Part shown: piece by piece, positions 1-64,000 of the stretch
How the letters are laid out: the number at the start of each line of letters is the position of its first letter
Position numbering within the stretch: position 1 is the stretch's first letter
Source of the DNA: Bacillota bacterium
GTDB taxonomy: Bacteria > Bacillota > Sulfobacillia > JABLXB01
Direction: 5' to 3'
NCBI GenBank assembly: GCA_013178305.1
Contig: JABLXB010000001.1
Location: forward strand, 874,253 to 938,252
Length of the DNA stretch: 64,000 nt
Made by a program: the position numbers and the translations under genes
The notes under the pieces: generated by a model
What the model saw: the letters and a program-made list of their open reading frames with translations, nothing else
Told to the model about the DNA's origin: nothing
The model's database searches: none

Positions 1-210
1 TCCTCTGCGGCCCTGCGCGGGCTGGGGCGCGCGAACGCAGCCCTGGCATCGGACATGATAGCGTGGTTCGTGCGTCTCGGGCTAATGGTGTACCTGCCGG
101 GAAGGCCTGAATGGGGGGTTTCCGGTATCGCGGCGGCCGTGGTGGCCTCATCGATCGTCTCGGCGCTCATTAACGTGGGGGCGATAGCACATCTCCGCCG
201 GAAAGTATAA
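1..210 (+). CDS. C-terminus of a SpoVB/MurJ-like lipid-linked oligosaccharide flippase (partial)
   Basis: An open frame enters from the left edge and stops at TAA 208-210, giving 69 residues. It contains ALRGLGRANAAL, a hydrophobic span around VRLGLMVYLPG, and a second span, GIAAAVVASSIVSALINVGA, ending in a short basic tail (HLRRKV). This pattern fits the last two helices of polysaccharide-transporter/stage V sporulation protein B flippases, which move lipid-linked precursors across the membrane in spore cortex or wall synthesis. The assignment rests on the C-terminal helices only; another MATE/MOP-superfamily transporter is possible. It converges on the Spo0E-like genes. Confidence 0.5.
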   Translation, partial: SSAALRGLGRANAALASDMIAWFVRLGLMVYLPGRPEWGVSGIAAAVVASSIVSALINVGAIAHLRRKV

Positions 211-235
211 CGGCGCCCGCGGTTCGCCGGCGCCG
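211..235. terminator. GC-rich hairpin between convergent genes
   Basis: CGGCGCC at 211-217 pairs with GGCGCCG at 229-235 directly after the flippase stop codon. No T-run follows on either strand, so termination is inferred from its position between convergent genes. Confidence 0.35.
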
Positions 236-274
236 TCAGCTATCCTGTGGTACTGTCCTGGGCCGCCATTGCGA

Positions 275-475
275 CTATCCACCTCGTTGCTGCGCGTTCT
301 CGAGATTTGGGTCGACTCCGCCCAGTTCACCACTATCAAGACTTGCCATGAATTGGTCCATTTTATTCAGCAACGTGGCGACGTCTTCTTTCAGCGTAGC
401 GTTGTCATGTTCGATCCTGAGACATATCGCGTGGATTTCCTCCGCCAGCCTGACTCTCTGCCCCCTCAAGCTCAC
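275..475 (-). CDS. Spo0E-like small protein, divergent second copy
   Basis: Encodes 66 residues from a GTG at 475 with a good ribosome site (GGAAGGGG, 9 bases upstream). The core, from LAEEIHAICLRI to LLNKMDQFMASL, has the two-helix hairpin layout of Spo0E aspartyl-phosphate phosphatases, which remove phosphate from Spo0A~P and delay sporulation. The usual SQELD signature is replaced by LNKMD: the aspartate is kept but the serine and glutamine are lost, so activity is doubtful. It overlaps the preceding Spo0E-like gene by 71 bases, which suggests coupled translation. Family assignment comes from length, helix pattern and the neighbouring clear copy. Confidence 0.45.
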   Translation of the reverse strand: MSLRGQRVRLAEEIHAICLRIEHDNATLKEDVATLLNKMDQFMASLDSGELGGVDPNLENAQQRGG

Positions 476-629
476 GTTCGGAATCCCCTTCCTCCCTTAA
501 GTAGGAAACCACGAGCGTATCTATCTGTCTGCTCAGCTCCAGGACACACTCCTCCTGGAGTGGATTCCTGCTTGCCAGGTCGGACAACTCCTTTCTCAAT
601 TTCCTGATCCGGTCGGAGATATCGCTCAA
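405..629 (-). CDS. Spo0E-like aspartyl-phosphate phosphatase
   Basis: Encodes 74 residues. The best start is the TTG at 627-629, preceded by GAGGAGG eight bases upstream; the open frame continues further upstream but has no supported start there. Residues 1-45 form the Spo0E-type helical hairpin, and LSRQIDTLVVSYL matches the signature helix (S-x-x-[LI]-D followed by a hydrophobic face). The family dephosphorylates Spo0A~P in the sporulation phosphorelay in the cytoplasm. The charged tail after residue 50 is poorly conserved. It lies upstream of, and overlaps, the second small Spo0E-like gene; both are read leftwards after the 827-1897 gene. Confidence 0.62.
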   Translation of the reverse strand: MSDISDRIRKLRKELSDLASRNPLQEECVLELSRQIDTLVVSYLREEGDSERELEGAESQAGGGNPRDMSQDRT

Positions 630-826
630 TACTCCGGCCTCCTCTACGCTCGCCTTGTAAGGGCGTGAGCTTCCACTCGCCGGCAGCAAAATCCTAGCAA
701 CTTCGGCAGGAATCGTTCGCCAACCTTCGACACTCCTCACAAACCCCCAGCATAGAGCGGCAACTGCCGCACCTTTGGGGCGCGGCAGCGTCGTGACCGG
801 TGACCCGCAGTCATGGCCGGCACAGG

Positions 827-1897
827 TCATGGTCCAGTGCCCATGCCCTCTATCTTCCAGCCCAGATTCGACCGCGTCAGGGTGATGAACCGCGTCGTCC
901 GGCCGGTGGGGGTGTTAAAGGCTGCGTCCCTCCACTTGAGTTCAACCTCTGCCGCGACCTCGATGCTGTTGCGGTCGCCGACCTCCTTCAGCTCCACGGC
1001 CGGCTTCTGGGGGTCGAGGAACTTCCAGGATATCAGCCGGCACTTGACGATATTTTCGACAAGCGAGTTGTTGTGCCCAAAGCCCGGGTTATACAGCCGC
1101 TTCGGGACCAGATTCACGGTCAGCGAATTCTGGTGCGAACGAGGGCTCAGGCACGCGTTCGCCCTCACCCTGTCGCCCTTCTGGATCGCGTCGAAGAACG
1201 CCTTGACCACGTCGACCGGGCCAAGGGTCATAAGGTCGGCGTTCTTGCCTGCGTCCGAGAAGTAGTCCTCTCGCTCGACCCATTCCTCAAAGGACAGTCC
1301 GGTGATGTCATTCAGGTTTCGCATCCGGACCGACGGGCCAATTCCCATAACGTTGAACGTTAGCCACGCACCGGCAACTTTGCCGTCATCGAGCAGCAGG
1401 ACTATGTTCGACGGATACCTGTACTGGCTCTGCGGCCCCTCGCCCGGAAGGCCGCCGGCCAGGCTCCCGCGCCATACCTCGACCTCTCTCCCCTTGAGCG
1501 GCGTCAGGTCGAGCCCCACATTCCTCGAGAATTCGTTCGCGAGGCCCCAGTAGAGGCCGGCCGGGTACTCCCCGAGGCGAACACCCCACGACTTCGGGAC
1601 TTCCACCTTGAATCGCTCGGGTTCCCCTTCAACCCGGAGGTCGTGCCTCTTGAGGAATTCTTCAACCGTCAAACGCTCGCCGTTGGGCGCCGCGCCCGGA
1701 CCGGGTTGGTGAGCCGGAGTCTCACCCGGCGCGGGCTGGGCCGCCGGCTGTCGCCCTGCGTCGTGTGAGCCGCTTCCCACTGGCGGCGTAGAACCGCCCC
1801 ACACGACGTACGCCGATACGAGCGTCACGCTCAACACCACGCTTATCAGCCCGGCTACCACCAACAGCAGGCGCCTGCCACACACACAAGGCACCAT
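827..1897 (-). CDS. Membrane-anchored DUF4830-like protein
   Basis: Encodes 356 residues from ATG 1897 (GGGGTG upstream); an in-frame GTG at 1945 would add 16 residues. Residues about 8-33 form one hydrophobic N-terminal anchor, followed by a proline/alanine/glycine-rich linker to about residue 75. The section EEFLKRHDLRVEGEP, then VPKSWGVRLGEYPAGLYWGL and DDGKVAGAWLTFN, resembles the DUF4830 fold found in Bacillota anchored proteins. The C-terminal 120 residues (VVKAFFDAIQKGDRVRANACLS) look like an NTF2/DUF4829-type domain. The protein is probably extracytoplasmic and its biochemical role is unknown. It follows the SIMPL gene by about 50 bases, so co-transcription is likely. Confidence 0.6.
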   Translation of the reverse strand: MVPCVCGRRLLLVVAGLISVVLSVTLVSAYVVWGGSTPPVGSGSHDAGRQPAAQPAPGETPAHQPGPGAAPNGERLTVEEFLKRHDLRVEGEPERFKVEVPKSWGVRLGEYPAGLYWGLANEFSRNVGLDLTPLKGREVEVWRGSLAGGLPGEGPQSQYRYPSNIVLLLDDGKVAGAWLTFNVMGIGPSVRMRNLNDITGLSFEEWVEREDYFSDAGKNADLMTLGPVDVVKAFFDAIQKGDRVRANACLSPRSHQNSLTVNLVPKRLYNPGFGHNNSLVENIVKCRLISWKFLDPQKPAVELKEVGDRNSIEVAAEVELKWRDAAFNTPTGRTTRFITLTRSNLGWKIEGMGTGP

Positions 1898-1951
1898 GTT
1901 TGCACCCCATTCAACGTGCAAACGCCGTCCTTCCGCCGTCACCACACCAGC

Positions 1952-2689
1952 CTACTCCAGTGCGAATTCCGCGTTGACGACGGCGGTGATCTCCTTGTCC
2001 AGGGATGACGTATCGTTGATGCCGTAGTCCGCGACCTCGGTCGAGTTGAGCGGGGTGATCTGGAACACGCCCATCTTGGCGGCCCTGAGGTGCCCCACCT
2101 TGCTCCCGCTGGCGGCGGCCATCTTCTCCGCCCGCGTCGCGGCGTCCTTTGCCGCCTCGGCAAGCATGTCGATCTTGACGTCATTGAGCTTCGTGTACAG
2201 GTACTGCGGCGGATTGGACTGGAAGACGACGCCCTGGTCGATGAGTTCGCTCGCCTCCCGCGACAGCGTCGTGATCTTCTCGACGTCCGTCGACCGGACC
2301 TGCACCGATTGCATCATCCGGTAGCCCATTACCTCGTTGGTCATCCGGCCCGTTTTCGGATCACCCGCGTAGATGGTCTCCGTCCAGACCGGTTGGAACG
2401 TGATGTCCTTCTCCGGGATACCCTTCGCTACCAGATACGCTTTGATTTTCGCCTGGTCGGCCTTCATGACGCCGTACACGTCCGGCAGGGCGTCTCCCTG
2501 GCGCGAGAAGTTGCCGTTCCACGTCGCGAGATCCGATTTTATCTGTTTCTTCGCCGACCCCGTGACAGTGATGGACTTCTTGGCGCTCACGAGGGCCTGG
2601 ATCGGCCTCGTCACAACAAGCGAGCAGGCGATGAGCGCCAGCGAGGCAATGATGGCCGGAACGATTAGTGAGTTCTTAGTGGAATTCAA
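1952..2689 (-). CDS. SIMPL (DUF541) domain protein
   Basis: Encodes 245 residues from TTG 2689 with GGGTGG six bases upstream. Residues 8-32 are a hydrophobic N-terminal anchor or signal. The rest matches the SIMPL/DUF541 family: ITVTGSAKKQIKSDLATWN near the start, a central alternating region, and DAATRAEKMAAASGSKVG near the end. Known members form periplasmic or surface oligomers (BP26, YggE) linked to oxidative stress or signalling; the exact role here is unknown. It is probably the first gene of a leftward unit with the DUF4830-like gene, and it is divergent from the BKACE gene. Confidence 0.8.
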   Translation of the reverse strand: MNSTKNSLIVPAIIASLALIACSLVVTRPIQALVSAKKSITVTGSAKKQIKSDLATWNGNFSRQGDALPDVYGVMKADQAKIKAYLVAKGIPEKDITFQPVWTETIYAGDPKTGRMTNEVMGYRMMQSVQVRSTDVEKITTLSREASELIDQGVVFQSNPPQYLYTKLNDVKIDMLAEAAKDAATRAEKMAAASGSKVGHLRAAKMGVFQITPLNSTEVADYGINDTSSLDKEITAVVNAEFALE

Positions 2690-2935
2690 CGCGACCCACC
2701 CTTTCTTGAACCGCTGGGGACCCGCCGGTTGTGAGCACCGGTGTGTGCTCCATCACTTATTGACGCCGGGGCCGCCCCGCGTGTTCCCCCCTTGGAGGTA
2801 CTGCGCAACTCCTGCGATCACCTTCATCCAAGGGGCGCCGGCGTTGCGGCCACGGGGGAATCTCGCCACGGGCGGCGAATTACATCGGGTCAGCATCTTC
2901 TTTCAGCATCTGCCATTGGCGGGAGGGGTTTTTCG
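2690..2935. promoter_or_regulatory. Divergent intergenic region
   Basis: These 246 bases separate the SIMPL and BKACE genes. GAGCAC at 2732-2737 and GTGCTC at 2744-2749 form a small inverted repeat that could be an operator. No convincing -35/-10 pair was found on either strand. Confidence 0.25.
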
Positions 2936-3763
2936 GTGGACAAGCTCATCATCGTGGTCGCGCCCGTGGGCGCCGAGGTCACCAGGAAGGAGCAGCCTAA
3001 CCTTCCTATCACGGCCGGCGAGATCGCGCGGGAGGTCAAGCGGTGCCGCGAGGCGGGCGCCGCCGTGGTGCACCTCCACGTCAGGGATAAGGACGGCAAC
3101 CCGACCCAGGACAAGAACGTTTTCCGGAAGGCTATCGAGGCTATAAAGCAGGAAGCCCCGGATATCATCGTGCAGGTGTCCACCGGCGGTGCCGTGTGGA
3201 TGACGCCGGAAGAGCGGATGCAGTCGATATACTCGCACGACGCGGTCGAGATGGCGACCATCTCGACGGGCACCCTGAACTTCGGAGAGGACGTGTTCAT
3301 GAACACGTTCAAGATAATGGAGTCGTTCGCGAAGGCCATAAAGGAACGCGGCATCAAGCCCGAGATCGAATGCTTCGACGCCGGCCACCTGGATAACGCC
3401 ATGATCCTGGTAAAGCGCGGGCTGATCACCCTACCCGGCCACTTCGACTTCGTGCTGGGCGTGCCCGGCGCGATGGCCGGAGCGCTGCGCAACATGGTGT
3501 TCATGTCGAACAGCGTGCCCGCGGGGTCGACCTGGCAGGTAGCCGGCATCGGCCGCGCCGAGCTGCCGCTCGCGGTGGCGTCCGTTGTGTCAGGCGGCCA
3601 CGTGCGTGTGGGTTTCGAGGACAACATCTTCTACTCGAAGGGGCGCCTGGCGAACTCCAACGCCGAGCTCGTGGCGCGCGTTTCGCGAGTCGCAGCCGAA
3701 GTTGGCCGGGAGGTCGCGACCCCCGACGAAGCACGGAGGATCCTGGGGATCACGTCCAGTTGA
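2936..3763 (+). CDS. Beta-keto acid cleavage enzyme (BKACE / 3-keto-5-aminohexanoate cleavage family)
   Basis: Encodes 275 residues from GTG 2936, with GGGAGGGG eight bases upstream. The BKACE family uses acetyl-CoA and a beta-keto acid to form acetoacetate and a new acyl-CoA; the founding member Kce acts in lysine fermentation. The zinc/catalytic motif HLHVRD places His46 and His48 exactly where Kce has them, and GFEDN supplies the conserved glutamate at residue 228. The length is normal for the family. The substrate cannot be read from the sequence. It stands alone between the SIMPL gene and a leftward amino-acid-transport operon, so a role in amino-acid or keto-acid breakdown is inferred. 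Confidence 0.88.
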   Translation: MDKLIIVVAPVGAEVTRKEQPNLPITAGEIAREVKRCREAGAAVVHLHVRDKDGNPTQDKNVFRKAIEAIKQEAPDIIVQVSTGGAVWMTPEERMQSIYSHDAVEMATISTGTLNFGEDVFMNTFKIMESFAKAIKERGIKPEIECFDAGHLDNAMILVKRGLITLPGHFDFVLGVPGAMAGALRNMVFMSNSVPAGSTWQVAGIGRAELPLAVASVVSGGHVRVGFEDNIFYSKGRLANSNAELVARVSRVAAEVGREVATPDEARRILGITSS

Positions 3764-3782
3764 TCCCAAAGGCTGGCACGGG

Positions 3783-4103
3783 TTACAGGTTAGTACGGAC
3801 CGTAGCGGCGGTCTCAATCCATGCCCATACGTGCTGAAAATTGTCGGGGACCGGGCCCATCTCCAAGCGGGCGTAGGGGAACCCACTGATACTTACTCCC
3901 TGCCTGGCGTAATGCAGGAAGTCGGCGTAGAACAGCAGCTTCATGAGCTTGACCTTATACAACTGCTCCCGCGACTGTGCGACAAGGTAGATCATCATCT
4001 TGGCCAAGCGCTCGAGGCTTGGTTCGCGGAACCCCGTGTATTCGCCTGGCTGACTGCGCCGGTACTCCCTATACGCAGCCAGCAAGTTCGCCGGGGACCC
4101 CAT
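3783..4103 (-). pseudogene. Truncated Panacea/SocA-type antitoxin-domain protein
   Basis: Encodes 106 residues from ATG 4103 with GAAGGCGG upstream. Residues 30-95 (KMMIYLVAQ, VKLMKLLFYADFLHY, MGPVPDNF) match the start of the Panacea/SocA antitoxin domain (older names GepA/DUF4065). That domain usually continues about 60-80 residues past the GPV motif, but here the frame stops at residue 106 after VRTNL. The N-terminal 28 residues look like a linker and no helix-turn-helix precedes them. I read it as a decayed fragment at the end of the leftward M24 peptidase unit. A short functional variant cannot be excluded. Confidence 0.5.
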
Positions 4104-4149
4104 TCAACCGCCTTCAGGTAAAGCCGCCCACGTGGCGAATTGGGGGCTC

Positions 4150-5337
4150 TTACAGCACTTCCATCTCCTTCGACGGCGGCGACAGGTATTCCGCGCCTTT
4201 CTCGGTGACGACCACCGTATCCTCTACCTGAATACCGCCGAAACCCAGCTCGTAATACGGCGTCTCCACGCAGAAGACCATCCCCGGCTCCAGCGGAGTG
4301 GTTATTCCCTCCCTCAACATGGGCGGGTCGTATATCTCCGCGCCGATACCGTGTCCTACATGGGTTCGCTTGAAGTGGGGAATGCCCTCCTTGCGCGTAG
4401 TATCCACGGCCACGCCGAACAGCTTCTCAGGGGGGACCCCGGGCCTCATCGCTGCGACGGCCTTCCTCACGCCCTCCAGCGCGGCCTTGTGATAGGTCAG
4501 CGCCCTGTCGCGGGTCCGCCTGTCCGGCTCGCCGAACAGGGCGATCCGTGCGAGGTCAGCATGGTACCCCTGGTAGACGCACCCCGCGTCTAACCTGATG
4601 ATGTCGCCTTTCTTGAGCCTGCGGTTCCCGGGCAGGCCGTTCGGGTACGCCGAGTGCGTTCCGAACAGCACCACGCTCAGGATGGTGGCGGCACCGTTAT
4701 CAAGCAGGTATTTTTCATAGACGGCGGCCAGCTCGACTTCCGTCATACCCTCCCTGGCGGCGGCCAGCGAATGGTCCATGGCGGCGCAGGTAATCTCCGC
4801 AGCACGTTTCAGCCGCCCTATTTCCCCGGCAGTCTTGACCGTCCTGATCTCTTTCCATGCCGCGAAAGCGGGGGCAATAGCACCCCGGAACGATCCTGCC
4901 AGGGCGTTCCACTCCTGCGGGGTGAGGCCGGACTCGTCCACGGCAACCTTGCAGCCCTGGAGGCCCAGGTGCTTCAGGAGGTCGACCAGCGTCTCAATGG
5001 CAGCCGAGCCCCGGACCGACGCAAGCGCCCGCGACAGCTTGCCATCAGTACCCGGCAGGGCGGGGTCCGCCCCTTCGATGAAGAACTTCCCGAATGGCCA
5101 GACCTCTATCCCGTCGCGCAACTCCTCGACCGCGAGGTCGGCCTCGCCCACGGGGAACACCGCCGTCACGCGCGGGGGGTTCCCCGGCAGTACAACGCTG
5201 AATACCTTCGTCCCGGCAATCGTCTTCTGTCCAAGGCTGGCGAACCCCGTGCTGTAGAACACGTTCGGAAAAGAAGTCGCCACGATCGCGTCGTAACCGC
5301 CTCGGCGGAGCAATGCATTCAGTCTATCAATGTTCAT
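4150..5337 (-). CDS. M24-family Xaa-Pro dipeptidase-like metallopeptidase
   Basis: Encodes 395 residues from ATG 5337 with AGGTGGT upstream. The N-terminal half (1-160) is the creatinase-type domain. The C-terminal pita-bread domain carries all five metal ligands: Asp250 (LDAG), Asp261 (HADLAR), His329 (HVGHGIG), Glu358 (VETPYY) and Glu372 (VEDTV). Family members remove N-terminal residues before proline or cleave Xaa-Pro dipeptides in the cytoplasm, but creatinase-like hydrolases share the fold. It follows the cysteine-synthase-like gene and the Liv importer on the same strand, suggesting that imported peptides or amino-acid derivatives are hydrolysed here. Confidence 0.88.
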   Translation of the reverse strand: MNIDRLNALLRRGGYDAIVATSFPNVFYSTGFASLGQKTIAGTKVFSVVLPGNPPRVTAVFPVGEADLAVEELRDGIEVWPFGKFFIEGADPALPGTDGKLSRALASVRGSAAIETLVDLLKHLGLQGCKVAVDESGLTPQEWNALAGSFRGAIAPAFAAWKEIRTVKTAGEIGRLKRAAEITCAAMDHSLAAAREGMTEVELAAVYEKYLLDNGAATILSVVLFGTHSAYPNGLPGNRRLKKGDIIRLDAGCVYQGYHADLARIALFGEPDRRTRDRALTYHKAALEGVRKAVAAMRPGVPPEKLFGVAVDTTRKEGIPHFKRTHVGHGIGAEIYDPPMLREGITTPLEPGMVFCVETPYYELGFGGIQVEDTVVVTEKGAEYLSPPSKEMEVL

Positions 5338-5416
5338 CAACACACCACCTTTAACCACCGCTGGGCATTTCGCCCTGCGACCCCCTGGTCTGATGCATTT
5401 CGGGCAGCAAGCCGCC

Positions 5417-6352
5417 CTACAGAGCCGCCCAGAGTTCATCCTCCAGGTAACGCTCGCCCGTATCCGGCAGGATCGTGAGCACTCGCCCACCCGCGGGCAG
5501 TCTCTTCGCCACCTCGACCGCGGCATGGACTCCCGTGCCGCTCGATATGCCGGCAAATATGCCCTCTTCCCTCGCGAGCCTGCGGGCCATTGAGTAAGCC
5601 TGGTCGTCGGTCACGCTGAGCCAGCCGTCAACGATCCCCCGGTTCAGTATCTTCGTATTCTGAGCGTCGCCGATCCCTTGCTGCTTGTGAAGCCCCTTCT
5701 TTCCGCTGCCTTCCTGCGCCGCAGCTTCTGGTTCCACACCGTATACCTTGATACCGGGGATCGCGGCCTTCAGGATCTCGCCAATACCCGTGAGTGTCCC
5801 ACCGGTGCCGATGGTCGAGACGAACGCGTCCAGCCTCCCATCGGTCTGGCGGAGAATCTCCGCGGCGGTGGTGCGCCTGTGGATGTCAGGGTTACCAGCG
5901 TTATCGAACTGTTTGAGGTAGACGTATTTCGGGTCGGACGCCTCGAGCTCGAAGGCCTTGTTCCTGCAGGCCCACACCGTTTTCTCCATGTCCTCGAGGG
6001 TAGGCGTGAGGATCACCTCGGCGCCGTATGCCTTGACGATCTTCCTGCGTTCCTTGCCCATATGCTCAGGCATTATGATAATCGCCTTGTATCCCTTGAC
6101 CGCGGCTATCATCGCGATGCCTATACCCTGGTTACCGGTGGTCGCCTCGACTATCACGGACCCGGGTTTGAGCTTCCCTTCACGCTCCGCCTTCTCGATC
6201 ATGCCCAGCGCCGTCCGGCTCTTGATGCTCCCGCCGATATTGACAGCCTCGAACTTGACCACGACCTCGGCGTCAACGCCCTTCGTAATCCGGTTCAGCC
6301 GGATAATGGGCGTGTTCCCTATGGCCTCCAACACGTTTGAGTAGATCTGCAT
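5417..6352 (-). CDS. PLP-dependent cysteine-synthase-family enzyme (variant active site)
   Basis: Encodes 311 residues, the normal length for the CysK/CysM fold type II family. The PLP lysine is Lys44 in GGSIKSR, the phosphate loop is GTGGT at 182-186, and a C-terminal SSG (270-272) is present. Classical O-acetylserine sulfhydrylases read NPGGSVKDR and TSGNTG; here the motifs are NIGGSIKSR and TTGNQG (71-76). These changes affect the substrate-carboxylate loop, so the reaction may be another beta-replacement or beta-elimination. It lies between LivF and the M24 peptidase in the first Liv operon, suggesting it acts on an imported amino acid. Confidence 0.78.
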   Translation of the reverse strand: MQIYSNVLEAIGNTPIIRLNRITKGVDAEVVVKFEAVNIGGSIKSRTALGMIEKAEREGKLKPGSVIVEATTGNQGIGIAMIAAVKGYKAIIIMPEHMGKERRKIVKAYGAEVILTPTLEDMEKTVWACRNKAFELEASDPKYVYLKQFDNAGNPDIHRRTTAAEILRQTDGRLDAFVSTIGTGGTLTGIGEILKAAIPGIKVYGVEPEAAAQEGSGKKGLHKQQGIGDAQNTKILNRGIVDGWLSVTDDQAYSMARRLAREEGIFAGISSGTGVHAAVEVAKRLPAGGRVLTILPDTGERYLEDELWAAL

Positions 6353-6382
6353 CGTATCAACCTCCCAGCCGATTTCGACTCC

Positions 6383-7090
6383 TCAGGTCTCTCCCAGGTA
6401 TGACTTCCGGACAGTCTCGTTCGAGAGGAGTTCCCTGGATCTGCCTTCCAGTGTGATAGCCCCCGTCTCCAATACGTACGCTCTTTGCGAAATCTCCAGG
6501 GCGATCTTGGCGTTCTGCTCAACGAGAAGGATGGGGAGGCCGCCCGCCGCGATCTCCACAATCTTCTCGGCGATCTTGTCGACAAGTAAAGGCGCCAGCC
6601 CGAGCGACGGCTCGTCCAGCAGCAGCATTTTGGGTTGGGCCATGAGAGCGCGGCCGATGGCCAGCATCTGCTGCTCGCCACCGGATAAGGTGCCCCCGGG
6701 TTGTGAACTGCGCTGTCTCAGGATGGGAAACAGGTCATACACGTGGTTTAGCTCGCGCACGATGGCCCGCCTGTCGCGGACCAGATATGCACCCATCACC
6801 AGGTTCTCGCGTACGGTGAGACTGGAGAATATCTTGCGTCCCTCGGGGACGTGAATGATCCCGCGAGCAGCGATCTTGTGCACCGGCAGGTTATCGATCC
6901 GATTCCCCATAAACCTGATGCTCCCCGATCTCAACGGGTGCAAGCCGGAGATCGCCTTGAGGATACTCGTCTTTCCGGCGCCGTTGTTTCCGATGAGGGC
7001 GACGACCTCTAGCGCGCCGATGTTCATCGATACCTTCCGGACTGCGATTATGTCTCCGTATGCGACCTCGATGTTCGAGAGCTCAAGCAC
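6383..7090 (-). CDS. livF: Branched-chain amino acid-type ABC transporter, ATP-binding subunit LivF (system 1)
   Basis: Encodes 235 residues from GTG 7090, chosen because AAGGGGG precedes it and the start overlaps the LivG stop by eight bases. Walker A is GNNGAGKT (34-41), the signature is LSGGEQQ and Walker B is LLLDEPSLGLAP. The LivF hallmarks RGIIHVPEGRKIF and LLVEQNAKIAL are present. It powers import at the inner face of the membrane together with LivG. Liv systems also carry urea, amides, short peptides or aromatic acids, so the ligand is not fixed by homology. Confidence 0.92.
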   Translation of the reverse strand: MLELSNIEVAYGDIIAVRKVSMNIGALEVVALIGNNGAGKTSILKAISGLHPLRSGSIRFMGNRIDNLPVHKIAARGIIHVPEGRKIFSSLTVRENLVMGAYLVRDRRAIVRELNHVYDLFPILRQRSSQPGGTLSGGEQQMLAIGRALMAQPKMLLLDEPSLGLAPLLVDKIAEKIVEIAAGGLPILLVEQNAKIALEISQRAYVLETGAITLEGRSRELLSNETVRKSYLGET

Positions 7091-7862
7091 CAGCGGCGCC
7101 CCCTTTGTATCCCTTGCCGAGATAGGCCTCGATGACTCGGGGGTCTTGCTGTACCTCGGCGGGCAACCCCTCAACGATTTTCTCGCCCTGGCTCAACACG
7201 ACGATCCTTTCGCTGAGGCCCATCGCCAGCTTCATGTCGTGCTCGATGAGGAGTATCGTCTTGCCAAGGTTGTCCCGTATCGAAAGGATAAGGCCGGCCA
7301 GCGCAACCTTCTCTGCGCTGTTCATTCCAGCCGATGGTTCGTCGAGCATGAGTAGCTTCGGTTGCGTCGCGAGTGCACGAGCTATCTCGAGCCGGCGCTG
7401 CAGGCCGTACGGAAGGCTTCCCGCCTTCTCGTCCTTCAGGCGCGCTATCCCCGTAAACTCCAGGAGTCGCAGGCTATCCTCCTTCGTACGCCGCTCTTCC
7501 TCCTTGAGCAACCTCGACCTGGTGATCGCATCCATTAAGCCGGTCCTCATCCGGCAGTGAAAGCCCAGCTGGACGTTCTCCAGCACAGACATATCGCCCA
7601 GCACCCTGATGTTCTGGAACGTTCTACTTATACCGAGCTCGCAGAGCCGGTACGAAGGGAGTCCCGCCGACGAGCGGCCGCCGAACACGACCTCGCCCGC
7701 AGTGGGTTTGATAATCCCCGACACAACGTTGAACAACGTGGTCTTGCCTGCGCCATTCGGCCCGATGAGTCCGTGTATAGACCCATCGCGAACGCTCATG
7801 CTGACCCCGTTAACAGCCACAAGGCCACCGAACCGCACCGTGAGGTCCTTTACCTCGAGCAT
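7083..7862 (-). CDS. livG: Branched-chain amino acid-type ABC transporter, ATP-binding subunit LivG (system 1)
   Basis: Encodes 259 residues from ATG 7862 (MLEVKDLTVRFGG). Walker A is GPNGAGKT, the LivG-type ISRTFQNIRV segment follows, the signature region reads SLPYGLQRRLEIARAL, and Walker B is LLMLDEPSAGMN. The ribosome site before ATG 7862 is weak; an in-frame ATG at 7928 with GGTGAG upstream would add 22 unconserved residues. The signature lacks the usual LSxGxQ serine-glycine pair, as is common in LivG. It works with LivF. Confidence 0.92.
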   Translation of the reverse strand: MLEVKDLTVRFGGLVAVNGVSMSVRDGSIHGLIGPNGAGKTTLFNVVSGIIKPTAGEVVFGGRSSAGLPSYRLCELGISRTFQNIRVLGDMSVLENVQLGFHCRMRTGLMDAITRSRLLKEEERRTKEDSLRLLEFTGIARLKDEKAGSLPYGLQRRLEIARALATQPKLLMLDEPSAGMNSAEKVALAGLILSIRDNLGKTILLIEHDMKLAMGLSERIVVLSQGEKIVEGLPAEVQQDPRVIEAYLGKGYKGGAAGA

Positions 7863-7971
7863 GCTACGATCTCGCGCGACGCAGGTCTCGCTGGAGTTGC
7901 CATTCCCCGGCCACCTTCGTTCACCCATGCCAATCTTGCTCACCGCACTGCCTCCATGCAGATACGTCCGA

Positions 7972-8943
7972 CTAAGCCTCGACACCGGCACGCCGTTCAG
8001 CGAGCGATCGTCTGAACCGCCGGATGCGATCCACCAGGTCGCCCTCTTTGAGGATAACCCCAACGATCATGACGACCCCGACCAGGATCATCCTGTAGAG
8101 GTCGGCAAAACGCAGCATTTCCGGCGCCAGGGCGAGTATCACAGCCCCGAGCACGGGCCCGAACAGCGTCCCCGCGCCGCCCAGGATCACCATGCAGATC
8201 ATGGTGACCGAATCAGCCGAGGTGAAACTGTCGGGACTCACGAAAGTCACGTAGTGCGCGTAAATACTTCCCATACCGCCCGCCAGGAACGACGACAGGA
8301 CGAACGCCAGCACCTTGTAGTAGACTACATTGACGCCGAGCGACCCCGCAGCAGTCTCGTCGTTCTTGATAGCCCTGAGCGCCCTGCCGATACGCGAGCC
8401 GACCAGGTTCCGGATTATCAGGATCTCGATTGCCAGCACAGCCAGAGCGTAGTAGCAAAAGCCCACCTTGCTGAGCTGGTACTGGCCGAATTCCGCCGAC
8501 GGTATGCCCGGCAGCCCCATCGGGCCGTTTGTAACAGCGTCCCAGTTGAGCTCGACGAGCCTTACTATCTGCCCGAAGCCCATGGTGGCCAGCGCCAGGT
8601 ATATCCCCTTCAGCCTCAAAGTGGGCAGGCCCAGCAGGAGGCCGGCAATGCTTGCCACGGCGCTGCCGGCGACCAGCGTGATGTAGAAAGGCACCCCGAA
8701 GCGGAGGCCGAGTAAAGCCGCGGTATATGCACCTATCCCGAAGAACGTTGCGTGCGAGAGATTGGCAAGGTTCGTATATCCCACAGCGATGTTGAGGCTG
8801 CACGCCAGCGATGCCCACAGCGTGGCCATGAAGAACATGTGCACCCAGTACTGGGTGGGGAGAATGACGGGCAGGATGAGCGCCACCAGAATGGCGGCGA
8901 CCAGCGCTTTGTTATTGGACAGTGTCCGCAACGGGCTCGTCAT
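7972..8943 (-). CDS. livM: Branched-chain amino acid-type ABC permease LivM (system 1)
   Basis: Encodes 323 residues with about nine hydrophobic spans. The conserved LivM stretches are visible: GYTNLANLSHATFFGIGAY near residue 55, LRLKGIYLALATMGFGQI near 110, and the cytoplasmic coupling segment GRALRAIKNDETAAGSLGV near 195. The permease pairs with LivH to form the membrane channel. It starts eight bases after the LivH stop, typical of coupled translation. Confidence 0.92.
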   Translation of the reverse strand: MTSPLRTLSNNKALVAAILVALILPVILPTQYWVHMFFMATLWASLACSLNIAVGYTNLANLSHATFFGIGAYTAALLGLRFGVPFYITLVAGSAVASIAGLLLGLPTLRLKGIYLALATMGFGQIVRLVELNWDAVTNGPMGLPGIPSAEFGQYQLSKVGFCYYALAVLAIEILIIRNLVGSRIGRALRAIKNDETAAGSLGVNVVYYKVLAFVLSSFLAGGMGSIYAHYVTFVSPDSFTSADSVTMICMVILGGAGTLFGPVLGAVILALAPEMLRFADLYRMILVGVVMIVGVILKEGDLVDRIRRFRRSLAERRAGVEA

Positions 8944-8950
8944 GGTCGCC

Positions 8951-9820
8951 TCACTCTTTCGATATTGTCCTGCCGAGCAGGCCAGCCGGCCTCAACAGCA
9001 GCGTGAGTATCAGTACAAAGAACGCGATGGCGTTGGCGTAGCGCGTTGAGATGTAGGCACCGCCCAGGCTCTCGAGCAGGCCCATCAGTATTCCACCGGC
9101 CATGGCCCCGGGGATGCTCCCCGTCCCCCCAAGCACGACCGCGGTGAACCCCTTCATCCCGATGACCCCGCCCATGCTTGGGTAAACGGTGCCATAATAG
9201 ACACCGAGCATGATTGCGGACACGACCGCCAGGCCGGAACCGATGGCGAAAGTAAGTGATATGAGTCCGTTTATGTCCACGCCCATGAGGCCGGCGGTTT
9301 CCTTGTCGAGGGACGTGGCCCGGAGCGCAGTCCCCAGCCTCGTTTTCTGCACGAAAAGGTGAAGCGCCGCCATGAGAGCCAGGGAGAACAGGAGTATGAG
9401 GATCTGGAGCGAGCTGACTGCCGTGTTAAGCACCTTGAACGTAGTGACCTCGAATGCCTGGGGCATGTGCTGCGGCTCTGTACCGAACACTATCTGCACA
9501 GCGGTCGCAAGGACAAACGAGAACCCAAGTGACACCAGCATGGCGGCCAGCCTGGATGCGCGCCTGATCGGGAGGTATCCTATCTTCTCAATCAGGACAC
9601 CCAGCACTACCCCGGCGGCAATGGCCAACACCATGGCGGGGCCCAGGCCCCATCCGGCTTCGACGAACATGAACCAGCATACGTACGCGCCGACCATGGC
9701 TACATCGCCGTGAGCGAAGTTGATGAACGACAGCACGCCGAACACCATGCTGTAGCCGAGCGCAAGCAAGGCGTACGTGGTTCCGACCGTCAATCCCGCT
9801 ATCAATTGTTCCAGGAACAT
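8951..9820 (-). CDS. livH: Branched-chain amino acid-type ABC permease LivH (system 1)
   Basis: Encodes 289 residues and about eight membrane spans. LivH marks are GLTVGTTYALLALGYSMVFG at the N-terminus, INFAHGDVAMVGAY, the coupling loop GTALRATSLDKETAGLMGV, and GMKGFTAVVLGGTGSIPGAM near the end. It forms the transmembrane channel with LivM. It is separated from the upstream binding-protein gene by 105 bases that hold a strong hairpin, which may lower its expression relative to the binding protein. Confidence 0.92.
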   Translation of the reverse strand: MFLEQLIAGLTVGTTYALLALGYSMVFGVLSFINFAHGDVAMVGAYVCWFMFVEAGWGLGPAMVLAIAAGVVLGVLIEKIGYLPIRRASRLAAMLVSLGFSFVLATAVQIVFGTEPQHMPQAFEVTTFKVLNTAVSSLQILILLFSLALMAALHLFVQKTRLGTALRATSLDKETAGLMGVDINGLISLTFAIGSGLAVVSAIMLGVYYGTVYPSMGGVIGMKGFTAVVLGGTGSIPGAMAGGILMGLLESLGGAYISTRYANAIAFFVLILTLLLRPAGLLGRTISKE

Positions 9821-9842
9821 GCGACCACTCTTTTCCAGACCC

Positions 9843-9869
9843 GACCGGGCAACGCGGCGTTGCCCGGTC
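9843..9869 (-). other. Perfect 12-bp hairpin between binding-protein and permease genes
   Basis: GACCGGGCAACG (9843-9854) pairs perfectly with CGTTGCCCGGTC (9858-9869) across a three-base loop, 57 bases past the binding-protein stop. No T-run follows on the minus strand, so it is more likely an mRNA-stabilising or attenuating structure than a full terminator. Confidence 0.6.
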
Positions 9870-9925
9870 AGGCAGGTGCGCGACCACCAGCCCCTGGTGG
9901 AATGGGCCGGGGCACCAGGAGAATG

Positions 9926-11128
9926 CTACTTCTTGAAGTTCTCCTTCTTGAACTCGATGAACTTGCCGTCCTTGATGACCATGTAGGTCATTGGGATCTT
10001 GATGTCGCCGTTCTCATCGAAACTGAGGGGCCCAAGGACGCTGTCGAAGCCCTTGAGAGTGGTGAGGTAGTCCTTGACGGCTTCCCTGGAAACGCCCTTC
10101 TTGCTTAGCGCCTCGATTACCATCTGGCCGGCCGTGTATCCCGCAGGCGAGATCGGATCGACCTGGGTAATACCCTCGCTCTTAAACCTCTCGAGGTACT
10201 TGTCGAAGAACCCCTTGAGCTTCGGAGGGATGTTGTCCGGGTTGAACAACGCGTTGCCGACGACTCCCTCGACGTCCGCGCCGCCGAGCCTGATTACGGC
10301 GGGGTTGAACGTGCCGGAGCTCACGAAGAACGGCTTGTACCCTACTGCGTGGGATTGTTTCATGAAGAGCGGGATCTCGGTTTCGTCGGCGACGCCGTAG
10401 ATCGCTTCGGCGCCGGCCGCCTTCAGCTTGGAGATGACGGTGCCGAAGTCCTTGGTCTCACCGAGCAGGTAGGACTCCGCAGCCACAGGCTTCATGCCGG
10501 CCTTTTCGAGAGTCTGGACGGCCACCTCGTATCCGCCGCGGCCGTAGTCGTTGTTCTCGTAGATGATGCCGATCTTCTTGAACCCGAGGTCGATCAGGAG
10601 CTGGACATTGAAGGCCGCCGTGTAGGCGTCGGAGTTCCATACCCGGAACGTGTACGGTCCCGCCGCGGATATTTTGGGCGAGCTCGACGAGCAGGTTATC
10701 TGCACAAGCCCCGCCTTGTTGTAGATGGGCGCGCCAGCGAGGGTGCACGAGCTGTTGGTGTGGCCTATAACCGCCATGATGTCGGGGTCGGACGCCAGCC
10801 TGTTGGCTACGTTGGCCGCCTCTTTCGGGTCTGCGCGGTCGTCCAGCGAGACGAGTTCAATCTGGGTACCGTTTATCCCGCCGGCCTTGTTGGCCTCCTC
10901 AATAGCCATGAGGACTCCCCTGCGGGTCCTGTTACCCTGCTCAGCGCTGCCGCCGGTAACCGCGCCGGCGTAACCTATCTTAATGGTCTTCGCGGGCTGC
11001 GTGGGCGCCGACGGCGAGGGCGAGGGCGCGGCCTCCTTCTTGGTCGCGCATCCGGAAGCCAGCGCGGATGCTGCGAGGGCCACCAGTATCAACATTACCA
11101 GCGCTATCCTGGGCTTTCCACCTTTCAC
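9926..11128 (-). CDS. ABC transporter substrate-binding lipoprotein, LivK type (system 1)
   Basis: Encodes 400 residues from GTG 11128 with AAAGGGGAG six bases upstream. The signal peptide ends at lipobox ASGC (Cys27), so the mature protein is lipid-anchored outside the membrane. A Pro/Ser linker follows, then the type I periplasmic-binding fold: IKIGYAGAVTGGSAEQG, VIGHTNSSCTLAGAPIYNKA and FKKIGIIYENNDYGRG. It delivers ligand to LivHM. It is the first gene of the leftward operon and is divergent from a GntR/UTRA regulator that probably controls it. Confidence 0.9.
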   Translation of the reverse strand: MKGGKPRIALVMLILVALAASALASGCATKKEAAPSPSPSAPTQPAKTIKIGYAGAVTGGSAEQGNRTRRGVLMAIEEANKAGGINGTQIELVSLDDRADPKEAANVANRLASDPDIMAVIGHTNSSCTLAGAPIYNKAGLVQITCSSSSPKISAAGPYTFRVWNSDAYTAAFNVQLLIDLGFKKIGIIYENNDYGRGGYEVAVQTLEKAGMKPVAAESYLLGETKDFGTVISKLKAAGAEAIYGVADETEIPLFMKQSHAVGYKPFFVSSGTFNPAVIRLGGADVEGVVGNALFNPDNIPPKLKGFFDKYLERFKSEGITQVDPISPAGYTAGQMVIEALSKKGVSREAVKDYLTTLKGFDSVLGPLSFDENGDIKIPMTYMVIKDGKFIEFKKENFKK

Positions 11129-11179
11129 TTCGATCTCCCCTTTCTGCCTGGGTTTACATCCAGCCATGTGAATACAGGA

Positions 11180-11191
11180 CCTGTCTGACAA
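11180..11191. promoter_or_regulatory. Putative GntR operator near the binding-protein gene
   Basis: CCTGTCTGACAA contains the pseudo-palindrome TGTCTGACA. A matching element in opposite orientation (TTGTCAGGCAGG) lies at 11395-11406 downstream of the regulator promoter. Shared motifs at both ends of a divergent region suggest operators for the adjacent GntR protein. Confidence 0.4.
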
Positions 11192-11356
11192 CTTCTCTGC
11201 GCTAATGTGCTGCTACCCCTAGCGATTTGTAATGGCGGGCCTCCTGCCATGCCATGTTGTCTGATTAACATGCTTTCGACGCTCCGGCCTGAGTTCCTGC
11301 TGGAAATCGCAGAGGAAGTGCAATCGCCGCACACAAATGCAAGCATGTTAGGAATA

Positions 11357-11385
11357 TTGACCAGGAGCAGGCGCTCGGTTATAAT
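11357..11385 (+). promoter_or_regulatory. Sigma-A promoter of the GntR/UTRA gene
   Basis: TTGACC at 11357-11362 and a perfect TATAAT at 11380-11385 are separated by exactly 17 bases. The expected start is near 11392, about 50 bases before the ATG at 11442. Confidence 0.8.
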
Positions 11386-11394
11386 GGGGGCGGT

Positions 11395-11406
11395 TTGTCA
11401 GGCAGG
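11395..11406. promoter_or_regulatory. Putative GntR autoregulatory operator
   Basis: TTGTCAGGCAGG lies just past the predicted transcription start and matches the inverse of the element at 11180-11191 at 11 of 12 positions. Its position would allow direct autorepression. Confidence 0.4.
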
Positions 11407-11441
11407 TTCAATCTCAGACTCTGATCTCTCGGAGGCGAGGT

Positions 11442-12209
11442 ATGCAGCCGGAGAAATCGGTCAGACAGGTGGTGGGCAGCGGTGGAACTTCACGCAGGCT
11501 CAGCACCGTCGCCGCGGAGACGATACGGCAGAGGATTCTGAGCGGCGAGTACCACCCGACAGGGCGTCTGCCCAGCGAGGCTCAGCTGGCCGCGGAGCTC
11601 GAGGTAAGCAGGGCGACTCTCCGCGAGGCCTTGCGGCTCCTCGAAGATGACGGCCTCATCCTGTCACGGCGGGGAGCCGGTTCATTCGTTCGGCCGGAGT
11701 CGACGCAGATCATGGAAGGACTCGAGAAACTCGGGAGTCTCACCAAATCCATCAGGCGCGCGGGGTTCCACGCCGAAGACCGCGTACTCTCGATAAGGCC
11801 CGTCGCCGTCAGCGAGCAGATGGCCAGAGCGCTCCAGGTGCAGCCGGGATCGCCCGCGCACATGATCGAAAGCCTCAGGCTGGCCGACGACCAGCCGGTC
11901 ATCTACACCTGTGACATCCTCCCCGCTTCCCGTTTCAAGAACGCCGACATGCTAGAGAAGCGGCGCAACTACGAATCCCTCCTCGAATTCCTGTGGGATA
12001 ACGCCGGCATCCAGATCGGCTACTGCGTCGCACGGGTGAAGGTGGTGCTGGCCGCGCCGCCGATTAGCCATCTGGTCTCCGTAGAAACAGGGACGCCGCT
12101 CCTTATGATGGAGGGCGTCTCCCACGACACCGCGGATGTGCCTGTCTACGCTTCAACCTACTATTTCCGCAGCGACATCTACGACTTCGTGCTGGTCAGA
12201 AGACCGTAG
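11442..12209 (+). CDS. GntR-family regulator, HutC/UTRA subfamily
   Basis: Encodes 255 residues from ATG 11442 with GGAGGCGAGG upstream. Residues about 20-85 are a GntR winged helix (GRLPSEAQLAAELEVSRATLREALRLLEDDGLI). Residues about 100-250 form the UTRA ligand-binding domain, ending with VPVYASTYYFRSDIYDFVL, the usual UTRA tail. Such proteins are dimeric repressors released by a small metabolite. Divergence from the first Liv operon and the shared operator-like elements suggest it controls that importer and itself. Confidence 0.9.
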   Translation: MQPEKSVRQVVGSGGTSRRLSTVAAETIRQRILSGEYHPTGRLPSEAQLAAELEVSRATLREALRLLEDDGLILSRRGAGSFVRPESTQIMEGLEKLGSLTKSIRRAGFHAEDRVLSIRPVAVSEQMARALQVQPGSPAHMIESLRLADDQPVIYTCDILPASRFKNADMLEKRRNYESLLEFLWDNAGIQIGYCVARVKVVLAAPPISHLVSVETGTPLLMMEGVSHDTADVPVYASTYYFRSDIYDFVLVRRP

Positions 12210-12215
12210 TCGCGG

Positions 12216-12236
12216 GGGCCGGCTCAAGCCGGGCCT
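12216..12236. terminator. Hairpin between convergent genes
   Basis: GGCCGGCT (12217-12224) pairs with AGCCGGGCC (12227-12235, one bulge) over a two-base loop, between the GntR stop and the stop of the threonine-synthase-like gene. There is no clear T-run. Confidence 0.4.
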
Positions 12237-13558
12237 CATCCGCAGCCCGGTCTCTGCCCCATTTCCTCGAGATCGAGCCCGCACGCCTCTTTGAATTCAC
12301 GTGCGAACGCCTTCACGTCTCCCGACATGAACGGCATTGGCTGTGAACACAATTTCTCCAGCGCATAGGGGTCTTTCAAGCCCGACGCCGTGATCATGCA
12401 CACCCAGGGACCCTCGTTGTCTAGCCTTCCCTCGCGTCCTGCCTTCACGGCGGCCGCTACGGACGCGCACGACGACAGCTCAGCGAATGTGCCCTCTCGT
12501 GCGAGCGCATCCTGCACCTGATACATCTCTTCGTCGGACACCAGTACTCCGGCGCCGTTCGAGTTCTTGAGAGCATACAGGCCTTGATAGCTCCCGGTGC
12601 CTCCCGCGATGGAGACCGCCTGCGACGGCCCCGCCTGAAGCTCCGGCACGGTATCGAGACCGCGTTCGAACGCCCTTACCAGGGGTCCTCCGACCTCGGG
12701 CTCCACCGCTACCATTCGCGGCATCGCAGTGGACCAGCCCAATTCCTCCATTTCCCAGAAGCCCTTCCATATGCCGAACAGCCCCTCGGCGCGGCCCACC
12801 GGCACGAACACCGCCGACGGAGTCTCCCCGAGGTCCTCGAACATCTCATACGCCATCGTCTTGTGCCCCTCGACCCCGAACGGGTTTCCGGCGGACATTG
12901 GGCTGCAGTAGTTTCCCACCGGATACCACCCGAACTCCTTCACACAATGGCCCATGAGCGCCCACCTGTCCATCGGCTTGCAGGCGAGCACTATTGCGCC
13001 GAGCGACCTCATGAGCGCCACCATTGGGCGCGGGGCGTTGGGGATGGTGAATACTACACACGGGATCCCAGCCTTGGCGGCGTAGGCCGCGGCCGCCGCG
13101 CCGTGGTTGCCTGACGATGCCACCGTTATCACGCGCGCGCCGGTCGAGGCGCCGTGGCAAACCGCGACGTAGCATAGCCTGTCCTTGAAAGACCAGGTGG
13201 GGTTGCGTGACTCATCCTTGAGGTATACCGGTGAAACCCCGGACTTTTCCTCAGCCCATCTGCTACGTACCAGCGGGGTCCCTCCCTCGCCGAGGGAGAT
13301 CGCCGGGGCGCGCTCATCGAGTGGAAGTATCTCTCGGTACCTGATCAATCCTCTGCGCCTTCCTGACAGGCTCTCCGGTCTGAAGACGTGCCTGAGCGCC
13401 CCGTAATCGAACACCACGTGCAGGCACGACAGGAACGTATCCGTCTTGCACACGGGGCAACCCTCGGGCATGAGCTTCAGTTCGAACGTGGACTTGCAGT
13501 TGAGGCATTGGAGATACTTCGCGTACCCCGCGGCGTTCTTCCAGACGTTGCGTTCCAT
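12236..13558 (-). CDS. Threonine-synthase-like PLP enzyme with N-terminal zinc ribbon
   Basis: Encodes 440 residues from ATG 13558, preceded by GAGGAGG. Cys18, Cys21, Cys34 and Cys37 form a CxxC...CxxC zinc ribbon. The fold type II PLP domain has Lys125 in TWSFKDR, the loop ASSGNHGAA and a glycine-rich GGTGS near residue 330. Threonine synthase converts O-phosphohomoserine to threonine, but this subgroup also includes enzymes acting on other beta- or gamma-substituted amino acids. It lies at the end of the second Liv operon, away from hom/thrB, so a catabolic or salvage role is at least as likely as threonine synthesis. Confidence 0.75.
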   Translation of the reverse strand: MERNVWKNAAGYAKYLQCLNCKSTFELKLMPEGCPVCKTDTFLSCLHVVFDYGALRHVFRPESLSGRRRGLIRYREILPLDERAPAISLGEGGTPLVRSRWAEEKSGVSPVYLKDESRNPTWSFKDRLCYVAVCHGASTGARVITVASSGNHGAAAAAYAAKAGIPCVVFTIPNAPRPMVALMRSLGAIVLACKPMDRWALMGHCVKEFGWYPVGNYCSPMSAGNPFGVEGHKTMAYEMFEDLGETPSAVFVPVGRAEGLFGIWKGFWEMEELGWSTAMPRMVAVEPEVGGPLVRAFERGLDTVPELQAGPSQAVSIAGGTGSYQGLYALKNSNGAGVLVSDEEMYQVQDALAREGTFAELSSCASVAAAVKAGREGRLDNEGPWVCMITASGLKDPYALEKLCSQPMPFMSGDVKAFAREFKEACGLDLEEMGQRPGCG

Positions 13559-13684
13559 ATCACTGATCCTCCTCATCCTCCTCAAACTCGAGGCCCATCA
13601 TGAGGTATTCCTGATCGAAGAGACGGACGGCGCTGCTCGCGCCGCCCGACGTATGGCGTCTTGTGCGTTGCGCTCGGACACAGC

Positions 13685-14710
13685 TTACACGTACAGCCCC
13701 TTGATCTCAGGGATGCCGGGCATCGTTAGCCTGCCGTCCTCCATGATCGGCTCCCCGTCCAGGTAAACTGTGGGCCTCCAGAACACGTTGTCGAAGTGCC
13801 CGTTGACCGTGATCTTCCCAGCCATGGTAGACTCGTTGTTGCCCATCCCAAAATGCGCGGTGCCGTAGACGGCCTCGTCCTCGATGAACCTGCCTCTCAT
13901 ATGGGCCTTGGGGTTGAGCCCGATCCCGAGCTCGGCGATCATCCGGATCCTGTCGTCGCCGACTGCCTCTATCCTGTGGATCAGCCGCCCGGCGTCCGCG
14001 CCGCCCCTGACGTCCACTATCCGCCCGGCCTCGACCACGAGAGTGACCGGTTCCCGTACGAGCCCGATGGCCGACTGGCACGCATCCACCACAATGACCC
14101 CGCGAGCGGTGCCTTCCACCGGAGCGATGTTCGCCTCGATGCACGGGGGCCCGGCGAAGTTGGCAGCATACTCCGGCTCCCGCCTGCAGTACCCGTGCTC
14201 GAGGTCCACGTTGACCCTTCCGCGGAGGTCAACCCACATGTCGGTGCCGCCGGGCGAAGTAACCCTGGCCTCGTTAGCCCGTGAAAGAGCCTGGTTAACA
14301 GCGATTGTGATTTCCTTCATCTCCTTGAACGGAGATTCGGGTATGGTACGCGCGAATATCTCCTCATCGGCATGCGGTATCGTGAGGCAACGGCAGCCGG
14401 CCTTGCTTGCATCGCGTCTTGCCTGGCAGTGGCTCAACGACCACTCGGTGGGCATGAAGCACACATCGGCGCTCTTCATTGCCTCGGCGATCGCCCTGGG
14501 TGGATTCATCCCGTGAACCCGTCCGTAGGTCGGGAGGACGACCATGGAAGACTCCAGGGTTACCTCGAGCGCCGCCGCCAGCAGGGCCTCGCCGAGATTG
14601 GTGTGCATGGTGTCGGTGATGATCAGGACGCTCTCGTTGGGCCCGACCCCCGCGCACTCCTCCACGAGCCGCCTCGCGCCCCTGAAAATGTCGGGGCTTA
14701 ACCTTGACAT
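13685..14710 (-). CDS. M29 aminopeptidase T / NicX-like metalloprotein
   Basis: Encodes 341 residues from ATG 14710 with AGGAGGTG upstream. The N-terminal nucleotide-like fold (SVLIITDTMHTNLGEALLAAA) and the metal region AHFGMGNN plus NGHFDNV (His286, His305, Asp307) fit the aminopeptidase T/leucyl aminopeptidase family. That family includes 2,5-dihydroxypyridine dioxygenase NicX, whose iron is held by a His and an HxD pair. Whether this protein is a peptidase, amidase or dioxygenase cannot be decided from sequence. It follows the second Liv binding protein, so it likely acts on the imported compound. Confidence 0.7.
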   Translation of the reverse strand: MSRLSPDIFRGARRLVEECAGVGPNESVLIITDTMHTNLGEALLAAALEVTLESSMVVLPTYGRVHGMNPPRAIAEAMKSADVCFMPTEWSLSHCQARRDASKAGCRCLTIPHADEEIFARTIPESPFKEMKEITIAVNQALSRANEARVTSPGGTDMWVDLRGRVNVDLEHGYCRREPEYAANFAGPPCIEANIAPVEGTARGVIVVDACQSAIGLVREPVTLVVEAGRIVDVRGGADAGRLIHRIEAVGDDRIRMIAELGIGLNPKAHMRGRFIEDEAVYGTAHFGMGNNESTMAGKITVNGHFDNVFWRPTVYLDGEPIMEDGRLTMPGIPEIKGLYV

Positions 14711-14772
14711 ACTGTCTCGACACCTCCTGGAACTAGCGGAAACGTCGCACATCCAGATATCGAAGGGCCACC

Positions 14773-14796
14773 CCGCCGGCGGTCCGTCGCCGGCGG
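14773..14796 (-). other. Perfect 9-bp hairpin after binding-protein gene
   Basis: CCGCCGGCG (14773-14781) pairs with CGCCGGCGG (14788-14796), 12 bases past the stop of the second Liv binding protein. There is no T-run on the minus strand. It is analogous to the hairpins after the other three binding-protein genes. Confidence 0.55.
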
Positions 14797-14807
14797 CGGC
14801 CCCATAC

Positions 14808-15938
14808 CTACTCCGTCAGAACGAACTTACCTTCCTTGACCACCGTAATGAGGAGCTTCTTCGCGGCGGCGTCGGGCACGCGTTCGGCGGTGAATGTCGT
14901 GTCGCCGGTCGCTCCCTTGAACCCTTTGATCTGCGCGAGCTGGTCGCGTACCGCCTTGCGGTCCGCCTTGCCCGCCTTCTTGATCGCCTCGGCAAGGATC
15001 TTCACCGCGTCGTAGGCGTAGGGAGCCCAACCGTCGGAGTCCTTATTATACTTGTTTTTGAATCCGTCGATGAACGCCTTGGTGCCAGGGTCCTTGCTGC
15101 TCGGATGGAACCACGTTGCGACGTACGCGCCCTCCGCTGCGGGACCCGCGATCTTCACGAAATCCGGGGAATACACCCCGTCGGCCGCCGCTATCATGCA
15201 GCTGAGGCCGAGCTTCTTGGCCTGGATGGCGAGCTGAGCGCCGTTCGCGTAGAATACAAACAGGGCGAGCGCGTCGGGATTGGCGTTCTTGACGTTTGTA
15301 AGGAGCACGGTGAAGTCCTGCTCACCGCTGGGAGCCACCGTTCCGGTGTATACGACCTCGCCACCGCCGTCTTTGACGGTTTTGGCGGCGATCTCCGAAA
15401 TGCCCTTGCCGTAGTCGTCGTTCACGTAGATTATGGCTATCTTCTTCTTGCCCTTGGCCAGAAGCCACTTCACAAGGCCCGACCCCTGGTGGGTGTTGGT
15501 AACATTGACCCTGAAGATGAAGTCCCCGGCCTTGGTGGCGTCCGGGTGCGTGGACGCTATGGCGATTTCCGGAATGCCGGCCTTCTGGTAGACCGGCGAC
15601 GCCGCCATCGTGCAGCTCGTGAAGAAGTGACCCACTACCGCCACGACGTCCTTGTCGGTGGCGATCTTCTGGGCCACGTTGACTGCTTCTTTCGGATCGC
15701 CCTTATCGTCCGCGAAGTCCAGCGCGATCTTCCTGCCCAGAACCCCTCCGGCCGCGTTTATCTCGTCGACGGCCATCCTGGCGCCATCCTTGAGCGACTC
15801 GCCCCACTGTGCCGAGTTGCCAGTCATCGGCGCCGCGAGGATAACCCTGATGTCACCCGAGGATGAGGAGCCGCAACCCTGCAGCGCGCCCAGTGAGACG
15901 ACAACCAGAGCGCAAATCGCAACCCTCAGATTTCTCAT
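14808..15938 (-). CDS. ABC transporter substrate-binding lipoprotein, LivK type (system 2)
   Basis: Encodes 376 residues. Signal peptide with lipobox ending at Cys22 (GALQGC). The type I binding fold begins at IRVILAAPMTGNSAQWGE and includes VVGHFFTSCTMAASPVYQKAG and KKIAIIYVNDDYGKG. Cys/Ser positions around FFTSCTM parallel those of the first system, so the ligands may be related. It is encoded after LivF rather than at the head of the operon, and a strong hairpin follows it. Confidence 0.9.
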   Translation of the reverse strand: MRNLRVAICALVVVSLGALQGCGSSSSGDIRVILAAPMTGNSAQWGESLKDGARMAVDEINAAGGVLGRKIALDFADDKGDPKEAVNVAQKIATDKDVVAVVGHFFTSCTMAASPVYQKAGIPEIAIASTHPDATKAGDFIFRVNVTNTHQGSGLVKWLLAKGKKKIAIIYVNDDYGKGISEIAAKTVKDGGGEVVYTGTVAPSGEQDFTVLLTNVKNANPDALALFVFYANGAQLAIQAKKLGLSCMIAAADGVYSPDFVKIAGPAAEGAYVATWFHPSSKDPGTKAFIDGFKNKYNKDSDGWAPYAYDAVKILAEAIKKAGKADRKAVRDQLAQIKGFKGATGDTTFTAERVPDAAAKKLLITVVKEGKFVLTE

Positions 15939-15997
15939 TTCGAATGCCCCCCGTGTGTTGTGTTGCCGCTAAATGACCGAGACGACTGCCGCTCTCT

Positions 15998-16720
15998 TTA
16001 CCCCCGCGCCTCACCCCTTCCACCGAGATACGCATCCCTGACCCGCTCGTCCGCCGCCAGGTCGAGCGCAGGTCCACTCATGACGATGTTGCCACGCTCC
16101 ATCACGTATGCGCGGTTGGATATCTCAAGGGCCATGTTTGCGTTCTGCTCGACGAGGAGTATCGGAGTACCATCCCCCGCAATCTGACGGATGGTGTCGA
16201 AGATGCGTTCAACGAACAGCGGCGCCAATCCCATGGACGGTTCGTCCAGCAGCAGGAGCCTCGGCGAGGCCATTAAGGCCCTCCCGATGGCCAGCATCTG
16301 CTGCTCACCGCCGCTGAGGGTGCCCCCAAGCTGCCGCAGCCTCTCCCTGAGGACGGGGAACAAACTCAGGACCTTGTCCATGTTGCGGCCGGCCATCCTG
16401 GCGTCGCTGGCGAGAAAGGCTCCGGTAAGGAGGTTCTCCCTGACCGTGAGCAGCGAGAATATCCTTCTCCCCTCGGGAACGTGCATGAGCCCGCCGCGTG
16501 CGATCGTATGGGGCGGAAGGCCGGTGATGTCTTTCCCGGCAAACCGGATACTTCCCGCACTGGGCCTGAGTACTCCCGAGACGCACTTCAGCAATGTCGT
16601 CTTGCCGGCCCCGTTGGCGCCGATGAGGCACACGATCTCGCCCGCCCCGACCTCCAGGCTGACCCCGTGAAGCGCGGCTATGCTCCCGTATGAAGCCCTC
16701 AGTCCATCAACCTGCAGCAT
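15998..16720 (-). CDS. livF: Branched-chain amino acid-type ABC transporter, ATP-binding subunit LivF (system 2)
   Basis: Encodes 240 residues. Walker A is GANGAGKT (near 34-41), LivF segment GLMHVPEGRRIF, signature LSGGEQQ, Walker B LLLDEPSMGLAP and switch region LLVEQNANMAL. Its start lies 14 bases inside the end of LivG, so the two are translationally coupled. It energises the second Liv importer. Confidence 0.92.
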   Translation of the reverse strand: MLQVDGLRASYGSIAALHGVSLEVGAGEIVCLIGANGAGKTTLLKCVSGVLRPSAGSIRFAGKDITGLPPHTIARGGLMHVPEGRRIFSLLTVRENLLTGAFLASDARMAGRNMDKVLSLFPVLRERLRQLGGTLSGGEQQMLAIGRALMASPRLLLLDEPSMGLAPLFVERIFDTIRQIAGDGTPILLVEQNANMALEISNRAYVMERGNIVMSGPALDLAADERVRDAYLGGRGEARG

Positions 16721-17489
16721 TTTTTGCTCTCCCCAGGTATGCGGAAATGACCGCTTCGTTCACCCGTACCTCGGCGGGAATGCCTTCGGCGATCTTGGAT
16801 CCGTGGTTCAACACGATGACTTTGTCCGACAGCCCCATCACAAACCGCATGTCGTGCTCTATGAGGAGGATGGTCGTCCCCTCCGCGTTGAGATAGCGCA
16901 GGTGGTCGGCGAACCCGGACGTCTCGGTGGGGTTCATGCCAGCCGTGGGTTCGTCGAGCAAGAGCAGGCGCGGCTTTGTCGCCAACGCGCGGACGAGCTC
17001 CAGTCTCCTCTGGTCCCCGTATGAAAGGGTGCGGGCTTTGTCGAAGCGCCTGTCGTAGAGCCCCGCGGTCTTCAACAGCTCGCAGGCCTCCTCCAACACC
17101 CTTTTCTCCTCAGCACGCACCGCGGGCGCCGCCAGGATGCTTTGCACCAGTCCGTACTGCGCCCGGGTACTGAGGGTCCACAACACGTTCTCCAGAACGC
17201 TAAACCCGGGGAACAGCCGGATGTTCTGGAACGTGCGGGCCACGCCGCATTTGTTGACCTCGTGGGGTGGGAGGCTCGTGAGCTCCCTACCGTCGAGCCG
17301 GACGCTCCCCCGGTCGGCGCGGAGCACTCGAGTGATAAGGTTGAACACGGTGGTTTTCCCCGCGCCGTTTGGCCCTATCAGCCCCACTACACGGCCGCGT
17401 GGGACGCTGAACGTGAGGTCGTTTACCGCCTGGAGCCCCATGAACGACTTGGTCAGGCCCGCAACTTCAAGCAGCCCCTCCGTGTTCAT
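16707..17489 (-). CDS. livG: Branched-chain amino acid-type ABC transporter, ATP-binding subunit LivG (system 2)
   Basis: Encodes 260 residues. Walker A is GPNGAGKT, followed by the LivG motif VARTFQNIRLF. The signature region is TLSYGDQRRLELVRAL, Walker B is LLLLDEPTAGMNPTE, and the switch histidine is in LLIEHDMRFV. The ATG overlaps the LivM stop (ATGA). It works with LivF on the cytoplasmic side. Confidence 0.92.
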   Translation of the reverse strand: MNTEGLLEVAGLTKSFMGLQAVNDLTFSVPRGRVVGLIGPNGAGKTTVFNLITRVLRADRGSVRLDGRELTSLPPHEVNKCGVARTFQNIRLFPGFSVLENVLWTLSTRAQYGLVQSILAAPAVRAEEKRVLEEACELLKTAGLYDRRFDKARTLSYGDQRRLELVRALATKPRLLLLDEPTAGMNPTETSGFADHLRYLNAEGTTILLIEHDMRFVMGLSDKVIVLNHGSKIAEGIPAEVRVNEAVISAYLGRAKNAAG

Positions 17490-18439
17490 TTCGTCCCGAC
17501 CACCCCTTCAGGCCGCACCGCCATGAGAACTACCAGCGCGACCCCGTATACGAGCAGCCTGAGTTCAGCAATGGGCCTGAGTAATTCCGGGAACAGGACC
17601 AGGAGCGCGGAGCCGATAACCGGACCCCAGAACGTGCCGCGGCCTCCGAGTATGACCATGCAGAGCACCAGAATGGATTCGTCCAGGGAGAAGTTCGACG
17701 GGTTGATGTACGAGACGTAGTGGGCATAAAGCCATCCCGCCACGGCCGCCAGACCGGAGCTTATCATCAACGCCCACATCTTGGCCGCGAAGACGTTCAC
17801 CCCCATCACCTGCGCCACGACCTCGTCCTCGCGCACTGCCTGCCAGAAGCGACCGAATCTCCCATGCTGCAGGTTCCACAACCCAAGCAGCACGAGCGTC
17901 ACCACCGCGAACACGAGACAGTAGAACCTGGCCCCGGAGCCAAGGTCGAACGACCCCAGCCTCGGCGACGGTATGGCCTTTATGCCGAATGGTCCCTGTG
18001 TGATCTCCACCAGGTTGAGCATCAGGCTGCGCATGATCTCGCCGAAGCCGAGGGTGGCGATGGCGAAGTAGTGACCCCGCAACCTGAGAGATGGGGCGCC
18101 CAGCACCGCCCCAGCGAGCATGCCGAGTACGACCGCAACCGGCAGTCCCGCCCAGAAGCCCAGCCAGGACCCGGGTATCACGCGAGTGCTGGTGATGGCG
18201 CCGGCGTATGCGCCGAGCCCGTAGAAGCCCGCGTGTCCCAGGTGAAGCAGGCCGGCCAACCCGACGCTGATGTTGAGCCCCGCGGAAAGTATCACGTAGA
18301 TTCCGAGCACGTTGAGCAGGTGTATGACGTAGCCGTCCCTCACAACGAAGGGAGTCAGCATGGCCACGACCCACAGGCCGGCAAGCACGACCAGCTTGTT
18401 GCCCGCGCGTTCCCGCCGTATCGCGCCCACTGACCTCAC
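17486..18439 (-). CDS. livM: Branched-chain amino acid-type ABC permease LivM (system 2)
   Basis: Encodes 317 residues from GTG 18439, overlapping the LivH stop (GTGA). It has about nine membrane spans, with LivM marks GLAGLLHLGHAGFYGLGAYAG near 60, LRLRGHYFAIATLGFGEI near 115 and the coupling loop GRFWQAVREDEVVAQVMGV near 205. It forms the channel with LivH. The tight overlaps across LivH-M-G-F indicate one transcript. Confidence 0.92.
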   Translation of the reverse strand: MRSVGAIRRERAGNKLVVLAGLWVVAMLTPFVVRDGYVIHLLNVLGIYVILSAGLNISVGLAGLLHLGHAGFYGLGAYAGAITSTRVIPGSWLGFWAGLPVAVVLGMLAGAVLGAPSLRLRGHYFAIATLGFGEIMRSLMLNLVEITQGPFGIKAIPSPRLGSFDLGSGARFYCLVFAVVTLVLLGLWNLQHGRFGRFWQAVREDEVVAQVMGVNVFAAKMWALMISSGLAAVAGWLYAHYVSYINPSNFSLDESILVLCMVILGGRGTFWGPVIGSALLVLFPELLRPIAELRLLVYGVALVVLMAVRPEGVVGTK

Positions 18440-19308
18440 CCGCCCTTCTCGGACGAAACGCCGAGGATTCCGGATGGTTTGAACAGCAACACCAGGAGCA
18501 GGAGCACGAATGCCAGCGCGTCTTTGTAGGCGGGCGATATGTACGCCGCTGCAAAACTCTCGGCAAGCCCGAGAATTAATCCCCCTATCATGGCGCCGTG
18601 AATGCTACCGATCCCTCCCAGGATGGCTGCAATGAACGACTTGATGCCGACTATCACGCCCATGTCGAATGAGATCGACGCGTAGAACATGGCGACAAGC
18701 ATTCCAGCAATGCCGCCCAGCGCCGAGCCGAGTATGAACACGGCGCCGATAACCCTGTTGGACTCGATACCCATCATGGACGCCATTTCCGGGTCAAGGC
18801 TGACGGCCCGGACCGAAATCCCCATCCGCGTGTGGCCGATGTATCCATTGAGCGCAAACATCAGCGCTACCGCGCATAGCGGTATTACCGCCTGAAGAAC
18901 TGAAAACCTGGCGCCCGCGATATCGAGGGCGTCATTCGCCAGGACCCTCGGGAACGGGAGAGTCTTGCTCCCCCACGCCAGCATGGCAAGGTTCCGCAGG
19001 ACGATCGACATTCCAAGCGCGCTGATGAGCTGAGCGGACTTCGTGGCCTTCCGTATCGGTCTGTAGGCAATCCGCTCGACGAAGAACCCCGTGGTAGCAG
19101 CCCCGAGAACGCTCAGCGCTATGGAAAACCAGAACGGCAGATTCGCCAGAGCGAGCGTGGTGAACCCCATGAACGCTCCAATCATGTAGATCTCCCCATG
19201 GGCGAAGTTGATCAAGCCGAGGACGCCATAGATCAGAGTGTACCCCAGAGCCACGAGCCCATAGGTCGAGCCTACGGTGAGACCGTTGATGATCTGCTGG
19301 AGCAGCAC
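18436..19308 (-). CDS. livH: Branched-chain amino acid-type ABC permease LivH (system 2)
   Basis: Encodes 290 residues from GTG 19308. LivH marks are INGLTVGSTYGLVALGYTL, INFAHGEIYMIGAFMG, the coupling loop GISVRAVSLDPEMASMMGI and GIKSFIAAILGGIGSIHGAM. It begins nine bases after the IclR-type gene stop, so the regulator appears to be the first cistron of the same operon. Confidence 0.92.
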   Translation of the reverse strand: MLLQQIINGLTVGSTYGLVALGYTLIYGVLGLINFAHGEIYMIGAFMGFTTLALANLPFWFSIALSVLGAATTGFFVERIAYRPIRKATKSAQLISALGMSIVLRNLAMLAWGSKTLPFPRVLANDALDIAGARFSVLQAVIPLCAVALMFALNGYIGHTRMGISVRAVSLDPEMASMMGIESNRVIGAVFILGSALGGIAGMLVAMFYASISFDMGVIVGIKSFIAAILGGIGSIHGAMIGGLILGLAESFAAAYISPAYKDALAFVLLLLVLLFKPSGILGVSSEKGG

Positions 19309-19316
19309 AGTTCAAC

Positions 19317-20114
19317 TCACCTCGCGGATCGCTGGTCACTACGGTGAAAAACCCACCTACCCTGGATTCTTGCCAGGTCCGACAGCTTACGGGCCTTCTC
19401 TACGACGATCGGGGCTACTCTCCCGATCTCGGCTTCCACGTTCGTGAGCATCGGGAACGACACGCAGATCGCCCCAATCGCAACGCCTTTCCCGTCTTTC
19501 ACCGCGGCCGACACCGACGCTGTCCCGGGATACACCTCTCCGATACTGGTGGAGTAGGACCTCAAGGCCACGACTTCGAGCTCCTTGAGGAGGTCCTTGA
19601 GTCTCACCTCCATGCCGGCGTGGGTCTTCAGGTCCAAGCCGGAGAGCTGGCGCTCGACATCATCGCGAGGTAACTGGGCAAGTACGGCCTTGCCCATCGC
19701 GCAGGCATAGGCCGGAAACCGGTCGCCCGCAGACGCCACGATCCTGACCGGGGAAGTCCCCTCGATGGCAAGGAGAACCACTAAATCCATCGCGCTGAGC
19801 ACCCCGAGATACGAGCTGTGCCCGCTCTCTCTGCTCAGTTCCTCCAGAATAGAGGTAGCCAGCCTGTGGACAGGACGTTGCCTGAGATACACAGAGCCGG
19901 CCTCGAAGCAGGCCAGCCCGATCCTGTACCGCCTTGTAGCCGGGTCTCTCTCGAGGAACCCCGACTCTTCCAGGGTCCGGACAAGCCGGTGAACGGCACT
20001 CTTGGGGTGTCCGAGACGCGTACTTATCTCGGTTATGCCCAGGTCCGGGGTCGAGCCGTCGAAACACCGGAGAACCTCGACCGCTTTCCTCACCGTCTCG
20101 ATCGTCTGTCCCAT
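19317..20114 (-). CDS. IclR-family transcriptional regulator
   Basis: Encodes 265 residues from ATG 20114 with AGGTGG upstream. Residues about 5-70 form the N-terminal winged helix (LGITEISTRLGHPKSAVHRLVRTLEESGFL). Residues about 85-250 are the effector domain, with GHSSYLGVLSAMDLVVLLAIEG, YACAMGKAVLAQLP and GVAIGAICVSFP. IclR proteins bind an aromatic or organic-acid metabolite and repress or activate catabolic operons. It is co-directional with and immediately before the second Liv operon, which it probably controls. TGGAAC is repeated twice upstream (20136-20141 and 20153-20158 on the reverse strand), a possible binding site. Confidence 0.88.
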   Translation of the reverse strand: MGQTIETVRKAVEVLRCFDGSTPDLGITEISTRLGHPKSAVHRLVRTLEESGFLERDPATRRYRIGLACFEAGSVYLRQRPVHRLATSILEELSRESGHSSYLGVLSAMDLVVLLAIEGTSPVRIVASAGDRFPAYACAMGKAVLAQLPRDDVERQLSGLDLKTHAGMEVRLKDLLKELEVVALRSYSTSIGEVYPGTASVSAAVKDGKGVAIGAICVSFPMLTNVEAEIGRVAPIVVEKARKLSDLARIQGRWVFHRSDQRSAR

Positions 20115-20227
20115 TCATTTCCACCTGTGTTCCACTATGTGTAACGCCGTTCCAGGGAGTTTGGAAGTGATTCAACGTGAGCCCGAAAAGTCCTGCAAAG
20201 AGGACGCGCAGGCGGGGCAAGACGTCG

Positions 20228-21508
20228 TTACCTCAACAACAGCCTGGGCAGGAACAGCACCGTTTCCGGCACGTACGCCATGATCAGCAGTGCCAGGACG
20301 CTCATCCCGACGAACGGCAAGACCGACTTGTTCATCCTGCTGAGCGGCACGCCCGTGATTCCCGACGTCACGAACAGGCACATCCCGACCGGCGGCGTGA
20401 TCAGGGCTATGGACGAAAGCACACTGAACACGAGACCGAAATGAATCGGGTCTATCCCGACCTGCACAGCGAGCGGCGCCAGCACCGGCGTGAATACGAT
20501 CATCGAGGCGAACGCCTCCATCACGCAGCCGACGAACAGCATCAGGATGATGACCAGCATCATGACGACGTTCGGGTTGGTTGTGAACCCGAGTACGGCG
20601 TCGCTGAATTTCGTCGGTATCTTGTCGATCGCCAGCGTCCAGCCGAAGATATTGCCCATTGCGATGATGAGCATTATGCCGGCGGTGATCATGCCGGTGT
20701 TGAGCAAGACGCCCGGGATGTCCCTGAGCCTGAGTTTACGGTAGATGAACAGGCCGGAAACCAGCGCCACGAGGACCGCGATCGCGCCGGACTCGGTAGG
20801 TGTAAACGCGCCCGAGAGTATGCCGCCGATTATCACAACAGGGACGAGGAGCGCCGGGAGAGCCCGCACGAACGATTTCAGCATTTTGACCGGCTCGAAC
20901 CGCTCCTTGTATCTCGGGTAATTGCGCCTCTTCGCCTGGAAGTAGGAGATTATCATGTAGCCTGTCCCAAGGAGGATGCCGGGGACATATCCCGCGAGGA
21001 ACAGCGCACTCACCGAAGTGCCGCTCAGCACGCCGTACAGGATGAAGATGACGCTCGGCGGGATGATTGGCCCGATAATTGACGACGCCGCGATCAGCGC
21101 CGCGGTGAAGTCGTCGTCGAACCCGTCCTTGATCATCTCGGGCGCCAGCACGGAGCTGAGGATAGCCGCGACCGCGTTGGCGGAGCCGAGTATCGCGGCA
21201 AGGAACATCGCCACGATCACGCCCACGTAGGCAAGCCCCCCGCGAAGGTGCCCCACGCAGTCCCTCGAGAATTCGATGAGCTGGGCGGTCACCCCACCCC
21301 TGTTCATAAGCTCACCCGCGAGGATGAAAAACGGGATGGCCATCAGGCTGAACTGGTTGACGCCGGCGAACATCCTCTGCGTCACGATATCGAAGAACGA
21401 GGGATTTCCTATCGCGATCAGGTGCAGGTAGCCGGTTGCTCCGAGCATGAACGCGACGGGCGCCCCCAGCACGAGCAGAACGACAAAACCAACTGCGACG
21501 AGCAGCAC
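20228..21508 (-). CDS. dctM: TRAP transporter large permease DctM (system 1)
   Basis: Encodes 426 residues from GTG 21508 with GGAGGG upstream. About 12 membrane spans. DctM hallmarks: PFFILAGELMNRGGVTAQLIEF, GGLAYVGVIVAMFLAAILGSANA, ASSIIGPIIPPSVIFILYG, and FTPTESGAIAVLVAL. TRAP importers use an ion gradient with an external binding protein to take up organic acids. It is the last of three TRAP genes, four bases after DctQ. Confidence 0.93.
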   Translation of the reverse strand: MLLVAVGFVVLLVLGAPVAFMLGATGYLHLIAIGNPSFFDIVTQRMFAGVNQFSLMAIPFFILAGELMNRGGVTAQLIEFSRDCVGHLRGGLAYVGVIVAMFLAAILGSANAVAAILSSVLAPEMIKDGFDDDFTAALIAASSIIGPIIPPSVIFILYGVLSGTSVSALFLAGYVPGILLGTGYMIISYFQAKRRNYPRYKERFEPVKMLKSFVRALPALLVPVVIIGGILSGAFTPTESGAIAVLVALVSGLFIYRKLRLRDIPGVLLNTGMITAGIMLIIAMGNIFGWTLAIDKIPTKFSDAVLGFTTNPNVVMMLVIILMLFVGCVMEAFASMIVFTPVLAPLAVQVGIDPIHFGLVFSVLSSIALITPPVGMCLFVTSGITGVPLSRMNKSVLPFVGMSVLALLIMAYVPETVLFLPRLLLR

Positions 21509-21511
21509 CGG

Positions 21512-22000
21512 TCATCCCTCCTTCGCGCGCTTCTTCGGCGCCAGCATGTTACCGATGCTGAAGACGATCATGAACGACAGCCCGACGGGAATGGCCGCGT
21601 ACGGGTAGACCATGGGAAGCCCCAGACCGCTGCTTCTCTGAAGCACGATAGATGGCGACCGGGTGTAGTCAACGCTGAACCACAGGCTCACCACGAGGAA
21701 CACCATGATGACCGTCGTGACGAACGCCTTCGCCGCTTTCTTCAACGGGGGCGAGAACCGCTCGACGAAAAGGTCGAGGTATGCGAGTTCGCCCCGCCTG
21801 AAGGCCACGCTCCCTCCGATAAACGTCACCCATACGAGCAGGAATCCGACCAGCTCCTCGGCCCACGGGAACGAGAGTCCCAGGATGTAACGCCTGATGA
21901 CCTCCACCGATGTTATGAGGGTCATTGCGCCGAACGCCGCCGTGAGGAAGTACTTGGCCGTCGTTTCCATCAAGTCAGTGATTCTTGTGAGTAGCCTCAT
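21512..22000 (-). CDS. dctQ: TRAP transporter small permease DctQ (system 1)
   Basis: Encodes 162 residues from ATG 22000 with TTGGGGGA upstream; the frame upstream of this ATG crosses the hairpin and is not expected to be coding. Four membrane spans with the DctQ signature FPWAEELVGFLLVWVTFIGGSVAFRRGEL, in which the Glu-Glu and Arg residues are conserved. DctQ holds the DctP-DctM complex in the membrane. Confidence 0.9.
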   Translation of the reverse strand: MRLLTRITDLMETTAKYFLTAAFGAMTLITSVEVIRRYILGLSFPWAEELVGFLLVWVTFIGGSVAFRRGELAYLDLFVERFSPPLKKAAKAFVTTVIMVFLVVSLWFSVDYTRSPSIVLQRSSGLGLPMVYPYAAIPVGLSFMIVFSIGNMLAPKKRAKEG

Positions 22001-22075
22001 GTCTATCCCCCAATTCGCGGTGCTCCAGGCTCGCGCCGGCGGTGAAACCCAGCGGTGCGACGTCGGAAGGGATGC

Positions 22076-22124
22076 GCTGGTCCCGCCCCGGCGCCCGTCT
22101 CGGCCCCAGTCGGGCGGGACCAGC
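22076..22124 (-). other. 13-bp hairpin between DctP and DctQ
   Basis: GCTGGTCCCGCCC (22076-22088) pairs perfectly with GGGCGGGACCAGC (22112-22124), beginning 13 bases past the DctP stop. No T-run follows. It probably protects the dctP message or attenuates read-through into the permease genes. Confidence 0.6.
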
Positions 22125-22136
22125 AGGACCGTCAAA

Positions 22137-23201
22137 TCACCTGATGGTCTTCGCCATATCCACGAACTTCTTGATCGCCGGGTCCTTGGCGGTGTACTCG
22201 TCCCAGATCCCGATGACCTTCGACTGGAACGGCGCCAGGTCCCTGATCTCGTTCACCTGGATCTTGGCGTCCTGGATCGCCTTCATGCCGGTCTTCTCCA
22301 GGTCACCCATCTGGTCGAACGCAAACTTGATAGACTCCCAGGCCGCATCCGAGATAATTTTCTGGTCTTCCTTGGAGAGCGAGTTGAACTTGTCGAGGTT
22401 CATCATGTTCAGGGCCGGGAACGGGAACAGCCCTATGAGCGATACGTACTTCAGCACCTCGTAGTGCTTCTCCGAGTATATGCTGGTGATGTTGATTTCC
22501 TCGCCGTCGATGACCTTCGTCTGGAGGCCCGTGTAGATCTCCCCGTACGCCATGGGCGTCGGGTTCGCGCCGAGCGTCTGAACTGTCTTCAGGATGAGGT
22601 TCGAGGGCACTACCCTGAGCTTGAGGCCCTTCAGGTCCTCCGGCTTCGTGATAGGCCGCACGTTGTTGGCGAAGTGGCGTATTCCGCCGTCATAGATAGC
22701 CAGGCCCTTGATCTTGAGCGGCTCGAGGCCCTTTAGAAGCCCCTTCATCTCCTCGCTCGTAACCGCCTTGTATTCCTTGTCGTACGTGCTCAGGAGGAAG
22801 GGGAGCTGCAGCGTGTCGAGGAGCGGTGTGTACTTGGAGAACGTGGACGTGGAGAGCACGGCCATGTCGAGCGTGCCCTTCATGACCTGCTCCAGGAGCT
22901 GGCCCTCGTCGCCGAGTTGCCTGGCGGGGAACACCTCGATCTTGATGCGGCCGTTGCTCTTCTGGGAAACAAGATCAACGAACTTCACGGTCGCGGGGTG
23001 GTACGGATGCGTCAGCTGCGCCGCGTGGCCGAGGCGGATCATGACCTGGCCGGGCTGCGCTGGCGCGGACGGCTGCGCGGGGGCCGCTGGCTGCGAAGGT
23101 TGGGCAGGTTGCGCGGGTTTTTGGCCGGAGCCGGCGCCGCAACCGGTCATTAAGGAGGCTACCATCACCAATCCGACGACGATGGCTACGAGTCTTTTCA
23201 C
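22137..23201 (-). CDS. dctP: TRAP transporter solute-binding lipoprotein DctP (system 1)
   Basis: Encodes 354 residues. Lipobox LMTGC with Cys21, then an Ala/Pro/Gln-rich linker and the DctP fold starting at VMIRLGHAAQLTHPYHPATVKFVDLV. The ligand-carboxylate arginine region is LKGLKLRVVPSNLILKTVQTLGANPTPMAYGEIYTGLQTKVIDGEE (described here as a stretch near residues 195-240). It captures an organic acid outside the membrane. The gene starts 20 bases after the aldolase stop, tying uptake to HpcH/HpaI-type cleavage. The linker is low-complexity. Confidence 0.92.
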   Translation of the reverse strand: MKRLVAIVVGLVMVASLMTGCGAGSGQKPAQPAQPSQPAAPAQPSAPAQPGQVMIRLGHAAQLTHPYHPATVKFVDLVSQKSNGRIKIEVFPARQLGDEGQLLEQVMKGTLDMAVLSTSTFSKYTPLLDTLQLPFLLSTYDKEYKAVTSEEMKGLLKGLEPLKIKGLAIYDGGIRHFANNVRPITKPEDLKGLKLRVVPSNLILKTVQTLGANPTPMAYGEIYTGLQTKVIDGEEINITSIYSEKHYEVLKYVSLIGLFPFPALNMMNLDKFNSLSKEDQKIISDAAWESIKFAFDQMGDLEKTGMKAIQDAKIQVNEIRDLAPFQSKVIGIWDEYTAKDPAIKKFVDMAKTIR

Positions 23202-23220
23202 TTTTCTTTCCCCCCAGTTC

Positions 23221-23982
23221 TCAGAAGTAATTCTTCACCGTTTGCCTTACCGCGGTCAGTTGCTTCTTGAAGAGGCCTACATCCGTGTCCCAGATGAGAT
23301 AGTGGATTCCGTGGTTCAGGCAGAACTCGAGCTTCTTCTCGTCAGTAACGACGGTACCCATCTGCTTTCCGGCTTCGCGCGCTTCGGCGTTCATCTTGAG
23401 GAACGCCTCCTTCAGACCGCCGTTCACATAATCCGCGTCTGTGCCGAGTGAGAACGACAGGTCTACCGGCCCGAGGAACAGGATGTCAATACCCGCGGTC
23501 CGCGCGATCCCCCGCATCGAGTCGAACGCGGTGCGGGTCTCGATGTGGGCCACGATGAGGGTCTCCTCGTTGGACTCCTTCACGTACGCCTTCGTATCGC
23601 AGAAGCCGTACCTGCCGGCGCGGTGAGAAAACGCCACGCCCCTGGTCCCGAGCGGCGGATACCTGCCGGCGCGGACGATTTTCTCCGCGTCCCCGGGGCC
23701 ATTAAGCTGCGGGACCTGGATACCGTCCACGCCGGTGTCGAGCACGTGGAGCAGCGTCTCGTCCGCGAAGTTCCACGGGCGCACGACCACCTTCAGCCCC
23801 TGGGGCTGCGCCACCGACGTGAGCATCTTCACGTCGTTGTATGATAGAGGCGAGTGCTCCGTGTCGATCACGATGAAATCGAACCCCGACCACGCTATCA
23901 TCTCGACTATCTCGGTACTGGGGATTTTAACGAATATTCCCAGATGGGGTCGTTCGGCCAGTTGCCTCTTCAAGCTGCTCAT
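23221..23982 (-). CDS. HpcH/HpaI-family aldolase/citrate lyase-type enzyme
   Basis: Encodes 253 residues, normal for class II pyruvate aldolases. Catalytic marks are DTEHSP (His43), VVRPW (Arg68), the metal glutamate in AHIETR (Glu148) and the metal aspartate in GPVDLS (Asp174). The family cleaves 4-hydroxy-2-oxo acids (for example 4-hydroxy-2-oxoheptanedioate or 2-keto-3-deoxyrhamnonate) to pyruvate and an aldehyde. The exact substrate is unknown. It overlaps the cupin gene by four bases and precedes the TRAP genes, so the TRAP ligand probably feeds this pathway. Confidence 0.88.
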   Translation of the reverse strand: MSSLKRQLAERPHLGIFVKIPSTEIVEMIAWSGFDFIVIDTEHSPLSYNDVKMLTSVAQPQGLKVVVRPWNFADETLLHVLDTGVDGIQVPQLNGPGDAEKIVRAGRYPPLGTRGVAFSHRAGRYGFCDTKAYVKESNEETLIVAHIETRTAFDSMRGIARTAGIDILFLGPVDLSFSLGTDADYVNGGLKEAFLKMNAEAREAGKQMGTVVTDEKKLEFCLNHGIHYLIWDTDVGLFKKQLTAVRQTVKNYF

Positions 23983-24311
23983 TTGACGTACTCTTCCCTC
24001 TTGGGTGTGAACACGTCGAGGTTGACGACTGTCTCGTCGCCGATGATCTCGGCATAGTGCATGACGTTGGGCGGGACCACGAGCAGCCCACCTTCTTCGA
24101 GAATGAACATCTCGTCGCCCACGTGGAACCTGGTCTTGCCCTTCATGATGTAGACGATCTGCTCGAAATGATGGGCGTGGGGCGCCGGTTTGTGCCCGGG
24201 CTGGAGCCAGTTGATCGCGATGGTGGCCCCCTCACCGGTAAACGCCTTCCGCGAAACCCCCTGCCTGACTACGACCTCCTCAATGTCCTTCCAGTTCGAA
24301 ACGTTTATCAT
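23979..24311 (-). CDS. Small cupin-fold protein
   Basis: Encodes 110 residues, a single cupin barrel. Motif 1 spans residues 39-59, with His45, His47 and Glu50 as expected metal ligands; motif 2 includes PPNVMHY with His85. Such small cupins act as isomerases, lyases or binding proteins for sugars and organic acids, sometimes on the product of a neighbouring aldolase. It overlaps the HpcH/HpaI gene by four bases, so the two are co-translated. No specific activity can be named. Confidence 0.82.
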   Translation of the reverse strand: MINVSNWKDIEEVVVRQGVSRKAFTGEGATIAINWLQPGHKPAPHAHHFEQIVYIMKGKTRFHVGDEMFILEEGGLLVVPPNVMHYAEIIGDETVVNLDVFTPKREEYVK

Positions 24312-24360
24312 TGTCCTACCCCTCTCCCTGAACCCGGCTTCCCGTGAGGCCGCTTGACTG

Positions 24361-24402
24361 CCGCGGGGGAGCGCCGCCTAGTGAATCGCCGGCGCTCCGC
24401 GG
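24361..24402 (-). other. Strong hairpin between GntR/FCD and cupin genes
   Basis: GGAGCGCCG (24368-24376) pairs with CGGCGCTCC (24390-24398), and outer bases CCGC/GCGG extend the stem. It lies seven bases past the GntR stop. There is no T-run; it may attenuate transcription into the aldolase/TRAP genes. Confidence 0.45.
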
Positions 24403-24408
24403 CCCTGT

Positions 24409-25080
24409 CTACCGCCTGTCGGCCGCGGCAACACTTTGAATCTTTTCGTACTCCTTCAAGAGGCGAATCAGCGGGAAGAATCCGTCGGTTTTTTGCTTGT
24501 CTATCAGCTGGCAGGCGCGCTCGGCGTCGCCTCTCTCGAGCGACTCGACTATCTCGTAGTGCTCCTGGTTCGAGAGCTCGAACCTGTCGGGCAACATGGC
24601 GAAAACCCAGCGCGAGCGCTCGCTCCTGTCCCACAGGTCATTGATCAGCCGGATTATGACGTCGGCCTTGCAGCTGTAATAGATGGTGGAGTGGAATTCT
24701 TTGTTGAGACGACCGTAGAGCTTGGTGTCCCCCGCGATGCGGGCCTTCTCCATGTCGTCCGCGAGCCTGCGCAGTTTGGCGATGGCCGGCTTGTCTATCT
24801 TCTCCGCGGCGAGGCGAGTGGCAAGCTTCTCGAGCTCCCTGCGTACGAGGAAGATCTGTTCCAGCTCGTCGAGGTCCAGGCGCGCGACGCGGGCGCCCGA
24901 GTTGGGCTTCGTCTCCGCGAGTCCCTTGGCCACCAGCTTCTTGAGCGCCTCGCGGACAGGGGTCTTCGAGATTCCGAGTTCCTCGGCCACCCTCTCGATG
25001 CGGATGGGCTCGCCGGGCTTCAGTTCGTTGGACACGATCTTCTCTTTGAGGTACTCGTATACTTGATCCGCCTTGAGCAT
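24409..25080 (-). CDS. GntR-family regulator, FCD (FadR) subfamily
   Basis: Encodes 223 residues from ATG 25080 with AGGTGATC upstream. Residues 5-70 are the winged helix (LKPGEPIRIERVAEELGISKTPVREALKKLVAKGL). Residues about 75-215 are the all-helical FCD domain, with LVRRELEKLATRLAA, LNKEFHSTIYYSC and HYEIVESLERGD; the aspartate/histidines in these helices usually hold a metal that binds a carboxylate ligand. It sits between the DUF6282 and cupin genes in one leftward unit and is the likely regulator of this organic-acid operon. Confidence 0.9.
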   Translation of the reverse strand: MLKADQVYEYLKEKIVSNELKPGEPIRIERVAEELGISKTPVREALKKLVAKGLAETKPNSGARVARLDLDELEQIFLVRRELEKLATRLAAEKIDKPAIAKLRRLADDMEKARIAGDTKLYGRLNKEFHSTIYYSCKADVIIRLINDLWDRSERSRWVFAMLPDRFELSNQEHYEIVESLERGDAERACQLIDKQKTDGFFPLIRLLKEYEKIQSVAAADRR

Positions 25081-25214
25081 CTGATCACCTGTTTACTCAG
25101 AGAATCCGCCGCTCAGGTGGCTTGTAAGGCCCGCGCCGCGCGTCCTGCGTTCGGGCTGCGATCGCTGGTTTCCCGGCTCCATCGGCTGCTTACAGACGGC
25201 CCACCTGATGGCGG

Positions 25215-26114
25215 TCACGCGTCCATTTCGACCACAATCCGCGGGTTAACCTTCAGCATCGTCTCGAGCTCGGCCGGCGTCACGCCGTTCTCGAGCAGCA
25301 GCCCCGCGAAATGCTTCAACCCCGCCACCGGCCTGATGTTGCCCAGCTGGCCGCAGTCGGAGTTCATGATGACGTGCTCGACGCCGACTTCGCGGATGAT
25401 ACTCAGCGTCGTGGGCATGTCGACGTGGTAGAACTTCGAGACCGGGTCGGACGTGCATACACCGATCTCGACGAACGCGCCGAGCGCGGCCCACGCCTTC
25501 ATCTGCTCGATGGATGCTTCGATCATGTAGGCTGGGTGGTTCACCACGATGTGCTTGACCCCCAGCGCTGCGGCGGCTTTCACAATCGCGTCGACTTCCT
25601 GAGCGCTGCCGTGGCCGGTGCTGAGCACGAGGTTCGGGTGCTCCACCACCATTTCGAGGACGCGGAGGACGTCGTCAGCCGGGGAGCCGTCTTCCTTGAT
25701 GATCCGGATGTACCCGTGCTCGACCGACGAGGCCTTCTTCGCGGCGGGGAACTTGAGGCCGCCCTTGGAGTGCTTCACGTGGTGGTTCTCGGTGGAGATC
25801 GTGGGCATCCATACGAACCTGGCGCCCATATTGATCGCCAGTTCGAGTGCCTCGAGGTTGAGCCCGCCGACGGTATTGTTCAGGGCGATTCCGGAGAACG
25901 CCTTGAACTCGGGGGCTTTCGCGAAGTGCTTCTGCGCGAGTTCAGCCAGCGCCATGGTGGGGACTTGGTGGTCCTTGACGACGATCGCCCTGATGCCCGC
26001 CTGCTGCGCCTCGACGATTGCCTCGGCTACGTCGATGTCACGTGGAAGGATGGACGGCCCGAGGTGCTGGTGGAGGTCGAGTGCTCCGTTGATGAGGCTG
26101 TCGACCAGGTTCAT
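25215..26114 (-). CDS. DUF6282-type metallo-dependent hydrolase
   Basis: Encodes 299 residues. DLHQHLGPS supplies the HxH metal pair (His15, His17) of an amidohydrolase-like TIM barrel. STGHGS, VNHPAY and MNSDCGQ supply the later histidines and aspartate. The family is annotated as DUF6282 and its substrates are not known to me; by fold it should hydrolyse an amide, lactone or phosphoester, or decarboxylate. It is the first gene after the AT-rich control region and is followed by the GntR/FCD, cupin, aldolase and TRAP genes, so it probably acts on the imported compound. Confidence 0.78.
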   Translation of the reverse strand: MNLVDSLINGALDLHQHLGPSILPRDIDVAEAIVEAQQAGIRAIVVKDHQVPTMALAELAQKHFAKAPEFKAFSGIALNNTVGGLNLEALELAINMGARFVWMPTISTENHHVKHSKGGLKFPAAKKASSVEHGYIRIIKEDGSPADDVLRVLEMVVEHPNLVLSTGHGSAQEVDAIVKAAAALGVKHIVVNHPAYMIEASIEQMKAWAALGAFVEIGVCTSDPVSKFYHVDMPTTLSIIREVGVEHVIMNSDCGQLGNIRPVAGLKHFAGLLLENGVTPAELETMLKVNPRIVVEMDA

Positions 26115-26350
26115 ATATGTACCCCCCGCTTTCAGCTCCGGCCCACCGTGGCCGGGTCGCCGAGGCTCTCCGCGGCCGCCACCGGCCGGCCAGCATGCAA
26201 TGTGGATTGTATCGTGATACGCTCGCCCTATTAATCGTATGCGTTATTGACGTCTACTGAAATATAGATAAGCCGTAAATCGTATATTTTGGGATGCCGA
26301 AACGTATATTCTCGATCGATTGAGGAATTCCTTCCTGGGGTTCTTCTGCA
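26115..26350 (-). promoter_or_regulatory. AT-rich promoter/operator region with repeated CGTAT motifs
   Basis: This region is far more AT-rich than its surroundings from about 26205 to 26330. It holds the perfect palindrome GTATCGTGATAC at 26209-26220 and three further CGTAT elements (near 26236, 26281 and 26303). Their arrangement upstream of the DUF6282-GntR-aldolase-TRAP unit suggests binding by the FCD regulator. No single -35/-10 pair is convincing. Confidence 0.45.
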
Positions 26351-26351
26351 A

Positions 26352-26398
26352 GCAAAAAACCCTGGGCAGGCCGGAGTTGACGTCCTCCCCAGGGTTTC
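26352..26398 (-). terminator. Rho-independent terminator of the HMG-CoA lyase operon
   Basis: On the minus strand AACCCTGGG (26396-26388) pairs with CCCAGGGTT (26366-26358), followed by a run of six Ts. It begins 18 bases past the HMG-CoA lyase stop. Confidence 0.75.
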
Positions 26399-26413
26399 CG
26401 AGGGGGCCAGGAA

Positions 26414-27340
26414 TTATAGCCGTCCAGGCGGGTCGTGTAGTCTCCAGCTCGGCCCCGCCCTGGCAACCGAGTTTGATAGCGGGCGCTCGAGTATGTCTTC
26501 GATCTCGAGAGCGCAGGTTATCAACTCGTCCAGATCGACTCCCGTATGAACGCCCATGTCTTCCAGCATGTTTACCAGGTCCTCGGTGGCAACGTTGCCG
26601 CTCGCGCCGGGCGCGAACGGGCACCCGCCCGTCCCGCCAACCGCTCCGTCGAACGTCGTTATGCCGGCCCGAAGAGCTGCGTATACGTTAGCCAGAGCCG
26701 CGCCCCTTGTGTTATGGAAATGCGCTGCGAGCCTGTTCGCCGGCAACTGCCTGGTGAGCTCGTAGAACACTGTCTCGACCTGAGCGGGGTTCCCCATCCC
26801 GGTGGTGTCGCCGAGGCACACCTCCGCGGCCCCTTCATCGAACATCTGTTTGGCCATCGATACTACGGTTGACGCGGGGGTTTTCCCTTCGTACGGGCAA
26901 CCGAAAGCGGTTACGATATAAGACCTCAGTGGCACGCGCGCCTCCGTCGCAAGCCTGGATACGCGTGCGAGCTCGGCCATCGAAGCCTGGCGCGACATCC
27001 TCACGTTGTGCATGTTGTGGGTTTCGCTGGCAGAGACGAAGAACCCGAGGCCGCCGGCTCCGGACGCGAGGGCTCGCTCCGCCCCGACGGTGTTCGGCAC
27101 AAGCGCAAGATACTGGGTCCCCGGACGGCGCTTTATGCCCTTCATCACTTTCTCGGCATTGGCCATCTGCGGAACCGCTTTCGGATGGACGAAGGACACA
27201 ACCTCAATCCGCTTCAGGCCTGCGCCGGACAGGCGCTCCACGAGGTGGACCTTTTGCTCCGCCGACAGCATCTTCTTTTCATTCTGCAGGCCATCCCGGG
27301 GACCGACTTCAACGATTGTCGCTTCCAAAGGTAACTTCAT
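26414..27340 (-). CDS. mvaB: Hydroxymethylglutaryl-CoA lyase
   Basis: Encodes 308 residues from ATG 27340 with AGGAGGAGGG upstream. Marks of the HMGL/DRE-TIM family: IVEVGPRDGLQNE at the N-terminus, VCLGDTTGMGNP, the metal pair AAHFHNTRG, and the HMGL-specific cysteine loop GGCPFAPGASGNVATEDL. It cleaves HMG-CoA to acetyl-CoA and acetoacetate in the cytoplasm. Directly after HMG-CoA reductase, it reproduces the mvaA-mvaB arrangement of mevalonate-degrading pseudomonads. A terminator follows. Confidence 0.93.
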   Translation of the reverse strand: MKLPLEATIVEVGPRDGLQNEKKMLSAEQKVHLVERLSGAGLKRIEVVSFVHPKAVPQMANAEKVMKGIKRRPGTQYLALVPNTVGAERALASGAGGLGFFVSASETHNMHNVRMSRQASMAELARVSRLATEARVPLRSYIVTAFGCPYEGKTPASTVVSMAKQMFDEGAAEVCLGDTTGMGNPAQVETVFYELTRQLPANRLAAHFHNTRGAALANVYAALRAGITTFDGAVGGTGGCPFAPGASGNVATEDLVNMLEDMGVHTGVDLDELITCALEIEDILERPLSNSVARAGPSWRLHDPPGRL

Positions 27341-27379
27341 CCGCGGCCCTCCTCCTGGCGACAAGGCTCAGGCCGCGAG

Positions 27380-28650
27380 TCACGGCTTGCCCGTCAATTC
27401 CTGGACCATCTCCTGGGCGCGGTCCAGGCGTACCTTCCTCTCGGCAACAAGCCTCTCGACCACTTTCTCGATGAGGTCGCCCGTCGCGCCGGCCATAACT
27501 GCGATATTCCGTGCGTGAAGCTCCATGTGTCCCCTCTGCACGCCTTCCGTGGCCAGCACCTTCACGGCGGCGAGGTTCTGCGCGAGGCCCACGGCGGCTA
27601 TGATCTCCCCCAGTTCGGCCGCCGACTTGACTTCGAGGATCTTCACCGCCAGCCTGGCGATGGGGTGAACTTTAGTAGCGCCGCCAATGAGCCCCACAGC
27701 CAGCGGCAATTCGATGGCGCTGCGAGGTCTCCGTTAGCGTTTTTCTCCCAGGTGGTAAGCGATGTGTACCTGCCGCTCCGCGCGGCGTAGGCGTGGGCGC
27801 CCGCCTCAATCGCCCTTGTGTCGTTGCCGGTAGCAAGTACTACCGCGGTGATGCCGTTCATTATCCCCTTGTTGTGAGTGGCTGCGCGGTACGGGTCCGC
27901 GGCCGCAAACTCGTACGCCACCACTATGCCATCCACCACGTCCGGACCGCCCAGGGCTTCCTTTGAGACAACAGTCCTGGCGCGCGCGAGCCTCCTGTCC
28001 GCCAGGTTGGAGAGGATCCGTAGGTACACGCGGCCGCCGGTGATTCTCTCTATCAACGGGGCCACGGCCTCGGCCATGGTGTTGACCGCGTTGGCGCCCA
28101 TAGCATCGCGGGTATCCACAATGAGGTGGGTGACCACCATCGGCCCGACCCTCGAATGGACGATGTGCACCTCGATGTCCTTGGCCCCGCCTCCAACTTC
28201 GGCCAGCATTGGGTCCTGCTTATTGCAGAGTTCGAGAATCTCCGCCTTGTGCTCGAAAAGACGCATCCTTGCGGCGCCCGGGTCGGCTACGTTCACCGCC
28301 TGCACCTGAGCCCTCATCACCGGCCCGGTGCTGGACGTGAAGAACCCACCCTTATCCCGCGCGAGCCTGGCGGCGTTCGAGCATGCAGCCACTACCGACG
28401 GCTCCTCCACCGCCATGGGAACCAGGCAGTCCTTCCCGTTTATCAGGAAGTTGACCGCCACACCCAGCGGGATCTGGATCGTGCCGATCGCGTTCTCGAT
28501 CATGTGGTCGGCCTGGTCCATGCTAAGCGCGCCGGTGTTGTCAAGCAGCGCAATCTCCTGATCCGTGAGCCCGGCGAAGTCCTTCACGAAACCGCGGCGC
28601 TCCGCTACCGGCATTTTATAGAAGCCCGAAACCTTGCTCGTCTTCTCCAT
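27380..28650 (-). pseudogene. mvaA: HMG-CoA reductase, class II, split by a one-base frameshift
   Basis: ATG 28650 has GGAGGGGAGG upstream. The first 310 codons carry the class II catalytic set: glutamate in VEEPSVVAA, lysine in THNKGIMNG and aspartate in GNDTRAIEAGAHAYA. Near 27705-27720, after NANGDLAA, the frame shifts and continues in the next frame as IELPLAVGLIGGATKVHPIARLA, ending with the catalytic histidine in GHMELHARN. Adding one base gives 424 codons, the normal length. Class II enzymes oxidise mevalonate to HMG-CoA with NAD(P). The break may be real or a sequencing error; the downstream part has no other damage. Confidence 0.88.
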
Positions 28651-28684
28651 CGTGAACCTCCCCTCCCCGATATATCGCCTGCCT

Positions 28685-28712
28685 GCCGGTCCGCCCAGCG
28701 GGGCGAACCGGC
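28685..28712 (-). other. Hairpin between TctA-type permease and HMG-CoA reductase genes
   Basis: GCCGGT (28685-28690) pairs with ACCGGC (28707-28712), with an inner GCCC/GGGC stem and a two-base mismatch. It lies 30 bases past the permease stop, with no T-run. It could tune expression between transport and enzyme genes. Confidence 0.4.
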
Positions 28713-28741
28713 GGCCCGGCGAGTCACCGACGACCGGCGAA

Positions 28742-30109
28742 TCACTTGCCCATCAGGCTCAGGATCTGCGGCACAATCCAGCCCGAAGCGTAGTAGGCCA
28801 TGAACTGCACACCGGTGTGGATGTCGAAGTGGTTGTGCAGGATGCCGCCAAACAACGAGATCGTCAGCGCGAGCACCACTCCGACAATCCCGGCCTCGTA
28901 GAAGGCAAGCATCACGATAAGCCCGATGAACGATCCGATCAGCGCCTCGTGGCTTACCTTCCTGAACAGCCACTCCGTGCCTTTTCTCGCGTAGTTGATC
29001 GCGACGGGGTAGGCGATCAGCGCCCCGCCGATGACACCGATGTAAGCGTACAGCAGGAACTGCCCCGGCGAGAGCATGTTGTGCAGGTTGTTTACCGGCT
29101 GAACCGTGAACCGCGGGGGCGCGTTGAAAAGCGGCGCGGCGGGGCCAAGACCCATGGGGCTGAGCGGCAGGCCGAACGCCAGGAGCGGTATGATGGTCTC
29201 GCCTATGTACGTGGCGTTCGTCACCGCGTCCATCACGGCTACGGCACTCGTGCACTTGTGGTACAGCTCCTTACACCGCGATCCCACGAGCTCGCCGAGG
29301 AGAACCGTCATGCCGGCGGGCGAGAAAGTGAACGTGCACGCGCTTACAGCGCTCGTGATGGTCACCCACAGCCGCTGGAACGGGGTCAGGATCTTGAACG
29401 GGTTTGGGAACATCTTCGAGTAGCCGCCGATGTCGGGCGCGAGCCAAACCTCGTTGACGTTCTCCCTCATCTGCCTCTTCCGGATACGCGGTATGAGCAC
29501 GCTGAACACCTCGGCGACCATGGGGCCGACCGTGATCCCCATGAATATCGAGATGAACAGCGTCTTACCTACAGCCTGCGTCGCAACCCTCTGCAGCCCC
29601 TGTATGAGAAACGAGAACGGCACAAGGGCGATCACGGCCGCCCATTTTGCTTTCGACATGTAGGCTAGCAGCACCGCGCCGAGGGTGAACAGAAGGCCCG
29701 AGTACGCCGATACCTGCTTACCGAACGGGGCCAGCACCATGGCCAGCGCGACAGCCACCGCCACGGCTACCAGGCTCCCGATCAGCGAGCCCGCGGCCAT
29801 CTTCTTCATGCCGACGTGTGGTGCGCCCACCCGCTTCAGCACCGAGCAGTACAGTACCATAGGAACCGCCATCGTGCTGCCCGGCAGTGCAGCCATTGCT
29901 GTAGGGATGGTATGCGATATCTGCATCGCGGTGGAGATCCCGATAAACCAGGCGAACAGCACGGACGGCGGAAGGCCGAGAAGAACCAGGATCAGTGTAA
30001 GGGGCGCCATCGTTGCCGTCTCGTCCGTTCCGGGGATGATGCCGATTATCGTGAACAGGATACCGCCCAACACTGCTACCCCAAACGCGAACAGCATCTC
30101 GCCCAGCAT
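28742..30109 (-). CDS. Tripartite tricarboxylate transporter (TctA-type) large permease
   Basis: Encodes 455 residues with about 11-12 membrane spans. The N-terminal FTIIGIIPGTDETATMAPLTL matches the TctA signature (G-x-I/L-PG), and FGLPLSPMGLGPAAPLF is the second, internally related half. The start codon follows the upstream small-gene stop without a gap (TAA-ATG). TctA permeases take up di- and tricarboxylates with a separate binding protein, which is not encoded nearby. Context (mvaA-mvaB downstream, sigma-54 promoter upstream) suggests mevalonate or 3-hydroxy-3-methylglutarate as the ligand; that is inference. Confidence 0.82.
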   Translation of the reverse strand: MLGEMLFAFGVAVLGGILFTIIGIIPGTDETATMAPLTLILVLLGLPPSVLFAWFIGISTAMQISHTIPTAMAALPGSTMAVPMVLYCSVLKRVGAPHVGMKKMAAGSLIGSLVAVAVAVALAMVLAPFGKQVSAYSGLLFTLGAVLLAYMSKAKWAAVIALVPFSFLIQGLQRVATQAVGKTLFISIFMGITVGPMVAEVFSVLIPRIRKRQMRENVNEVWLAPDIGGYSKMFPNPFKILTPFQRLWVTITSAVSACTFTFSPAGMTVLLGELVGSRCKELYHKCTSAVAVMDAVTNATYIGETIIPLLAFGLPLSPMGLGPAAPLFNAPPRFTVQPVNNLHNMLSPGQFLLYAYIGVIGGALIAYPVAINYARKGTEWLFRKVSHEALIGSFIGLIVMLAFYEAGIVGVVLALTISLFGGILHNHFDIHTGVQFMAYYASGWIVPQILSLMGK

Positions 30110-30538
30110 TTACTGCGTCCCCCCTTTTCCGCCGGCTTTCGAGAGCGTCTCGAACAGCCCGAGTTCCCTGAGTTCGTCACGCGCCGCGGCCTCAACGCTC
30201 TCAACCGCGGCTGCTTCCTCTTCCGGTCTCATGCCGAGTGTCGCCAGGGCCTCGGCCACGTCCACCTGCTCCGCCTTTTCCACCAGCACGCGCTTCGGCC
30301 GGTACAGTGTCGCCGCGATCACGCCGCTGGCGACGCAGCCGGTAACCCCCACCATCAGCGCGTATCCCTTGACGAGTGCCTCCGACAGGCCCTTCTGCGC
30401 CGAGAAAACCTGTAACCCTACCAGATAACCACCCAGAGTAAGCACGATTCCGATGACAGTCGATGACGCCAGGTGAACCAGATCAACGGTGTCTCCCCAT
30501 ACCTCCGCGTACGGCATTCTCTTAACCTGACCTGACAT
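30110..30538 (-). CDS. Small two-span membrane protein, probable permease partner
   Basis: Encodes 142 residues from ATG 30538 with AAGGGGG upstream. Two hydrophobic spans at about 15-45 and 60-85 are followed by an acidic, alanine-rich cytoplasmic tail of about 55 residues. It occupies the place of the TctB small subunit before TctA but has two rather than four spans and no TctB motif I recognise. The tail (VAEALATLGMRPEEEAAAVE) looks helical and may contact other proteins. It is the first gene after the sigma-54 promoter. Confidence 0.6.
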   Translation of the reverse strand: MSGQVKRMPYAEVWGDTVDLVHLASSTVIGIVLTLGGYLVGLQVFSAQKGLSEALVKGYALMVGVTGCVASGVIAATLYRPKRVLVEKAEQVDVAEALATLGMRPEEEAAAVESVEAAARDELRELGLFETLSKAGGKGGTQ

Positions 30539-30637
30539 CCGGGTTCCCCCTTTCCGATTGGGTTTGGGCCATCCTGAAGCGCGCGACACGGGTCCGGTGA
30601 GGCCACATTGCAGGGAGTGACCCCGGAGAAACGCAGA

Positions 30638-30654
30638 AGCAAGCGGCATGCCAG
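30638..30654 (-). promoter_or_regulatory. Sigma-54 promoter (-24/-12)
   Basis: The minus strand reads CTGGCATGCCGCTTGCT, an essentially perfect match to the sigma-54 consensus TGGCAYG-N4-TTGCW. The expected start is near 30627, giving a leader of about 90 bases before ATG 30538. A sigma-54 activator gene lies directly upstream. Confidence 0.85.
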
Positions 30655-30724
30655 TGGGTGGGGATAACATAAGCCCTGCTCGTCAAGCGTTTGGCGGCGG
30701 CGCCAGCGCCTGGAGAAACCGCAT

Positions 30725-30748
30725 GGGTGTATACATAAGTATACACCC
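30725..30748. promoter_or_regulatory. Perfect palindromic upstream activator site
   Basis: GGGTGTATAC and GTATACACCC form a perfect inverted repeat around ATAA. The centre is about 110 bases upstream of the predicted sigma-54 start, the usual distance for an enhancer-binding protein site. Confidence 0.7.
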
Positions 30749-30803
30749 GTCATTGCCGTGCCAGCGTAGCACCATGTAAGGTCATGTTTACTATGTATAT
30801 ATT

Positions 30804-30824
30804 GGTGTCTCCCGAGTATACAAC
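30804..30824. promoter_or_regulatory. Degenerate second activator site
   Basis: GGTGT at one side and AGTATACA at the other repeat the halves of the 30725-30748 palindrome with a one-base shorter core. Two tandem sites are typical for hexameric sigma-54 activators. Confidence 0.4.
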
Positions 30825-30856
30825 AGGGCCGGCGGACCCGGCCGGCTCCCGGCAGG

Positions 30857-32380
30857 CTACTTCAGGGCCTTCGGGCCCCTGAACTGGCCGGGCTCCAGCC
30901 CGAACTTCGACATCTTCTTGTAGAAGGTCCGCCGGCTCACACCCAGGTACTGCATGGCGGCGGATACGTTCCCATTGGCCTGCTCGAGCGCTTCCCTGAC
31001 GGCGGTTTCCTCTATCTCCGAAACCAGGGCCTTCAACGCCTTGCCGCGGGTAACCGGCCTGGCGGCGGCTGCCTCGTCGCGGCCCGCGCGGCCGTCCCGG
31101 CGCTCCTCACCCTGCCCACCGGTGTGCCGCGGTCCCATCATATACGCAGGGAGGTGTGACTCCAGGAGGGTATCTCCCTCGCAGATCAACACCGCGTGCT
31201 CGATGGTGTTGCGGAGTTCTCTTACGTTCCCCGGCCAGCAATATTGCACTAGCCGGTTGACCACTTCCCGCGATAACCGAAGCCCCTTCGAATACACGTG
31301 GTTGAACTCTTCAACGAAAGCGGTGGCGAGGGCCGGTATGTCATCGGGCCGCTCGCGCAACGGGGGGATGATGACCGGCACCACGCACAGGCGATAGTAG
31401 AGGTCTTCCCGGAATTTGCCCTGTTTGACCATGGCATCGAGATCCCTGTTAGTCGCGGCGAGAATCCTGGCGTCCACCTTGAGCGTGGTCGTGCCGCCGA
31501 CCCGTTCGAACTCCCGCGCCTCGAGCACGCGCAACACCTTGGCCTGCATGGACAGGCTCATCTCGCCGATCTCGTCGAAGAAAATGGTGCCGCCCGACGC
31601 GATCTCGATCTTGCCCGGCTTGCCACCCTTCCTCGCCCCCGTGAAAGCACCCTCCTCGTAGCCGAATAACTCGCTTTCGAGAAGGGTCTCTGGAATCGCG
31701 GTGCAGTCGATCCTGATGAGGGGCTTCGAGGCCCTGGTGCTCGACAGGTGAATCGCCCTTGCCACCAGCTCCTTTCCCACCCCGTTCTCCCCGATGATAA
31801 GCACGGTGGCGTTCGTAGGCGCCACCCTCGATGCAAGGCTGAGGGCCTGCCGGAGCTTACCGTTGCTCCCGATGATACTCTTGAACGGGTCCGGCAACGC
31901 GACGTTCCGGTTGAGTTCATCCCGGAGGTGATCGGCCAGCATCCTGGCCTCACGTAGCTTCCGCGTGAGCTCAAGCACCTCGGTGACGTCCCTGAACACC
32001 GACACGGCGCCTATGACCTTGCCGCCGGCGAGTATTGGTTCGATGTTGACTACAACCGTCTTCTTCAGCGTCTTTACGAAGGCTTCTTCTTCCCTCACAG
32101 GGACGCCGTCTACCACGACGCGGTTGATTTTGGCCTCCGGCTCAATCTCGGCCATGCGCTTGCCGAGGATGCGCTTGACCGGCACCCTGAGTATCCGCGT
32201 GTAAGCCGGGTTAGCGTAAACGATGCGGGTGTCGCGATCTATGACTACGACACCCTCGTGAATGGAGTCCAGCACCCGGACGAGGCCGGCGGAGTGAGGG
32301 TATTCCAGCAGCCCGTTTCCCACCACTCTACCCTCCGGTGCCCTGCCTTCCGGCCCTTCGAGTGGAGTCGTCCCGGCCAT
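30857..32380 (-). CDS. Sigma-54-dependent transcriptional activator with PAS domain
   Basis: Encodes 507 residues. Residues about 30-140 are a PAS sensor domain. The AAA+ domain (165-400) has Walker A GENGVGKE (197-204), the sigma-54-contacting GAFTGA loop (244-249) and Walker B GGTIFFDEIG (263-272). The C-terminal Fis-type helix-turn-helix is GNVSAAMQYLGVSRRTFYKKM. A linker of about 35 residues, rich in Arg and Ala, joins AAA+ and DNA-binding domains. There is no receiver domain, so it should sense a small ligand directly. It is encoded just upstream of palindromic sites and a sigma-54 promoter serving the permease-mvaAB genes. Confidence 0.95.
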   Translation of the reverse strand: MAGTTPLEGPEGRAPEGRVVGNGLLEYPHSAGLVRVLDSIHEGVVVIDRDTRIVYANPAYTRILRVPVKRILGKRMAEIEPEAKINRVVVDGVPVREEEAFVKTLKKTVVVNIEPILAGGKVIGAVSVFRDVTEVLELTRKLREARMLADHLRDELNRNVALPDPFKSIIGSNGKLRQALSLASRVAPTNATVLIIGENGVGKELVARAIHLSSTRASKPLIRIDCTAIPETLLESELFGYEEGAFTGARKGGKPGKIEIASGGTIFFDEIGEMSLSMQAKVLRVLEAREFERVGGTTTLKVDARILAATNRDLDAMVKQGKFREDLYYRLCVVPVIIPPLRERPDDIPALATAFVEEFNHVYSKGLRLSREVVNRLVQYCWPGNVRELRNTIEHAVLICEGDTLLESHLPAYMMGPRHTGGQGEERRDGRAGRDEAAAARPVTRGKALKALVSEIEETAVREALEQANGNVSAAMQYLGVSRRTFYKKMSKFGLEPGQFRGPKALK

Positions 32381-32431
32381 GTCTCACCGCCTCCGTCTTC
32401 CTGCGCCTGACCCGCCGGGCGCACCAGGAAA

Positions 32432-32460
32432 ATGGAGGGTGACGGAGAATCACCCTCCAT
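32432..32460 (-). terminator. Terminator of the OLD nuclease gene
   Basis: ATGGAGGGTGA (32432-32442) pairs perfectly with TCACCCTCCAT (32450-32460). On the minus strand TTTTCC follows. It begins 35 bases past the OLD gene stop. Confidence 0.72.
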
Positions 32461-32495
32461 GCCGTCCCGCCGTACGCCCACCCTGGCCGCCGCCG

Positions 32496-34694
32496 TTACT
32501 CCTGCGGCAGTGCCTCGTTTATCGCCGAGAAGATGCGGCGCGCCGCGAGCCTTGTCTCCTGCGACAGGTCCTCGATGGTCTCCATCTTGGACAACGATGC
32601 GCGCAACGCCTTCGCCACGGCCACCTTGTCGAACTTGATGCCGTACTGCGCCAGCGCCCGCTCGACCCTGACCGCGAGCTGGCCGCCCGCCGGTAGGGAC
32701 AACTCCTCGCAGCCGGCCGCGTTGAGCTGTTTGATGTACACCTCGCGGACCTTCCGCACGTAGAACTCCTCGCGGAATATGTCCTCGATCGAGAAGCCGG
32801 TCTCCCCGTATCCCATGCAGTCCGCCAGGCTGAGCACCTCCGCGTGCTTCGACGGGTAGCGGCTGAGCCACTTCTTCGCCAAAACCTTCTTGAAGCCGTC
32901 GCCGCCGTCGTCCGAGTCGAACATCACCACGACGTCCAGGTCGTGGTCGACCATGAACGTCGCGACGTACGCCGCCTCGGCCGCGCCACCCGACGGGACG
33001 ACGAACAGGTCGCCCGGCAGGCCGATCTCGCCGGACCGCTGCATCAGCCTCGACAACTCGGTGAGTATCCAGTAATCGTCCACGCCCTCGACGACCAGGT
33101 TCCGCTGCGTCACCAGGTAGCTCGGGCTCGACGCCACGGCCAGGGCCGATTGCAGCACGAACTTCGCCTCGGCCTGGCTCTTCATCAGGTCGTCCGTCAC
33201 GATCGTGCCGTTCGGCGACTCGCTGAGGACGCGGATGCGGTCCGGCCTCTCGAGGTCGACCATGAACGGCAGGTGGCTCGTATAGACGATAGTGTTGTCC
33301 CCTGAGTACTCACGCAGCCGCTTGAGCAGGTCCTTCTGCGCGTCCGGGTGCAGGTGGAGCCCCGGCTCGTCCAGGAGCACCACGCAGTTCTGGAACGTCC
33401 CCTTGCTCGCGTGCATGAACATCAGGTCGAAGGAGAAGAACCACTGGAAGCCCCTCGACCGCTCCTCCAGCAGGATGAGCGAGGGGTCGTACTCGTCCTT
33501 CACGAAGGTGTAGAACTTCTGGCCGTCCGCGCGGAGCTGCACCTGGTACCTGCGCTGCTTGTGCTCCGACAGGTACTGCGTCAGCACCACCGACGCGTCG
33601 TCCAGGTCGAACTGCCGCTGCTCGCGCTCGCCCAGGTCGCCTTTCCTGACCTCATCGTCGAGGTCGAGCCCGGCAAGGTCCATGATCGTGAGCAGCGTCC
33701 TGTCTTCCTGCGACAACTCGCCGCGGTCCTTGCGCTGCTTGACCTGGTCGAGCTGGGCGCTTCCGGTGAACGTCTGGTAGTCCGACATGTACACGAACGC
33801 CGGCATGTGCTTGAGTATGTACTCGCGTGCCTTCTCCAGCATGGAGGGCGTGGCCGTGATCTTCTCGGTGATCTGTTCCAGCGCCACCTGGTACGCCTCG
33901 ATGAATTCCTGCTCGTGCGGGAACCTCGGCTGTTGCGCTACGTACGGCGCTTCGCCAGCCTCAGCGTCAGCCGACGCGGCAGCCTGAGCATCAGCCTCGC
34001 TCGCCGGCTGCAGGGTTACGTCCTTCGAGCGGCCTTTCCCTTTTGAGGCGCCGGAGTCGGCGGCCTGGCTGCCGGTAGCGCCGGCGACCGTGACTACGCT
34101 GGGTCCCGCCGTCACGATGGGCAGCGTCACGAACGTCACCTTGCCGAGCAGCGCCTGGATATGGTCGCCCCGGACAGCCGCCAGGTTAGTGAACCGGCCT
34201 TCCATGATGAGGCGCCTGGTCTCATTGAGGCATTCTTGCGCGGTTTCGGAGAACGCGGAGCCGGCCACGTCGGGGATGTCCGGCAGGAGCGAGAGGAGCG
34301 GGTCGATGTCGCTGAGCTGCAGTCTGTCGGGGAACAGCTCCGGCGGGAACAGGATCTCCAGCTGGCCCGAGTAGTCGCGCCTGACCTCCACGATGCTCGG
34401 GATGACCTCCTGGCCTGAGAACGATTTGAGCTCCTGGACCTCCTCGGGGCTCAACTCGAACCGCGCGCTGCAGACGACCTGCCCTTCGTCGCGGTCCTTC
34501 CTGTACCGCCTGGGCCATTCCCTGTCGATGGAGTACGGCTCCGGCACCGCGGGATTCAGCTTGTGCAGCGCCTTGAGCATCGCGGTCTTGCCCGACTCGT
34601 TCTTCCCGACGAGCACCGTCAGTGGCGAAACATCTATCCACCCGGAATCGAGAACGCACCTGAACATCTGAACTCGGAAGCCTACAAGTCTCAT
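32496..34694 (-). CDS. OLD-family ATP-dependent nuclease
   Basis: Encodes 732 residues from ATG 34694 (TAGGGGG upstream; a TTG two codons earlier is possible). The N-terminal ABC-type ATPase has Walker A GKNESGKT (30-37); after a long middle region with charged helices come LLDEPGLHLHP (Walker B/signature area) and TSHLPFMVD. A TOPRIM nuclease follows, with LVVEGVDDYWIL and VVMFDSDDGGDGFKK. OLD nucleases cut DNA and several protect against phages, for example P2 OLD and GajA of Gabija. No UvrD-type helicase partner is encoded here, so a stand-alone class 1-like enzyme is the best reading. A low-complexity Ala/Asp/Ser stretch lies near residues 215-255. Confidence 0.85.
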   Translation of the reverse strand: MRLVGFRVQMFRCVLDSGWIDVSPLTVLVGKNESGKTAMLKALHKLNPAVPEPYSIDREWPRRYRKDRDEGQVVCSARFELSPEEVQELKSFSGQEVIPSIVEVRRDYSGQLEILFPPELFPDRLQLSDIDPLLSLLPDIPDVAGSAFSETAQECLNETRRLIMEGRFTNLAAVRGDHIQALLGKVTFVTLPIVTAGPSVVTVAGATGSQAADSGASKGKGRSKDVTLQPASEADAQAAASADAEAGEAPYVAQQPRFPHEQEFIEAYQVALEQITEKITATPSMLEKAREYILKHMPAFVYMSDYQTFTGSAQLDQVKQRKDRGELSQEDRTLLTIMDLAGLDLDDEVRKGDLGEREQRQFDLDDASVVLTQYLSEHKQRRYQVQLRADGQKFYTFVKDEYDPSLILLEERSRGFQWFFSFDLMFMHASKGTFQNCVVLLDEPGLHLHPDAQKDLLKRLREYSGDNTIVYTSHLPFMVDLERPDRIRVLSESPNGTIVTDDLMKSQAEAKFVLQSALAVASSPSYLVTQRNLVVEGVDDYWILTELSRLMQRSGEIGLPGDLFVVPSGGAAEAAYVATFMVDHDLDVVVMFDSDDGGDGFKKVLAKKWLSRYPSKHAEVLSLADCMGYGETGFSIEDIFREEFYVRKVREVYIKQLNAAGCEELSLPAGGQLAVRVERALAQYGIKFDKVAVAKALRASLSKMETIEDLSQETRLAARRIFSAINEALPQE

Positions 34695-34835
34695 GTTCAA
34701 CCCCCTACACCCAGGACTGTGTGTCGAATGCCGTTGTGGTGGGTTATTCCATGTAGGAAGATACTACGCAGGTTGGCAAAATCCTGGATTCAATACGACC
34801 GATAAGGACTTACGATAAGTCGAAGAAGGCGGCTC

Positions 34836-34861
34836 TCGGCCTATTGCCTCGGATAGGCCGA
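34836..34861 (-). terminator. Hairpin after the second TRAP operon
   Basis: TCGGCCTAT (34836-34844) pairs perfectly with ATAGGCCGA (34853-34861), 25 bases past the DctM stop. The following minus-strand bases are only moderately T-rich. The rest of 34695-34885 shows no coding frame and should hold the OLD gene promoter. Confidence 0.5.
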
Positions 34862-34885
34862 CTGCAGACGACCATTCGAATGTGG

Positions 34886-36169
34886 CTACTTCACCCCCAC
34901 CGCATTCGGCAGCCACAGCGACACGCTCGGGATGTACGTAACGATCACCAATGCCACGAGGGACGCAATCAAGAACGGGACTATCGACGCGGATATCCGT
35001 TTCAGCGAGACCTTCGAAATCCCGCAGGCGACGTACAGGTTCATCCCGACGGGCGGTGTGACGAGACCAATAGCCAGGTTCACGGTCATTATCACCCCGA
35101 AAGCCACCGGGTCGATTCCAAGCCTGAGGGCAACCGGGAGAAGAATGGGAGTGAAAACGTAGAAAGCCGATATGGCGTCTATAAAGCAGCCGGCGATAAG
35201 CAATATGATGTTAACGATGAGGAGATACACAACGGGGCTGGAGGTGAACGAAAGAAGGCTCTCGCTTATTCTCGTCGTTATCCCCTCGACCGTAACTACC
35301 CAGGTGAACGCGCTGGCGGACGCGGCCACCAGCATGCACACCGCGGTACTCGAGCCCGCGTCGATGAGGGTCTCCCACAGGGTGTTCCACGTGATCTCCT
35401 TGTAGACGAAGATCCCGACCATAAGCCCCCAGACCACTGCCACGGCCGCGGCCTCCGTCGGTGTGAATATGCCGCCGTATATGCCCCCGAGGATTATTAC
35501 GGGCGCCATGAGACCCCAGAACGCGTCGATAAACGCGGACCACGTTTCGCGCAGGCTCGCGCGTGCGACCCCTCGGTAATTGTGCCTGATTGCCACCCAC
35601 AGGCTGGCAACCATGAGCGACATGCCGACGATGATCCCGGGCACCACGCCGGCTATGAACAGACGGGCAACTGACTGCTCGGCGATTACACCGTACAACA
35701 CGAACGGGATGCTCGGCGGGATGATGACGCCGATTCCTCCTGCTGTAGCCATCAGTGCTGCCGCCATGCCGGGGTCGTAGCCGTTCTCGATCATCGCCGG
35801 CATGAGCACCACGCCCAGAGCCGCCACGGTGGCGGGCCCGGACCCCGAAATCGCTGCGAAGAACATGCACGTCAGGACGCCGACGATGGCAAGCCCGCCG
35901 GGCAGGTGGCCGACGAGGCAATTGGCGAGCCGGATCAGCCGCTTCGATATGCCGGCCTTCTCCATGATCACTCCCGTCATGATGAACAGGGGGACGGCCA
36001 GCAACGTGAACTTGGCCACAGCAGAGGAGAAAATCATCGGGAAGACCGACAGCGGGGCCCCCCTGAGGATCATCATTACCACGCTGGCAACACCCAGCGA
36101 AACGGCGATGGGGACGTTCAGGAACAACAGTCCACCGAATATGGCGAAGAGCAATACCGCCCCGCTCAC
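34886..36169 (-). CDS. dctM: TRAP transporter large permease DctM (system 2)
   Basis: Encodes 427 residues from GTG 36169, which overlaps the DctQ stop (GTGA) and has AAGGGGG upstream. About 12 spans. DctM marks: FTLLAVPLFIMTGVIMEKAGISKRLI, GGLAIVGVLTCMFFAAISGSGPA, GGIGVIIPPSIPFVLYGV and FTPTEAAAVAVVWGL. It is the membrane carrier of the second TRAP importer. Confidence 0.93.
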   Translation of the reverse strand: MSGAVLLFAIFGGLLFLNVPIAVSLGVASVVMMILRGAPLSVFPMIFSSAVAKFTLLAVPLFIMTGVIMEKAGISKRLIRLANCLVGHLPGGLAIVGVLTCMFFAAISGSGPATVAALGVVLMPAMIENGYDPGMAAALMATAGGIGVIIPPSIPFVLYGVIAEQSVARLFIAGVVPGIIVGMSLMVASLWVAIRHNYRGVARASLRETWSAFIDAFWGLMAPVIILGGIYGGIFTPTEAAAVAVVWGLMVGIFVYKEITWNTLWETLIDAGSSTAVCMLVAASASAFTWVVTVEGITTRISESLLSFTSSPVVYLLIVNIILLIAGCFIDAISAFYVFTPILLPVALRLGIDPVAFGVIMTVNLAIGLVTPPVGMNLYVACGISKVSLKRISASIVPFLIASLVALVIVTYIPSVSLWLPNAVGVK

Positions 36170-36651
36170 TTCGCCGCCCCCTTCCGCCATTCGCGAACGC
36201 CGAACTCAATGAACCGGATTGTGAGAATCGCGCAGCCCACCGGCACCGACAGGCTCAGCGTCCATTCGGGGATTCCCAGGCCCGGCGAGATCTGCCCCAT
36301 CTTCATCTGTGACTTGATCATCTCTACGCCGTACCGGCCGAGTAGCGCGTACAGCCCGGCGGCCAGGATGGTGGCGAGGGCGATCGCGAGACGTTGACCT
36401 CCCCGGGGGAGAAGGTCCGTGACCACGCTGAGGCCGAGGTGCGCGCCGCGTCGGGCGGCGATGGCCGAGCCGAAGAGGGAAACCCAGATGAGCAGGTTCA
36501 CCGCGAGTTCCTCGGAGAAGGCTATGGACATGTTGAACACGTAACGCGAGATCACGTTCGAGAAGGTGATCGCCACGATGACCAGCAGCGAGACGGCCAC
36601 CACGTATTCTTCCAGGTTGGCTGCGAACCTGCCCAGCTTGCTTTTCGCCAC
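36166..36651 (-). CDS. dctQ: TRAP transporter small permease DctQ (system 2)
   Basis: Encodes 161 residues from GTG 36651 with GGGAGGAG upstream. Four spans with DctQ signature FSEELAVNLLIWVSLFGSAIAARRGAHLGL. The frame upstream of this GTG runs through a GC hairpin and is not expected to be coding. It bridges DctP2 and DctM2. Confidence 0.9.
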   Translation of the reverse strand: MAKSKLGRFAANLEEYVVAVSLLVIVAITFSNVISRYVFNMSIAFSEELAVNLLIWVSLFGSAIAARRGAHLGLSVVTDLLPRGGQRLAIALATILAAGLYALLGRYGVEMIKSQMKMGQISPGLGIPEWTLSLSVPVGCAILTIRFIEFGVREWRKGAAK

Positions 36652-36672
36652 GCGATCTCCTCCCGTTACGCC

Positions 36673-36696
36673 GGCCCGGCCGCCGCGGGCCGGGCC
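36673..36696 (-). other. Perfect 9-bp GC hairpin between DctP and DctQ (system 2)
   Basis: GGCCCGGCC (36673-36681) pairs with GGCCGGGCC (36688-36696), 24 bases past the DctP stop and 22 bases before the DctQ start. There is no T-run. Confidence 0.55.
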
Positions 36697-36719
36697 CACG
36701 TGGTCGCATCTGCCTTACG

Positions 36720-37796
36720 CTACTGCTTAGCCTTGAAAGCCTCTATGAGCTCTTTGCCGATCGCTTTCTCGATTTCCGCATACACCGGTTCGGCGGCCTT
36801 CTGGAATTCCGCCAGGGCCTCCGGGGTCGGGTAAATCACCTGCACACCTTTGTCCTGCATCCTCTTGAGGTAGGTCTTGTCCTCTTCGCGAGTAGTAGCT
36901 ATCTGCCACGCCATGGCGTCCTTCGCGGCGTCCGCCAGTATCTTCTGCGTGCCCTGATCGAGGCTGTCCCACAACTTCTTGTTGACCGTGAGCACGATCG
37001 GGTCATACGAGTAGTTCCACATCGTGATGTATTTCTGCACTTCGTAGAACTTCAGGGAGTCGATTATCCCGAGCGGGTTTTCCTGGCCGTCGATGGTACC
37101 TTGCTGCAGCGCGGTGAACACCTCTGCACCGTTCATAACCGTGGGGTCGGCACCGAAGGCCTTGAACACCGAGATGAGCATGTTTATCGTCGGGATCCGG
37201 ATCTTCAAGCCCTTCAGGTCCGCGACTTTAGCGACCGCTTTCTTACTGGTGGTCAGCTGCCTGAAGCCGTTCTCCCCCCAGGCCAGGAAATGTACGCCCT
37301 TGGCCTCTAGCGCCTGCTTCAGCATCTCGCCGGCCTTGCCGTTGAGCGCCTTTTCCACCTCGCTGGTGTTCTTGAACATGAACGGGAGACTGACGGCGCT
37401 GACCTTGGGTTCCACCACGGACCAGATCATGCTGGAGTGGATGTCGAACTCCGTCGCGCCGCTTTGAACCATCTCGATCCCTTTGGGCTGATTGCCTCCT
37501 GACAGCTGCTCGTTCGAGTAGACTGTGATAACGAGGTTACCGCTGGAACGCTCCTTTACCAGGTCCGCGAACTTCCTGGCGCCTCGCGTCCAGGTGCTCG
37601 GGTCCGGTGTGCTGACGTTCATCTTCCAGTTGTACTTGGCCGCCGGCTTAGCCTGATCGGCGGCCGGGGCAGGCTTCTGTTCGGCCGGCTTTTGTTCCGC
37701 CGGCTTCTGCTCGGCTGGTTTCGAGCCACAGCCGGCAAGAGCCACGGTGAGGCACATGGACACAACCAGCAAGACTGCGACCACTCGTCTGGACAT
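36720..37796 (-). CDS. dctP: TRAP transporter solute-binding lipoprotein DctP (system 2)
   Basis: Encodes 358 residues. Lipobox VALAGC with Cys23, then a linker of tandem KPAEQ repeats, then the DctP fold beginning at YNWKMNVSTPDPSTWTRGARKFADLV. The ligand region LKGLKIRIPTINMLISVFKAFGADP and EVFTALQQGTIDGQENP contains the conserved arginine and glutamine. It captures an organic acid outside the cell. It heads the second TRAP operon, divergent from the SDR/2-oxoacid dehydrogenase genes, which may process the same substrate. Confidence 0.92.
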   Translation of the reverse strand: MSRRVVAVLLVVSMCLTVALAGCGSKPAEQKPAEQKPAEQKPAPAADQAKPAAKYNWKMNVSTPDPSTWTRGARKFADLVKERSSGNLVITVYSNEQLSGGNQPKGIEMVQSGATEFDIHSSMIWSVVEPKVSAVSLPFMFKNTSEVEKALNGKAGEMLKQALEAKGVHFLAWGENGFRQLTTSKKAVAKVADLKGLKIRIPTINMLISVFKAFGADPTVMNGAEVFTALQQGTIDGQENPLGIIDSLKFYEVQKYITMWNYSYDPIVLTVNKKLWDSLDQGTQKILADAAKDAMAWQIATTREEDKTYLKRMQDKGVQVIYPTPEALAEFQKAAEPVYAEIEKAIGKELIEAFKAKQ

Positions 37797-38018
37797 TGAT
37801 GACCCCTCCCTGGAATTCTGGTTCGTGTCGCGGGAAATGCATCACATATTACAACCAACAACCGCTCTGCTCCTGCAACGAATTTAAAATCGCTTAACGA
37901 ATCTTACCGGGTTTCAGCCGCATTAATTCGCGCGGCTAGGGACCGGTTTTGAGAGCTAGGAGATGGAGGATAAACACGCGCGAGCGTGAATACCTACAAC
38001 CCAACGAGGTGAGAAACG
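37797..38018. promoter_or_regulatory. Divergent control region between TRAP system 2 and SDR operon
   Basis: 222 bases with a local AT-rich core (37840-37910). AACGAAT occurs twice in direct orientation at 37877-37883 and 37896-37902, a 19-base period on one DNA face that could be an operator. CACGC/GCGTG forms a small palindrome near 37974-37987. No consensus promoter pair was found. Confidence 0.35.
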
Positions 38019-38780
38019 GTGCCGATCAACATGCTGGATTTGACGGGAAAGACCGCCGTCGTCACCGGTGCCGCGCGGGGTATCGGAAGAAGTGTTTGCC
38101 TCGCGCTGGGCGAGGCGAGGGCTAATGTGTGCCCGGCTGATTTGTCCGAGCGCGAGGTTGCCCTCGTGGCGGAGGAAGTGGGGGGCCGGTGTGGCGTCGG
38201 GGCAGTGCCTCTCGAAATGGACGTGTCATCGGTAGGCAGCGTGACCCGAGGTCTTGAGAAGGCCGCCGGCCTGACCGGTTCAATTGACATGCTCGTAAAC
38301 AGCGCGGGGGTCATTTCCACCGTCCCCTTCCCCGATCTCGACGAAGCCGAATGGAACAGGGTGTTGTCGATAAATCTCACCGGCGTCTTTCACTGTTGCC
38401 GGCTGGTTTTGCCGTACATGAGACGGTCAGGCTCCGGGGCAATCGTGAACATTGCCTCGCTGGCGGGGAAAATGGGCGGCGGCGGTTTCGGAACCGCTGC
38501 TTACGCCACTAGTAAGGGTGGTGTCATCACCCTCACGCGGAGTCTGGCCCGAGAAGCGGCCCGGTGGGGGATCAGGGTGAACGCGGTGGCGCCCGGGATG
38601 GTCGAAACGGACATGGTCAAGTCGTTCGGCGGTAAAGCAAGGGTCATCGAACAGACTCCGCTCGGGAGGCTCGGCCATCCGGACGAGATTGCGGCGGCCG
38701 TGCTGTTCCTCGCCAGCCCGATGTCGAGCTACATTACCGGAGAGGTGCTAAATGTGGATGGTGGCATTCGTATGGACTAG
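38019..38780 (+). CDS. SDR-family oxidoreductase (FabG-like)
   Basis: Encodes 253 residues from GTG 38019 with GAGGTGAG upstream. NAD(P)-binding TGAARGIGR near residue 17, VNSAG near 92, catalytic Ser in NIASLAG, and the YATSK catalytic Tyr-Lys pair near 160; the C-terminal GEVLNVDGG is typical of classical SDRs. It oxidises or reduces a hydroxy/keto group. It is followed 27 bases later by E1 alpha, so a hydroxy acid or diol may be converted to a 2-oxo compound for the dehydrogenase. Confidence 0.9.
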   Translation: MPINMLDLTGKTAVVTGAARGIGRSVCLALGEARANVCPADLSEREVALVAEEVGGRCGVGAVPLEMDVSSVGSVTRGLEKAAGLTGSIDMLVNSAGVISTVPFPDLDEAEWNRVLSINLTGVFHCCRLVLPYMRRSGSGAIVNIASLAGKMGGGGFGTAAYATSKGGVITLTRSLAREAARWGIRVNAVAPGMVETDMVKSFGGKARVIEQTPLGRLGHPDEIAAAVLFLASPMSSYITGEVLNVDGGIRMD

Positions 38781-38807
38781 CGGCACGCGGCGACGCGTGA
38801 GGATCGA

Positions 38808-39848
38808 ATGGGGGTGCGCCGGGTGACGGCTTCGGCAACGAATGTACCAGGGAATGTACTGGGGGATGTATCGAAGGAGACTGCCCTCCAGCTGTATCGC
38901 GGGATGCTGGCTGTCCGAATGTTCGAGGAGCGGATGATCGAGCTCTCCACGCAGGGGAAAGTCGGCGGAAATCTCCACCTGGATACCGGCCAGGAGGCCA
39001 TCGCCGTGGGTGTGTGCCACGCCCTGGCTCCGTCGGACCTTGTCGTGGGAACGCACAGGTCGCTCGCCCACGCGATCGCGAAAGGGGCGGACCTGCGAAA
39101 GCTCGCCGCCGAGATGCTCGGGAAGGCCACAGGATACTGCAAAGGACGCGGCGGCAAAATGCATTTGACCTGCCCCGAGGTGGGCTTCGTCACCGCGAAC
39201 GGTATCGTCGGGGCGGGACTCGGGATCGCCGCCGGCGTGGCTCTGCGGCAGAAGATGACCGGCTCCGGGCCTGCCGTAGTGAGCTTCTTCGGTGATGGCG
39301 CGGTGAACCACGCGTATTTCCACGAGACCGCCAATCTCGCGTCCCTGTGGAACCTGCCCCTTTTGATGATCTGCGAAAACAACGGTTACGCCGTCTCGGT
39401 GAGGGCGGACCGCGCGATGGCGGGGCCCGGGGTCGTAGCCCGGGCGGCCGCCTACGGGATCGAAGGGGAGTCCGTGGACGGAAACGACGTGATGCAAGTG
39501 AGCGCCGCGGCGAAGCGTGCGCTGGGCGCGGTCCATGCCGGGAATGGGCCTCGCCTGATCGAATGCCGAACAATCAGGGTGCACGGCCACCACGAGGGCG
39601 ACCAGCAACACTACAGGCCGCGCGAGGAAATCGAAGAGGCGGTGAAGCGCGACCCCATCGACAGGATGCGGGGCTTCCTTGTGGGCCAGGGGTGGTTGAC
39701 GGTTCAGGAGGAAACCGCGCTGCAGCGCGAGCTGGCTTCGGAAATCGATGATGCGGTGGCATTCGCGGAGCAAAGCCCGTCACCGGCCGTCAGCGAGCTC
39801 CATCAGCATGTCTACGGTGAGGAACGCGCGGGAGGTAGCAGGCCATGA
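38808..39848 (+). CDS. Thiamine-dependent 2-oxoacid dehydrogenase E1 alpha (AcoA/PdhA-like)
   Basis: Encodes 346 residues from ATG 38808 with GAGGATCG upstream. The thiamine-diphosphate motif starts at FFGDGAVN and ends about 26 residues later at ICENN. The phosphorylation-loop-like HRSLAHAIAKG and GRGGKMHL segments are those of pyruvate or acetoin dehydrogenase E1 alpha. It decarboxylates a 2-oxo acid (or cleaves acetoin) together with E1 beta. No E2 or E3 gene follows in this window, so the complex must borrow these subunits or use another acceptor. Confidence 0.9.
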   Translation: MGVRRVTASATNVPGNVLGDVSKETALQLYRGMLAVRMFEERMIELSTQGKVGGNLHLDTGQEAIAVGVCHALAPSDLVVGTHRSLAHAIAKGADLRKLAAEMLGKATGYCKGRGGKMHLTCPEVGFVTANGIVGAGLGIAAGVALRQKMTGSGPAVVSFFGDGAVNHAYFHETANLASLWNLPLLMICENNGYAVSVRADRAMAGPGVVARAAAYGIEGESVDGNDVMQVSAAAKRALGAVHAGNGPRLIECRTIRVHGHHEGDQQHYRPREEIEEAVKRDPIDRMRGFLVGQGWLTVQEETALQRELASEIDDAVAFAEQSPSPAVSELHQHVYGEERAGGSRP

Positions 39849-40822
39849 GGAAGATCAGCTACGCGCAGGCGCTGAACGAGGCGTTGCGGGAGGAAATGGA
39901 CAGGGACCCCGCTGTTTTCCTGATGGGAGAGGACGTCGGAGCGTTCGGAAACGTCTTCTTCGTGGCGAAAGGGCTTCTGGACAAGTACGGCCCCGACCGC
40001 GTGAGGGACACGCCGATATCGGAGCAGGCCATCGTCGCAACGGGGTTGGGAGCGGCACTCGCCGGCGCCAGGCCCGTGGTGGAGATCATGTTCATCGACT
40101 TCGCCACGATGGCCATGGACCCCATCGTGAATCAGGCGGCGAAGATGAGATACCACTCGGGCGGCACGCTGAAGGCGCCCATGGTCATTCGCACACAGGG
40201 CGGCGTGGGGCGCGGTAACGGAAGCCAGCATTCGCAAAGCCTCGAGGCCTGGTTCATGCACATCCCCGGCCTGAAGGTGGTTATGCCATCTACGCCCTAC
40301 GATGCCAAAGGGCTTCTCAAGTCCGCCATACGGGACGACGACCCCGTCGTTTTCATAGAGCACAAGCGGCTGTATGGAACGTGGGGCGAGGTCCCCGAAG
40401 AGGAGTACACGGTGCCCATCGGAGAAGCGGCTGTACGGCGACAGGGCGGCGACGTGACGATAATCGCCGCATCGCGCCAGGCACTGCTGGCCGAGGATGC
40501 TGCCCGGATCCTCGAGTCCGAAGGGATCCACGCCGAGGTGATCGACCTCAGGTCCATTTCGCCGCTTGACAGGGAGACGATCGGCCGGTCCGTGAGGAAG
40601 ACCGGTAGGACGGTTATAGTCCACGAAGCGTGTAAGACCGGAGGTATCGGAGCAGAACTCACGGCCGTTGTCCTGGAGGAAGCGTTCTACTACCTCGACG
40701 CCCCGGTAATCCGTGTGACCGGGGAAGACGTGCCAATACCGTTCAACGCCGACCTCGAAGCGGCGGCTATTCCGTCGGTTGATAAGATCGTAAGCGGCGT
40801 CAAATCCATACTCCAGTCATAA
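39845..40822 (+). CDS. 2-oxoacid dehydrogenase E1 beta (AcoB/PdhB-like)
   Basis: Encodes 325 residues from ATG 39845, overlapping the E1 alpha stop by four bases (ATGA). Transketolase-like motifs: FLMGEDVGAFGNVF with the thiamine-activating glutamate, RVRDTPISEQAIVATGLGAA, and the C-terminal ISPLDRETIGRSVRKTGR. It forms the alpha2-beta2 heterotetramer with E1 alpha. The gene ends against a decayed, convergent ATPase gene; any original acoC/acoL-type neighbours may have been lost there. Confidence 0.9.
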   Translation: MRKISYAQALNEALREEMDRDPAVFLMGEDVGAFGNVFFVAKGLLDKYGPDRVRDTPISEQAIVATGLGAALAGARPVVEIMFIDFATMAMDPIVNQAAKMRYHSGGTLKAPMVIRTQGGVGRGNGSQHSQSLEAWFMHIPGLKVVMPSTPYDAKGLLKSAIRDDDPVVFIEHKRLYGTWGEVPEEEYTVPIGEAAVRRQGGDVTIIAASRQALLAEDAARILESEGIHAEVIDLRSISPLDRETIGRSVRKTGRTVIVHEACKTGGIGAELTAVVLEEAFYYLDAPVIRVTGEDVPIPFNADLEAAAIPSVDKIVSGVKSILQS

Positions 40823-41606
40823 TTGTGGGGGCGACCCGCAACCAGTCGAGGACAGCCAGTTACTCGCTGGGGTCAGCAGGAATTCCTCGAGAGGAATGCC
40901 TTGCCCGCCAATCAGAAGGCACCGGTGGGAACCGAAGGCCTCGGTGAACGCTTGCAGGCCGGGCAAGGAGTCCTTACGGCGGCCGCTGGTTACCTCCAGG
41001 GCAACCACTTCACGCCCGCGACATACAATGTAGTCTACCTCCCTGCCGTGTTCCCGCCAGTAGTGGACCTCCGCACCCGTACCAGCCAACCCATTGACGA
41101 GGTGGGCGCCCACAGCCGTTTCCACCAACCGGCCCCAGAAGTTATGGTCCATCCGTGCAGCCTCAAGTGAATGCCCCGAGGCAGCGGTCATGAGCGCGGT
41201 ATTGAGGACCAGGAGTTTCGGACTCGAAGCGCGTCGCCGGACGCGACCACCCGCATATTTCTGAAGGCCGGTGAGCATCCCGGCGCCAGCCAAAAGCCTC
41301 TCGTATCTCGCCGTATGACCAGTGCGAAACCCTGTTCAACTCGAAACGGCCGGTAAGGCTGTCGCTGAGCCCACGACTTACCAGGAACGGTGAGGAGCCC
41401 AGCAGCATCACCTTCAGCCGCACTCCCGAGGCGGTATCCTCGTCCCACAACCGCTTGACCACCTCGGACCAGCCGGTGAGCTTGTGGATCTCATCCAGGA
41501 CGAGCAGTGCGCCCTGTTCCCCAGCGTCACGAGCCCGGAAGTGCCCGAACTCCCATTGCGCCTGGAGCCAGCTGCTATCGCGCAGGGCCGGCTGGAGATT
41601 CGCCAA
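40817..41606 (-). pseudogene. Remnant of a DUF4143-type AAA ATPase
   Basis: Two fragments in different frames. The first (41606-41240) has LLVLDEIHKLTGWSEVVKRLWDED, LKVMLLGSSPFL and HWSYGEIREAFGW, the middle of a DUF4143 ATPase. The second (41293-40817) has MLTGLQKYAGGRVRRRASSPKLLVLN and WREHGREVDYIVCRG, its C-terminal nuclease-like domain. The Walker A region and the whole segment between REAFGW and MLTGLQ (about 130 residues in relatives) are missing. It overlaps the E1 beta stop on the opposite strand. Non-functional. Confidence 0.75.
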
Positions 41607-41993
41607 TACGCCTTGCCGCCGCCGTTCGAAGGCTGCCGGGCAGCTCGGTCAGGAACCTGCGGAGGAGCCTGATGGCGCTGGGAAGGCCCGGCGTCCAGTC
41701 GTCGAGCCCGACGATGGACAGGACCCGCAATGGGGAATCCGATCTCCGGGAGGATTTCGCCAGCGACCTGGGCCGACCGCTCGGCGTGATCAACCCCCGG
41801 TGCCCTGTATGGCTCGAACGCTCCTATTATCGTGCAGGAACGCGGCCGCGAACAGGACGTCCGCGTCTACGCTCATGTCCTCGCCGGCCGCAACGTCGAG
41901 TGCGACGTCGTATACCCGCCCGGAGTGCGCCGGGCCCCAGGCGGGGTGCTGGAACTTTCCGGTGAGCTCGAGTATCCGCTGTTTCCAGTCCAT
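41590..41993 (-). pseudogene. Remnant of an HD-domain phosphohydrolase-like protein
   Basis: From ATG 41993 the frame reads MDWKQRILELTG...GPAHSGRVYDVAL and AAAFLHD, the HD-domain pattern of H...HD. After FLHD (about 41835) the reading continues one frame over as IGAFEPYRAPGVDHAERSA, then near 41735 shifts again to RVLSIVGLDDWTPGLPSAI and RRFLTELPGSL. At least two frameshifts and an internal loss are needed, so it is a pseudogene. No clear gene is seen in 41994-42229. Confidence 0.6.
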
Positions 41994-42229
41994 GTGTTTC
42001 GAATTGGCCGCCGGGAGTTGGGGTTCCTGCCGAATTGGGGAAACCAACCCGGGCAGATGGACACCGCCGCGCCGATCAGATATGATACATATGCTGTTTT
42101 CGCCCACGGCTCGCGCATTTTCCCATGGCGGAGCCGCTTCCTTTTGCGGCGGGTCCGGGTGAGTCCGGGCGGGTTCCGGCGGGGGTAGTCAAGCACGACA
42201 AGGATGGACCAGGGGCGAGGCGCCAGCAT

Positions 42230-43459
42230 ATGTCGAACACCGAAAGCCATCTGAAAAACACGATAGCCGCCATGCTGGCCATACTCAAGACCCCCCGGAT
42301 CGCCCTGGTCCGGCCCTCAGTCAACCTGTTCCTGATGCGGTACATGGGCAAGTTCCGGTTGAAGAGGGTGGGCGGCAATCTCATACTGCATTCCCACCTG
42401 CCGCCGGTGAATAGCAAGGCCTTTGCACGGTTCGTCAACGAGCAACTCGTAGGCAGGTCGGCCGGCCCCTCCCACGCGCAGATTGGGCTGACCAGCGCCT
42501 GCCCGCAGCACTGCGGCTGCTGCTACAGCAGGCGCCGCGCCGGCCAGCCGGTGGACACGGAAACAATAATCAAAGCCATCCGAGACCTGAAGCGCCTGGG
42601 TGTCTTCTGGCTGGGGTTCACCGGCGGCGAGCCGCTGCTGAACAGGGACATCGTGCGGATTACCGGGAGTGCCGGCGATGATTGCGCCATCAAGCTGTTC
42701 ACCACCGGCTGCGGCCTGACCAGGGAACTGGCCGCCGGCCTGCAGCGGGCCGGGTTGTACTCCGTGTCCGTCAGCCTGGATCACCCGGAGGAAGCGGTGC
42801 ACGATCAGGGGCGGGGCTACCCGGGCGCCTACCGGGCCGCCCGGCGGGCCATAGACACCTTCCTGGACCTGGGCACGGTGCATGTCGCCGTCTCGACGGT
42901 GCTGACCAGGGAAATGATCAACAGCAGCCAGGCGGAGGATTTCCTCGGGTTCCTGGAGGGCCTCGGCATCCACGAAGCCTGGCTGAGCGAGGTCAAGCCC
43001 TCGGTCCCAGCCTGCTGGAACAGGGAAGCGGTAATCACCGAGGCGGAACGCCTGAAGCTGGTTGACTTGCAGGACCGCCACAACCAAAAGGGGAAAATGA
43101 CTGTCAACTACCTGGGCCACTTCGAGGGCAGGGAGCACTTCGGCTGCAACGCCGGAAGCAAGATGGTCTACGTCGATGCCTCGGGCGAGGTCGGCCCCTG
43201 CGTGTTTACCCCGATGACCTTCGGCAACTTGCGGGAACGGCCGTTGGCCGAGATCGTCCGGGAGATGCGCAAGCGCTTCCCATCGGGGGATAGTTGTTTC
43301 ATCAACGATAATTACGAACTGCTGAAGCGGCATCACCGCGGACGGATGCCGCTGGGCCGCGAGGAAACGCTGGCCATCCTGAAGGAAGCCCGCTTCGGGC
43401 CTCCCGCCGGGTTCTTTCAACTACACGGCAAGGGGGACCGGGGGAGGCGGGCGAGATGA
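42230..43459 (+). CDS. Radical SAM protein with SPASM-like C-terminal cysteines
   Basis: Encodes 409 residues; ATG 42230 is the best start (GGGGCGAGG upstream), though the frame extends back to 42125. The radical SAM cluster motif CPQHCGCC gives Cys91, Cys95 and Cys98, followed by GGEP at 132-135. The C-terminal part has Cys306 (FGCNAG), Cys324 (GPCVF) and Cys356, which suggests an auxiliary cluster of SPASM or twitch type. Such enzymes modify peptides or activate small substrates by radical chemistry. It is the first of four overlapping genes ending with an Fe-S flavoprotein. No precursor-peptide gene is evident nearby. Confidence 0.88.
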   Translation: MSNTESHLKNTIAAMLAILKTPRIALVRPSVNLFLMRYMGKFRLKRVGGNLILHSHLPPVNSKAFARFVNEQLVGRSAGPSHAQIGLTSACPQHCGCCYSRRRAGQPVDTETIIKAIRDLKRLGVFWLGFTGGEPLLNRDIVRITGSAGDDCAIKLFTTGCGLTRELAAGLQRAGLYSVSVSLDHPEEAVHDQGRGYPGAYRAARRAIDTFLDLGTVHVAVSTVLTREMINSSQAEDFLGFLEGLGIHEAWLSEVKPSVPACWNREAVITEAERLKLVDLQDRHNQKGKMTVNYLGHFEGREHFGCNAGSKMVYVDASGEVGPCVFTPMTFGNLRERPLAEIVREMRKRFPSGDSCFINDNYELLKRHHRGRMPLGREETLAILKEARFGPPAGFFQLHGKGDRGRRAR

Positions 43460-43911
43460 TGAGGTACTACCGGCCCATAAGCCTTACCGGGGCGCTGGCT
43501 TTTGTCGCTGTTGGAGCGCTATTCCTGATCAGGCCGGACCAGGCAATCGCCTTCTTCAACCGCCAGGCCGGCCATGTTGGGATGCCGGGCCTGCCGCTCG
43601 CGGATCTGCGACTGACAGAGCTGCCGCTTTCGGGCCTGAACTTCTACGTCGTGCTTGCCGTGGCGTACATGTACCTGGTGGCCTTACTGGCGCTGGCGAT
43701 GTTCCTCCATCCCGGGCAGAGGTTATACCCGCTGCTACTGGCGCATGGCAAACTGGCCTCCGCCGCACTGTCTTTTTACGTCTTTTTCTCCCAGCTGCGC
43801 GCCCTGATCTTCCTGGTCAACGGCGTGGTTGACGGGCTGATCGGCCTGGTCGCCTTGTACTTCTATTTCGGATTGAGGTCCGAGTCGAGGAAGGCTGGAT
43901 CCGGGTCATGA
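43456..43911 (+). CDS. Four-span integral membrane protein of unknown function
   Basis: Encodes 151 residues from ATG 43456, overlapping the radical SAM stop by four bases. Hydrophobic spans at about 8-27, 62-82, 90-112 and 115-138. Polar conserved-looking residues are few (FFNRQAGH after the first span). I do not recognise the family; a DoxX-like or small carrier fold is possible. Its place between soluble redox enzymes suggests that the pathway substrate or product is membrane-associated. Confidence 0.65.
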   Translation: MMRYYRPISLTGALAFVAVGALFLIRPDQAIAFFNRQAGHVGMPGLPLADLRLTELPLSGLNFYVVLAVAYMYLVALLALAMFLHPGQRLYPLLLAHGKLASAALSFYVFFSQLRALIFLVNGVVDGLIGLVALYFYFGLRSESRKAGSGS

Positions 43912-44468
43912 ACTGGCGGTTGGCGCTCCTGCGGCTATACTTGCCCGCCGCCATTAAGCGTGACAAACTGCGGGAACTGGTCTCCCTCACCGCCGACGCT
44001 TTCGGGTGCGCTGCCCCGGGCATGGAGGGGCTCAGCTATCGGGATTGCCTGCGCCGGTATGCCCTTTTCACCAGGGAGCAGGCGGAAAAGGCCCTGGAAC
44101 GGGGGTCCGGCCTTCCGGAGATCCGGGACCGGCTCTACCGCAACGCCCACCGGTTTGGACAGGGAATAAGACAACAACTCGGCATCGCAGGGCCGGGAGA
44201 AGCGGTTGCGGCGATGCGATCCCTCTACCGGGCGATAGGGATAGATTTCGCGGGTGAATTGCCGGGGGGGTTGCCGGGCGAGGTGGTCATCGGCAGGTGC
44301 TTCTTCAGCCGTTTCTACTCCGAGGGGGTCTGCCGGTTGATCTCCGCCCTGGACTCCGGGGTCGCAGCCGGGATTTCCGGCGGTGGTCAATTGGAATTCT
44401 ACCAGCGCCTCAGCGAGGGGCACGAATGTTGCCGGGCGCAGTTCCGGTTCAAGGGGGAGGCCGGATGA
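43908..44468 (+). CDS. Unknown protein with conserved cysteines
   Basis: Encodes 186 residues from ATG 43908, overlapping the membrane-protein stop. Mostly helical N-terminal half (YRDCLRRYALFTREQAEKAL), then VIGRCFFSRFYSEGVCRLISALDSGVAAG and a C-terminal EGHECCRAQFRF with a Cys pair. The Cys placement recalls L-2-amino-thiazoline-4-carboxylate hydrolase-like proteins, but the resemblance is weak. Its overlaps on both sides show that it belongs to the radical SAM operon. Confidence 0.6.
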   Translation: MNWRLALLRLYLPAAIKRDKLRELVSLTADAFGCAAPGMEGLSYRDCLRRYALFTREQAEKALERGSGLPEIRDRLYRNAHRFGQGIRQQLGIAGPGEAVAAMRSLYRAIGIDFAGELPGGLPGEVVIGRCFFSRFYSEGVCRLISALDSGVAAGISGGGQLEFYQRLSEGHECCRAQFRFKGEAG

Positions 44469-45766
44469 AGCAGGCCGTCATTGTTGGCAGCGGCGCGGGC
44501 GGCGCCACCGTGGCCAGGGAACTGCAGGGGCATTTCCAGGTTACCGTGCTGGAGGCGGGACGGGAGTTCCGCCCGTTTGCCCGCGACCTTGTCCTGTTGG
44601 AGAGGCTGAAGAAAACCGGCCTGTTCTTCGACGAGCGGCAAGTCCAGCTGTTGTTCCCGTCCATGCGCGTCAGGAAGACGGTCGACAACATGGTGCTCGT
44701 CAACGGCGTTGGGCTCGGCGGGACGACCACCATATCCGCCGGCAACGCCATCCGGATGGATCGGGACCTGCTGGCACTGGGCATCAACCTGGACGCCGAG
44801 TTCGCCGAACTCTTCCGGGAAATACCCATCACCACCAGCCACATGGGACGCTGGCGGGAAGTGACCCGGCGCCTATTCGGCGTCTGCCGGGAAATGAACC
44901 TTAGCCCCTATCCAATCCCAAAGATGGGGCGGTACGAGCGATGCGTCAACTGCGGCCGGTGCGTCCTCGGTTGCGCCCGCGGGGTGAAATGGGACAGCAG
45001 GCAGTTCCTGCATATGGCCCTGAACAGGGGCGCCAGGGTTGTTACCGGCTGCCGGGTGGAAAGGGTCGTGCTTGAAGGTGGCCTGGCCACCGGGGTGCGG
45101 GCGCGGCAGGGGCGGCGCGAGGTGTTCTACCCGGCCGATCTGGTGGTGCTGGCCGCCGGCGGCCTGGGAACGCCGGTCATCCTGCAGAACTCCGGCATCG
45201 CCTGCGAAGCGAGGCTATTCGTGGACCCGGTGCTGTGCGTGGCTACAGAATGGCCCGGCGTCATGCAGAACAGGGAAATGACCATGCCGTTCGTCGTGCA
45301 GATGAACGGCTACATCCTGTCGCCCTACTTCGACTGGCTGAGCTTCTTTTTCAACCGGAACTACCGGTACCCCGCCGGCGACACACTGGGCATGATGATC
45401 AAGCTGGCGGACGACAGTGTTGGCAGCATCTCCGCGGGGAAGATAGACAAGATGCTGACCGAATCCGATCGCGCCAGGTTAAGCGACGCGGTGGACGTTT
45501 GCGCCGAGATCTTCCGGCGGTTTGGAGTGCGGGTGGGGCCAAGGAAAGAGCGGCTCTTCCTGGGCACCATCAATGCCGGTCACCCCGGCGGCATGCTGCC
45601 GCTCACCGAACGGGAAGCGGTCACGATGCACCACTCCAGCCTGCCGCCGAACCTGTATGTGGCCGACGCCACACTGCTACCCAGGTCCCTGGGTAACCCG
45701 CCGATACTGACGATCATGGCCCTGGCCAAGCGGATCAGCGCGGTGTGCGCGCGGGGCGCATGGTGA
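44465..45766 (+). CDS. GMC-type FAD oxidoreductase with a predicted [4Fe-4S] motif
   Basis: Encodes 433 residues from ATG 44465 (AGGGGGAGG upstream), overlapping the previous stop by four bases. The FAD Rossmann motif is VIVGSGAGGATVARELQG (5-22). VLVNGVGLGGTT is GMC-like, and the C-terminal VADATLLPRSLGNPPILTIMALAKR is the GMC FAD/substrate end. Between them Cys160, Cys163, Cys166 and Cys170 form CxxCxxCxxxC, a ferredoxin-type cluster motif that ordinary GMC enzymes lack. It probably passes electrons between FAD and a cluster while oxidising or reducing an alcohol or lipid-like substrate. Partner enzyme: the operon's radical SAM protein. Confidence 0.82.
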   Translation: MKQAVIVGSGAGGATVARELQGHFQVTVLEAGREFRPFARDLVLLERLKKTGLFFDERQVQLLFPSMRVRKTVDNMVLVNGVGLGGTTTISAGNAIRMDRDLLALGINLDAEFAELFREIPITTSHMGRWREVTRRLFGVCREMNLSPYPIPKMGRYERCVNCGRCVLGCARGVKWDSRQFLHMALNRGARVVTGCRVERVVLEGGLATGVRARQGRREVFYPADLVVLAAGGLGTPVILQNSGIACEARLFVDPVLCVATEWPGVMQNREMTMPFVVQMNGYILSPYFDWLSFFFNRNYRYPAGDTLGMMIKLADDSVGSISAGKIDKMLTESDRARLSDAVDVCAEIFRRFGVRVGPRKERLFLGTINAGHPGGMLPLTEREAVTMHHSSLPPNLYVADATLLPRSLGNPPILTIMALAKRISAVCARGAW

Positions 45767-45899
45767 TTACGCGGGACGCTGCGTGACGTGACGGGTTCTC
45801 GAGATGGGTTCGGGAGGCGCACGGTGATGTGGTTGGGTTCGCCGGATTCGACGGCTTCAGTGATTGAGAGGCGCGACACCCCCGAACGTCACTCCGTCT

Positions 45900-46235
45900 C
45901 TACTTCAATCCGAGGCTGTGGTGGATAGCATCATCGACCTTGAGCATTATGCGTGTGGAGAGATGTCCGATCTTGTTCAGAAGACGCTCCTTGTCAACAG
46001 TGAGGATCTGGTCAAGCTTGATTGTGCTCCTTTGAGGAAGGCCGCTATCCTCCGGTTCAACGATCACCTGGAATGGATACGAACCCCTGATGGTGGTGGT
46101 TACCGCGGCGACTATTGTGGTCGAGGAATGGAGATTGCCGATATCATTCTGGATGATGAGCGCCGGCCTTGCACCTGTCTGCTCGTGCCCCCTGCCTGGC
46201 GACCAATCGACCATGTAGAAGTCCCCTCTATTCAT
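45900..46235 (-). CDS. MazF/PemK-family toxin endoribonuclease
   Basis: Encodes 111 residues from ATG 46235 with GGAGGTGG upstream. MNRGDFYMVDWSPGRGHEQTGARPALIIQND is the MazF N-terminus with the catalytic arginine region; later come TIVAAVTTT and TIKLDQILTVDKERL with the conserved serine/threonine-leucine-aspartate-Q element. It cleaves mRNA at short sequences when the antitoxin is degraded. It overlaps the antitoxin gene by eight bases. Confidence 0.9.
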   Translation of the reverse strand: MNRGDFYMVDWSPGRGHEQTGARPALIIQNDIGNLHSSTTIVAAVTTTIRGSYPFQVIVEPEDSGLPQRSTIKLDQILTVDKERLLNKIGHLSTRIMLKVDDAIHHSLGLK

Positions 46236-46470
46236 CGCGGAGGACCACCTCCGCCTGTGCGGGAAGACATGACTCAGCGACCCGCAAGTTTTCTGCGGCG
46301 CACTGCCTGTATCCCTCGGCCATCCGCGCCTCGACCTCGGCTCGCTCCGCCCCTTCAATGATGTCCGCGATTACCTTGCTGCGGCATGCCTTGGTCCTCT
46401 TGGCGCGGCGGTCCACGAAGGCGGCCAGACCCGCTTCGAGCGTTATCGTGACCCTTACCTTCCGGCTCAT
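46228..46470 (-). CDS. Ribbon-helix-helix antitoxin of the MazEF-type pair
   Basis: Encodes 80 residues from ATG 46470 (GAGGTG six bases upstream; a GTG at 46479 is the alternative). The N-terminal MSRKVRVTITLEAGLAAFVDRRAKRTKACRSKVIADIIEGA is a ribbon-helix-helix DNA-binding domain; the acidic, helical remainder should wrap the toxin. It would repress its own promoter with MazF. Confidence 0.82.
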   Translation of the reverse strand: MSRKVRVTITLEAGLAAFVDRRAKRTKACRSKVIADIIEGAERAEVEARMAEGYRQCAAENLRVAESCLPAQAEVVLRDE

Positions 46471-46648
46471 CACAGTCACCTCATGGACATCATATCATAC
46501 TGGGTGTCATACGATCTATCACATGATGCTTGCATACTAGCCTTCTGTACTTGCCGTCATCGACTCAATGGGAAGGGAGAGGAGCTCAACCTGGAGAAAT
46601 CGAGGTCAACAATGGTGAACAAACTCCGAACTTGAAAGGGGAAGCCGT
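46471..46648. promoter_or_regulatory. Divergent region upstream of the toxin-antitoxin pair
   Basis: On the minus strand GTATGA occurs twice in direct repeat (within 46495-46515), close to TATGAT elements that could serve as a -10. Direct repeats at this position are typical operators for ribbon-helix-helix antitoxins. Nothing else is evident. Confidence 0.3.
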
Positions 46649-47257
46649 GTGTACTACCCCGACGACTACATCTACCAACTGCGCGTGGAACTGAAGAACA
46701 GCAAACCTTGCATCTGGAGGCGGGTACAGGTACAATCCTGCATTACCCTTCCCAGGCTCCACAAGGTGCTCCAGGCAATCATGGGTTGGTGGGACTACCA
46801 CCTATACCTCTTCAGCATCGGGCCCACGGAATACAGCGAGCCAGATCCTGACGGGCTTTTTGAGTTCACCGATGTTAGATACGTACGTCTCAACAAGGTC
46901 GCGCCACGGACAGGCATGGCATTCATCTACGAGTACGACTTCGGGGACGGATGGGAGCACATAGTGTCGGTGGAGAGCGCGTTTCCACCCGCCGCCGGCA
47001 TCAGGTACCCGGTCTGCACCGGTGGCGAGCGAGCCTGCCCACACGAGGATTCTGGAGGGATCTCGGGACACGAGAGAATCCTTCGAATCCTGAGGCGTGG
47101 GCGGGACCAGGAGTACCGTGATACAAGGACATGGCTCGGCGAAGACTACGATCCCGGGGCGTTCAGCGTCGAAGAAGCCAACAGCAGGCTCGAACGCATA
47201 AGAAAAGTCATGGAGAGGTCGACAGCCGCCCTGTCGCGGACGAAGCGCATGGGATGA
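46649..47257 (+). CDS. Plasmid pRiA4b ORF-3-like protein
   Basis: Encodes 202 residues from GTG 46649 with AAAGGGGAA upstream. The fold markers are YQLRVELKNSKPCIWRRVQV, LPRLHKVLQAIMGWWDYHLYLF, FIYEYDFGDGWEHIVSVE and CTGGERACPHEDSGG. All are characteristic of the pRiA4b ORF-3 family (PF07929). The family occurs in plasmids and accessory regions and its function is unknown. It is adjacent to the toxin-antitoxin pair but transcribed divergently. Confidence 0.85.
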   Translation: MYYPDDYIYQLRVELKNSKPCIWRRVQVQSCITLPRLHKVLQAIMGWWDYHLYLFSIGPTEYSEPDPDGLFEFTDVRYVRLNKVAPRTGMAFIYEYDFGDGWEHIVSVESAFPPAAGIRYPVCTGGERACPHEDSGGISGHERILRILRRGRDQEYRDTRTWLGEDYDPGAFSVEEANSRLERIRKVMERSTAALSRTKRMG

Positions 47258-47344
47258 TCCATCTGATGACGCCTCGCGGCCTGACGGCCCACGGTCGATG
47301 GATTCTCAACTGCCGGCGCTTGCAGTCGCCGTCCGGCGGGGGTG

Positions 47345-48838
47345 TCAGCGCACGGTGACCCGGAACACTGTCGCCCCCGGCTTCGACTCCACGGCGATGT
47401 CGCCGCCGTGTGCCTTCGCGATTTCCCGGGCAATGGATAGGCCCAGGCCGGCGCCCCCTGTCGCCCGGGACCTGGACGAATCCGCCCGGTAGAAGCTCTC
47501 GAATAGGTGCGGCAGGTCGGCCGCGGCAATGCCCGGGCCGTCGTCGCTGACCTCGACCACGAGCAGGTTTTCGTCGCGGGGCCGTTCGGCCGAGCATTCG
47601 GCCGATCGCCCGGTTGATGATCCTGTCGATGGTTTGGTCGATCGTCCGGTCGATAGTTCGACCGCCACGGACACCCGAACCCTCGATGAGGCGTACTTGA
47701 CGGCGTTCTGGACGAGGTTGTACAGCATTGTCTCGAACCACTCGGGCTCCACTCGCCAGCTGCCGGCGCCGGCTGGCGTCTTCGAGTCACCCGCCACCTC
47801 GGAGCCGCCCGGCGTCTCGATGGTGATGCCCCTCGCGGCCGACTCTTCCGCCAACCGCGTCGCCACCGACGTGATGATACGATTCAGGTCAGTAGGGACC
47901 CGTTTGATCGTCGCGCCGAGTTCATCGTAGCGGCGCAGGTCGAGCAGCTTCCGGCCAAGATCGTTCAGCCTGTCCACCTCCACATCCACCTGCGCGAGAA
48001 AATCGCGCACAGTGGCGGGGTCGGCGTCCGGGGCGTCAAGCAGCCCCTGGGCCAGGGCCTTTAGCGAGGCGAGCGGAGACCTGAGCTCGTGCGAGGCGTT
48101 GTTGATGAACGTGCGTCTCATGGCATCCACGGAACGCAGCCTCTCCGCCATATGGTTGAACGCGTTGACGACATCGTTTATCTCGCTGATCCGCTCGGGA
48201 GCCAGGTTGCAGTCGAACCGTCCATGCCCCACCGTCACCGCCGCCTCCCTGAGCCTCCTGAGGGGGCGGGTGATGGTTTCCGTTATCACGTACGCGACGC
48301 ACCCGAACAGCGCCGCGACGATCGCGCCGGAGAGCGCCAGCCTGGAGCGCGCGGCGACGAGTTGCTGGTATATCGCGTCTATGCTGATAGACAGGAATAC
48401 CAGCGCCCTGACGCTCCCACCCTCGAATACCGGAACGCTCACGTAGAGGGCCCTCCCCCCGGGGGTGACGGCCGCCCGCGTTTCGGTCTGGCCCTGGAGC
48501 GACAGCCCTACCTGTTCATGCTCCATGCGCTGGCCGAGCATCTCTCCATACCCGTCGGCGATCACGGTCCAGCCGGTGTCGATGAACAGCACCCTCGCGT
48601 GGAGGTCGTTTGAGAGGCGGGCTGCGAGCTCCCCCAGTTCCCTGGGGCCACCGTTCAGGGAAAGCGCCTCCCGCAACGAATCCGCAGCCAGGTTGGCCGC
48701 CAGTATCCCGGCGGCCCGCTTCTCCTCCATGGCCGCCCGTCCCAGGTCCCATAGCGACAGGGTCGCCATCAGGATGCTCACGAGCACTACGGTGACGGAT
48801 ATGCTCAGGAAAAACCGCCATTTGAGGCTATTGAACAA
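47345..48838 (-). CDS. Membrane sensor histidine kinase (two-component system)
   Basis: Encodes 497 residues. First span at about 8-30, an extracellular sensor region of about 130 residues, second span at about 167-187, then HAMP (190-240), phospho-acceptor His250 in NNASHELRSPLASLKAL, and the ATPase with N-box LYNLVQNAVKYA, G1 SDDGPGIA and G2 GGAGLGLSIARE. It phosphorylates the response regulator seven bases upstream. A tetrapeptide-repeat insertion (six copies of S-[TA]-x-x) lies in the ATPase domain between the N-box and G1. Confidence 0.93.
   Translation of the reverse strand: MFNSLKWRFFLSISVTVVLVSILMATLSLWDLGRAAMEEKRAAGILAANLAADSLREALSLNGGPRELGELAARLSNDLHARVLFIDTGWTVIADGYGEMLGQRMEHEQVGLSLQGQTETRAAVTPGGRALYVSVPVFEGGSVRALVFLSISIDAIYQQLVAARSRLALSGAIVAALFGCVAYVITETITRPLRRLREAAVTVGHGRFDCNLAPERISEINDVVNAFNHMAERLRSVDAMRRTFINNASHELRSPLASLKALAQGLLDAPDADPATVRDFLAQVDVEVDRLNDLGRKLLDLRRYDELGATIKRVPTDLNRIITSVATRLAEESAARGITIETPGGSEVAGDSKTPAGAGSWRVEPEWFETMLYNLVQNAVKYASSRVRVSVAVELSTGRSTKPSTGSSTGRSAECSAERPRDENLLVVEVSDDGPGIAAADLPHLFESFYRADSSRSRATGGAGLGLSIAREIAKAHGGDIAVESKPGATVFRVTVR
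47582..47653 (-). repeat. 72-bp in-frame minisatellite (six 12-bp units) inside the kinase gene
   Basis: Six successive 12-base units encode STGR, STKP, STGS, STGR, SAEC and SAER. Unit boundaries fall at the TCG/TCA serine codons. The length is a multiple of three, so copy-number changes would keep the frame. Confidence 0.75.
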
Positions 48839-48844
48839 GAATGG

Positions 48845-49525
48845 TCACACCCTGGGAGAGTAGTAGCCGACGGCCCACTGTGTCAACACGTACTTCGGAT
48901 TGGCGGGATCGTCTTCGATCTTCTTTCGCAAACGGCCGACGCACACGTCAACGGTCCGTTCATCATAGTAGTCGTCGCCCCAGACGAAGCGCAGGATATC
49001 GGAGCGCGCAAACACACGGCCCGGGTTCCTGACCAGCAGCGAGAGGACGTCGAACTCCTTGGGCGTGAGTTCGATTCTCCGCTCTCCAATCCGGGCGAAA
49101 CGCCCCATCAGATCGAGGCGCAAATCCCCGAGACTCAGGGCTTCCCCGTTGCCGCCGGGTGCTCCCGTGACCCTCCGAAGGACCGCCCTTATCCGCGCGA
49201 TGAGTTCGCGGGTGTTGAAGGGCTTCACCATGTAGTCATCGGCCCCGATCTCGAGGCCCACAATGCGGTCGACGTCGTCGCCCTTCGCGGTCAGCATGAT
49301 CACCGGCACGGCACTCCTGCGCCGCACCGAACGGCAGACTTCGAGCCCATCGATCCCGGGGAGCATCAGGTCCAGGACCACGAGATCGTACTGCCCGCCG
49401 GCGATCTTCTCGAGTGCGGTCAGGCCGTCCGCGGCGGTATCGACGAGGAACCCCTCCCGCGAAAGGGAATAGGCCAGCCCCTTCACCAGGCCGATTTCGT
49501 CGTCAACCAGCAGGAGTCTGTACAC
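48845..49525 (-). CDS. OmpR/PhoB-family response regulator
   Basis: Encodes 226 residues from GTG 49525 with GGAGGGTGGG upstream. Receiver domain with acidic pair near residues 8-9, phospho-acceptor Asp52 (LVVLDLMLPG), Thr in MLTAKGDD and a Lys near 101. The C-terminal winged helix has the OmpR form ELTPKEFDVLSLLVRNPGRVFARSDIL and DERTVDVCVGRLRKKIEDDP. It is activated by the downstream kinase; no dedicated target operon is obvious, though the GerMN and L,D-transpeptidase genes lie just upstream in the opposite direction. Confidence 0.94.
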   Translation of the reverse strand: MYRLLLVDDEIGLVKGLAYSLSREGFLVDTAADGLTALEKIAGGQYDLVVLDLMLPGIDGLEVCRSVRRRSAVPVIMLTAKGDDVDRIVGLEIGADDYMVKPFNTRELIARIRAVLRRVTGAPGGNGEALSLGDLRLDLMGRFARIGERRIELTPKEFDVLSLLVRNPGRVFARSDILRFVWGDDYYDERTVDVCVGRLRKKIEDDPANPKYVLTQWAVGYYSPRV

Positions 49526-49677
49526 GTCCCACCCTCCGCGAGGCCGCTCGCGTGGCTGCCCGAATGCCCCCGAATGGCCGTCCGCGCAGCTGCCGGAACT
49601 GCCGCCCGCGCGGCGCACGCCGCGCACCCCGAGTATTCGCCGGGCTGTCGACGCTCACCCTTCCATGTCACACTTTC

Positions 49678-49721
49678 GTCATACTCTCGGCGGGTGTTTT
49701 GTCAATGTTGCCTGGTATATT
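49678..49721. promoter_or_regulatory. Divergent promoters for the two-component genes and the GerMN gene
   Basis: Minus strand: TTGACA (49705-49700) and TATGAC (49683-49678) are separated by 16 bases, a good sigma-A promoter for the response regulator with a leader of about 145 bases. Plus strand: TGGTATATT at 49713-49721 looks like an extended -10 (TGnTATATT) for the GerMN gene, whose ribosome site follows within 20 bases. Confidence 0.5.
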
Positions 49722-49744
49722 AGGGCTTGTGGGAGGGAGTTCTC

Positions 49745-50851
49745 GTGAGGAGAGTTCTGGCGCGAAGGGTCGAAGCGACGCGAAATGTGGCGTGCGGCGT
49801 GCCGCCAGCTCCGGCGGTGTCGCGCCCGATGGCGGCGGTTCTGGTGATGGCGATTCTGGCGGCAGTGGTTGCGGGGTGCATGCCCCTCGGCCCGCAGGCA
49901 GGACCGGAAGGTACGCCGGTCGATCCGAATCCACCTGAGAAGAGTGTCACTGTCGTGCTGCATTTCCCCGATAAGACCGGCAGGTGGCTCGAGATGGAGT
50001 CTCGGCCAGTCAGCGGCAACCAGAGCCCGGAAGTCATCGCGCTAGCCGAATGGGTTAGCGGCCCGAAGAGCCCAACCCTGGGGCAGTTCCTTCCGGCAGG
50101 GATGACGGCCGAACTGGTGGAGGTGAAGGACGGCACGGCGTTCGTGTCGCTCAGCCCGCAGATCAGGAACGTTGACCCGAAGCACGCGGCGCTGGTGTTG
50201 CAGGCCCTGGTTAACACGATGACGGAGGTCAGCGGGATTTCCCGCGTTCAGGTGCTGGTTGACGGCAAGAAGGAGGAGTCGCTGGCGAGAAACTACGCGG
50301 CGGAGCCACTGAAAAGGGACATGAACCCCGTGGCGCGGCAGGGATACCGGCCGATCCCCGACTGGGACGTCGAGGCCGGAGAAATGCTGGTCACCGGCCT
50401 GGTCACGGATGTGGACGCGAGTTCGCTGATAATCTCGTTGAGCAGGCTGAGAGTGCCGCCGGAGGTGTACTCCGGCAGCGGTCGCAGGGTGCTCCGCTTC
50501 GAAGGCACGGGTGCGCCTACCACAGGAGTGCCTGCGACGGGTGCAACACCCCTGCGGCCTGCCATCATGCTGTCGGAGCCGCCGATACTCCCACCTTCGC
50601 GGCAGCAGCCGCGCATAGTCACGCTGGGCGATACCCGCCCTCCTGCTCCCGACCAGGGCGTGATACTGAAGCTGAAAATGCCGCTGAAGGTGGCCGCCGA
50701 CGCGATCGTCCACAAGGAGGACGAGTCGCTCGCGCAGTGCGAGATAGCATTGAGCGATGTGAAAGCCGGGGACGTCGTCAGGATGATCCTCAACCGGGAC
50801 CAGAGCGTGAGGGCTATCGTCGTGTGCTACCAGGCGGGGCGGGCTGAGTAG
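49745..50851 (+). CDS. GerMN-domain lipoprotein
   Basis: Encodes 368 residues from GTG 49745 with GGGAGGGAG upstream; the in-frame ATG at 49829, directly before the signal peptide, is the alternative start. A hydrophobic segment ends in VVAGC, a lipobox. Residues about 65-175 match the GerMN (sporulation/spore germination) domain, including SPEVIALAEWVSGP, AELVEVKDGTAFVSLS and ALVLQALVNTMTEVSGISRVQVLVDGK. The last 170 residues, with a Pro/Thr-rich linker near 255-290, are not recognised. Family members act on the spore or cell surface; here a wall-associated role is also suggested by the L,D-transpeptidase gene that follows. Confidence 0.82.
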   Translation: MRRVLARRVEATRNVACGVPPAPAVSRPMAAVLVMAILAAVVAGCMPLGPQAGPEGTPVDPNPPEKSVTVVLHFPDKTGRWLEMESRPVSGNQSPEVIALAEWVSGPKSPTLGQFLPAGMTAELVEVKDGTAFVSLSPQIRNVDPKHAALVLQALVNTMTEVSGISRVQVLVDGKKEESLARNYAAEPLKRDMNPVARQGYRPIPDWDVEAGEMLVTGLVTDVDASSLIISLSRLRVPPEVYSGSGRRVLRFEGTGAPTTGVPATGATPLRPAIMLSEPPILPPSRQQPRIVTLGDTRPPAPDQGVILKLKMPLKVAADAIVHKEDESLAQCEIALSDVKAGDVVRMILNRDQSVRAIVVCYQAGRAE

Positions 50852-50933
50852 CCCAGCGGACGCCTTGAGTGGGCTCGGCGTTGTAGCAAGGATCGTGGTA
50901 CTAACCTGCAGCACTTGAAGGGAGCAATCCGAC

Positions 50934-51545
50934 GTGCATACGCTCAAGGTCGTCATGCTGCCAGTCGTCCTGTTCCTGGCTATCGGTTCCGCCGCCGGCA
51001 CGGCGGGTACGGCGGGGCGGCAACCGGTGGCCGTGACAGAGACCGGTCTGCAGGGAAGTGGTGCGCTGAAGGCTGGTGCGACAGCGATAGGAAGTGGTAC
51101 AACGGAGCGCGTCCCGGCGGATGGCACTACGGCGGAGAGTGCCGGCAAAACCCGCGAGGATGACTCAGAACTCTGGGTTGAGGTCGATCAATCTCAGCAA
51201 AGGGTGTTCGTTCACCAGGGAGGCAAAGTGGTCCAGACATTCGTCGCCTCCACGGGGATCTCCAGCAGCCCCACCTCCAATGGCACGTTCAGGATCGAAA
51301 ACCGCGGGGATTGGTTCTACAGCCCGAAGTACAAGCAGGGCGGCATGTACTGGGTATCGTTCATGAACCGGGGGGAGTTTCTCTTCCACAGCGTCCCCAT
51401 GGATGAGAACCGCAAGATCATCGCCCACGAAGCCGCCAAGTTGGGACAGAAGGCGTCCCATGGATGCATCCGGTTGTCGGTGGCTGACGCCAGGTGGTTC
51501 TACGAGAACATCCCGGCCAACACCAGAGTCGTCATTCACGATTGA
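50934..51545 (+). CDS. L,D-transpeptidase (YkuD domain)
   Basis: Encodes 203 residues from GTG 50934. An N-terminal signal peptide or anchor (5-25) is followed by an Ala/Gly/Thr-rich linker to about residue 78. The YkuD domain starts at LWVEVDQSQQRVFVHQGGKVV and contains the histidine FHSVPMDE and the catalytic SHGCIRLS. It forms 3-3 peptidoglycan cross-links or attaches proteins to the wall, outside the membrane. It follows the GerMN gene by 82 bases in the same direction; a shared transcript is possible. Confidence 0.93.
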   Translation: MHTLKVVMLPVVLFLAIGSAAGTAGTAGRQPVAVTETGLQGSGALKAGATAIGSGTTERVPADGTTAESAGKTREDDSELWVEVDQSQQRVFVHQGGKVVQTFVASTGISSSPTSNGTFRIENRGDWFYSPKYKQGGMYWVSFMNRGEFLFHSVPMDENRKIIAHEAAKLGQKASHGCIRLSVADARWFYENIPANTRVVIHD

Positions 51546-51796
51546 AGCATCGGCACTTGTCCAGCCAACCCCTCGGCGCCAAGTACGAAAACGGTATAGT
51601 GCATCGCGACCACCGGAAAGTACTCATGATCGCCCTGCTTCAACGCCAGCATGGTCAGTATCAGGCATCTCGGCAGATCGCCCGGTCCTCGTATTATGAC
51701 GACGCAATCGGCGGGCTTCAGCTCGCTAGACGTCGCGAACGAGATCTTGATTCCCCGACCACAATACGAAGCTGCAACCCATACATCGCCCCTTTT
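51536..51796 (-). other. Possible gene remnant without a start codon
   Basis: An 86-codon open stretch on the minus strand reads through ISFATSSELKPADCVVII and LTMLALKQGDHEYFPVV in a protein-like pattern, but it opens after a TGA with no supported start or ribosome site. The family is not recognised. The rest of 51546-51916 has no other coding signal. TTGACA at 51800-51805 lacks a matching -10 at 16-18 bases. Confidence 0.25.
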
Positions 51797-51916
51797 TCAT
51801 TGACATAGATCTAGCCAGCATGAACACCAATTCTGTAGGAGTTTTCCCATCGAGCTAGAAACGAACGAACATGAGTGCTTTGCCATTCTCAAGGGCGGTT
51901 CAGTGGGGGGCAAAAC

Positions 51917-54900
51917 ATGTCCAACGATAGGATACGGGAGTTCTTCGTTGAGTTCAGTGATCTGGCCCGTCAAGCCGCTAATGAAGAGGAACTACGGAGT
52001 GCCTTCCGGGCAGCTGCTATAAGCAAACTGGGAATCAGGGATCTAAAGCTCGAACGAGGGCGTCAAGACGTCCGTCGCAACCGGATCATAATCGAGTTCA
52101 AGGACAAGGGCCTCTTTAACAAGACGCAGACCAGCGCCAAGTTCCAAGAGTCTCTTCGCCAAATAGTTGATAAATACATCCCAATGCAGGCCGCAATGGA
52201 CAGCCGCGACAAATCTGACTACATCGGAGTGTGCTTTGACGGGGTGAGCCTCGCGTTCGTATTCATTGAGACAGACGAACGGGTACGGCTGAGTGATCTC
52301 CGAGAATTCGATGAGAAGAGTGCGGCCGTTCTTGCTGCGGCTCTGGACAACGACAACCGCCTCGAACTGACCCCAGAGAATTTCATAAACGATTTCGGCC
52401 CAGAATCGATAATTGCTCGCGACATGATCAAGGCCCTCTGGGAAGACCTCAATGTATTGCTTGATCGCAAGACTAATCGGGTTCAGATGTTGTTTGAAGA
52501 GTGGAATGACCTATTTGCACAGACAACGGGCCTGGGAGACATTGGGAAAGCGAAAATGGATAGGTTCTTGGCTTCCATAGGGTTGCCCTCTGGAGCCGAT
52601 TTGACTCGGGTACTCTTTGTTCTACATACGTATCATGCCACGGTGTTTAAGATGCTCGCGGCTGAGATGGTCTTGGCGAACAAGGTAATCCCCACACTAC
52701 CAGCAGAGTACTGCTTTGGCGTTTCCACCCTTGATGACGTGGCATTAGCGCAGACCCTCGAGCGGGACATTGAAGAGTCCGACCTATTTAGGCAAGCGAA
52801 TATTTTGAACTTCGTTGAAGGCTCCTTCTTTTCATGGTATTTGGTGAACCCGTCCGTCCGACTTATGCAAGCTGTTCGCGCAGCTCTGCAAAGGCTGGTT
52901 CTGTATCGCTTGACCGGATTGAAACACAGCCGAACCCGGGACATCATCAAGGAAGTCTATCAGGAGCTGGTACCTCCTGTGCTCCGTCATAACATAGGTG
53001 AGTACTTCACCCCTGAATGGCTAGTGGAGTTCACGCTGGACCGTGCCGGGTATTGTGGATCTCAGGTTCTGAGCAAGAAATACCTTGACCCGACGTGCGG
53101 CTCCGGCAGTTTCCTCATTCACGCTATCAACCGATACAAAGAGGCCGCGCGCTCGCAAGGGTGGACCGACAGCCAGATTATGCAAGGGATACTCGATCAC
53201 ATCTATGGATTTGACCTAAACCCGCTGGCGGTCCTCACCTCTCGGGTGAACTACCTTCTGGCCCTCTCGGAATTCATGTGCACCGCGTCTGACATAGAGA
53301 TTCCGGTGTATCAGGCGGATGCGGTCTATTCACCGACAATCAGTACGAAGACACCTGCGGCGAAGAGGACACGGGTCTACCAGATTGGGACTCGAAAGAA
53401 GACCGTCACCATTGAGCTGCCCGAAGACCTGATACAGTGTAACCGACTCTTTGCTCGTGTTCTCGAGATAATGGAACGATCGATCCGCTATGGATACAGC
53501 AAAGACGCGTTTATGTATGCTATCAGGGCCGAGCTCGACCGCAGTCAAGCGGCCTCCGTCTCACAGTGGGAGCCGTGGTTGCTGAAAATGTATTCAAAGA
53601 TCGAACAGCTTGAGAAGATGGACTGGAACAGGATTTGGTGTCGCATAGTACGCAATTACTTTGCGTCCGTGGCTGTGGGGCAATGCCAGGTGGTTGCCGG
53701 TAACCCCCCGTGGGTACGATGGTCAGAACTCCCAGAACGCTATAGGGAGAGGATTAAGCCGACTTGTGAGAGTTACGACATTTTCTCCAGAGACCGATTC
53801 TTTGGGGGAAATGAGCTTGACATCTCAGCCATGATAACCTACACAGTCGCCGATAGATGGCTGGCCGACAAGGGGATTTTAGCGTTTGTCATTACACAGA
53901 CTCACTTCCAGTCACAATCATCGGGAGGATTCAGGAAGTTCAGTTTTGGCGATACTCAACTGCGCGTATTATCAGTTGACGATTTTGTCCAAGTAAAGCC
54001 ATGGCCGAGACTCGGCAACAAACCAGCGGTAATCACGCTGCTCAAGGGCAAGGCGACGACATACCCCGTCCCATACCTTGTGTGGCGTAGGCGGACATCC
54101 AAGTATCTGTCCGAGGACGATTCATTGGACTCCGTCCGACAGTTCCTTGAGTATCGTTCTATGGAGGCAAATCGCTTGAGCGGTGAAGGGCAACGCTGGA
54201 GTATTCTAGATCCTGGACTAATCGAACGCTTGCTGGTATTGGACGGTGAAGACCCCAACATTGTCGGCCGGAAAGGGATCGTTACCGACTTGAACGGCGT
54301 CTACTTCGTTGAGCTGCTGGGGCCAGGTAGGCGTCCTGAAACCGTTCGATTTCGGACCAGGCCACAAGAGAGCAGGCAGTCGATTCCTCAACGAACCGAC
54401 GAGATTGAGTTTGATCTAGTCTATCCGTTGATTAAAGGGGCGAAGAATATATCAGCGTTCCGTGCTACAACGAGCTCACTCTTCGCCATAGTCCCTAATA
54501 AGCAGATTACGGTGTCCGGAATACCCGTGGAGAGCGTGTTGGCTCGTGACTACCCGGCCGCCCTGAGCTATCTCAAAGCGATCAATAGTTCGGGGCTCTT
54601 GGAGCGACGCTCTACCTGGCGGACGCGGCAAGCCCCAGTGTATAGAAGACTGGTAGCAGAAGGCAAGATCTCTCCATCTGAAGTCCCATTTTATGCCATT
54701 TATGATGTTGGACCCTATACATTTGCTCCTTACAAGGTCGTCTGGGCAGAGTTGGCAGGATCTCTACAGGCGGCCGTCATATCTAGCGCCGAAGTTCCTT
54801 TCGGAGGGGGCAGGAAGCCCATAGTGCCTGATCACAAGGTGTACTTCGCGGCTTTTTACGATGAGGACCATGCTCATTATGTGTGCGCGTTGCTCAATTC

Positions 54901-55132
54901 GAAACCAGTACGCACTTTTGTGGATAGCCTGACTATCAAACTCCAAGTTGGAACACTCTTCCGACATGTCCGGTTACCTGCCTATGATGCTGGTTGCCAT
55001 GAGCATCTTGAACTTGCTGCAGCCTCGAAGGCTGCTCACGAAAGCCTCCGATCGAAGAGTGGGAAAGATTTCCCTTACATCGTGGAGGCAATCGACTGCC
55101 TGGCGAACAGGGTACTTGGCACCCGTTGTTGA
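51917..55132 (+). CDS. Type IIG restriction-modification enzyme (N6-adenine methylase with N-terminal nuclease)
   Basis: Encodes 1,071 residues from ATG 51917 with GGGGGG upstream. Residues 45-65 hold a PD-(D/E)xK-like nuclease centre: Asp51, Glu60 and Lys62 in RQDVRRNRIIIEFKDKG. The gamma-class methylase has GEYFTPEWLVEFTL, motif I DPTCGSGSFL (from residue 391), YGFDLNPLA, and motif IV NPPW (residues 596-599). The C-terminal 350 residues should contain target recognition, with a TaqI-like end. A single chain would both methylate and cut. Lower GC than its neighbours suggests recent acquisition. Confidence 0.88.
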   Translation: MSNDRIREFFVEFSDLARQAANEEELRSAFRAAAISKLGIRDLKLERGRQDVRRNRIIIEFKDKGLFNKTQTSAKFQESLRQIVDKYIPMQAAMDSRDKSDYIGVCFDGVSLAFVFIETDERVRLSDLREFDEKSAAVLAAALDNDNRLELTPENFINDFGPESIIARDMIKALWEDLNVLLDRKTNRVQMLFEEWNDLFAQTTGLGDIGKAKMDRFLASIGLPSGADLTRVLFVLHTYHATVFKMLAAEMVLANKVIPTLPAEYCFGVSTLDDVALAQTLERDIEESDLFRQANILNFVEGSFFSWYLVNPSVRLMQAVRAALQRLVLYRLTGLKHSRTRDIIKEVYQELVPPVLRHNIGEYFTPEWLVEFTLDRAGYCGSQVLSKKYLDPTCGSGSFLIHAINRYKEAARSQGWTDSQIMQGILDHIYGFDLNPLAVLTSRVNYLLALSEFMCTASDIEIPVYQADAVYSPTISTKTPAAKRTRVYQIGTRKKTVTIELPEDLIQCNRLFARVLEIMERSIRYGYSKDAFMYAIRAELDRSQAASVSQWEPWLLKMYSKIEQLEKMDWNRIWCRIVRNYFASVAVGQCQVVAGNPPWVRWSELPERYRERIKPTCESYDIFSRDRFFGGNELDISAMITYTVADRWLADKGILAFVITQTHFQSQSSGGFRKFSFGDTQLRVLSVDDFVQVKPWPRLGNKPAVITLLKGKATTYPVPYLVWRRRTSKYLSEDDSLDSVRQFLEYRSMEANRLSGEGQRWSILDPGLIERLLVLDGEDPNIVGRKGIVTDLNGVYFVELLGPGRRPETVRFRTRPQESRQSIPQRTDEIEFDLVYPLIKGAKNISAFRATTSSLFAIVPNKQITVSGIPVESVLARDYPAALSYLKAINSSGLLERRSTWRTRQAPVYRRLVAEGKISPSEVPFYAIYDVGPYTFAPYKVVWAELAGSLQAAVISSAEVPFGGGRKPIVPDHKVYFAAFYDEDHAHYVCALLNSKPVRTFVDSLTIKLQVGTLFRHVRLPAYDAGCHEHLELAAASKAAHESLRSKSGKDFPYIVEAIDCLANRVLGTRC

Positions 55133-56574
55133 AGCCGTTGAAGTCCAGCCTTCTATTGGTGAACTCGCCTGCAGGACTATATCTGCTAGATATGGAACAA
55201 TACGGGAGGAGCACTGATAGGAAACTACAAGAACCGAGGTGTTGAGCATTGAAGCCGACCTCCTCAGAAGAAATTGAGCTCAACATCCAGCCAGATCCAT
55301 CCGTTCTCTTTAAGCTTGGTCGTTCGAATTTTACGCTGGCGTTTGCGTTAGGTGAATTCATCGACAATGCTTACGACGCACGTGGAACCACCTGCCCCGT
55401 CGTCGTGGAGATCACCACTGATGAACAGCATAAGACCATTATCGTTTCTGATAACGCATCGGGAATGGATGCTGAAGAACTCGAGGCTGCCCTGACCGTA
55501 GGTCGTACTAAGAAAGACAAGGACCATATTGGAATATTCGGGTTTGGACTGAAGGCAGCAGCAACATATCTTTCCGAACGATTTCGGATTGAAACATGTA
55601 AGAAGGGCGGGGCAACCATACTGAAAGTTGACGTTGACAGCAGGACATTTGACAAATGGCAATTAAGGGCTGAGGCCTTCCCAGTCTCATCGAGTACGAG
55701 CCATGGCAGTCGGCTTACCCTTAGCGAAGTTAACGTCAGCCTTGGCAATAGTGAAATCGAAAAAGCAAAGCGCGAAATTGCTGAAGTCTATCATCGTCTA
55801 ATTGTCTCAGGGAGACTAGAGGTCCTGGTTAATGGGGAACCAATTAAGGCTCCGGCGTTTGATTTGATCTCCGGGCTCAAATGGGACATTGATTTTGATG
55901 TCAACGGAAAGAGGGTTCACGGATGGGTAGGTGCAGGGCGTCCCGTGAGAATGGGCGGGCAGATGAACTTCACCCCCGGCTTTTACCTCGTCCGTAAGGA
56001 TAGAGTCGTCAAAAAAGGCGAGTGGATTGGAGTCAAGCCTCATTCTAGACTGAGAACAATGGTTGGCGAGATACAGCTCGACGACTTTGAGGTTAACAAC
56101 AATAAGACGGATTTCCTTAGAGGGACCCCGGCGTGGGTTGCGCTAGAATCGCAGATGACCCAGACAATAGCCTCCCTGAAACTGAAGAAGACCATATATA
56201 CAGGGACTACCAAGAAATCCCGATTCAAAGTGTCCAGCGCTGGGGAAGATACAACGCCAGGCCCTTCAAACCAGCAGGCTCCACAAGGCCACCAAACGAA
56301 AGGGCCTGCCTCTAGAACGTCGGCGGCGACGCCTCAGCCAAACGCCCCGGCGCCAGCTCCATCTAAGCCTGAACACCCGACCACAGCCGAAGATGGCAAC
56401 AAGCCGATGGTGTTCGTTGTTCACGGTCTCGATCACGTGGCTCGTGACGAGTGTGTGAAGATGTTGAAAGAACTTGGCCTATACCCCATCATACTGCAGG
56501 AAAGCCCAGCCACAGCCTTGATGGCGATTCTTGACAAGTTTGAGCTATATGCTAAGAAGTCTGTTTACGCAGTT

Positions 56575-56579
56575 GTCAT
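56575..56579. repeat. Target-site duplication, left copy (GTCAT)
   Basis: GTCAT lies immediately before the first base of the left terminal repeat and matches 58140-58144. Confidence 0.9.
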
Positions 56580-58139
56580 GGGACTGTTGAAAAAGTCGCT
56601 GAGTAGTGATGTAGGTTTAGGCTGTTGTCAGATCGGTCCGCAGGGATGAGGCATTCGGCCAGCTCGTAAGGGCTCGGCTGAGGGCTGCCCTCCTGGGGCC
56701 CGCCATGTACCGGAGAGCCTTCAGTATGTTGTGAGCCAGGGCTGCCAGATACCCTTCAGATTGGACTGCAGCCAAGCCATATCGGCGCAGCCTTTCCAGG
56801 CCCAGAGCGTCTAGGTGCGCAAAGATGCCTTCCACCACTGTCTTTCGGCGCCGCATCATCCTTTGGTAACGAATGGTTGAATTGCGTTCTTCGGCCCTAA
56901 TGAACTCTTGTTCATATTCCGAAAGCTGGACGAACCGGCGAACCGACCGCGGCGGTAGACAGGTCGTCTTAAGATTGCAGGCTTGACAGTCTCTAACCCG
57001 GGCAGCATACAGCCAGCATTCATGCCTCTTATCCCACGTACTGCGCTGCAGTATTCTCCCCGCTGGACATATCAAGTGTTTGGAATCCATGAGGTGAAAC
57101 TCTTTGCGTTTCTTGCGATGCTCAAGGTGTCGGGTGTGGAGCGGGATGTACGCCTCAATGCCGCGCTGTTCGAGGCATCGACGCAGCCTTCCGAGGCTGT
57201 AGCCGGTATCCGCAGTAAGCACTCGTATGTCTGCCGGCGCCTCATCAAGTAATTCAAGCACCACGTCAGGATCTCGGGTCGTGGAATGAGTCATCCGCTG
57301 AGCCAGGATGAACCCCCGCTCGTCGACTAAGACGTGATGCTTGTAGCTGAGGACAGCCTTCCTCTTCCCCATGGTCCGCCATCTCGCGTCTGGATCGCGC
57401 GGATGCAGCGGCAACCGCCCTTTCCCGTCCTGAAAGTACCGGCGGACGAGCCGACGCTTGGCAACCCGAAAGTCAGCCCACCGCGCCTCACGAACCGCCT
57501 CGCAACTGAAGAAGACGTCATTCTCCTTGATGGCTACACGGGCAAACTCCTCCGGCGAGAGGGTTGACGGGGACAACTTCTCGCCTGATACCGCTGCCGG
57601 AACAAGGCTCGAATCTACGTATGCCTGCCCAGTGGACAGGCCGGCCTGTGCCAATTGATGGTTCAACCGCGTCAGCAGGGAGCGAAACCCCTTGGGCCCC
57701 ACACGCTGCATGAATACCGTAATGGTGGAGTGATCAAAAACCTCGTCCTCGAGGCCAAGAAACAGGAACCAGCGAAACGCAAGATTCTCCGATATGGCCT
57801 CACAGAGTCGGCGGAACGATGGAATCCGGTAGACATATCCCAGCGTCAATGCGCGAACAAGAACTTCGGGAGGGATGGAAGGGCGTCCCTGGTCCGGGTG
57901 ATAGTCGAAGGAGAGCGGTTCAGCCAACTTTCTGAAGTCTATGCATGCCTCTACGCGCCTCAGTAGATGGTTTGCTGGAACAAAGGCATCAAGTGGCTTG
58001 TTCACGAACTCGAAAGACGATGCCGCTTCGTCTCATCCGGCCCAACGAGCATTACCGCACCCCCGGTGTCTCTCTTACAACCCCCATTTCGCCACCTTCC
58101 TTGTCCTTCCTGTGTCCAGCCGACTTTTTCAACAGTCCC
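56580..58139. mobile_element. IS1182-like insertion sequence, complete, 1,560 bp
   Basis: The left end GGGACTGTTGAAAAAGTCG (56580-56598) is the exact inverted copy of 58121-58139. Both ends are flanked by GTCAT. One transposase gene (56617-58005, minus strand) fills it. Perfect ends, an intact transposase and an intact target duplication indicate a recent insertion. Confidence 0.93.
56617..58005 (-). CDS. IS1182-family transposase
   Basis: Encodes 462 residues from GTG 58005. The N-terminal DUF772-type domain (RPSIPPEVLVRALTLGYVYRIPSFRRLCEAI) is followed by a DDE core with YVDSSLV (first Asp), VLTADTGYS (second Asp) and the late MMRRRKTVVEGIFAHL (Glu). A Cys-rich stretch (CQACNLKTTC) is usual for IS1182 members. 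It catalyses transposition and shows no damage. Confidence 0.92.
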   Translation of the reverse strand: MNKPLDAFVPANHLLRRVEACIDFRKLAEPLSFDYHPDQGRPSIPPEVLVRALTLGYVYRIPSFRRLCEAISENLAFRWFLFLGLEDEVFDHSTITVFMQRVGPKGFRSLLTRLNHQLAQAGLSTGQAYVDSSLVPAAVSGEKLSPSTLSPEEFARVAIKENDVFFSCEAVREARWADFRVAKRRLVRRYFQDGKGRLPLHPRDPDARWRTMGKRKAVLSYKHHVLVDERGFILAQRMTHSTTRDPDVVLELLDEAPADIRVLTADTGYSLGRLRRCLEQRGIEAYIPLHTRHLEHRKKRKEFHLMDSKHLICPAGRILQRSTWDKRHECWLYAARVRDCQACNLKTTCLPPRSVRRFVQLSEYEQEFIRAEERNSTIRYQRMMRRRKTVVEGIFAHLDALGLERLRRYGLAAVQSEGYLAALAHNILKALRYMAGPRRAALSRALTSWPNASSLRTDLTTA

Positions 58140-58144
58140 GTCAT
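58140..58144. repeat. Target-site duplication, right copy (GTCAT)
   Basis: GTCAT follows the right terminal repeat directly and matches 56575-56579. Confidence 0.9.
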
Positions 58145-58374
58145 ACTGACCCCGGACGATATGGCCTATTGTACGGCAAAGGACGAAGGCCCCGACCATG
58201 CCCGCCCTAGAGCACGGCAAAACGTGGTTTTTGAATTCGGCTATTTTGTCAAGTGGAGCCGGAAGAGAACAGTCTGTCTTTATAAGACAGGCTGCAACTT
58301 GGATCTGCCCACCGATGTGCAGGGTTTGCATTACCTTGCATTCAAGGACAGTGTTACGGAGGCTCGAGACCTTC

Positions 58375-59265
58375 TCAAGAAGGAACTGGAAGCGGCGCGC
58401 ATTTTGGAATCTGAGCCCGGAGCGATGTGCTGAAGATATCTAGGAGCCCGTTAGATGGGCACTGCGGGTTTACGGTAATGTCATGCATAGCGCGTAAGCC
58501 CTCTATTATTGCTGTACAATCCCCGATTTCTGACCCAACCCAGAGACGATCATACTTCTCGGCCATACGGTAGGTACTTCCACCACCTCCAAACGGATCG
58601 AGTACGATATCGCCGCGGTTCGTTGTGAGCAGGATAGCTCTCTCGGGAATCTTCGGATCCAGCTCGTTGATGCCGAACTCTCTGATCTTCGTGCTACGGT
58701 GTCGAACCGGTGTCACATCAACCCACACATCCGAGAGATTAATCCCAAGTGGGTGAACGCGGTCCTTATACCCACCCCAGTCGGGAAGAGGAGTCCCACA
58801 TCGGCGGCAGGTTGGCATCGGGTATCTCACACTGTCTCGATTAAAGGTAACCGGTTCGCCCTTAGTGAGGTATATAAGGGAATAATGAGCCGGATACAGC
58901 AGCTTTTGTCGCGCACCACAGGCCTTTATAGAGATGGCAATCCAATGGCGAAATGTCATCTTCTCCTGTGACATCAAGTAGTGGGCGAGAGATACGTTCC
59001 ACTTGGGAAGGTTGTATACGAAGAGACTACCCCCGTCCCTGATTACCCGTACGCATTCGTGAAGCCATTCTCTGCACCAATCGAGATAGTCCGAGTGAGC
59101 AATGCTATCCGATTTCCCATTCTTATACGACTTCCCCAAATTGAAGGGCGGATCGGCAAATACTGTATTGATAACGCCGGATCTCACTCCCCGTAGCATA
59201 TCAATGCAGTCTCCCTGAAAAACGATTCCCTTTTGCGTCTGCATGATCACTCTAAGACCAATCAT
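58375..59265 (-). CDS. Beta-class DNA methyltransferase (N6-adenine or N4-cytosine)
   Basis: Encodes 296 residues from ATG 59265, chosen for GGAGG seven bases upstream; ATG 59244 is the alternative. Motif IV DPPFNLG (38-44) comes before motif I DPFGGGGST (223-231), the beta-class order. An insert with CRRCG (153-157) may bind zinc. It transfers methyl groups from S-adenosylmethionine to DNA. It converges on, and overlaps by 59 bases, the end of the interrupted ATPase-TIR gene. No dedicated nuclease is paired with it here, so it may be an orphan or part of the same defence locus. Confidence 0.9.
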   Translation of the reverse strand: MIGLRVIMQTQKGIVFQGDCIDMLRGVRSGVINTVFADPPFNLGKSYKNGKSDSIAHSDYLDWCREWLHECVRVIRDGGSLFVYNLPKWNVSLAHYLMSQEKMTFRHWIAISIKACGARQKLLYPAHYSLIYLTKGEPVTFNRDSVRYPMPTCRRCGTPLPDWGGYKDRVHPLGINLSDVWVDVTPVRHRSTKIREFGINELDPKIPERAILLTTNRGDIVLDPFGGGGSTYRMAEKYDRLWVGSEIGDCTAIIEGLRAMHDITVNPQCPSNGLLDIFSTSLRAQIPKCAPLPVPS

Positions 59266-59416
59266 CGCACTGCCTCCATCCGGGGAATGGTTCCTTGGTT
59301 TGACACCCGCGTTTCTGGATCCTGCAAAGCTCCAGGAGAATCTGTAATGATCCGCATTGTGGCCTCGATAGCAGCCAATTAGTCCGCAGGAATTCCAGTC
59401 ACAGAAGGACGGTTTC

Positions 59417-60919
59417 GCCCTAGCAGCCCGTGTGACTAATGCCAGGGTTTCCGCATGATTTTCGGACTTGGGCGTCGAATATGTAGGGCATGAAGAAGTT
59501 CAGGGATTACAGACCCAACCAGACGTACTTGCTGCCGCCGTCCATGAGGGACTGGCTGCCTGACGACCACCCCGTGGACTACATCAGCGAAATGGTCGAC
59601 AAGATGGACCTGAGCGCGATCTACGGCGAGTACAGGGAGGAACGGGGTTATCCGCCGTACGACCCGCGGATGATGGTCAAGGTGCTGCTGTACGCGTACA
59701 GCAAGGGGCTGAGGTCGTCGAGGAAGATCGAGCGGGCGCTGCACGAAGATGTGGGATTCAGGGTGCTGTCGGGAAACCAGCAGCCGGACTTTTGGACGAT
59801 AGCGGCATTCAGAAGGAGGCACCACAAAGCGCTGGGCGATCTTTTCCTGCAGACGGTGAGGATTGCGGACAGGGCGGGATTGGTGAAGTTGAGGCATGTG
59901 GCTGTGGACGGGACGAAGCTGAAGGCGAACGCGTCCAAGCACTCGGCGATGAGTTACGGCAGGATGAAGACGGAAGTGGAGCGGCTGAGGAAAGAAATTG
60001 AGGAATACCTGCGCCAGTGTGATGAGGTGGACGCAGCCGAAGACAAGAAGTACGGGAAAGGGAGCGGCTGGAGACTGCCTGAACACCTGAGCACCGCGAA
60101 GAAAAGGCTCGAGGCGATAGAGAAGGCGAAGAGGGAACTCGAGGAAGAGGAGCAACGGAAGAGAAACGACAAGGACCAGGGCTCACCGCCTGGGGGAGAT
60201 AGTCCGGCACCTGTACCGGATGACAAGGCGCAGCGGAACTTCACTGATCCGGAGTCGCGGATCATGTTGAACTCCGAGAAGAGTTTCGTACAAGGGTACA
60301 ACGCACAGGCGGTAGTTGACGCGGACAGCAAGGTGATCGTGGCGGCCGACCTGACCAACAGGTGCGGTGACGTGCAGCACCTTGAGAGCCTGGTGGCTCA
60401 GGTGGAGAGGAACACGGGCCGGAGACCGAAGGAACTATTGGCTGACGCTGGGTACTGGAGCGAGGCCAATGTGAGGGCGCTGGAGGGCCGTGATATCGAG
60501 GTCTTCATACCACCGGAGAAAGTGAAGCATTCGGAGTGGCGAATACAGAGGAGCCCAAGGGGAAGGATCCCGTCCGGCCTGAGTGTCAAGGACCTGATGA
60601 GACGGAAACTGAGGACGAAGCGCGGGAGAAAGCGCTACAAGTTGCGGCAGACATCGGTGGAACCGGCATTCGGTAATATCAAGGAGCCTCTTGGGATGCG
60701 ACAGGTCCTGTTGAGAGGGCTGGCGAAGGCGCGATCGGAGTGGCTGATGGTGTGCGCGGTATTCAACATCCTCAAGATGTTCCGCGCGGGAGTGGCTTTG
60801 GTGACGGTGAGCTGAAGCCAGAAAAACCAGTCATGGGGCCCCGACCGGACGTAGCTTGCAACCACCAGTGGGCGTCTGCCGGAATCTATAGTTCAATTAG
60901 TCACACGGGCTGCTAGGGC
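59417..60919. mobile_element. Second IS1182-like insertion sequence, about 1.5 kb
   Basis: A perfect 24-bp inverted repeat begins GCCCTAGCAGCCCGTGTGAC at 59417 and its complement ends at 60919. The outer CTAG (59420-59423 and 60911-60914) may instead be a 4-bp palindromic target duplication, in which case the element is 59424-60910. It encloses one transposase gene. The left flank 59266-59416 shows nothing recognisable. Confidence 0.85.
59490..60815 (+). CDS. IS1182-family transposase (second element)
   Basis: Encodes 441 residues. DUF772 domain YPPYDPRMMVKVLLYAYSKGLRSSRKIERAL, then HVAVDGTKLKANAS (first Asp), a long charged coiled region (165-240), LLADAGYWSE (second Asp) and RKRYKLRQTSVEPAFGNIKE (Glu). 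The typical IS1182 KSFVQGYNAQAVVD motif is present. It is unrelated at the nucleotide level to the first element, so two separate insertions occurred. It appears intact. Confidence 0.92.
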   Translation: MKKFRDYRPNQTYLLPPSMRDWLPDDHPVDYISEMVDKMDLSAIYGEYREERGYPPYDPRMMVKVLLYAYSKGLRSSRKIERALHEDVGFRVLSGNQQPDFWTIAAFRRRHHKALGDLFLQTVRIADRAGLVKLRHVAVDGTKLKANASKHSAMSYGRMKTEVERLRKEIEEYLRQCDEVDAAEDKKYGKGSGWRLPEHLSTAKKRLEAIEKAKRELEEEEQRKRNDKDQGSPPGGDSPAPVPDDKAQRNFTDPESRIMLNSEKSFVQGYNAQAVVDADSKVIVAADLTNRCGDVQHLESLVAQVERNTGRRPKELLADAGYWSEANVRALEGRDIEVFIPPEKVKHSEWRIQRSPRGRIPSGLSVKDLMRRKLRTKRGRKRYKLRQTSVEPAFGNIKEPLGMRQVLLRGLAKARSEWLMVCAVFNILKMFRAGVALVTVS

Positions 60920-60974
60920 TCTCAGCCAGACTCCATCTCACACAGCGCAGAGTGGAGCAGACTGCGAATGTTGC

Positions 60975-62003
60975 CTATCGGTCGACGCATGACGATATCA
61001 CATGGGAATACGCCGAAATGTTCGTCTCAATCCACTCCGGAAAACTGCCACCGTCGTTCGCAGCTCCGCCCATTACTGGGCTCTTCTCTCCGAGTAGGAT
61101 AAGCCCCTTGCCACACGCCACTGCTTCAGCCTCAAGGTTTGAGGGCGAACGGATCACCTCGTCGCGTGCTGCCATGACGTAGTCCACCGACTTGATTGCT
61201 CTGGGCATTTCCCAGGGAGGCACAAACGGCCGGAATTCTGCCCGCTCAGTCACTTCATCCCGCAGGCTTTGCCTGAACGGACTGAGGCCGATGCCCTGAG
61301 CCACAAACACTAGCTTGTACTCACCAAAAGTACTGTCAACTTGGTTTACCAGTTCCCCGAGGCGTTTGTGATTCCAGTGATAGTTGATTTTGCCGAAGTA
61401 GCCGACCACAGGGACTCGCCTGCAAGCGGATACACCCGGGTGAAAGTACCGCGGGTCCGGGATGTAAGCGGATGTAACGAGTAGGCGACTGTTCAACGGT
61501 CTGAGGATGTCGGAGTGTTCCTCATCCGTGATAACAAGTGACGCATTGCCGACCACCAGCTCTAGCAGTGACCTGTATTGAGGGTTGTGCAAGAACTTGG
61601 CTAGGTCGCTGTCGCCATGCCGCAGGACGTATGGCACCCCGGTAACCCGACTTGCCATGAACGCGACCACGCCATAAGGGACGAGAAAACCGGCATCGAC
61701 AACTTGAACACCTCGGCTTTCTATTTGGTCGAGGGTAAGCGTCAGCAGTCGCTCGCAATACGTTTGCGATACTGGGATATGCCACGGCACTTCAGAGCCA
61801 GTGCTCAGGATCTTGATGTTTGCGAAACTAGCAAGGTGTTCCTCACACCGTGGTATTCGATACTCGGGCTCCACGCTTTCCGAGTTGGTTATTACGGTAA
61901 TCTCGACCCCGGATTCGGCCAGAGATCGCGCCAGCCAGTAGCTTCTTGCAGCAATACCTCCCTGGATCGGGGGGAACTTGGTGACCATGCAGACCTTCAT
62001 CAC
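60975..62003 (-). CDS. Glycosyltransferase, GT4/GT-B family
   Basis: Encodes 342 residues. The N-terminus MMKVCMVTKFPPIQGGIAARSYWLARSLAESG is the acceptor-side Rossmann start with the glycine-rich GGI loop. The donor side shows VVGYFGKINYHWNHKRL and the late EAEAVACGKGLILLG, the family's donor-binding region (usually E-x7-E). It transfers a sugar to a lipid or glycan acceptor. It follows the asparagine synthetase gene by 40 bases in the same direction, suggesting a surface-glycan or secondary-metabolite locus. The right end of the second IS lies just beyond its stop. Confidence 0.87.
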   Translation of the reverse strand: MMKVCMVTKFPPIQGGIAARSYWLARSLAESGVEITVITNSESVEPEYRIPRCEEHLASFANIKILSTGSEVPWHIPVSQTYCERLLTLTLDQIESRGVQVVDAGFLVPYGVVAFMASRVTGVPYVLRHGDSDLAKFLHNPQYRSLLELVVGNASLVITDEEHSDILRPLNSRLLVTSAYIPDPRYFHPGVSACRRVPVVGYFGKINYHWNHKRLGELVNQVDSTFGEYKLVFVAQGIGLSPFRQSLRDEVTERAEFRPFVPPWEMPRAIKSVDYVMAARDEVIRSPSNLEAEAVACGKGLILLGEKSPVMGGAANDGGSFPEWIETNISAYSHVISSCVDR

Positions 62004-62043
62004 TGCCTCCCCTCCAGCAGCCAGCGCAACAATAAAATGCTGC

Positions 62044-63780
62044 TCAGTACTCCACCGGGCGACACCTGCGTTCGCGGCAGTATTCGTCCAGGTCTAATCC
62101 CTCCGGCAGACTGCCTCGTTGCTCAATGAATATCCAGTGAAACAAGTCAAACATCATGGCCTCAAGTGGTGTCCCGCAATACTTGCCGAACGGTCCGTCA
62201 AACACCCGGTTGGCCGGAAAGGTGCGCACTACATACTCCTCGACTTGCTTGGCCACGTCGCGGATTGCCGCAGGCATCCCCCACTTCTGGCGCAAGACGA
62301 CATCCCCAATTCCGTATTTCTCGAGTACCCTCCTGGCTGCACCCCTCAGGACCCTTTTCGTCTCGCCATTCATCACCTTGAGCTCGATGGGAAGGGATAG
62401 GGCGAAGTCCGCAACGCTTTCCCCAAGATACGCAGGCCGGATTTCGAACCCGAACGCTGCACTCGACCTGTCGACGCTCCACAAGTGATAGTTCGTGAGA
62501 CCGGCTTCCACCAGCAGGTCAAACACGTTGCGCTGGTAGACTCTCTCATCCTCAGGCTGAGGGAAGACTCGCTCGACGAGCCTCGTGACTTCCGGCGATG
62601 GCTCACCTATTCGGCCGAGGCGTTCTCGAATTCGGTCGGACAGGCCGAGCGGATGGCAGTAGCTCCAGTAATAACCCCCGAACAGCTCGTCTGCCCCTTC
62701 TCCCGAAAAAGCTACCCTTACGTGGTCCGCAATTCTTCTCGACAATAGGTGAAACGCGACTCCCCCGTGGATATCGAACACTCCGCCAGATACGGGGTTC
62801 TCGTAATGATAGACGTAGTGCGGTAGTTCTTTCAGGTACTCTTCGGCACCCACCCGAAACTCAGTGTGTATCGAGCCGATGGCGGACGCGACCGCCCTTG
62901 CTGGTGAGAGATCGGGTGATTTGAGCGACTCATACAGGGTGAATGTCTGGACCGGCCGTCCAATGACCTCAGACGCCAGCGCCACTAACAGGGACGAATC
63001 GATACCGCCTGACAGGTAAAAGCCCTTTTCGTCATTCCCATGCGTCATCATCTGTTTGAGAGTAGAAGACAGCGCGTTGAGCAGCCTCTTGGATTCGCTG
63101 TCTACGTAATAGGGGCCGTCCGCGAAGCAGGCAGGAGTAGGCTGATAGTATTGCTCGACCTTGACAGACCCCTCCGTTATAATCACCACTGAGCCCGGTG
63201 GAACCTGGAGTATTCCCTCGAAAGCAGTAAGGTCCGGCGAACAAATGAATCCGAATACTGCTGCCTCTTCAAGTGCCTGCCGGTTCACGGCTGGCACAAC
63301 TGAGGGATGCTTGAGAAGCGCCTTGATCTCCGAGGCGAACAAGAGAGCCCCGCCGGACCGGGTATAGAACAATGGCTTGATCCCAAATCGATCCCTGGCC
63401 AGGATCACGCGGTCGCTGTCAATGATCGCGAGTGCAAACATGCCCCGGAGCTTCTGAATGGCTGCCGCACCGTATCGCTCATAAAGCCTGGCAACTGTCT
63501 CTACCTCGCTTACCTCGCTTGGTGGGCAATCAAGCAGCGACTGCAGCTGGCGGTAGTTGTAGATCTCCCCGTTGAGCAGAACCGCGAGCCTCTTGTCACC
63601 GGATATCAGTGGTTGCCTGCCGCGGTCGTTCCCGACGAGGGAAAGCCGGGCGACGCCGACAGAATACCTGGGGGTTACGACAACCTCGGAGTCATCGGGG
63701 CCGCGGTGTGCAACGGCCTGAAGCATGTCGTCTATAACTTGCGGATTCGACTCACCGTAGATCCCGCAGATCCCGCACAC
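62044..63780 (-). CDS. asnB: Glutamine-hydrolysing asparagine synthetase (AsnB-like)
   Basis: Encodes 578 residues from GTG 63780, so the glutaminase nucleophile Cys2 (CGICGIYG) is exposed after start removal. The N-terminal class II amidotransferase has RGPDD, LLNGEIYNY and ARDRFGIKPLFY. The synthetase domain has the ATP loop FYLSGGIDSSLLVAL and AFSGEGADELFGGYY. It makes asparagine or amidates an aspartate/carboxyl side chain. The GTG overlaps the TAG of the upstream cyclase-like gene by one base. In glycan or natural-product clusters AsnB-like enzymes often modify a sugar or peptide; here the gene travels with a glycosyltransferase. Confidence 0.92.
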   Translation of the reverse strand: MCGICGIYGESNPQVIDDMLQAVAHRGPDDSEVVVTPRYSVGVARLSLVGNDRGRQPLISGDKRLAVLLNGEIYNYRQLQSLLDCPPSEVSEVETVARLYERYGAAAIQKLRGMFALAIIDSDRVILARDRFGIKPLFYTRSGGALLFASEIKALLKHPSVVPAVNRQALEEAAVFGFICSPDLTAFEGILQVPPGSVVIITEGSVKVEQYYQPTPACFADGPYYVDSESKRLLNALSSTLKQMMTHGNDEKGFYLSGGIDSSLLVALASEVIGRPVQTFTLYESLKSPDLSPARAVASAIGSIHTEFRVGAEEYLKELPHYVYHYENPVSGGVFDIHGGVAFHLLSRRIADHVRVAFSGEGADELFGGYYWSYCHPLGLSDRIRERLGRIGEPSPEVTRLVERVFPQPEDERVYQRNVFDLLVEAGLTNYHLWSVDRSSAAFGFEIRPAYLGESVADFALSLPIELKVMNGETKRVLRGAARRVLEKYGIGDVVLRQKWGMPAAIRDVAKQVEEYVVRTFPANRVFDGPFGKYCGTPLEAMMFDLFHWIFIEQRGSLPEGLDLDEYCRERRCRPVEY

Positions 63781-64000
63781 TAGCCGGCTCTCCCCCGGAA
63801 GTATTCGAGGGCCTTCGATAGCCCCCAGTACGCATATGCGGAGCCTTCATCGATGAAGTGGTAGGGCCAGAGGCCCGACTCGAGCTGAGTCCGGCACAAC
63901 CAGTCCGCAGCGCGTTCGATGACCTCCGGGTCTGCCTTGTCCGGCCATGATGTCAGACCGACCAGTACTATTCCCGTGCTCCAGGGGTCACTGCCGATGG
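63780..64000 (-). CDS. C-terminus of a prenyltransferase/terpene-cyclase-like repeat protein (partial)
   Basis: An open frame enters from the right edge and ends at TAG 63782-63780, giving 72 residues: DPWSTGIVLVGLTSWPDK, ERAADWLCRTQLESGLWPYHF and AYAYWGLSKALEYFRG. The spacing of WL..Q...GLWP helices matches alpha/alpha-toroid repeats of squalene-hopene cyclase/prenyltransferase-like proteins. The active-site region is outside the window, so its reaction cannot be judged. It is coupled to asnB by a one-base overlap. Confidence 0.5.
   Translation of the reverse strand, partial: IGSDPWSTGIVLVGLTSWPDKADPEVIERAADWLCRTQLESGLWPYHFIDEGSAYAYWGLSKALEYFRGRAG

Follow-up and report, generated by a model that had tools for sequence, protein, structure and literature searches.

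A predicted one-operon sigma-54 switch with three TGTATAC-type activator sites at a putative mevalonate/HMG catabolic operon of a Bacillota bacterium

Our analysis of a 64,000-nucleotide stretch of a Bacillota genome (hereafter the window) indicates that it very probably carries the regulatory DNA of a sigma-54 switch for a single operon, in which a PAS-AAA-Fis activator (EBP) would act through three upstream sites on a -24/-12 promoter. Activators of this type bind their sites as dimers, build an AAA+ ring, loop to the sigma-54 polymerase at the -24/-12 element and open the promoter with ATP. In the present case, activator dimers are predicted to bind three TGTATAC-N3/4-GTATACA sites, centred at about -187, -166 and -109, where they would probably form the active ring; looping of the DNA would then carry the AAA+ domain to the sigma-54 polymerase waiting at -24/-12, and ATP hydrolysis would open the promoter. 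Transcription, with a predicted start at about 30627, would yield a small permease subunit, a TctA permease, an HMG-CoA reductase and an HMG-CoA lyase, whose likely role is the uptake of mevalonate or 3-hydroxy-3-methylglutarate (the candidate substrates) and its breakdown to acetoacetate and acetyl-CoA. The PAS domain may respond to a small molecule that serves as the trigger.

An earlier note on this DNA had placed the control region between permease-mvaAB genes and a PAS-AAA-Fis activator, and the parts are indeed found in that order on the minus strand. Reading from 32380 to 26414, the locus consists of the activator gene (30857-32380, minus strand, 507 aa), whose 3' end points toward the control region, an intergenic stretch of 325 bp, a gene for a 140-aa protein (30110-30532, minus strand), the TctA-family permease gene (28742-30109, minus strand; PF01970, 74.4 bits against a cut-off of 28.9), mvaA, encoding an HMG-CoA reductase of the degradative (NAD) type (27380-28650, minus strand; TIGR00532), and mvaB, encoding an HMG-CoA lyase (26414-27364, minus strand; NF004283, 377.7 bits against a cut-off of 246). 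The 140-aa protein, the product of the first gene of the operon, matches no Pfam or NCBIfam model; it is encoded beside TctA in relatives too, and is probably a small permease subunit. Further along lie a DUF6282 gene (25215-26114) and, behind it, the gene of an FCD-type GntR regulator (24409-25080, minus strand; PF07729, PF00392), which is probably a transcription unit separate from the mva operon. A DUF6282-GntR-cupin-aldolase block adjoins the mva operon both in the window (23979-26114, minus strand) and at the related locus L065 (9368-12140, plus strand), in different orientation and position.

The activator has the domains that define the EBP family. Its translation contains PAS_4, Sigma54_activat with the GAFTGA motif (PF00158, 229.3 bits) and a Fis-type helix-turn-helix (HTH_8, PF02954, 38.6 bits). 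The best NCBIfam model is that of PrdR (NF041552), and the score of 439.4 bits, below the curated cut-off of 795, places the protein outside the PrdR equivalogs. RpoN is also encoded in the genome (PF00309 match of 68.5 bits, above the cut-off). The EBPs of G011 and G418 carry a CBS pair N-terminal to the PAS domain (in G418 as judged by eye), which Pfam does not find in the window EBP; the signal input may therefore differ between the window and these two relatives.

The -24/-12 element, TGGCATGCCGCTTGCT (30638-30653, minus strand), lies on the same strand as the target operon and predicts a transcription start near 30627. Described previously as near-perfect, it is in fact exact, with 0 mismatches to TGGCAYN5TTGCW (30653-30638). 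Of the 16 perfect matches to this pattern in the genome (L004-L019), 11 are located 118-264 bp (counted from the aligned end of the EBP gene) behind an EBP gene on the same strand, and the EBP-then-promoter arrangement is therefore a recurrent layout in this genome.

Three candidate enhancer sites lie upstream of this element. The proximal one is the palindrome GGGTGTATAC-ATAA-GTATACACCC (30725-30748) with perfect 10-bp arms, whose core (30728-30745) is an exact TGTATAC-N4-GTATACA with 0 mismatches, centred about 109 bp upstream of the predicted start; this bears out the claim of the earlier note that a perfect 10-bp-arm palindrome lies about 110 bp upstream. The same note reported one degenerate second copy at about 190 bp. 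Degenerate sites do occur there, but they are two 17-bp sequences, which brings the sites to three altogether: TATATACATAGTAAACA (30785-30801, minus strand; centre at about -166) and TGTATACTCGGGAGACA (30806-30822, minus strand; centre at about -187), each with an N3 spacer and 2 mismatches to TGTATACNNNGTATACA. These two are spaced 21 bp apart, a spacing that recurs in G011 (L065), where the proximal site has the counterpart TGTATACACCCGTATGCA and the middle site has one as well. All the sites of the window fit the pattern TGT-N11/12-ACA. Beside the proximal site, at about 30757-30771, we also observed GTGCTACGCTGGCAC, an 11/12 near-match to another palindrome, GTGCCA-N4-TGGCAC, with a 3-bp spacer; a match of this quality was equalled in 1.5% of shuffles.

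The individual elements are unremarkable in frequency. With at most 1 mismatch, the -24/-12 pattern gave 2 matches in the window against 2.93 expected, and its genome-wide matches (60 + 64) were fewer than those of a reversed-pattern control (88 + 76). Perfect 10-bp-arm palindromes (loop 0-10) gave 8 hits at 4 places in the window, and 0, 0, 3, 1 and 0 hits in five block shuffles. Neither the -24/-12 element alone nor the palindrome alone beats chance, whereas their combination and position exceed it. In the whole genome (3.37 Mb), the N4 and N3 forms of TGTATAC-N3/4-GTATACA occur, with at most 2 mismatches, at 5 and 6 places, respectively, and 3 of these 11 are found within one 95-bp stretch of the window. 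Taken together, the -24/-12 element, the presence of RpoN and the repeated upstream sites kept in relatives identify this stretch as a predicted sigma-54 promoter region under EBP control.

The genome-wide search for the palindrome, proposed earlier as a means of defining the regulon, thus returned 11 places, of which only the 3 at this locus accompany a promoter. Within 450 bp of the other 8 (at most 2 mismatches) there is no sigma-54 element, so that no further member was accepted and the regulon is most likely this single operon. All 8 are covered by long open frames; at one of them, C7:149613 (L165), the covering frames do not look like real genes, and the match may lie between genes, next to one for a GntR/HutC-like regulator. 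Similar palindromes with a shorter spacer (TGTATAC-N2-GTATACA-like) were noticed at two positions of the same genome: L002 (C2:199288), with the gene of an FCD-GntR protein about 380 bp away, and L003 (C4:32200), between divergent genes for an aconitase-type hydratase-like protein and a homocitrate/isopropylmalate-synthase-type-like protein. Both are probably operators of another regulator.

The palindrome could also be read as an RNA hairpin or terminator that ends the activator transcript and resembles an enhancer by coincidence. In favour of this, a 168-nt fold (-71.9 kcal/mol, z -3.2) contains the palindrome as a 10-bp stem, and a terminator-like site is predicted closer to the end of the activator gene (30846-30826). 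The palindrome is nevertheless followed by no T-run, and the site is present in three copies instead of a single one. Moreover, relatives retain the letters TGTATAC/GTATACA themselves, not merely the ability to pair with other letters. This conservation of letters, despite the good fold, led us to reject the RNA reading, which we regard as extremely improbable.

The sites were further compared across 59 EBP neighbourhoods placed on a midpoint-rooted EBP tree; L092 (a near copy of L091), L101 (a partial EBP match only) and L130 were left out of these rows. L130, the contig DUMF01000026 of G011, is the same contig as L065. A branch of 40 rows (support 92, SH-aLRT and not bootstrap) comprises the 22 rows of the window's branch proper and a nested subclade of 18 rows (support 99), whose EBPs mostly go with the GTGCCA palindrome; this split follows the branches of the tree, and not the labels ('TGTATACsite', 'weak/half') that were assigned after the sites had been seen. 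A site of at least 12/14 is present in 10 of the 22 neighbourhoods and in 0 of the 37 others, and a site of at least 11/14 in 14 of the 22 and again in 0 of the 37 (Fisher 1e-5 and 2e-8, respectively, both ignoring relatedness). The 8 members of the branch without a site of at least 11/14 were entered as misses. The sequences behind the EBPs differ in G+C content (61% for paralogs of the window's own genome, 41% for the branch and 37% for the GTGCCA group), and the GTGCCA group is the fairer control because a G+C content of 61% by itself reduces the chance of the paralogs having a TGTATAC site.

On the window's branch, an EBP accompanies an mvaA operon in four cases (G000, G011, G418 and G242). 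All four have a 13/14 or 14/14 site, the best being 13/14 in G418 and 14/14 in G242, and each holds at least one additional site. In G011, the same operon is accompanied by an EBP that is 57% identical to that of the window and by sites of 13/14, 11/14 and 11/14. Two further EBPs of the branch, at L066 and L067, stand ahead of non-mva operons, and the sites are still there (at L066, no clear -24/-12 element was seen within the stretch examined). The motif therefore goes with the activator and not with the operon. These comparisons support the view that the sites belong to the EBP, and not to the operon or to the nearby GntR gene.

The GntR gene deserves attention of its own, since operators of FCD-GntR regulators typically contain a GTATAC core. 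The TGTATAC palindrome might thus be the operator of the nearby FCD-type repressor or of a paralog, with the operon being GntR-repressed; this GntR has 15 matches in the genome (E <= 1e-5), and the GTATAC-N2-GTATAC palindrome on C2 lies about 380 bp from one of them. If this were so, the same box would be expected at the sites and at the regulator's own operon. Instead, TGTATAC sites are missing upstream of DUF6282-GntR in both GntR-bearing genomes, bar one 11/14 match in L065, and another box (10/12 to ATCGTATACGAT) is present there in the window and L065, of which neither EBP-promoter region contains even a 9/12 match. Furthermore, the sites persist in G418, G242, G053 and G030, where the best GntR is only 33-44% identical and encoded elsewhere in the genome (the best match in G011 is 76% identical). 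In view of the differing boxes and of the sites in genomes without a close GntR relative, a GntR operator was rejected as the main reading and appears very improbable to us, and we retain the sites as those of the EBP.

The content of the target operon suggests catabolism of mevalonate or 3-hydroxy-3-methylglutarate. Both marker enzymes of a degradative mvaAB operon exceed their model cut-offs (TIGR00532 and NF004283), with mvaA being frameshifted: the first piece scores 370.1 bits (cut-off 259.95) and the second 85.4, and tblastn places the pieces in frames -3 and -2, with the break at about 27718-27724 (minus strand). This is either a sequencing error or a sign of a decaying operon. In the latter case, or if TctA imports another acid (TctA-family permeases transport varied acids), the switch could work as described on an operon that does not serve mevalonate/HMG breakdown here. 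In addition to the frameshift in the assembly, such a reading may draw on the unrelated operons fronted by same-branch EBPs at L066 and L067, which imply that this EBP branch is not bound to one substrate. On the other hand, of 51 related sequences that were compared, with one genome present twice, 26 have mvaA as a single unbroken stretch longer than 380 residues, and the gene travels with the TctA permease, while the EBP, permease, lyase and promoter of the window are all uninterrupted. A different function is therefore unlikely in our judgement, albeit a serious possibility, and mevalonate/HMG catabolism is the role that we prefer. A known counterpart is the inducible mvaAB operon of Pseudomonas mevalonii, which codes for an HMG-CoA reductase of the degradative kind together with HMG-CoA lyase and has its own activator, MvaR. 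The window resembles it in combining a degradative reductase-lyase operon with a dedicated activator; P. mevalonii belongs to another phylum and apparently has a different transporter.

A scan of a named genome collection with the permease yielded 48 loci. In 24 of them mvaA, the small protein and TctA occur together, and in 20 of these 24 an EBP is matched as well, along more than half its length. About 20 more distant mvaA operons share the layout of the window, mostly with the palindrome GTGCCA-N4-TGGCAC and with EBPs of the other subclade, and a TGGCAYN5TTGCW-type promoter is found behind the EBP in most of the distant mva loci inspected. Several of these operons (within L086-L112) have the GTGCCA-N4-TGGCAC palindrome and start with a gene that we take to be AtuA-like (DUF1446). 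A GTGCCA-N4-TGGCAC match of at least 10/12 is present in 13 of the 18 neighbourhoods of the GTGCCA subclade against 2 of the 41 others, the window being one of the 2. The recognition-helix position right after SRRTFY (its commonest form) is Arg in 18/18 members of this subclade and in 0/22 of the rest of the branch. The correlation between Arg and motif is confounded with descent, and we offer it as a lead. We tentatively propose a family of sigma-54 mevalonate/HMG operons extending from Bacillota to Planctomycetota, whose activators may have switched between TGTATAC-N3/4-GTATACA and GTGCCA-N4-TGGCAC specificity while the operon was kept, the switch tracking one position of the Fis recognition helix; this is possible, though somewhat short of an even chance.

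The predicted switch closely resembles EBP regulons of the Clostridiales, for which Nie, Dong and Yang (2019; PMC6615313) describe EBP genes adjacent to their targets and multiple binding sites, most of them 100-250 bp upstream of the -24/-12 promoter. In the same paper, TGT-N10-12-ACA sites are given for 15 of 39 groups (e.g. PrdR and YcbP), and a single target operon for 170 of 263 EBPs. The window shares with these systems a PAS-type EBP beside its target, several inverted TGT/ACA sites and one operon, and differs in its mva/HMG target, absent from the targets in Table 1 of that paper, and in an EBP that scores under the PrdR cut-off. The branch EBP at L066 is accompanied by UroD-like and phenylacetate-CoA-ligase-like genes, which in our own reading resemble the YcbP target of PMC6615313. 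The enhancer sites of NifA and FhlA are named there as similar to TGT/ACA sites. Like these, the sites of the window are inverted TGT/ACA repeats that precede a sigma-54 promoter and would be bound by a Fis-type HTH; unlike these, they have a longer and specific core, TGTATAC, and serve a different operon. A search of the open-licence literature, weak evidence in itself, found no report of an mva operon under sigma-54 control. The mechanism is a textbook one, and the target, the breakdown of mevalonate/HMG, has apparently been undescribed so far.

The earlier note considered the full regulatory logic visible from the sequence. This is true of the activator, its cognate sites, the promoter and the target operon, but not of the signal that would induce them; mvaA, moreover, carries a frameshift in this assembly. 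The locus would add mevalonate/HMG breakdown to the catabolic operons controlled by EBPs, and, with activator, sites, promoter and operon all together in one complete unit, it lends itself to tests that require no more than purified protein and a short piece of DNA. The possible specificity switch among relatives is mildly interesting: mva operons with two enhancer motifs provide a comparative handle on the choice of DNA by Fis-type activators and, if the proposed switch is true, the two kinds of operon would constitute a natural system in which to read the DNA code of these proteins.

Follow-up and report, generated by a model that had tools for sequence, protein, structure and literature searches.

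A widely exchanged radical SAM/GMC oxidoreductase cassette of anaerobic bacteria and its alternative acyl ligase/reductase front end suggest an undescribed lipid-type pathway

The window analyzed here is a 64,000-nucleotide stretch from a Bacillota bacterium (assembly GCA_013178305.1, contig JABLXB010000001.1, positions 874,253 to 938,252 of the forward strand). The initial annotation, made from the sequence alone, had described an overlapping four-gene operon encoding a radical SAM protein, a four-span membrane protein, a cysteine-bearing protein of no known family and an Fe-S flavoprotein. We found four open reading frames, termed A, B, C and D, where it had placed them (Table 1). All four frames are open, and each of the three consecutive stop/start junctions shares the sequence ATGA. 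A promoter-like site is located approximately 145 bases upstream of A, and the G+C content of the region is unremarkable.

Table 1. Features of the A-B-C-D cassette, in window coordinates.
Feature	Position	Strand	Basis or remark
Possible sigma-70-type promoter, TGGACA-17-TATGAT	42058..42086	+	consensus match only (10 of 12 positions); weak evidence
Gene A, radical SAM/SPASM protein, 409 aa	42230..43459	+	PF04055 and PF13186 over cut-off
Radical SAM cluster motif of A, C91-x3-C95-x2-C98	42500..42523	+	invariant in 25 orthologues
Auxiliary-cluster cysteines of A, C306, C324 and C356	43145..43297	+	invariant in 25 orthologues
Gene B, small membrane protein, 151 aa	43456..43911	+	without Pfam/NCBIfam match
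Gene C, V4R/Bet3-fold protein (predicted), 186 aa	43908..44468	+	structure model and PDB comparison; weak PF14196 match
Conserved C131, C142, D149 and C175 of C	44298..44432	+	invariant in 47 orthologues
Gene D, GMC-type FAD oxidoreductase with Fe-S motif, 433 aa	44465..45766	+	PF00732 over cut-off
Fe-S motif of D, C160-x2-C163-x2-C166-x3-C170	44942..44974	+	all four cysteines invariant in 42 orthologues

The radical SAM label of A was borne out by profile searches, in which A scored 58.5 bits against PF04055 (cut-off, 29.5) and 32.8 bits against the SPASM family PF13186 (cut-off, 21.5), assigning it to the radical SAM/SPASM superfamily at the level of sequence. The three auxiliary cysteines could provide an open iron site for the substrate. 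The same three cysteine columns are kept in five relatives of A with 29-34% identity, which also share a PPxxSxAF-like stretch preceding the radical SAM core. These distant relatives, found in five genomes, belong to other gene sets; several of these include methyltransferases, and one contains ketosynthase-like, polyketide-cyclase and carotenoid-synthesis-like proteins. Such surroundings are compatible with hydrophobic substrates but do not prove them. When we compared A with curated equivalogs to see whether it groups with a characterized pathway, none came near its cut-off (best score, 80.6 bits against 395). The radical SAM equivalogs for PQQ, heme (AhbD and NirJ) and MoaA were rejected, with all scores far under the curated cut-offs. 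Among lipid-related enzymes, Ger and Mss were considered from the literature and set aside, and the archaeal tetraether synthase (7tol) matched A only at the superfamily level. The same applied to viperin (pVip) in a defence library, where a score of 36.9 bits covered the radical SAM core only; no defence genes were seen beside the cassette.

The structure model of B, which consists of four long helices and one short helix, agrees with its earlier description as a four-span membrane protein. B showed no family match in Pfam or NCBIfam at E ≤ 1, and neither a fold search nor a comparison of its sequence profile with the PDB revealed a significant match. K99 and D126 are invariant, and both are located within predicted helices; B may therefore do more than serve as an anchor.

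The structure model of C was confident, with a mean pLDDT of 92.9, and comprised five helices and a four-stranded antiparallel sheet. The best match in the PDB was palmitate-bound TRAPPC3 (6aq3), with a Z-score of 12.2 and an rmsd of 3.6 over 146 residues. Comparisons with TRAPPC3, PoxR, MopR and MJ1460 gave Z-scores of 8-12, and the phenol-sensor domain of DmpR was also matched. The Foldseek E-values were modest (best, 1.3e-3), and the top matches represented one known superfamily. On this confident model, C is predicted to have the V4R/Bet3 fold, in common with TRAPPC3 and the sensor domains of PoxR, MopR and DmpR. Proteins with this fold bind hydrocarbons, acyl chains or phenols, and some of them act as sensors. 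V4R and Bet3 were united in a published comparison, in which V4R was a predicted hydrocarbon-binding domain (PMC2253512). In contrast to these systems, C occurs by itself or joined to a GMC oxidoreductase rather than to a regulator or trafficking complex. The Pfam V4R family (PF02830) was not listed for C or its orthologues at E ≤ 1 and had no match in the genome of the window. C and its orthologues scored 13-15 bits against ATC_hydrolase (PF14196), under the gathering cut-off of 28.1, with weak matches in several orthologues (E 0.05-0.15). C131, D149 and C175 align with the cysteines and aspartate of this family (pairwise profile P 0.008, probability 5%); the register of the C/D/C motif thus matches that of C, but all scores are sub-threshold. 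The view of C as a cysteine protein of no known family needs correction at the level of fold, as the model has a recognizable V4R/Bet3 fold.

D is classed by its sequence as a GMC oxidoreductase, with 75.9 bits against PF00732 (cut-off, 23), the C-terminal domain PF05199 just under its cut-off and a conserved FAD-binding GxGxxG. H373 and the greater part of the FAD site do not vary among the orthologues. The CxxCxxCxxxC motif is present, as expected from the earlier assignment of D as an Fe-S flavoprotein, and its four cysteines suggest a [4Fe-4S] cluster. Bacterial FAD glucose dehydrogenase carries a [3Fe-4S] cluster. The alpha subunit of this enzyme (6a2u) is also a member of the GMC family, and its C-x5-C-x3-C motif is found at the same place and aligns with the motif region of D. 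In contrast to 6a2u, D has four invariant cysteines, is approximately 110 residues shorter and lacks a linked cytochrome gene.

Natural fusions revealed that the cassette is composed of two physical sub-units, A-B and C-D. A and B are fused as a single protein in loci L057 (565 aa) and L068 (608 aa), and C and D are fused in L068 (650 aa) and L052 (632 aa). These fusions indicate that B probably anchors A to the membrane and that C probably works on D.

To assess whether the four genes are conserved together elsewhere, we surveyed 398 genomes of the same phylum and found A, B, C and D in one identical set of five genomes, three of which belong to one genus, when matches of ≥50% identity were counted for A and D; the five D matches have ≥60% identity. 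Much weaker relatives of D and A were present in a few further genomes of this set. A single-sequence scan of genome contigs with D alone revealed nothing; a profile search with a five-row D alignment, using one genome per species, yielded 66 loci, mostly of close D relatives. The order A-B-C-D was found in 32 loci besides the window (approximately 31 distinct, as one genome was counted twice), a few of them interrupted by contig ends and mostly from metagenome-assembled genomes. The carriers belong to approximately ten phyla, including Bacillota, Calditrichota, Aminicenantota, Acidobacteriota, KSB1, Spirochaetota, Bacteroidota, Fermentibacterota and Actinomycetota. The occurrence in the same five of 398 genomes and the fixed order in the other loci place the association of the four genes beyond chance, and the co-conservation on which the initial annotation had staked its proposal was thus found. 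The pairwise identities of A, B, C and D covary across 23 loci (Spearman 0.69-0.86), as expected if the four genes travel as one unit; common descent alone, however, gives the same pattern. In the D tree, a Calditrichota copy is nested within a Bacillota group, suggesting either horizontal transfer or a misassigned contig. Taken together, the cassette is a real, widely exchanged unit of anaerobic bacteria; Candidatus Formimonas warabiya DCMF is a named, cultured carrier. In some gut Clostridia, a flavodoxin gene adjoins the cassette. Regulators are found beside some loci, TetR-like in L034 and MntR/DtxR-like in gut Clostridia.

Neighbour clustering of the radical SAM loci revealed no gene in common beyond A-B-C-D, which bears on the suggestion of a RiPP-like system, in which A would mature a small peptide encoded nearby and D would oxidize it further. 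SPASM proteins often act on peptides, and SkfB was among the best solved-structure matches of A. However, in the 1 kb on either side of the cassette, upstream of A and downstream of D, none of the small ORFs was conserved among the 32 loci and the window; the only shared small-ORF matches were antisense to A or in the flanks that two related genomes have in common. Nor did the neighbours include a conserved gene for leader binding or transport. The earlier remark that no precursor peptide is recognizable was thus upheld, whereas the RiPP-like reading itself lost ground, and we consider a RiPP with a linked precursor very improbable.

The remaining C-D loci revealed a different partner. In all 28 judgeable C-D loci without A and B, a fusion of acyl reductase and acyl ligase (PF07993+PF00501) adjoins C-D, a count that leaves out a few loci whose contigs end too early to judge. 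Overall, the ligase/reductase takes the place of A in roughly half of the loci with C-D. Most of the 28 loci also contain a PF04230 protein, which is absent from the radical SAM loci. The two front ends are mutually exclusive in the genomes searched, many of which are metagenome-assembled and may be incomplete: A was not found in 18 of 18 whole genomes of the ligase/reductase type, and the fusion was not found in 19 of 19 A-type genomes, with the positive control detected in both searches. One of the 19 had a separate ligase match only. The fusion was also absent from the genome of the window and four related A-type genomes in a search run without a positive control. On the D tree, the front-end types alternate, with 6 changes as drawn compared with an average of 20 after label shuffling, and at least four switches are forced by well-supported branches; this tree came from a quick search, contains many weakly supported forks and includes one row (L042) typed without direct evidence. 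The repeated alternation indicates that A-B and the ligase/reductase module occupy the same slot beside C-D. That both yield the same intermediate is what we infer from the alternation only, and the end products could differ.

The alternative module resembles ElbD, a myxobacterial ether-lipid enzyme that starts with acyl reductase and then acyl ligase domains (PMC9131029). The shared PF07993+PF00501 domains and their order, as in the N-terminal part of ElbD, point to fatty-acyl chemistry. In contrast to ElbD, the module has no detected acyl-carrier or acyltransferase domain, and its partner genes differ; the cassette in the window lacks a reductase-ligase protein altogether, unlike ElbD-type ether-lipid synthesis. 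That an unrelated module for activating and reducing fatty acids has repeatedly taken the place of A-B suggests a lipid-type pathway that has not been described before.

The exchange also bears on a mycofactocin- or quinone-like cofactor, for which A would make a redox cofactor, D would be its dedicated GMC dehydrogenase and C a carrier. A radical SAM enzyme and a GMC enzyme are reported as partners in MftC/MftG (PMC11778925), and mycofactocin, like the cassette, combines a radical SAM/SPASM protein with a GMC flavoprotein in a single operon. The nearest model of D was the mycofactocin GMC model TIGR04542 (60.1 bits), and A scored 73.9 bits against the mycofactocin radical SAM model. These scores are far below the respective cut-offs of 400 and 265 bits, B and C match no mycofactocin model, and D differs in its four invariant Fe-S-type cysteines. 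Moreover, A is dispensable, being exchanged for the ligase/reductase, and the cassette has no conserved small ORF nearby that could encode a precursor. Membership in mycofactocin biosynthesis was rejected on the MftC and MftG scores and the lack of a conserved small ORF as an MftA precursor, and we regard a cofactor of this kind as rather unlikely. With scores falling far short of the radical SAM families for mycofactocin, PQQ, heme and the molybdenum cofactor, the initial annotation was right to recognize no known cofactor pathway.

Sugar pyruvylation is the known activity of PF04230 proteins; it would be in keeping with a glycan or glycolipid and counts against the lipid-type reading. In a glycan or glycolipid modification, this protein would pyruvylate a sugar, and C-D would act on a lipid-linked sugar. 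A PF04230/CsaB-like protein occurs in most alternative cassettes, GMC enzymes are often sugar oxidases and the Fe-S region of D aligns with glucose dehydrogenase. However, with 87-89 bits this protein stays below the CsaB cut-off of 213 and is missing from the radical SAM loci, and neighbour clustering revealed no conserved glycosyltransferase or flippase; we therefore judge this explanation quite improbable.

The explanation that we tentatively prefer is a self-contained, horizontally exchanged, membrane-associated anaerobic pathway that would modify a long-chain hydrophobic compound, its substrate and chemistry being inferred. The substrate would most likely be a fatty-acyl-derived membrane lipid or lipid-like metabolite. 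The lipid or membrane-linked readings offered earlier gain support, in part, from the predicted fold of C, the A-B fusions and the replacement by an acyl ligase/reductase. In the preferred pathway, A, held at the membrane by B, would use a 5'-deoxyadenosyl radical to introduce or unmask the group targeted by C-D; through ordinary ATP and NADPH chemistry, the ligase/reductase module would arrive at an equivalent intermediate. C would bind the long hydrophobic chain and present it to D, which would oxidize an alcohol-level carbon and pass the electrons via FAD and [4Fe-4S] to flavodoxin, ferredoxin or another soluble carrier; the flavodoxin gene beside some cassettes hints at such a carrier for D. 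It is not obvious why a GMC oxidase would be needed after an acyl reductase, which counts against this explanation. A more specific version, which we hold to be doubtful, is a new lipid pathway of anaerobes whose two front ends can stand in for each other: the membrane-held A-B radical route and the unrelated ligase/reductase, with the PF04230 protein, would make equivalent intermediates for C-D, and C, related to the Bet3 fold of eukaryotic trafficking, would present the lipid to an Fe-S flavoenzyme.

Phenols are bound or sensed by other V4R/Bet3-fold proteins, and the ligand of C may accordingly be a non-lipid. The cassette could then belong to a catabolic or detoxifying route by which anaerobes oxidize hydrophobic alcohols, aldehydes or phenolics, C being the ligand carrier or sensor, a function consistent with the fold shared with PoxR, MopR and DmpR, the GMC dehydrogenase type of D and the regulators adjoining some loci. 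We find this unlikely, as neighbour clustering revealed no transporter, CoA-transferase or beta-oxidation gene conserved with the cassette, and a radical SAM/SPASM enzyme together with an ATP-consuming acyl reductase would be unusual in catabolism. The lack of a conserved transporter agrees with the initial annotation, which had recognized none.

We found no description of the same gene combination in the open-access literature. The parts belong to known families or folds; neither the way they are combined nor the swapping of front ends appears to have been described. Many biosynthesis operons contain a radical SAM protein that has not been placed, whereas a fixed two-gene core, fusions that indicate probable partners and repeated exchange of the other half for a module of predictable chemistry are rarely found together. 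In the preferred lipid-modifying pathway, the Bet3/V4R fold would gain a role in an enzyme complex. The front-end exchange narrows the likely substrate to the products of an acyl ligase and an acyl reductase, so a comparison of the lipids of a few cultured carriers could identify the product.

The gene for the pRiA4b ORF-3-like protein, of a plasmid type and close to the A-B-C-D operon, suggests from its sequence match that the surrounding region is accessory. Upstream of the operon, two ORFs overlap in different frames and match AAA_14 and DUF4143, which are the two halves of a single ATPase family; this stretch therefore looks like a frameshifted or decayed gene. Immediately downstream, a MazF/PemK-like toxin gene was found in the window; the small ORF (83 aa) upstream of the toxin gene and overlapping it is probably its antitoxin.

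Genes around the operon and in other loci
Feature	Position	Strand	Match
Two overlapping ORFs, different frames	40817-41606	-	AAA_14 and DUF4143
MazF/PemK-like toxin gene and overlapping small ORF	45900-46479	-	PF02452, 108.6 bits (toxin)
Plasmid pRiA4b ORF-3-like protein	46649-47257	+	PF07929, 193.8 bits
Flavodoxin gene, upstream of alternative cassette	L053, L055, L067: about 2800-3310; L045: 875-1300
Full-length D relatives	L010:7971-9287, L020:2495-3784		about 30-34% identity

The flavodoxin-bearing loci, in which C and D occur in the alternative cassette without A and B, belong to gut-type Clostridia, and several of them carry an MntR/DtxR-like regulator downstream of the cassette. A distant relative of the radical SAM protein A was clustered with ketosynthase-like, polyketide cyclase and methyltransferase genes in another genome (L138:6102-13227), beside a gene for a carotenoid-synthesis-like membrane protein; this is apparently a further uncharacterised lipid or polyketide cluster.

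A, B and C were not found adjoining the relatives of the oxidoreductase D in L010 and L020, whose hosts are Photobacterium and one Bacillota genome. There is a wider GMC subfamily to which D belongs.
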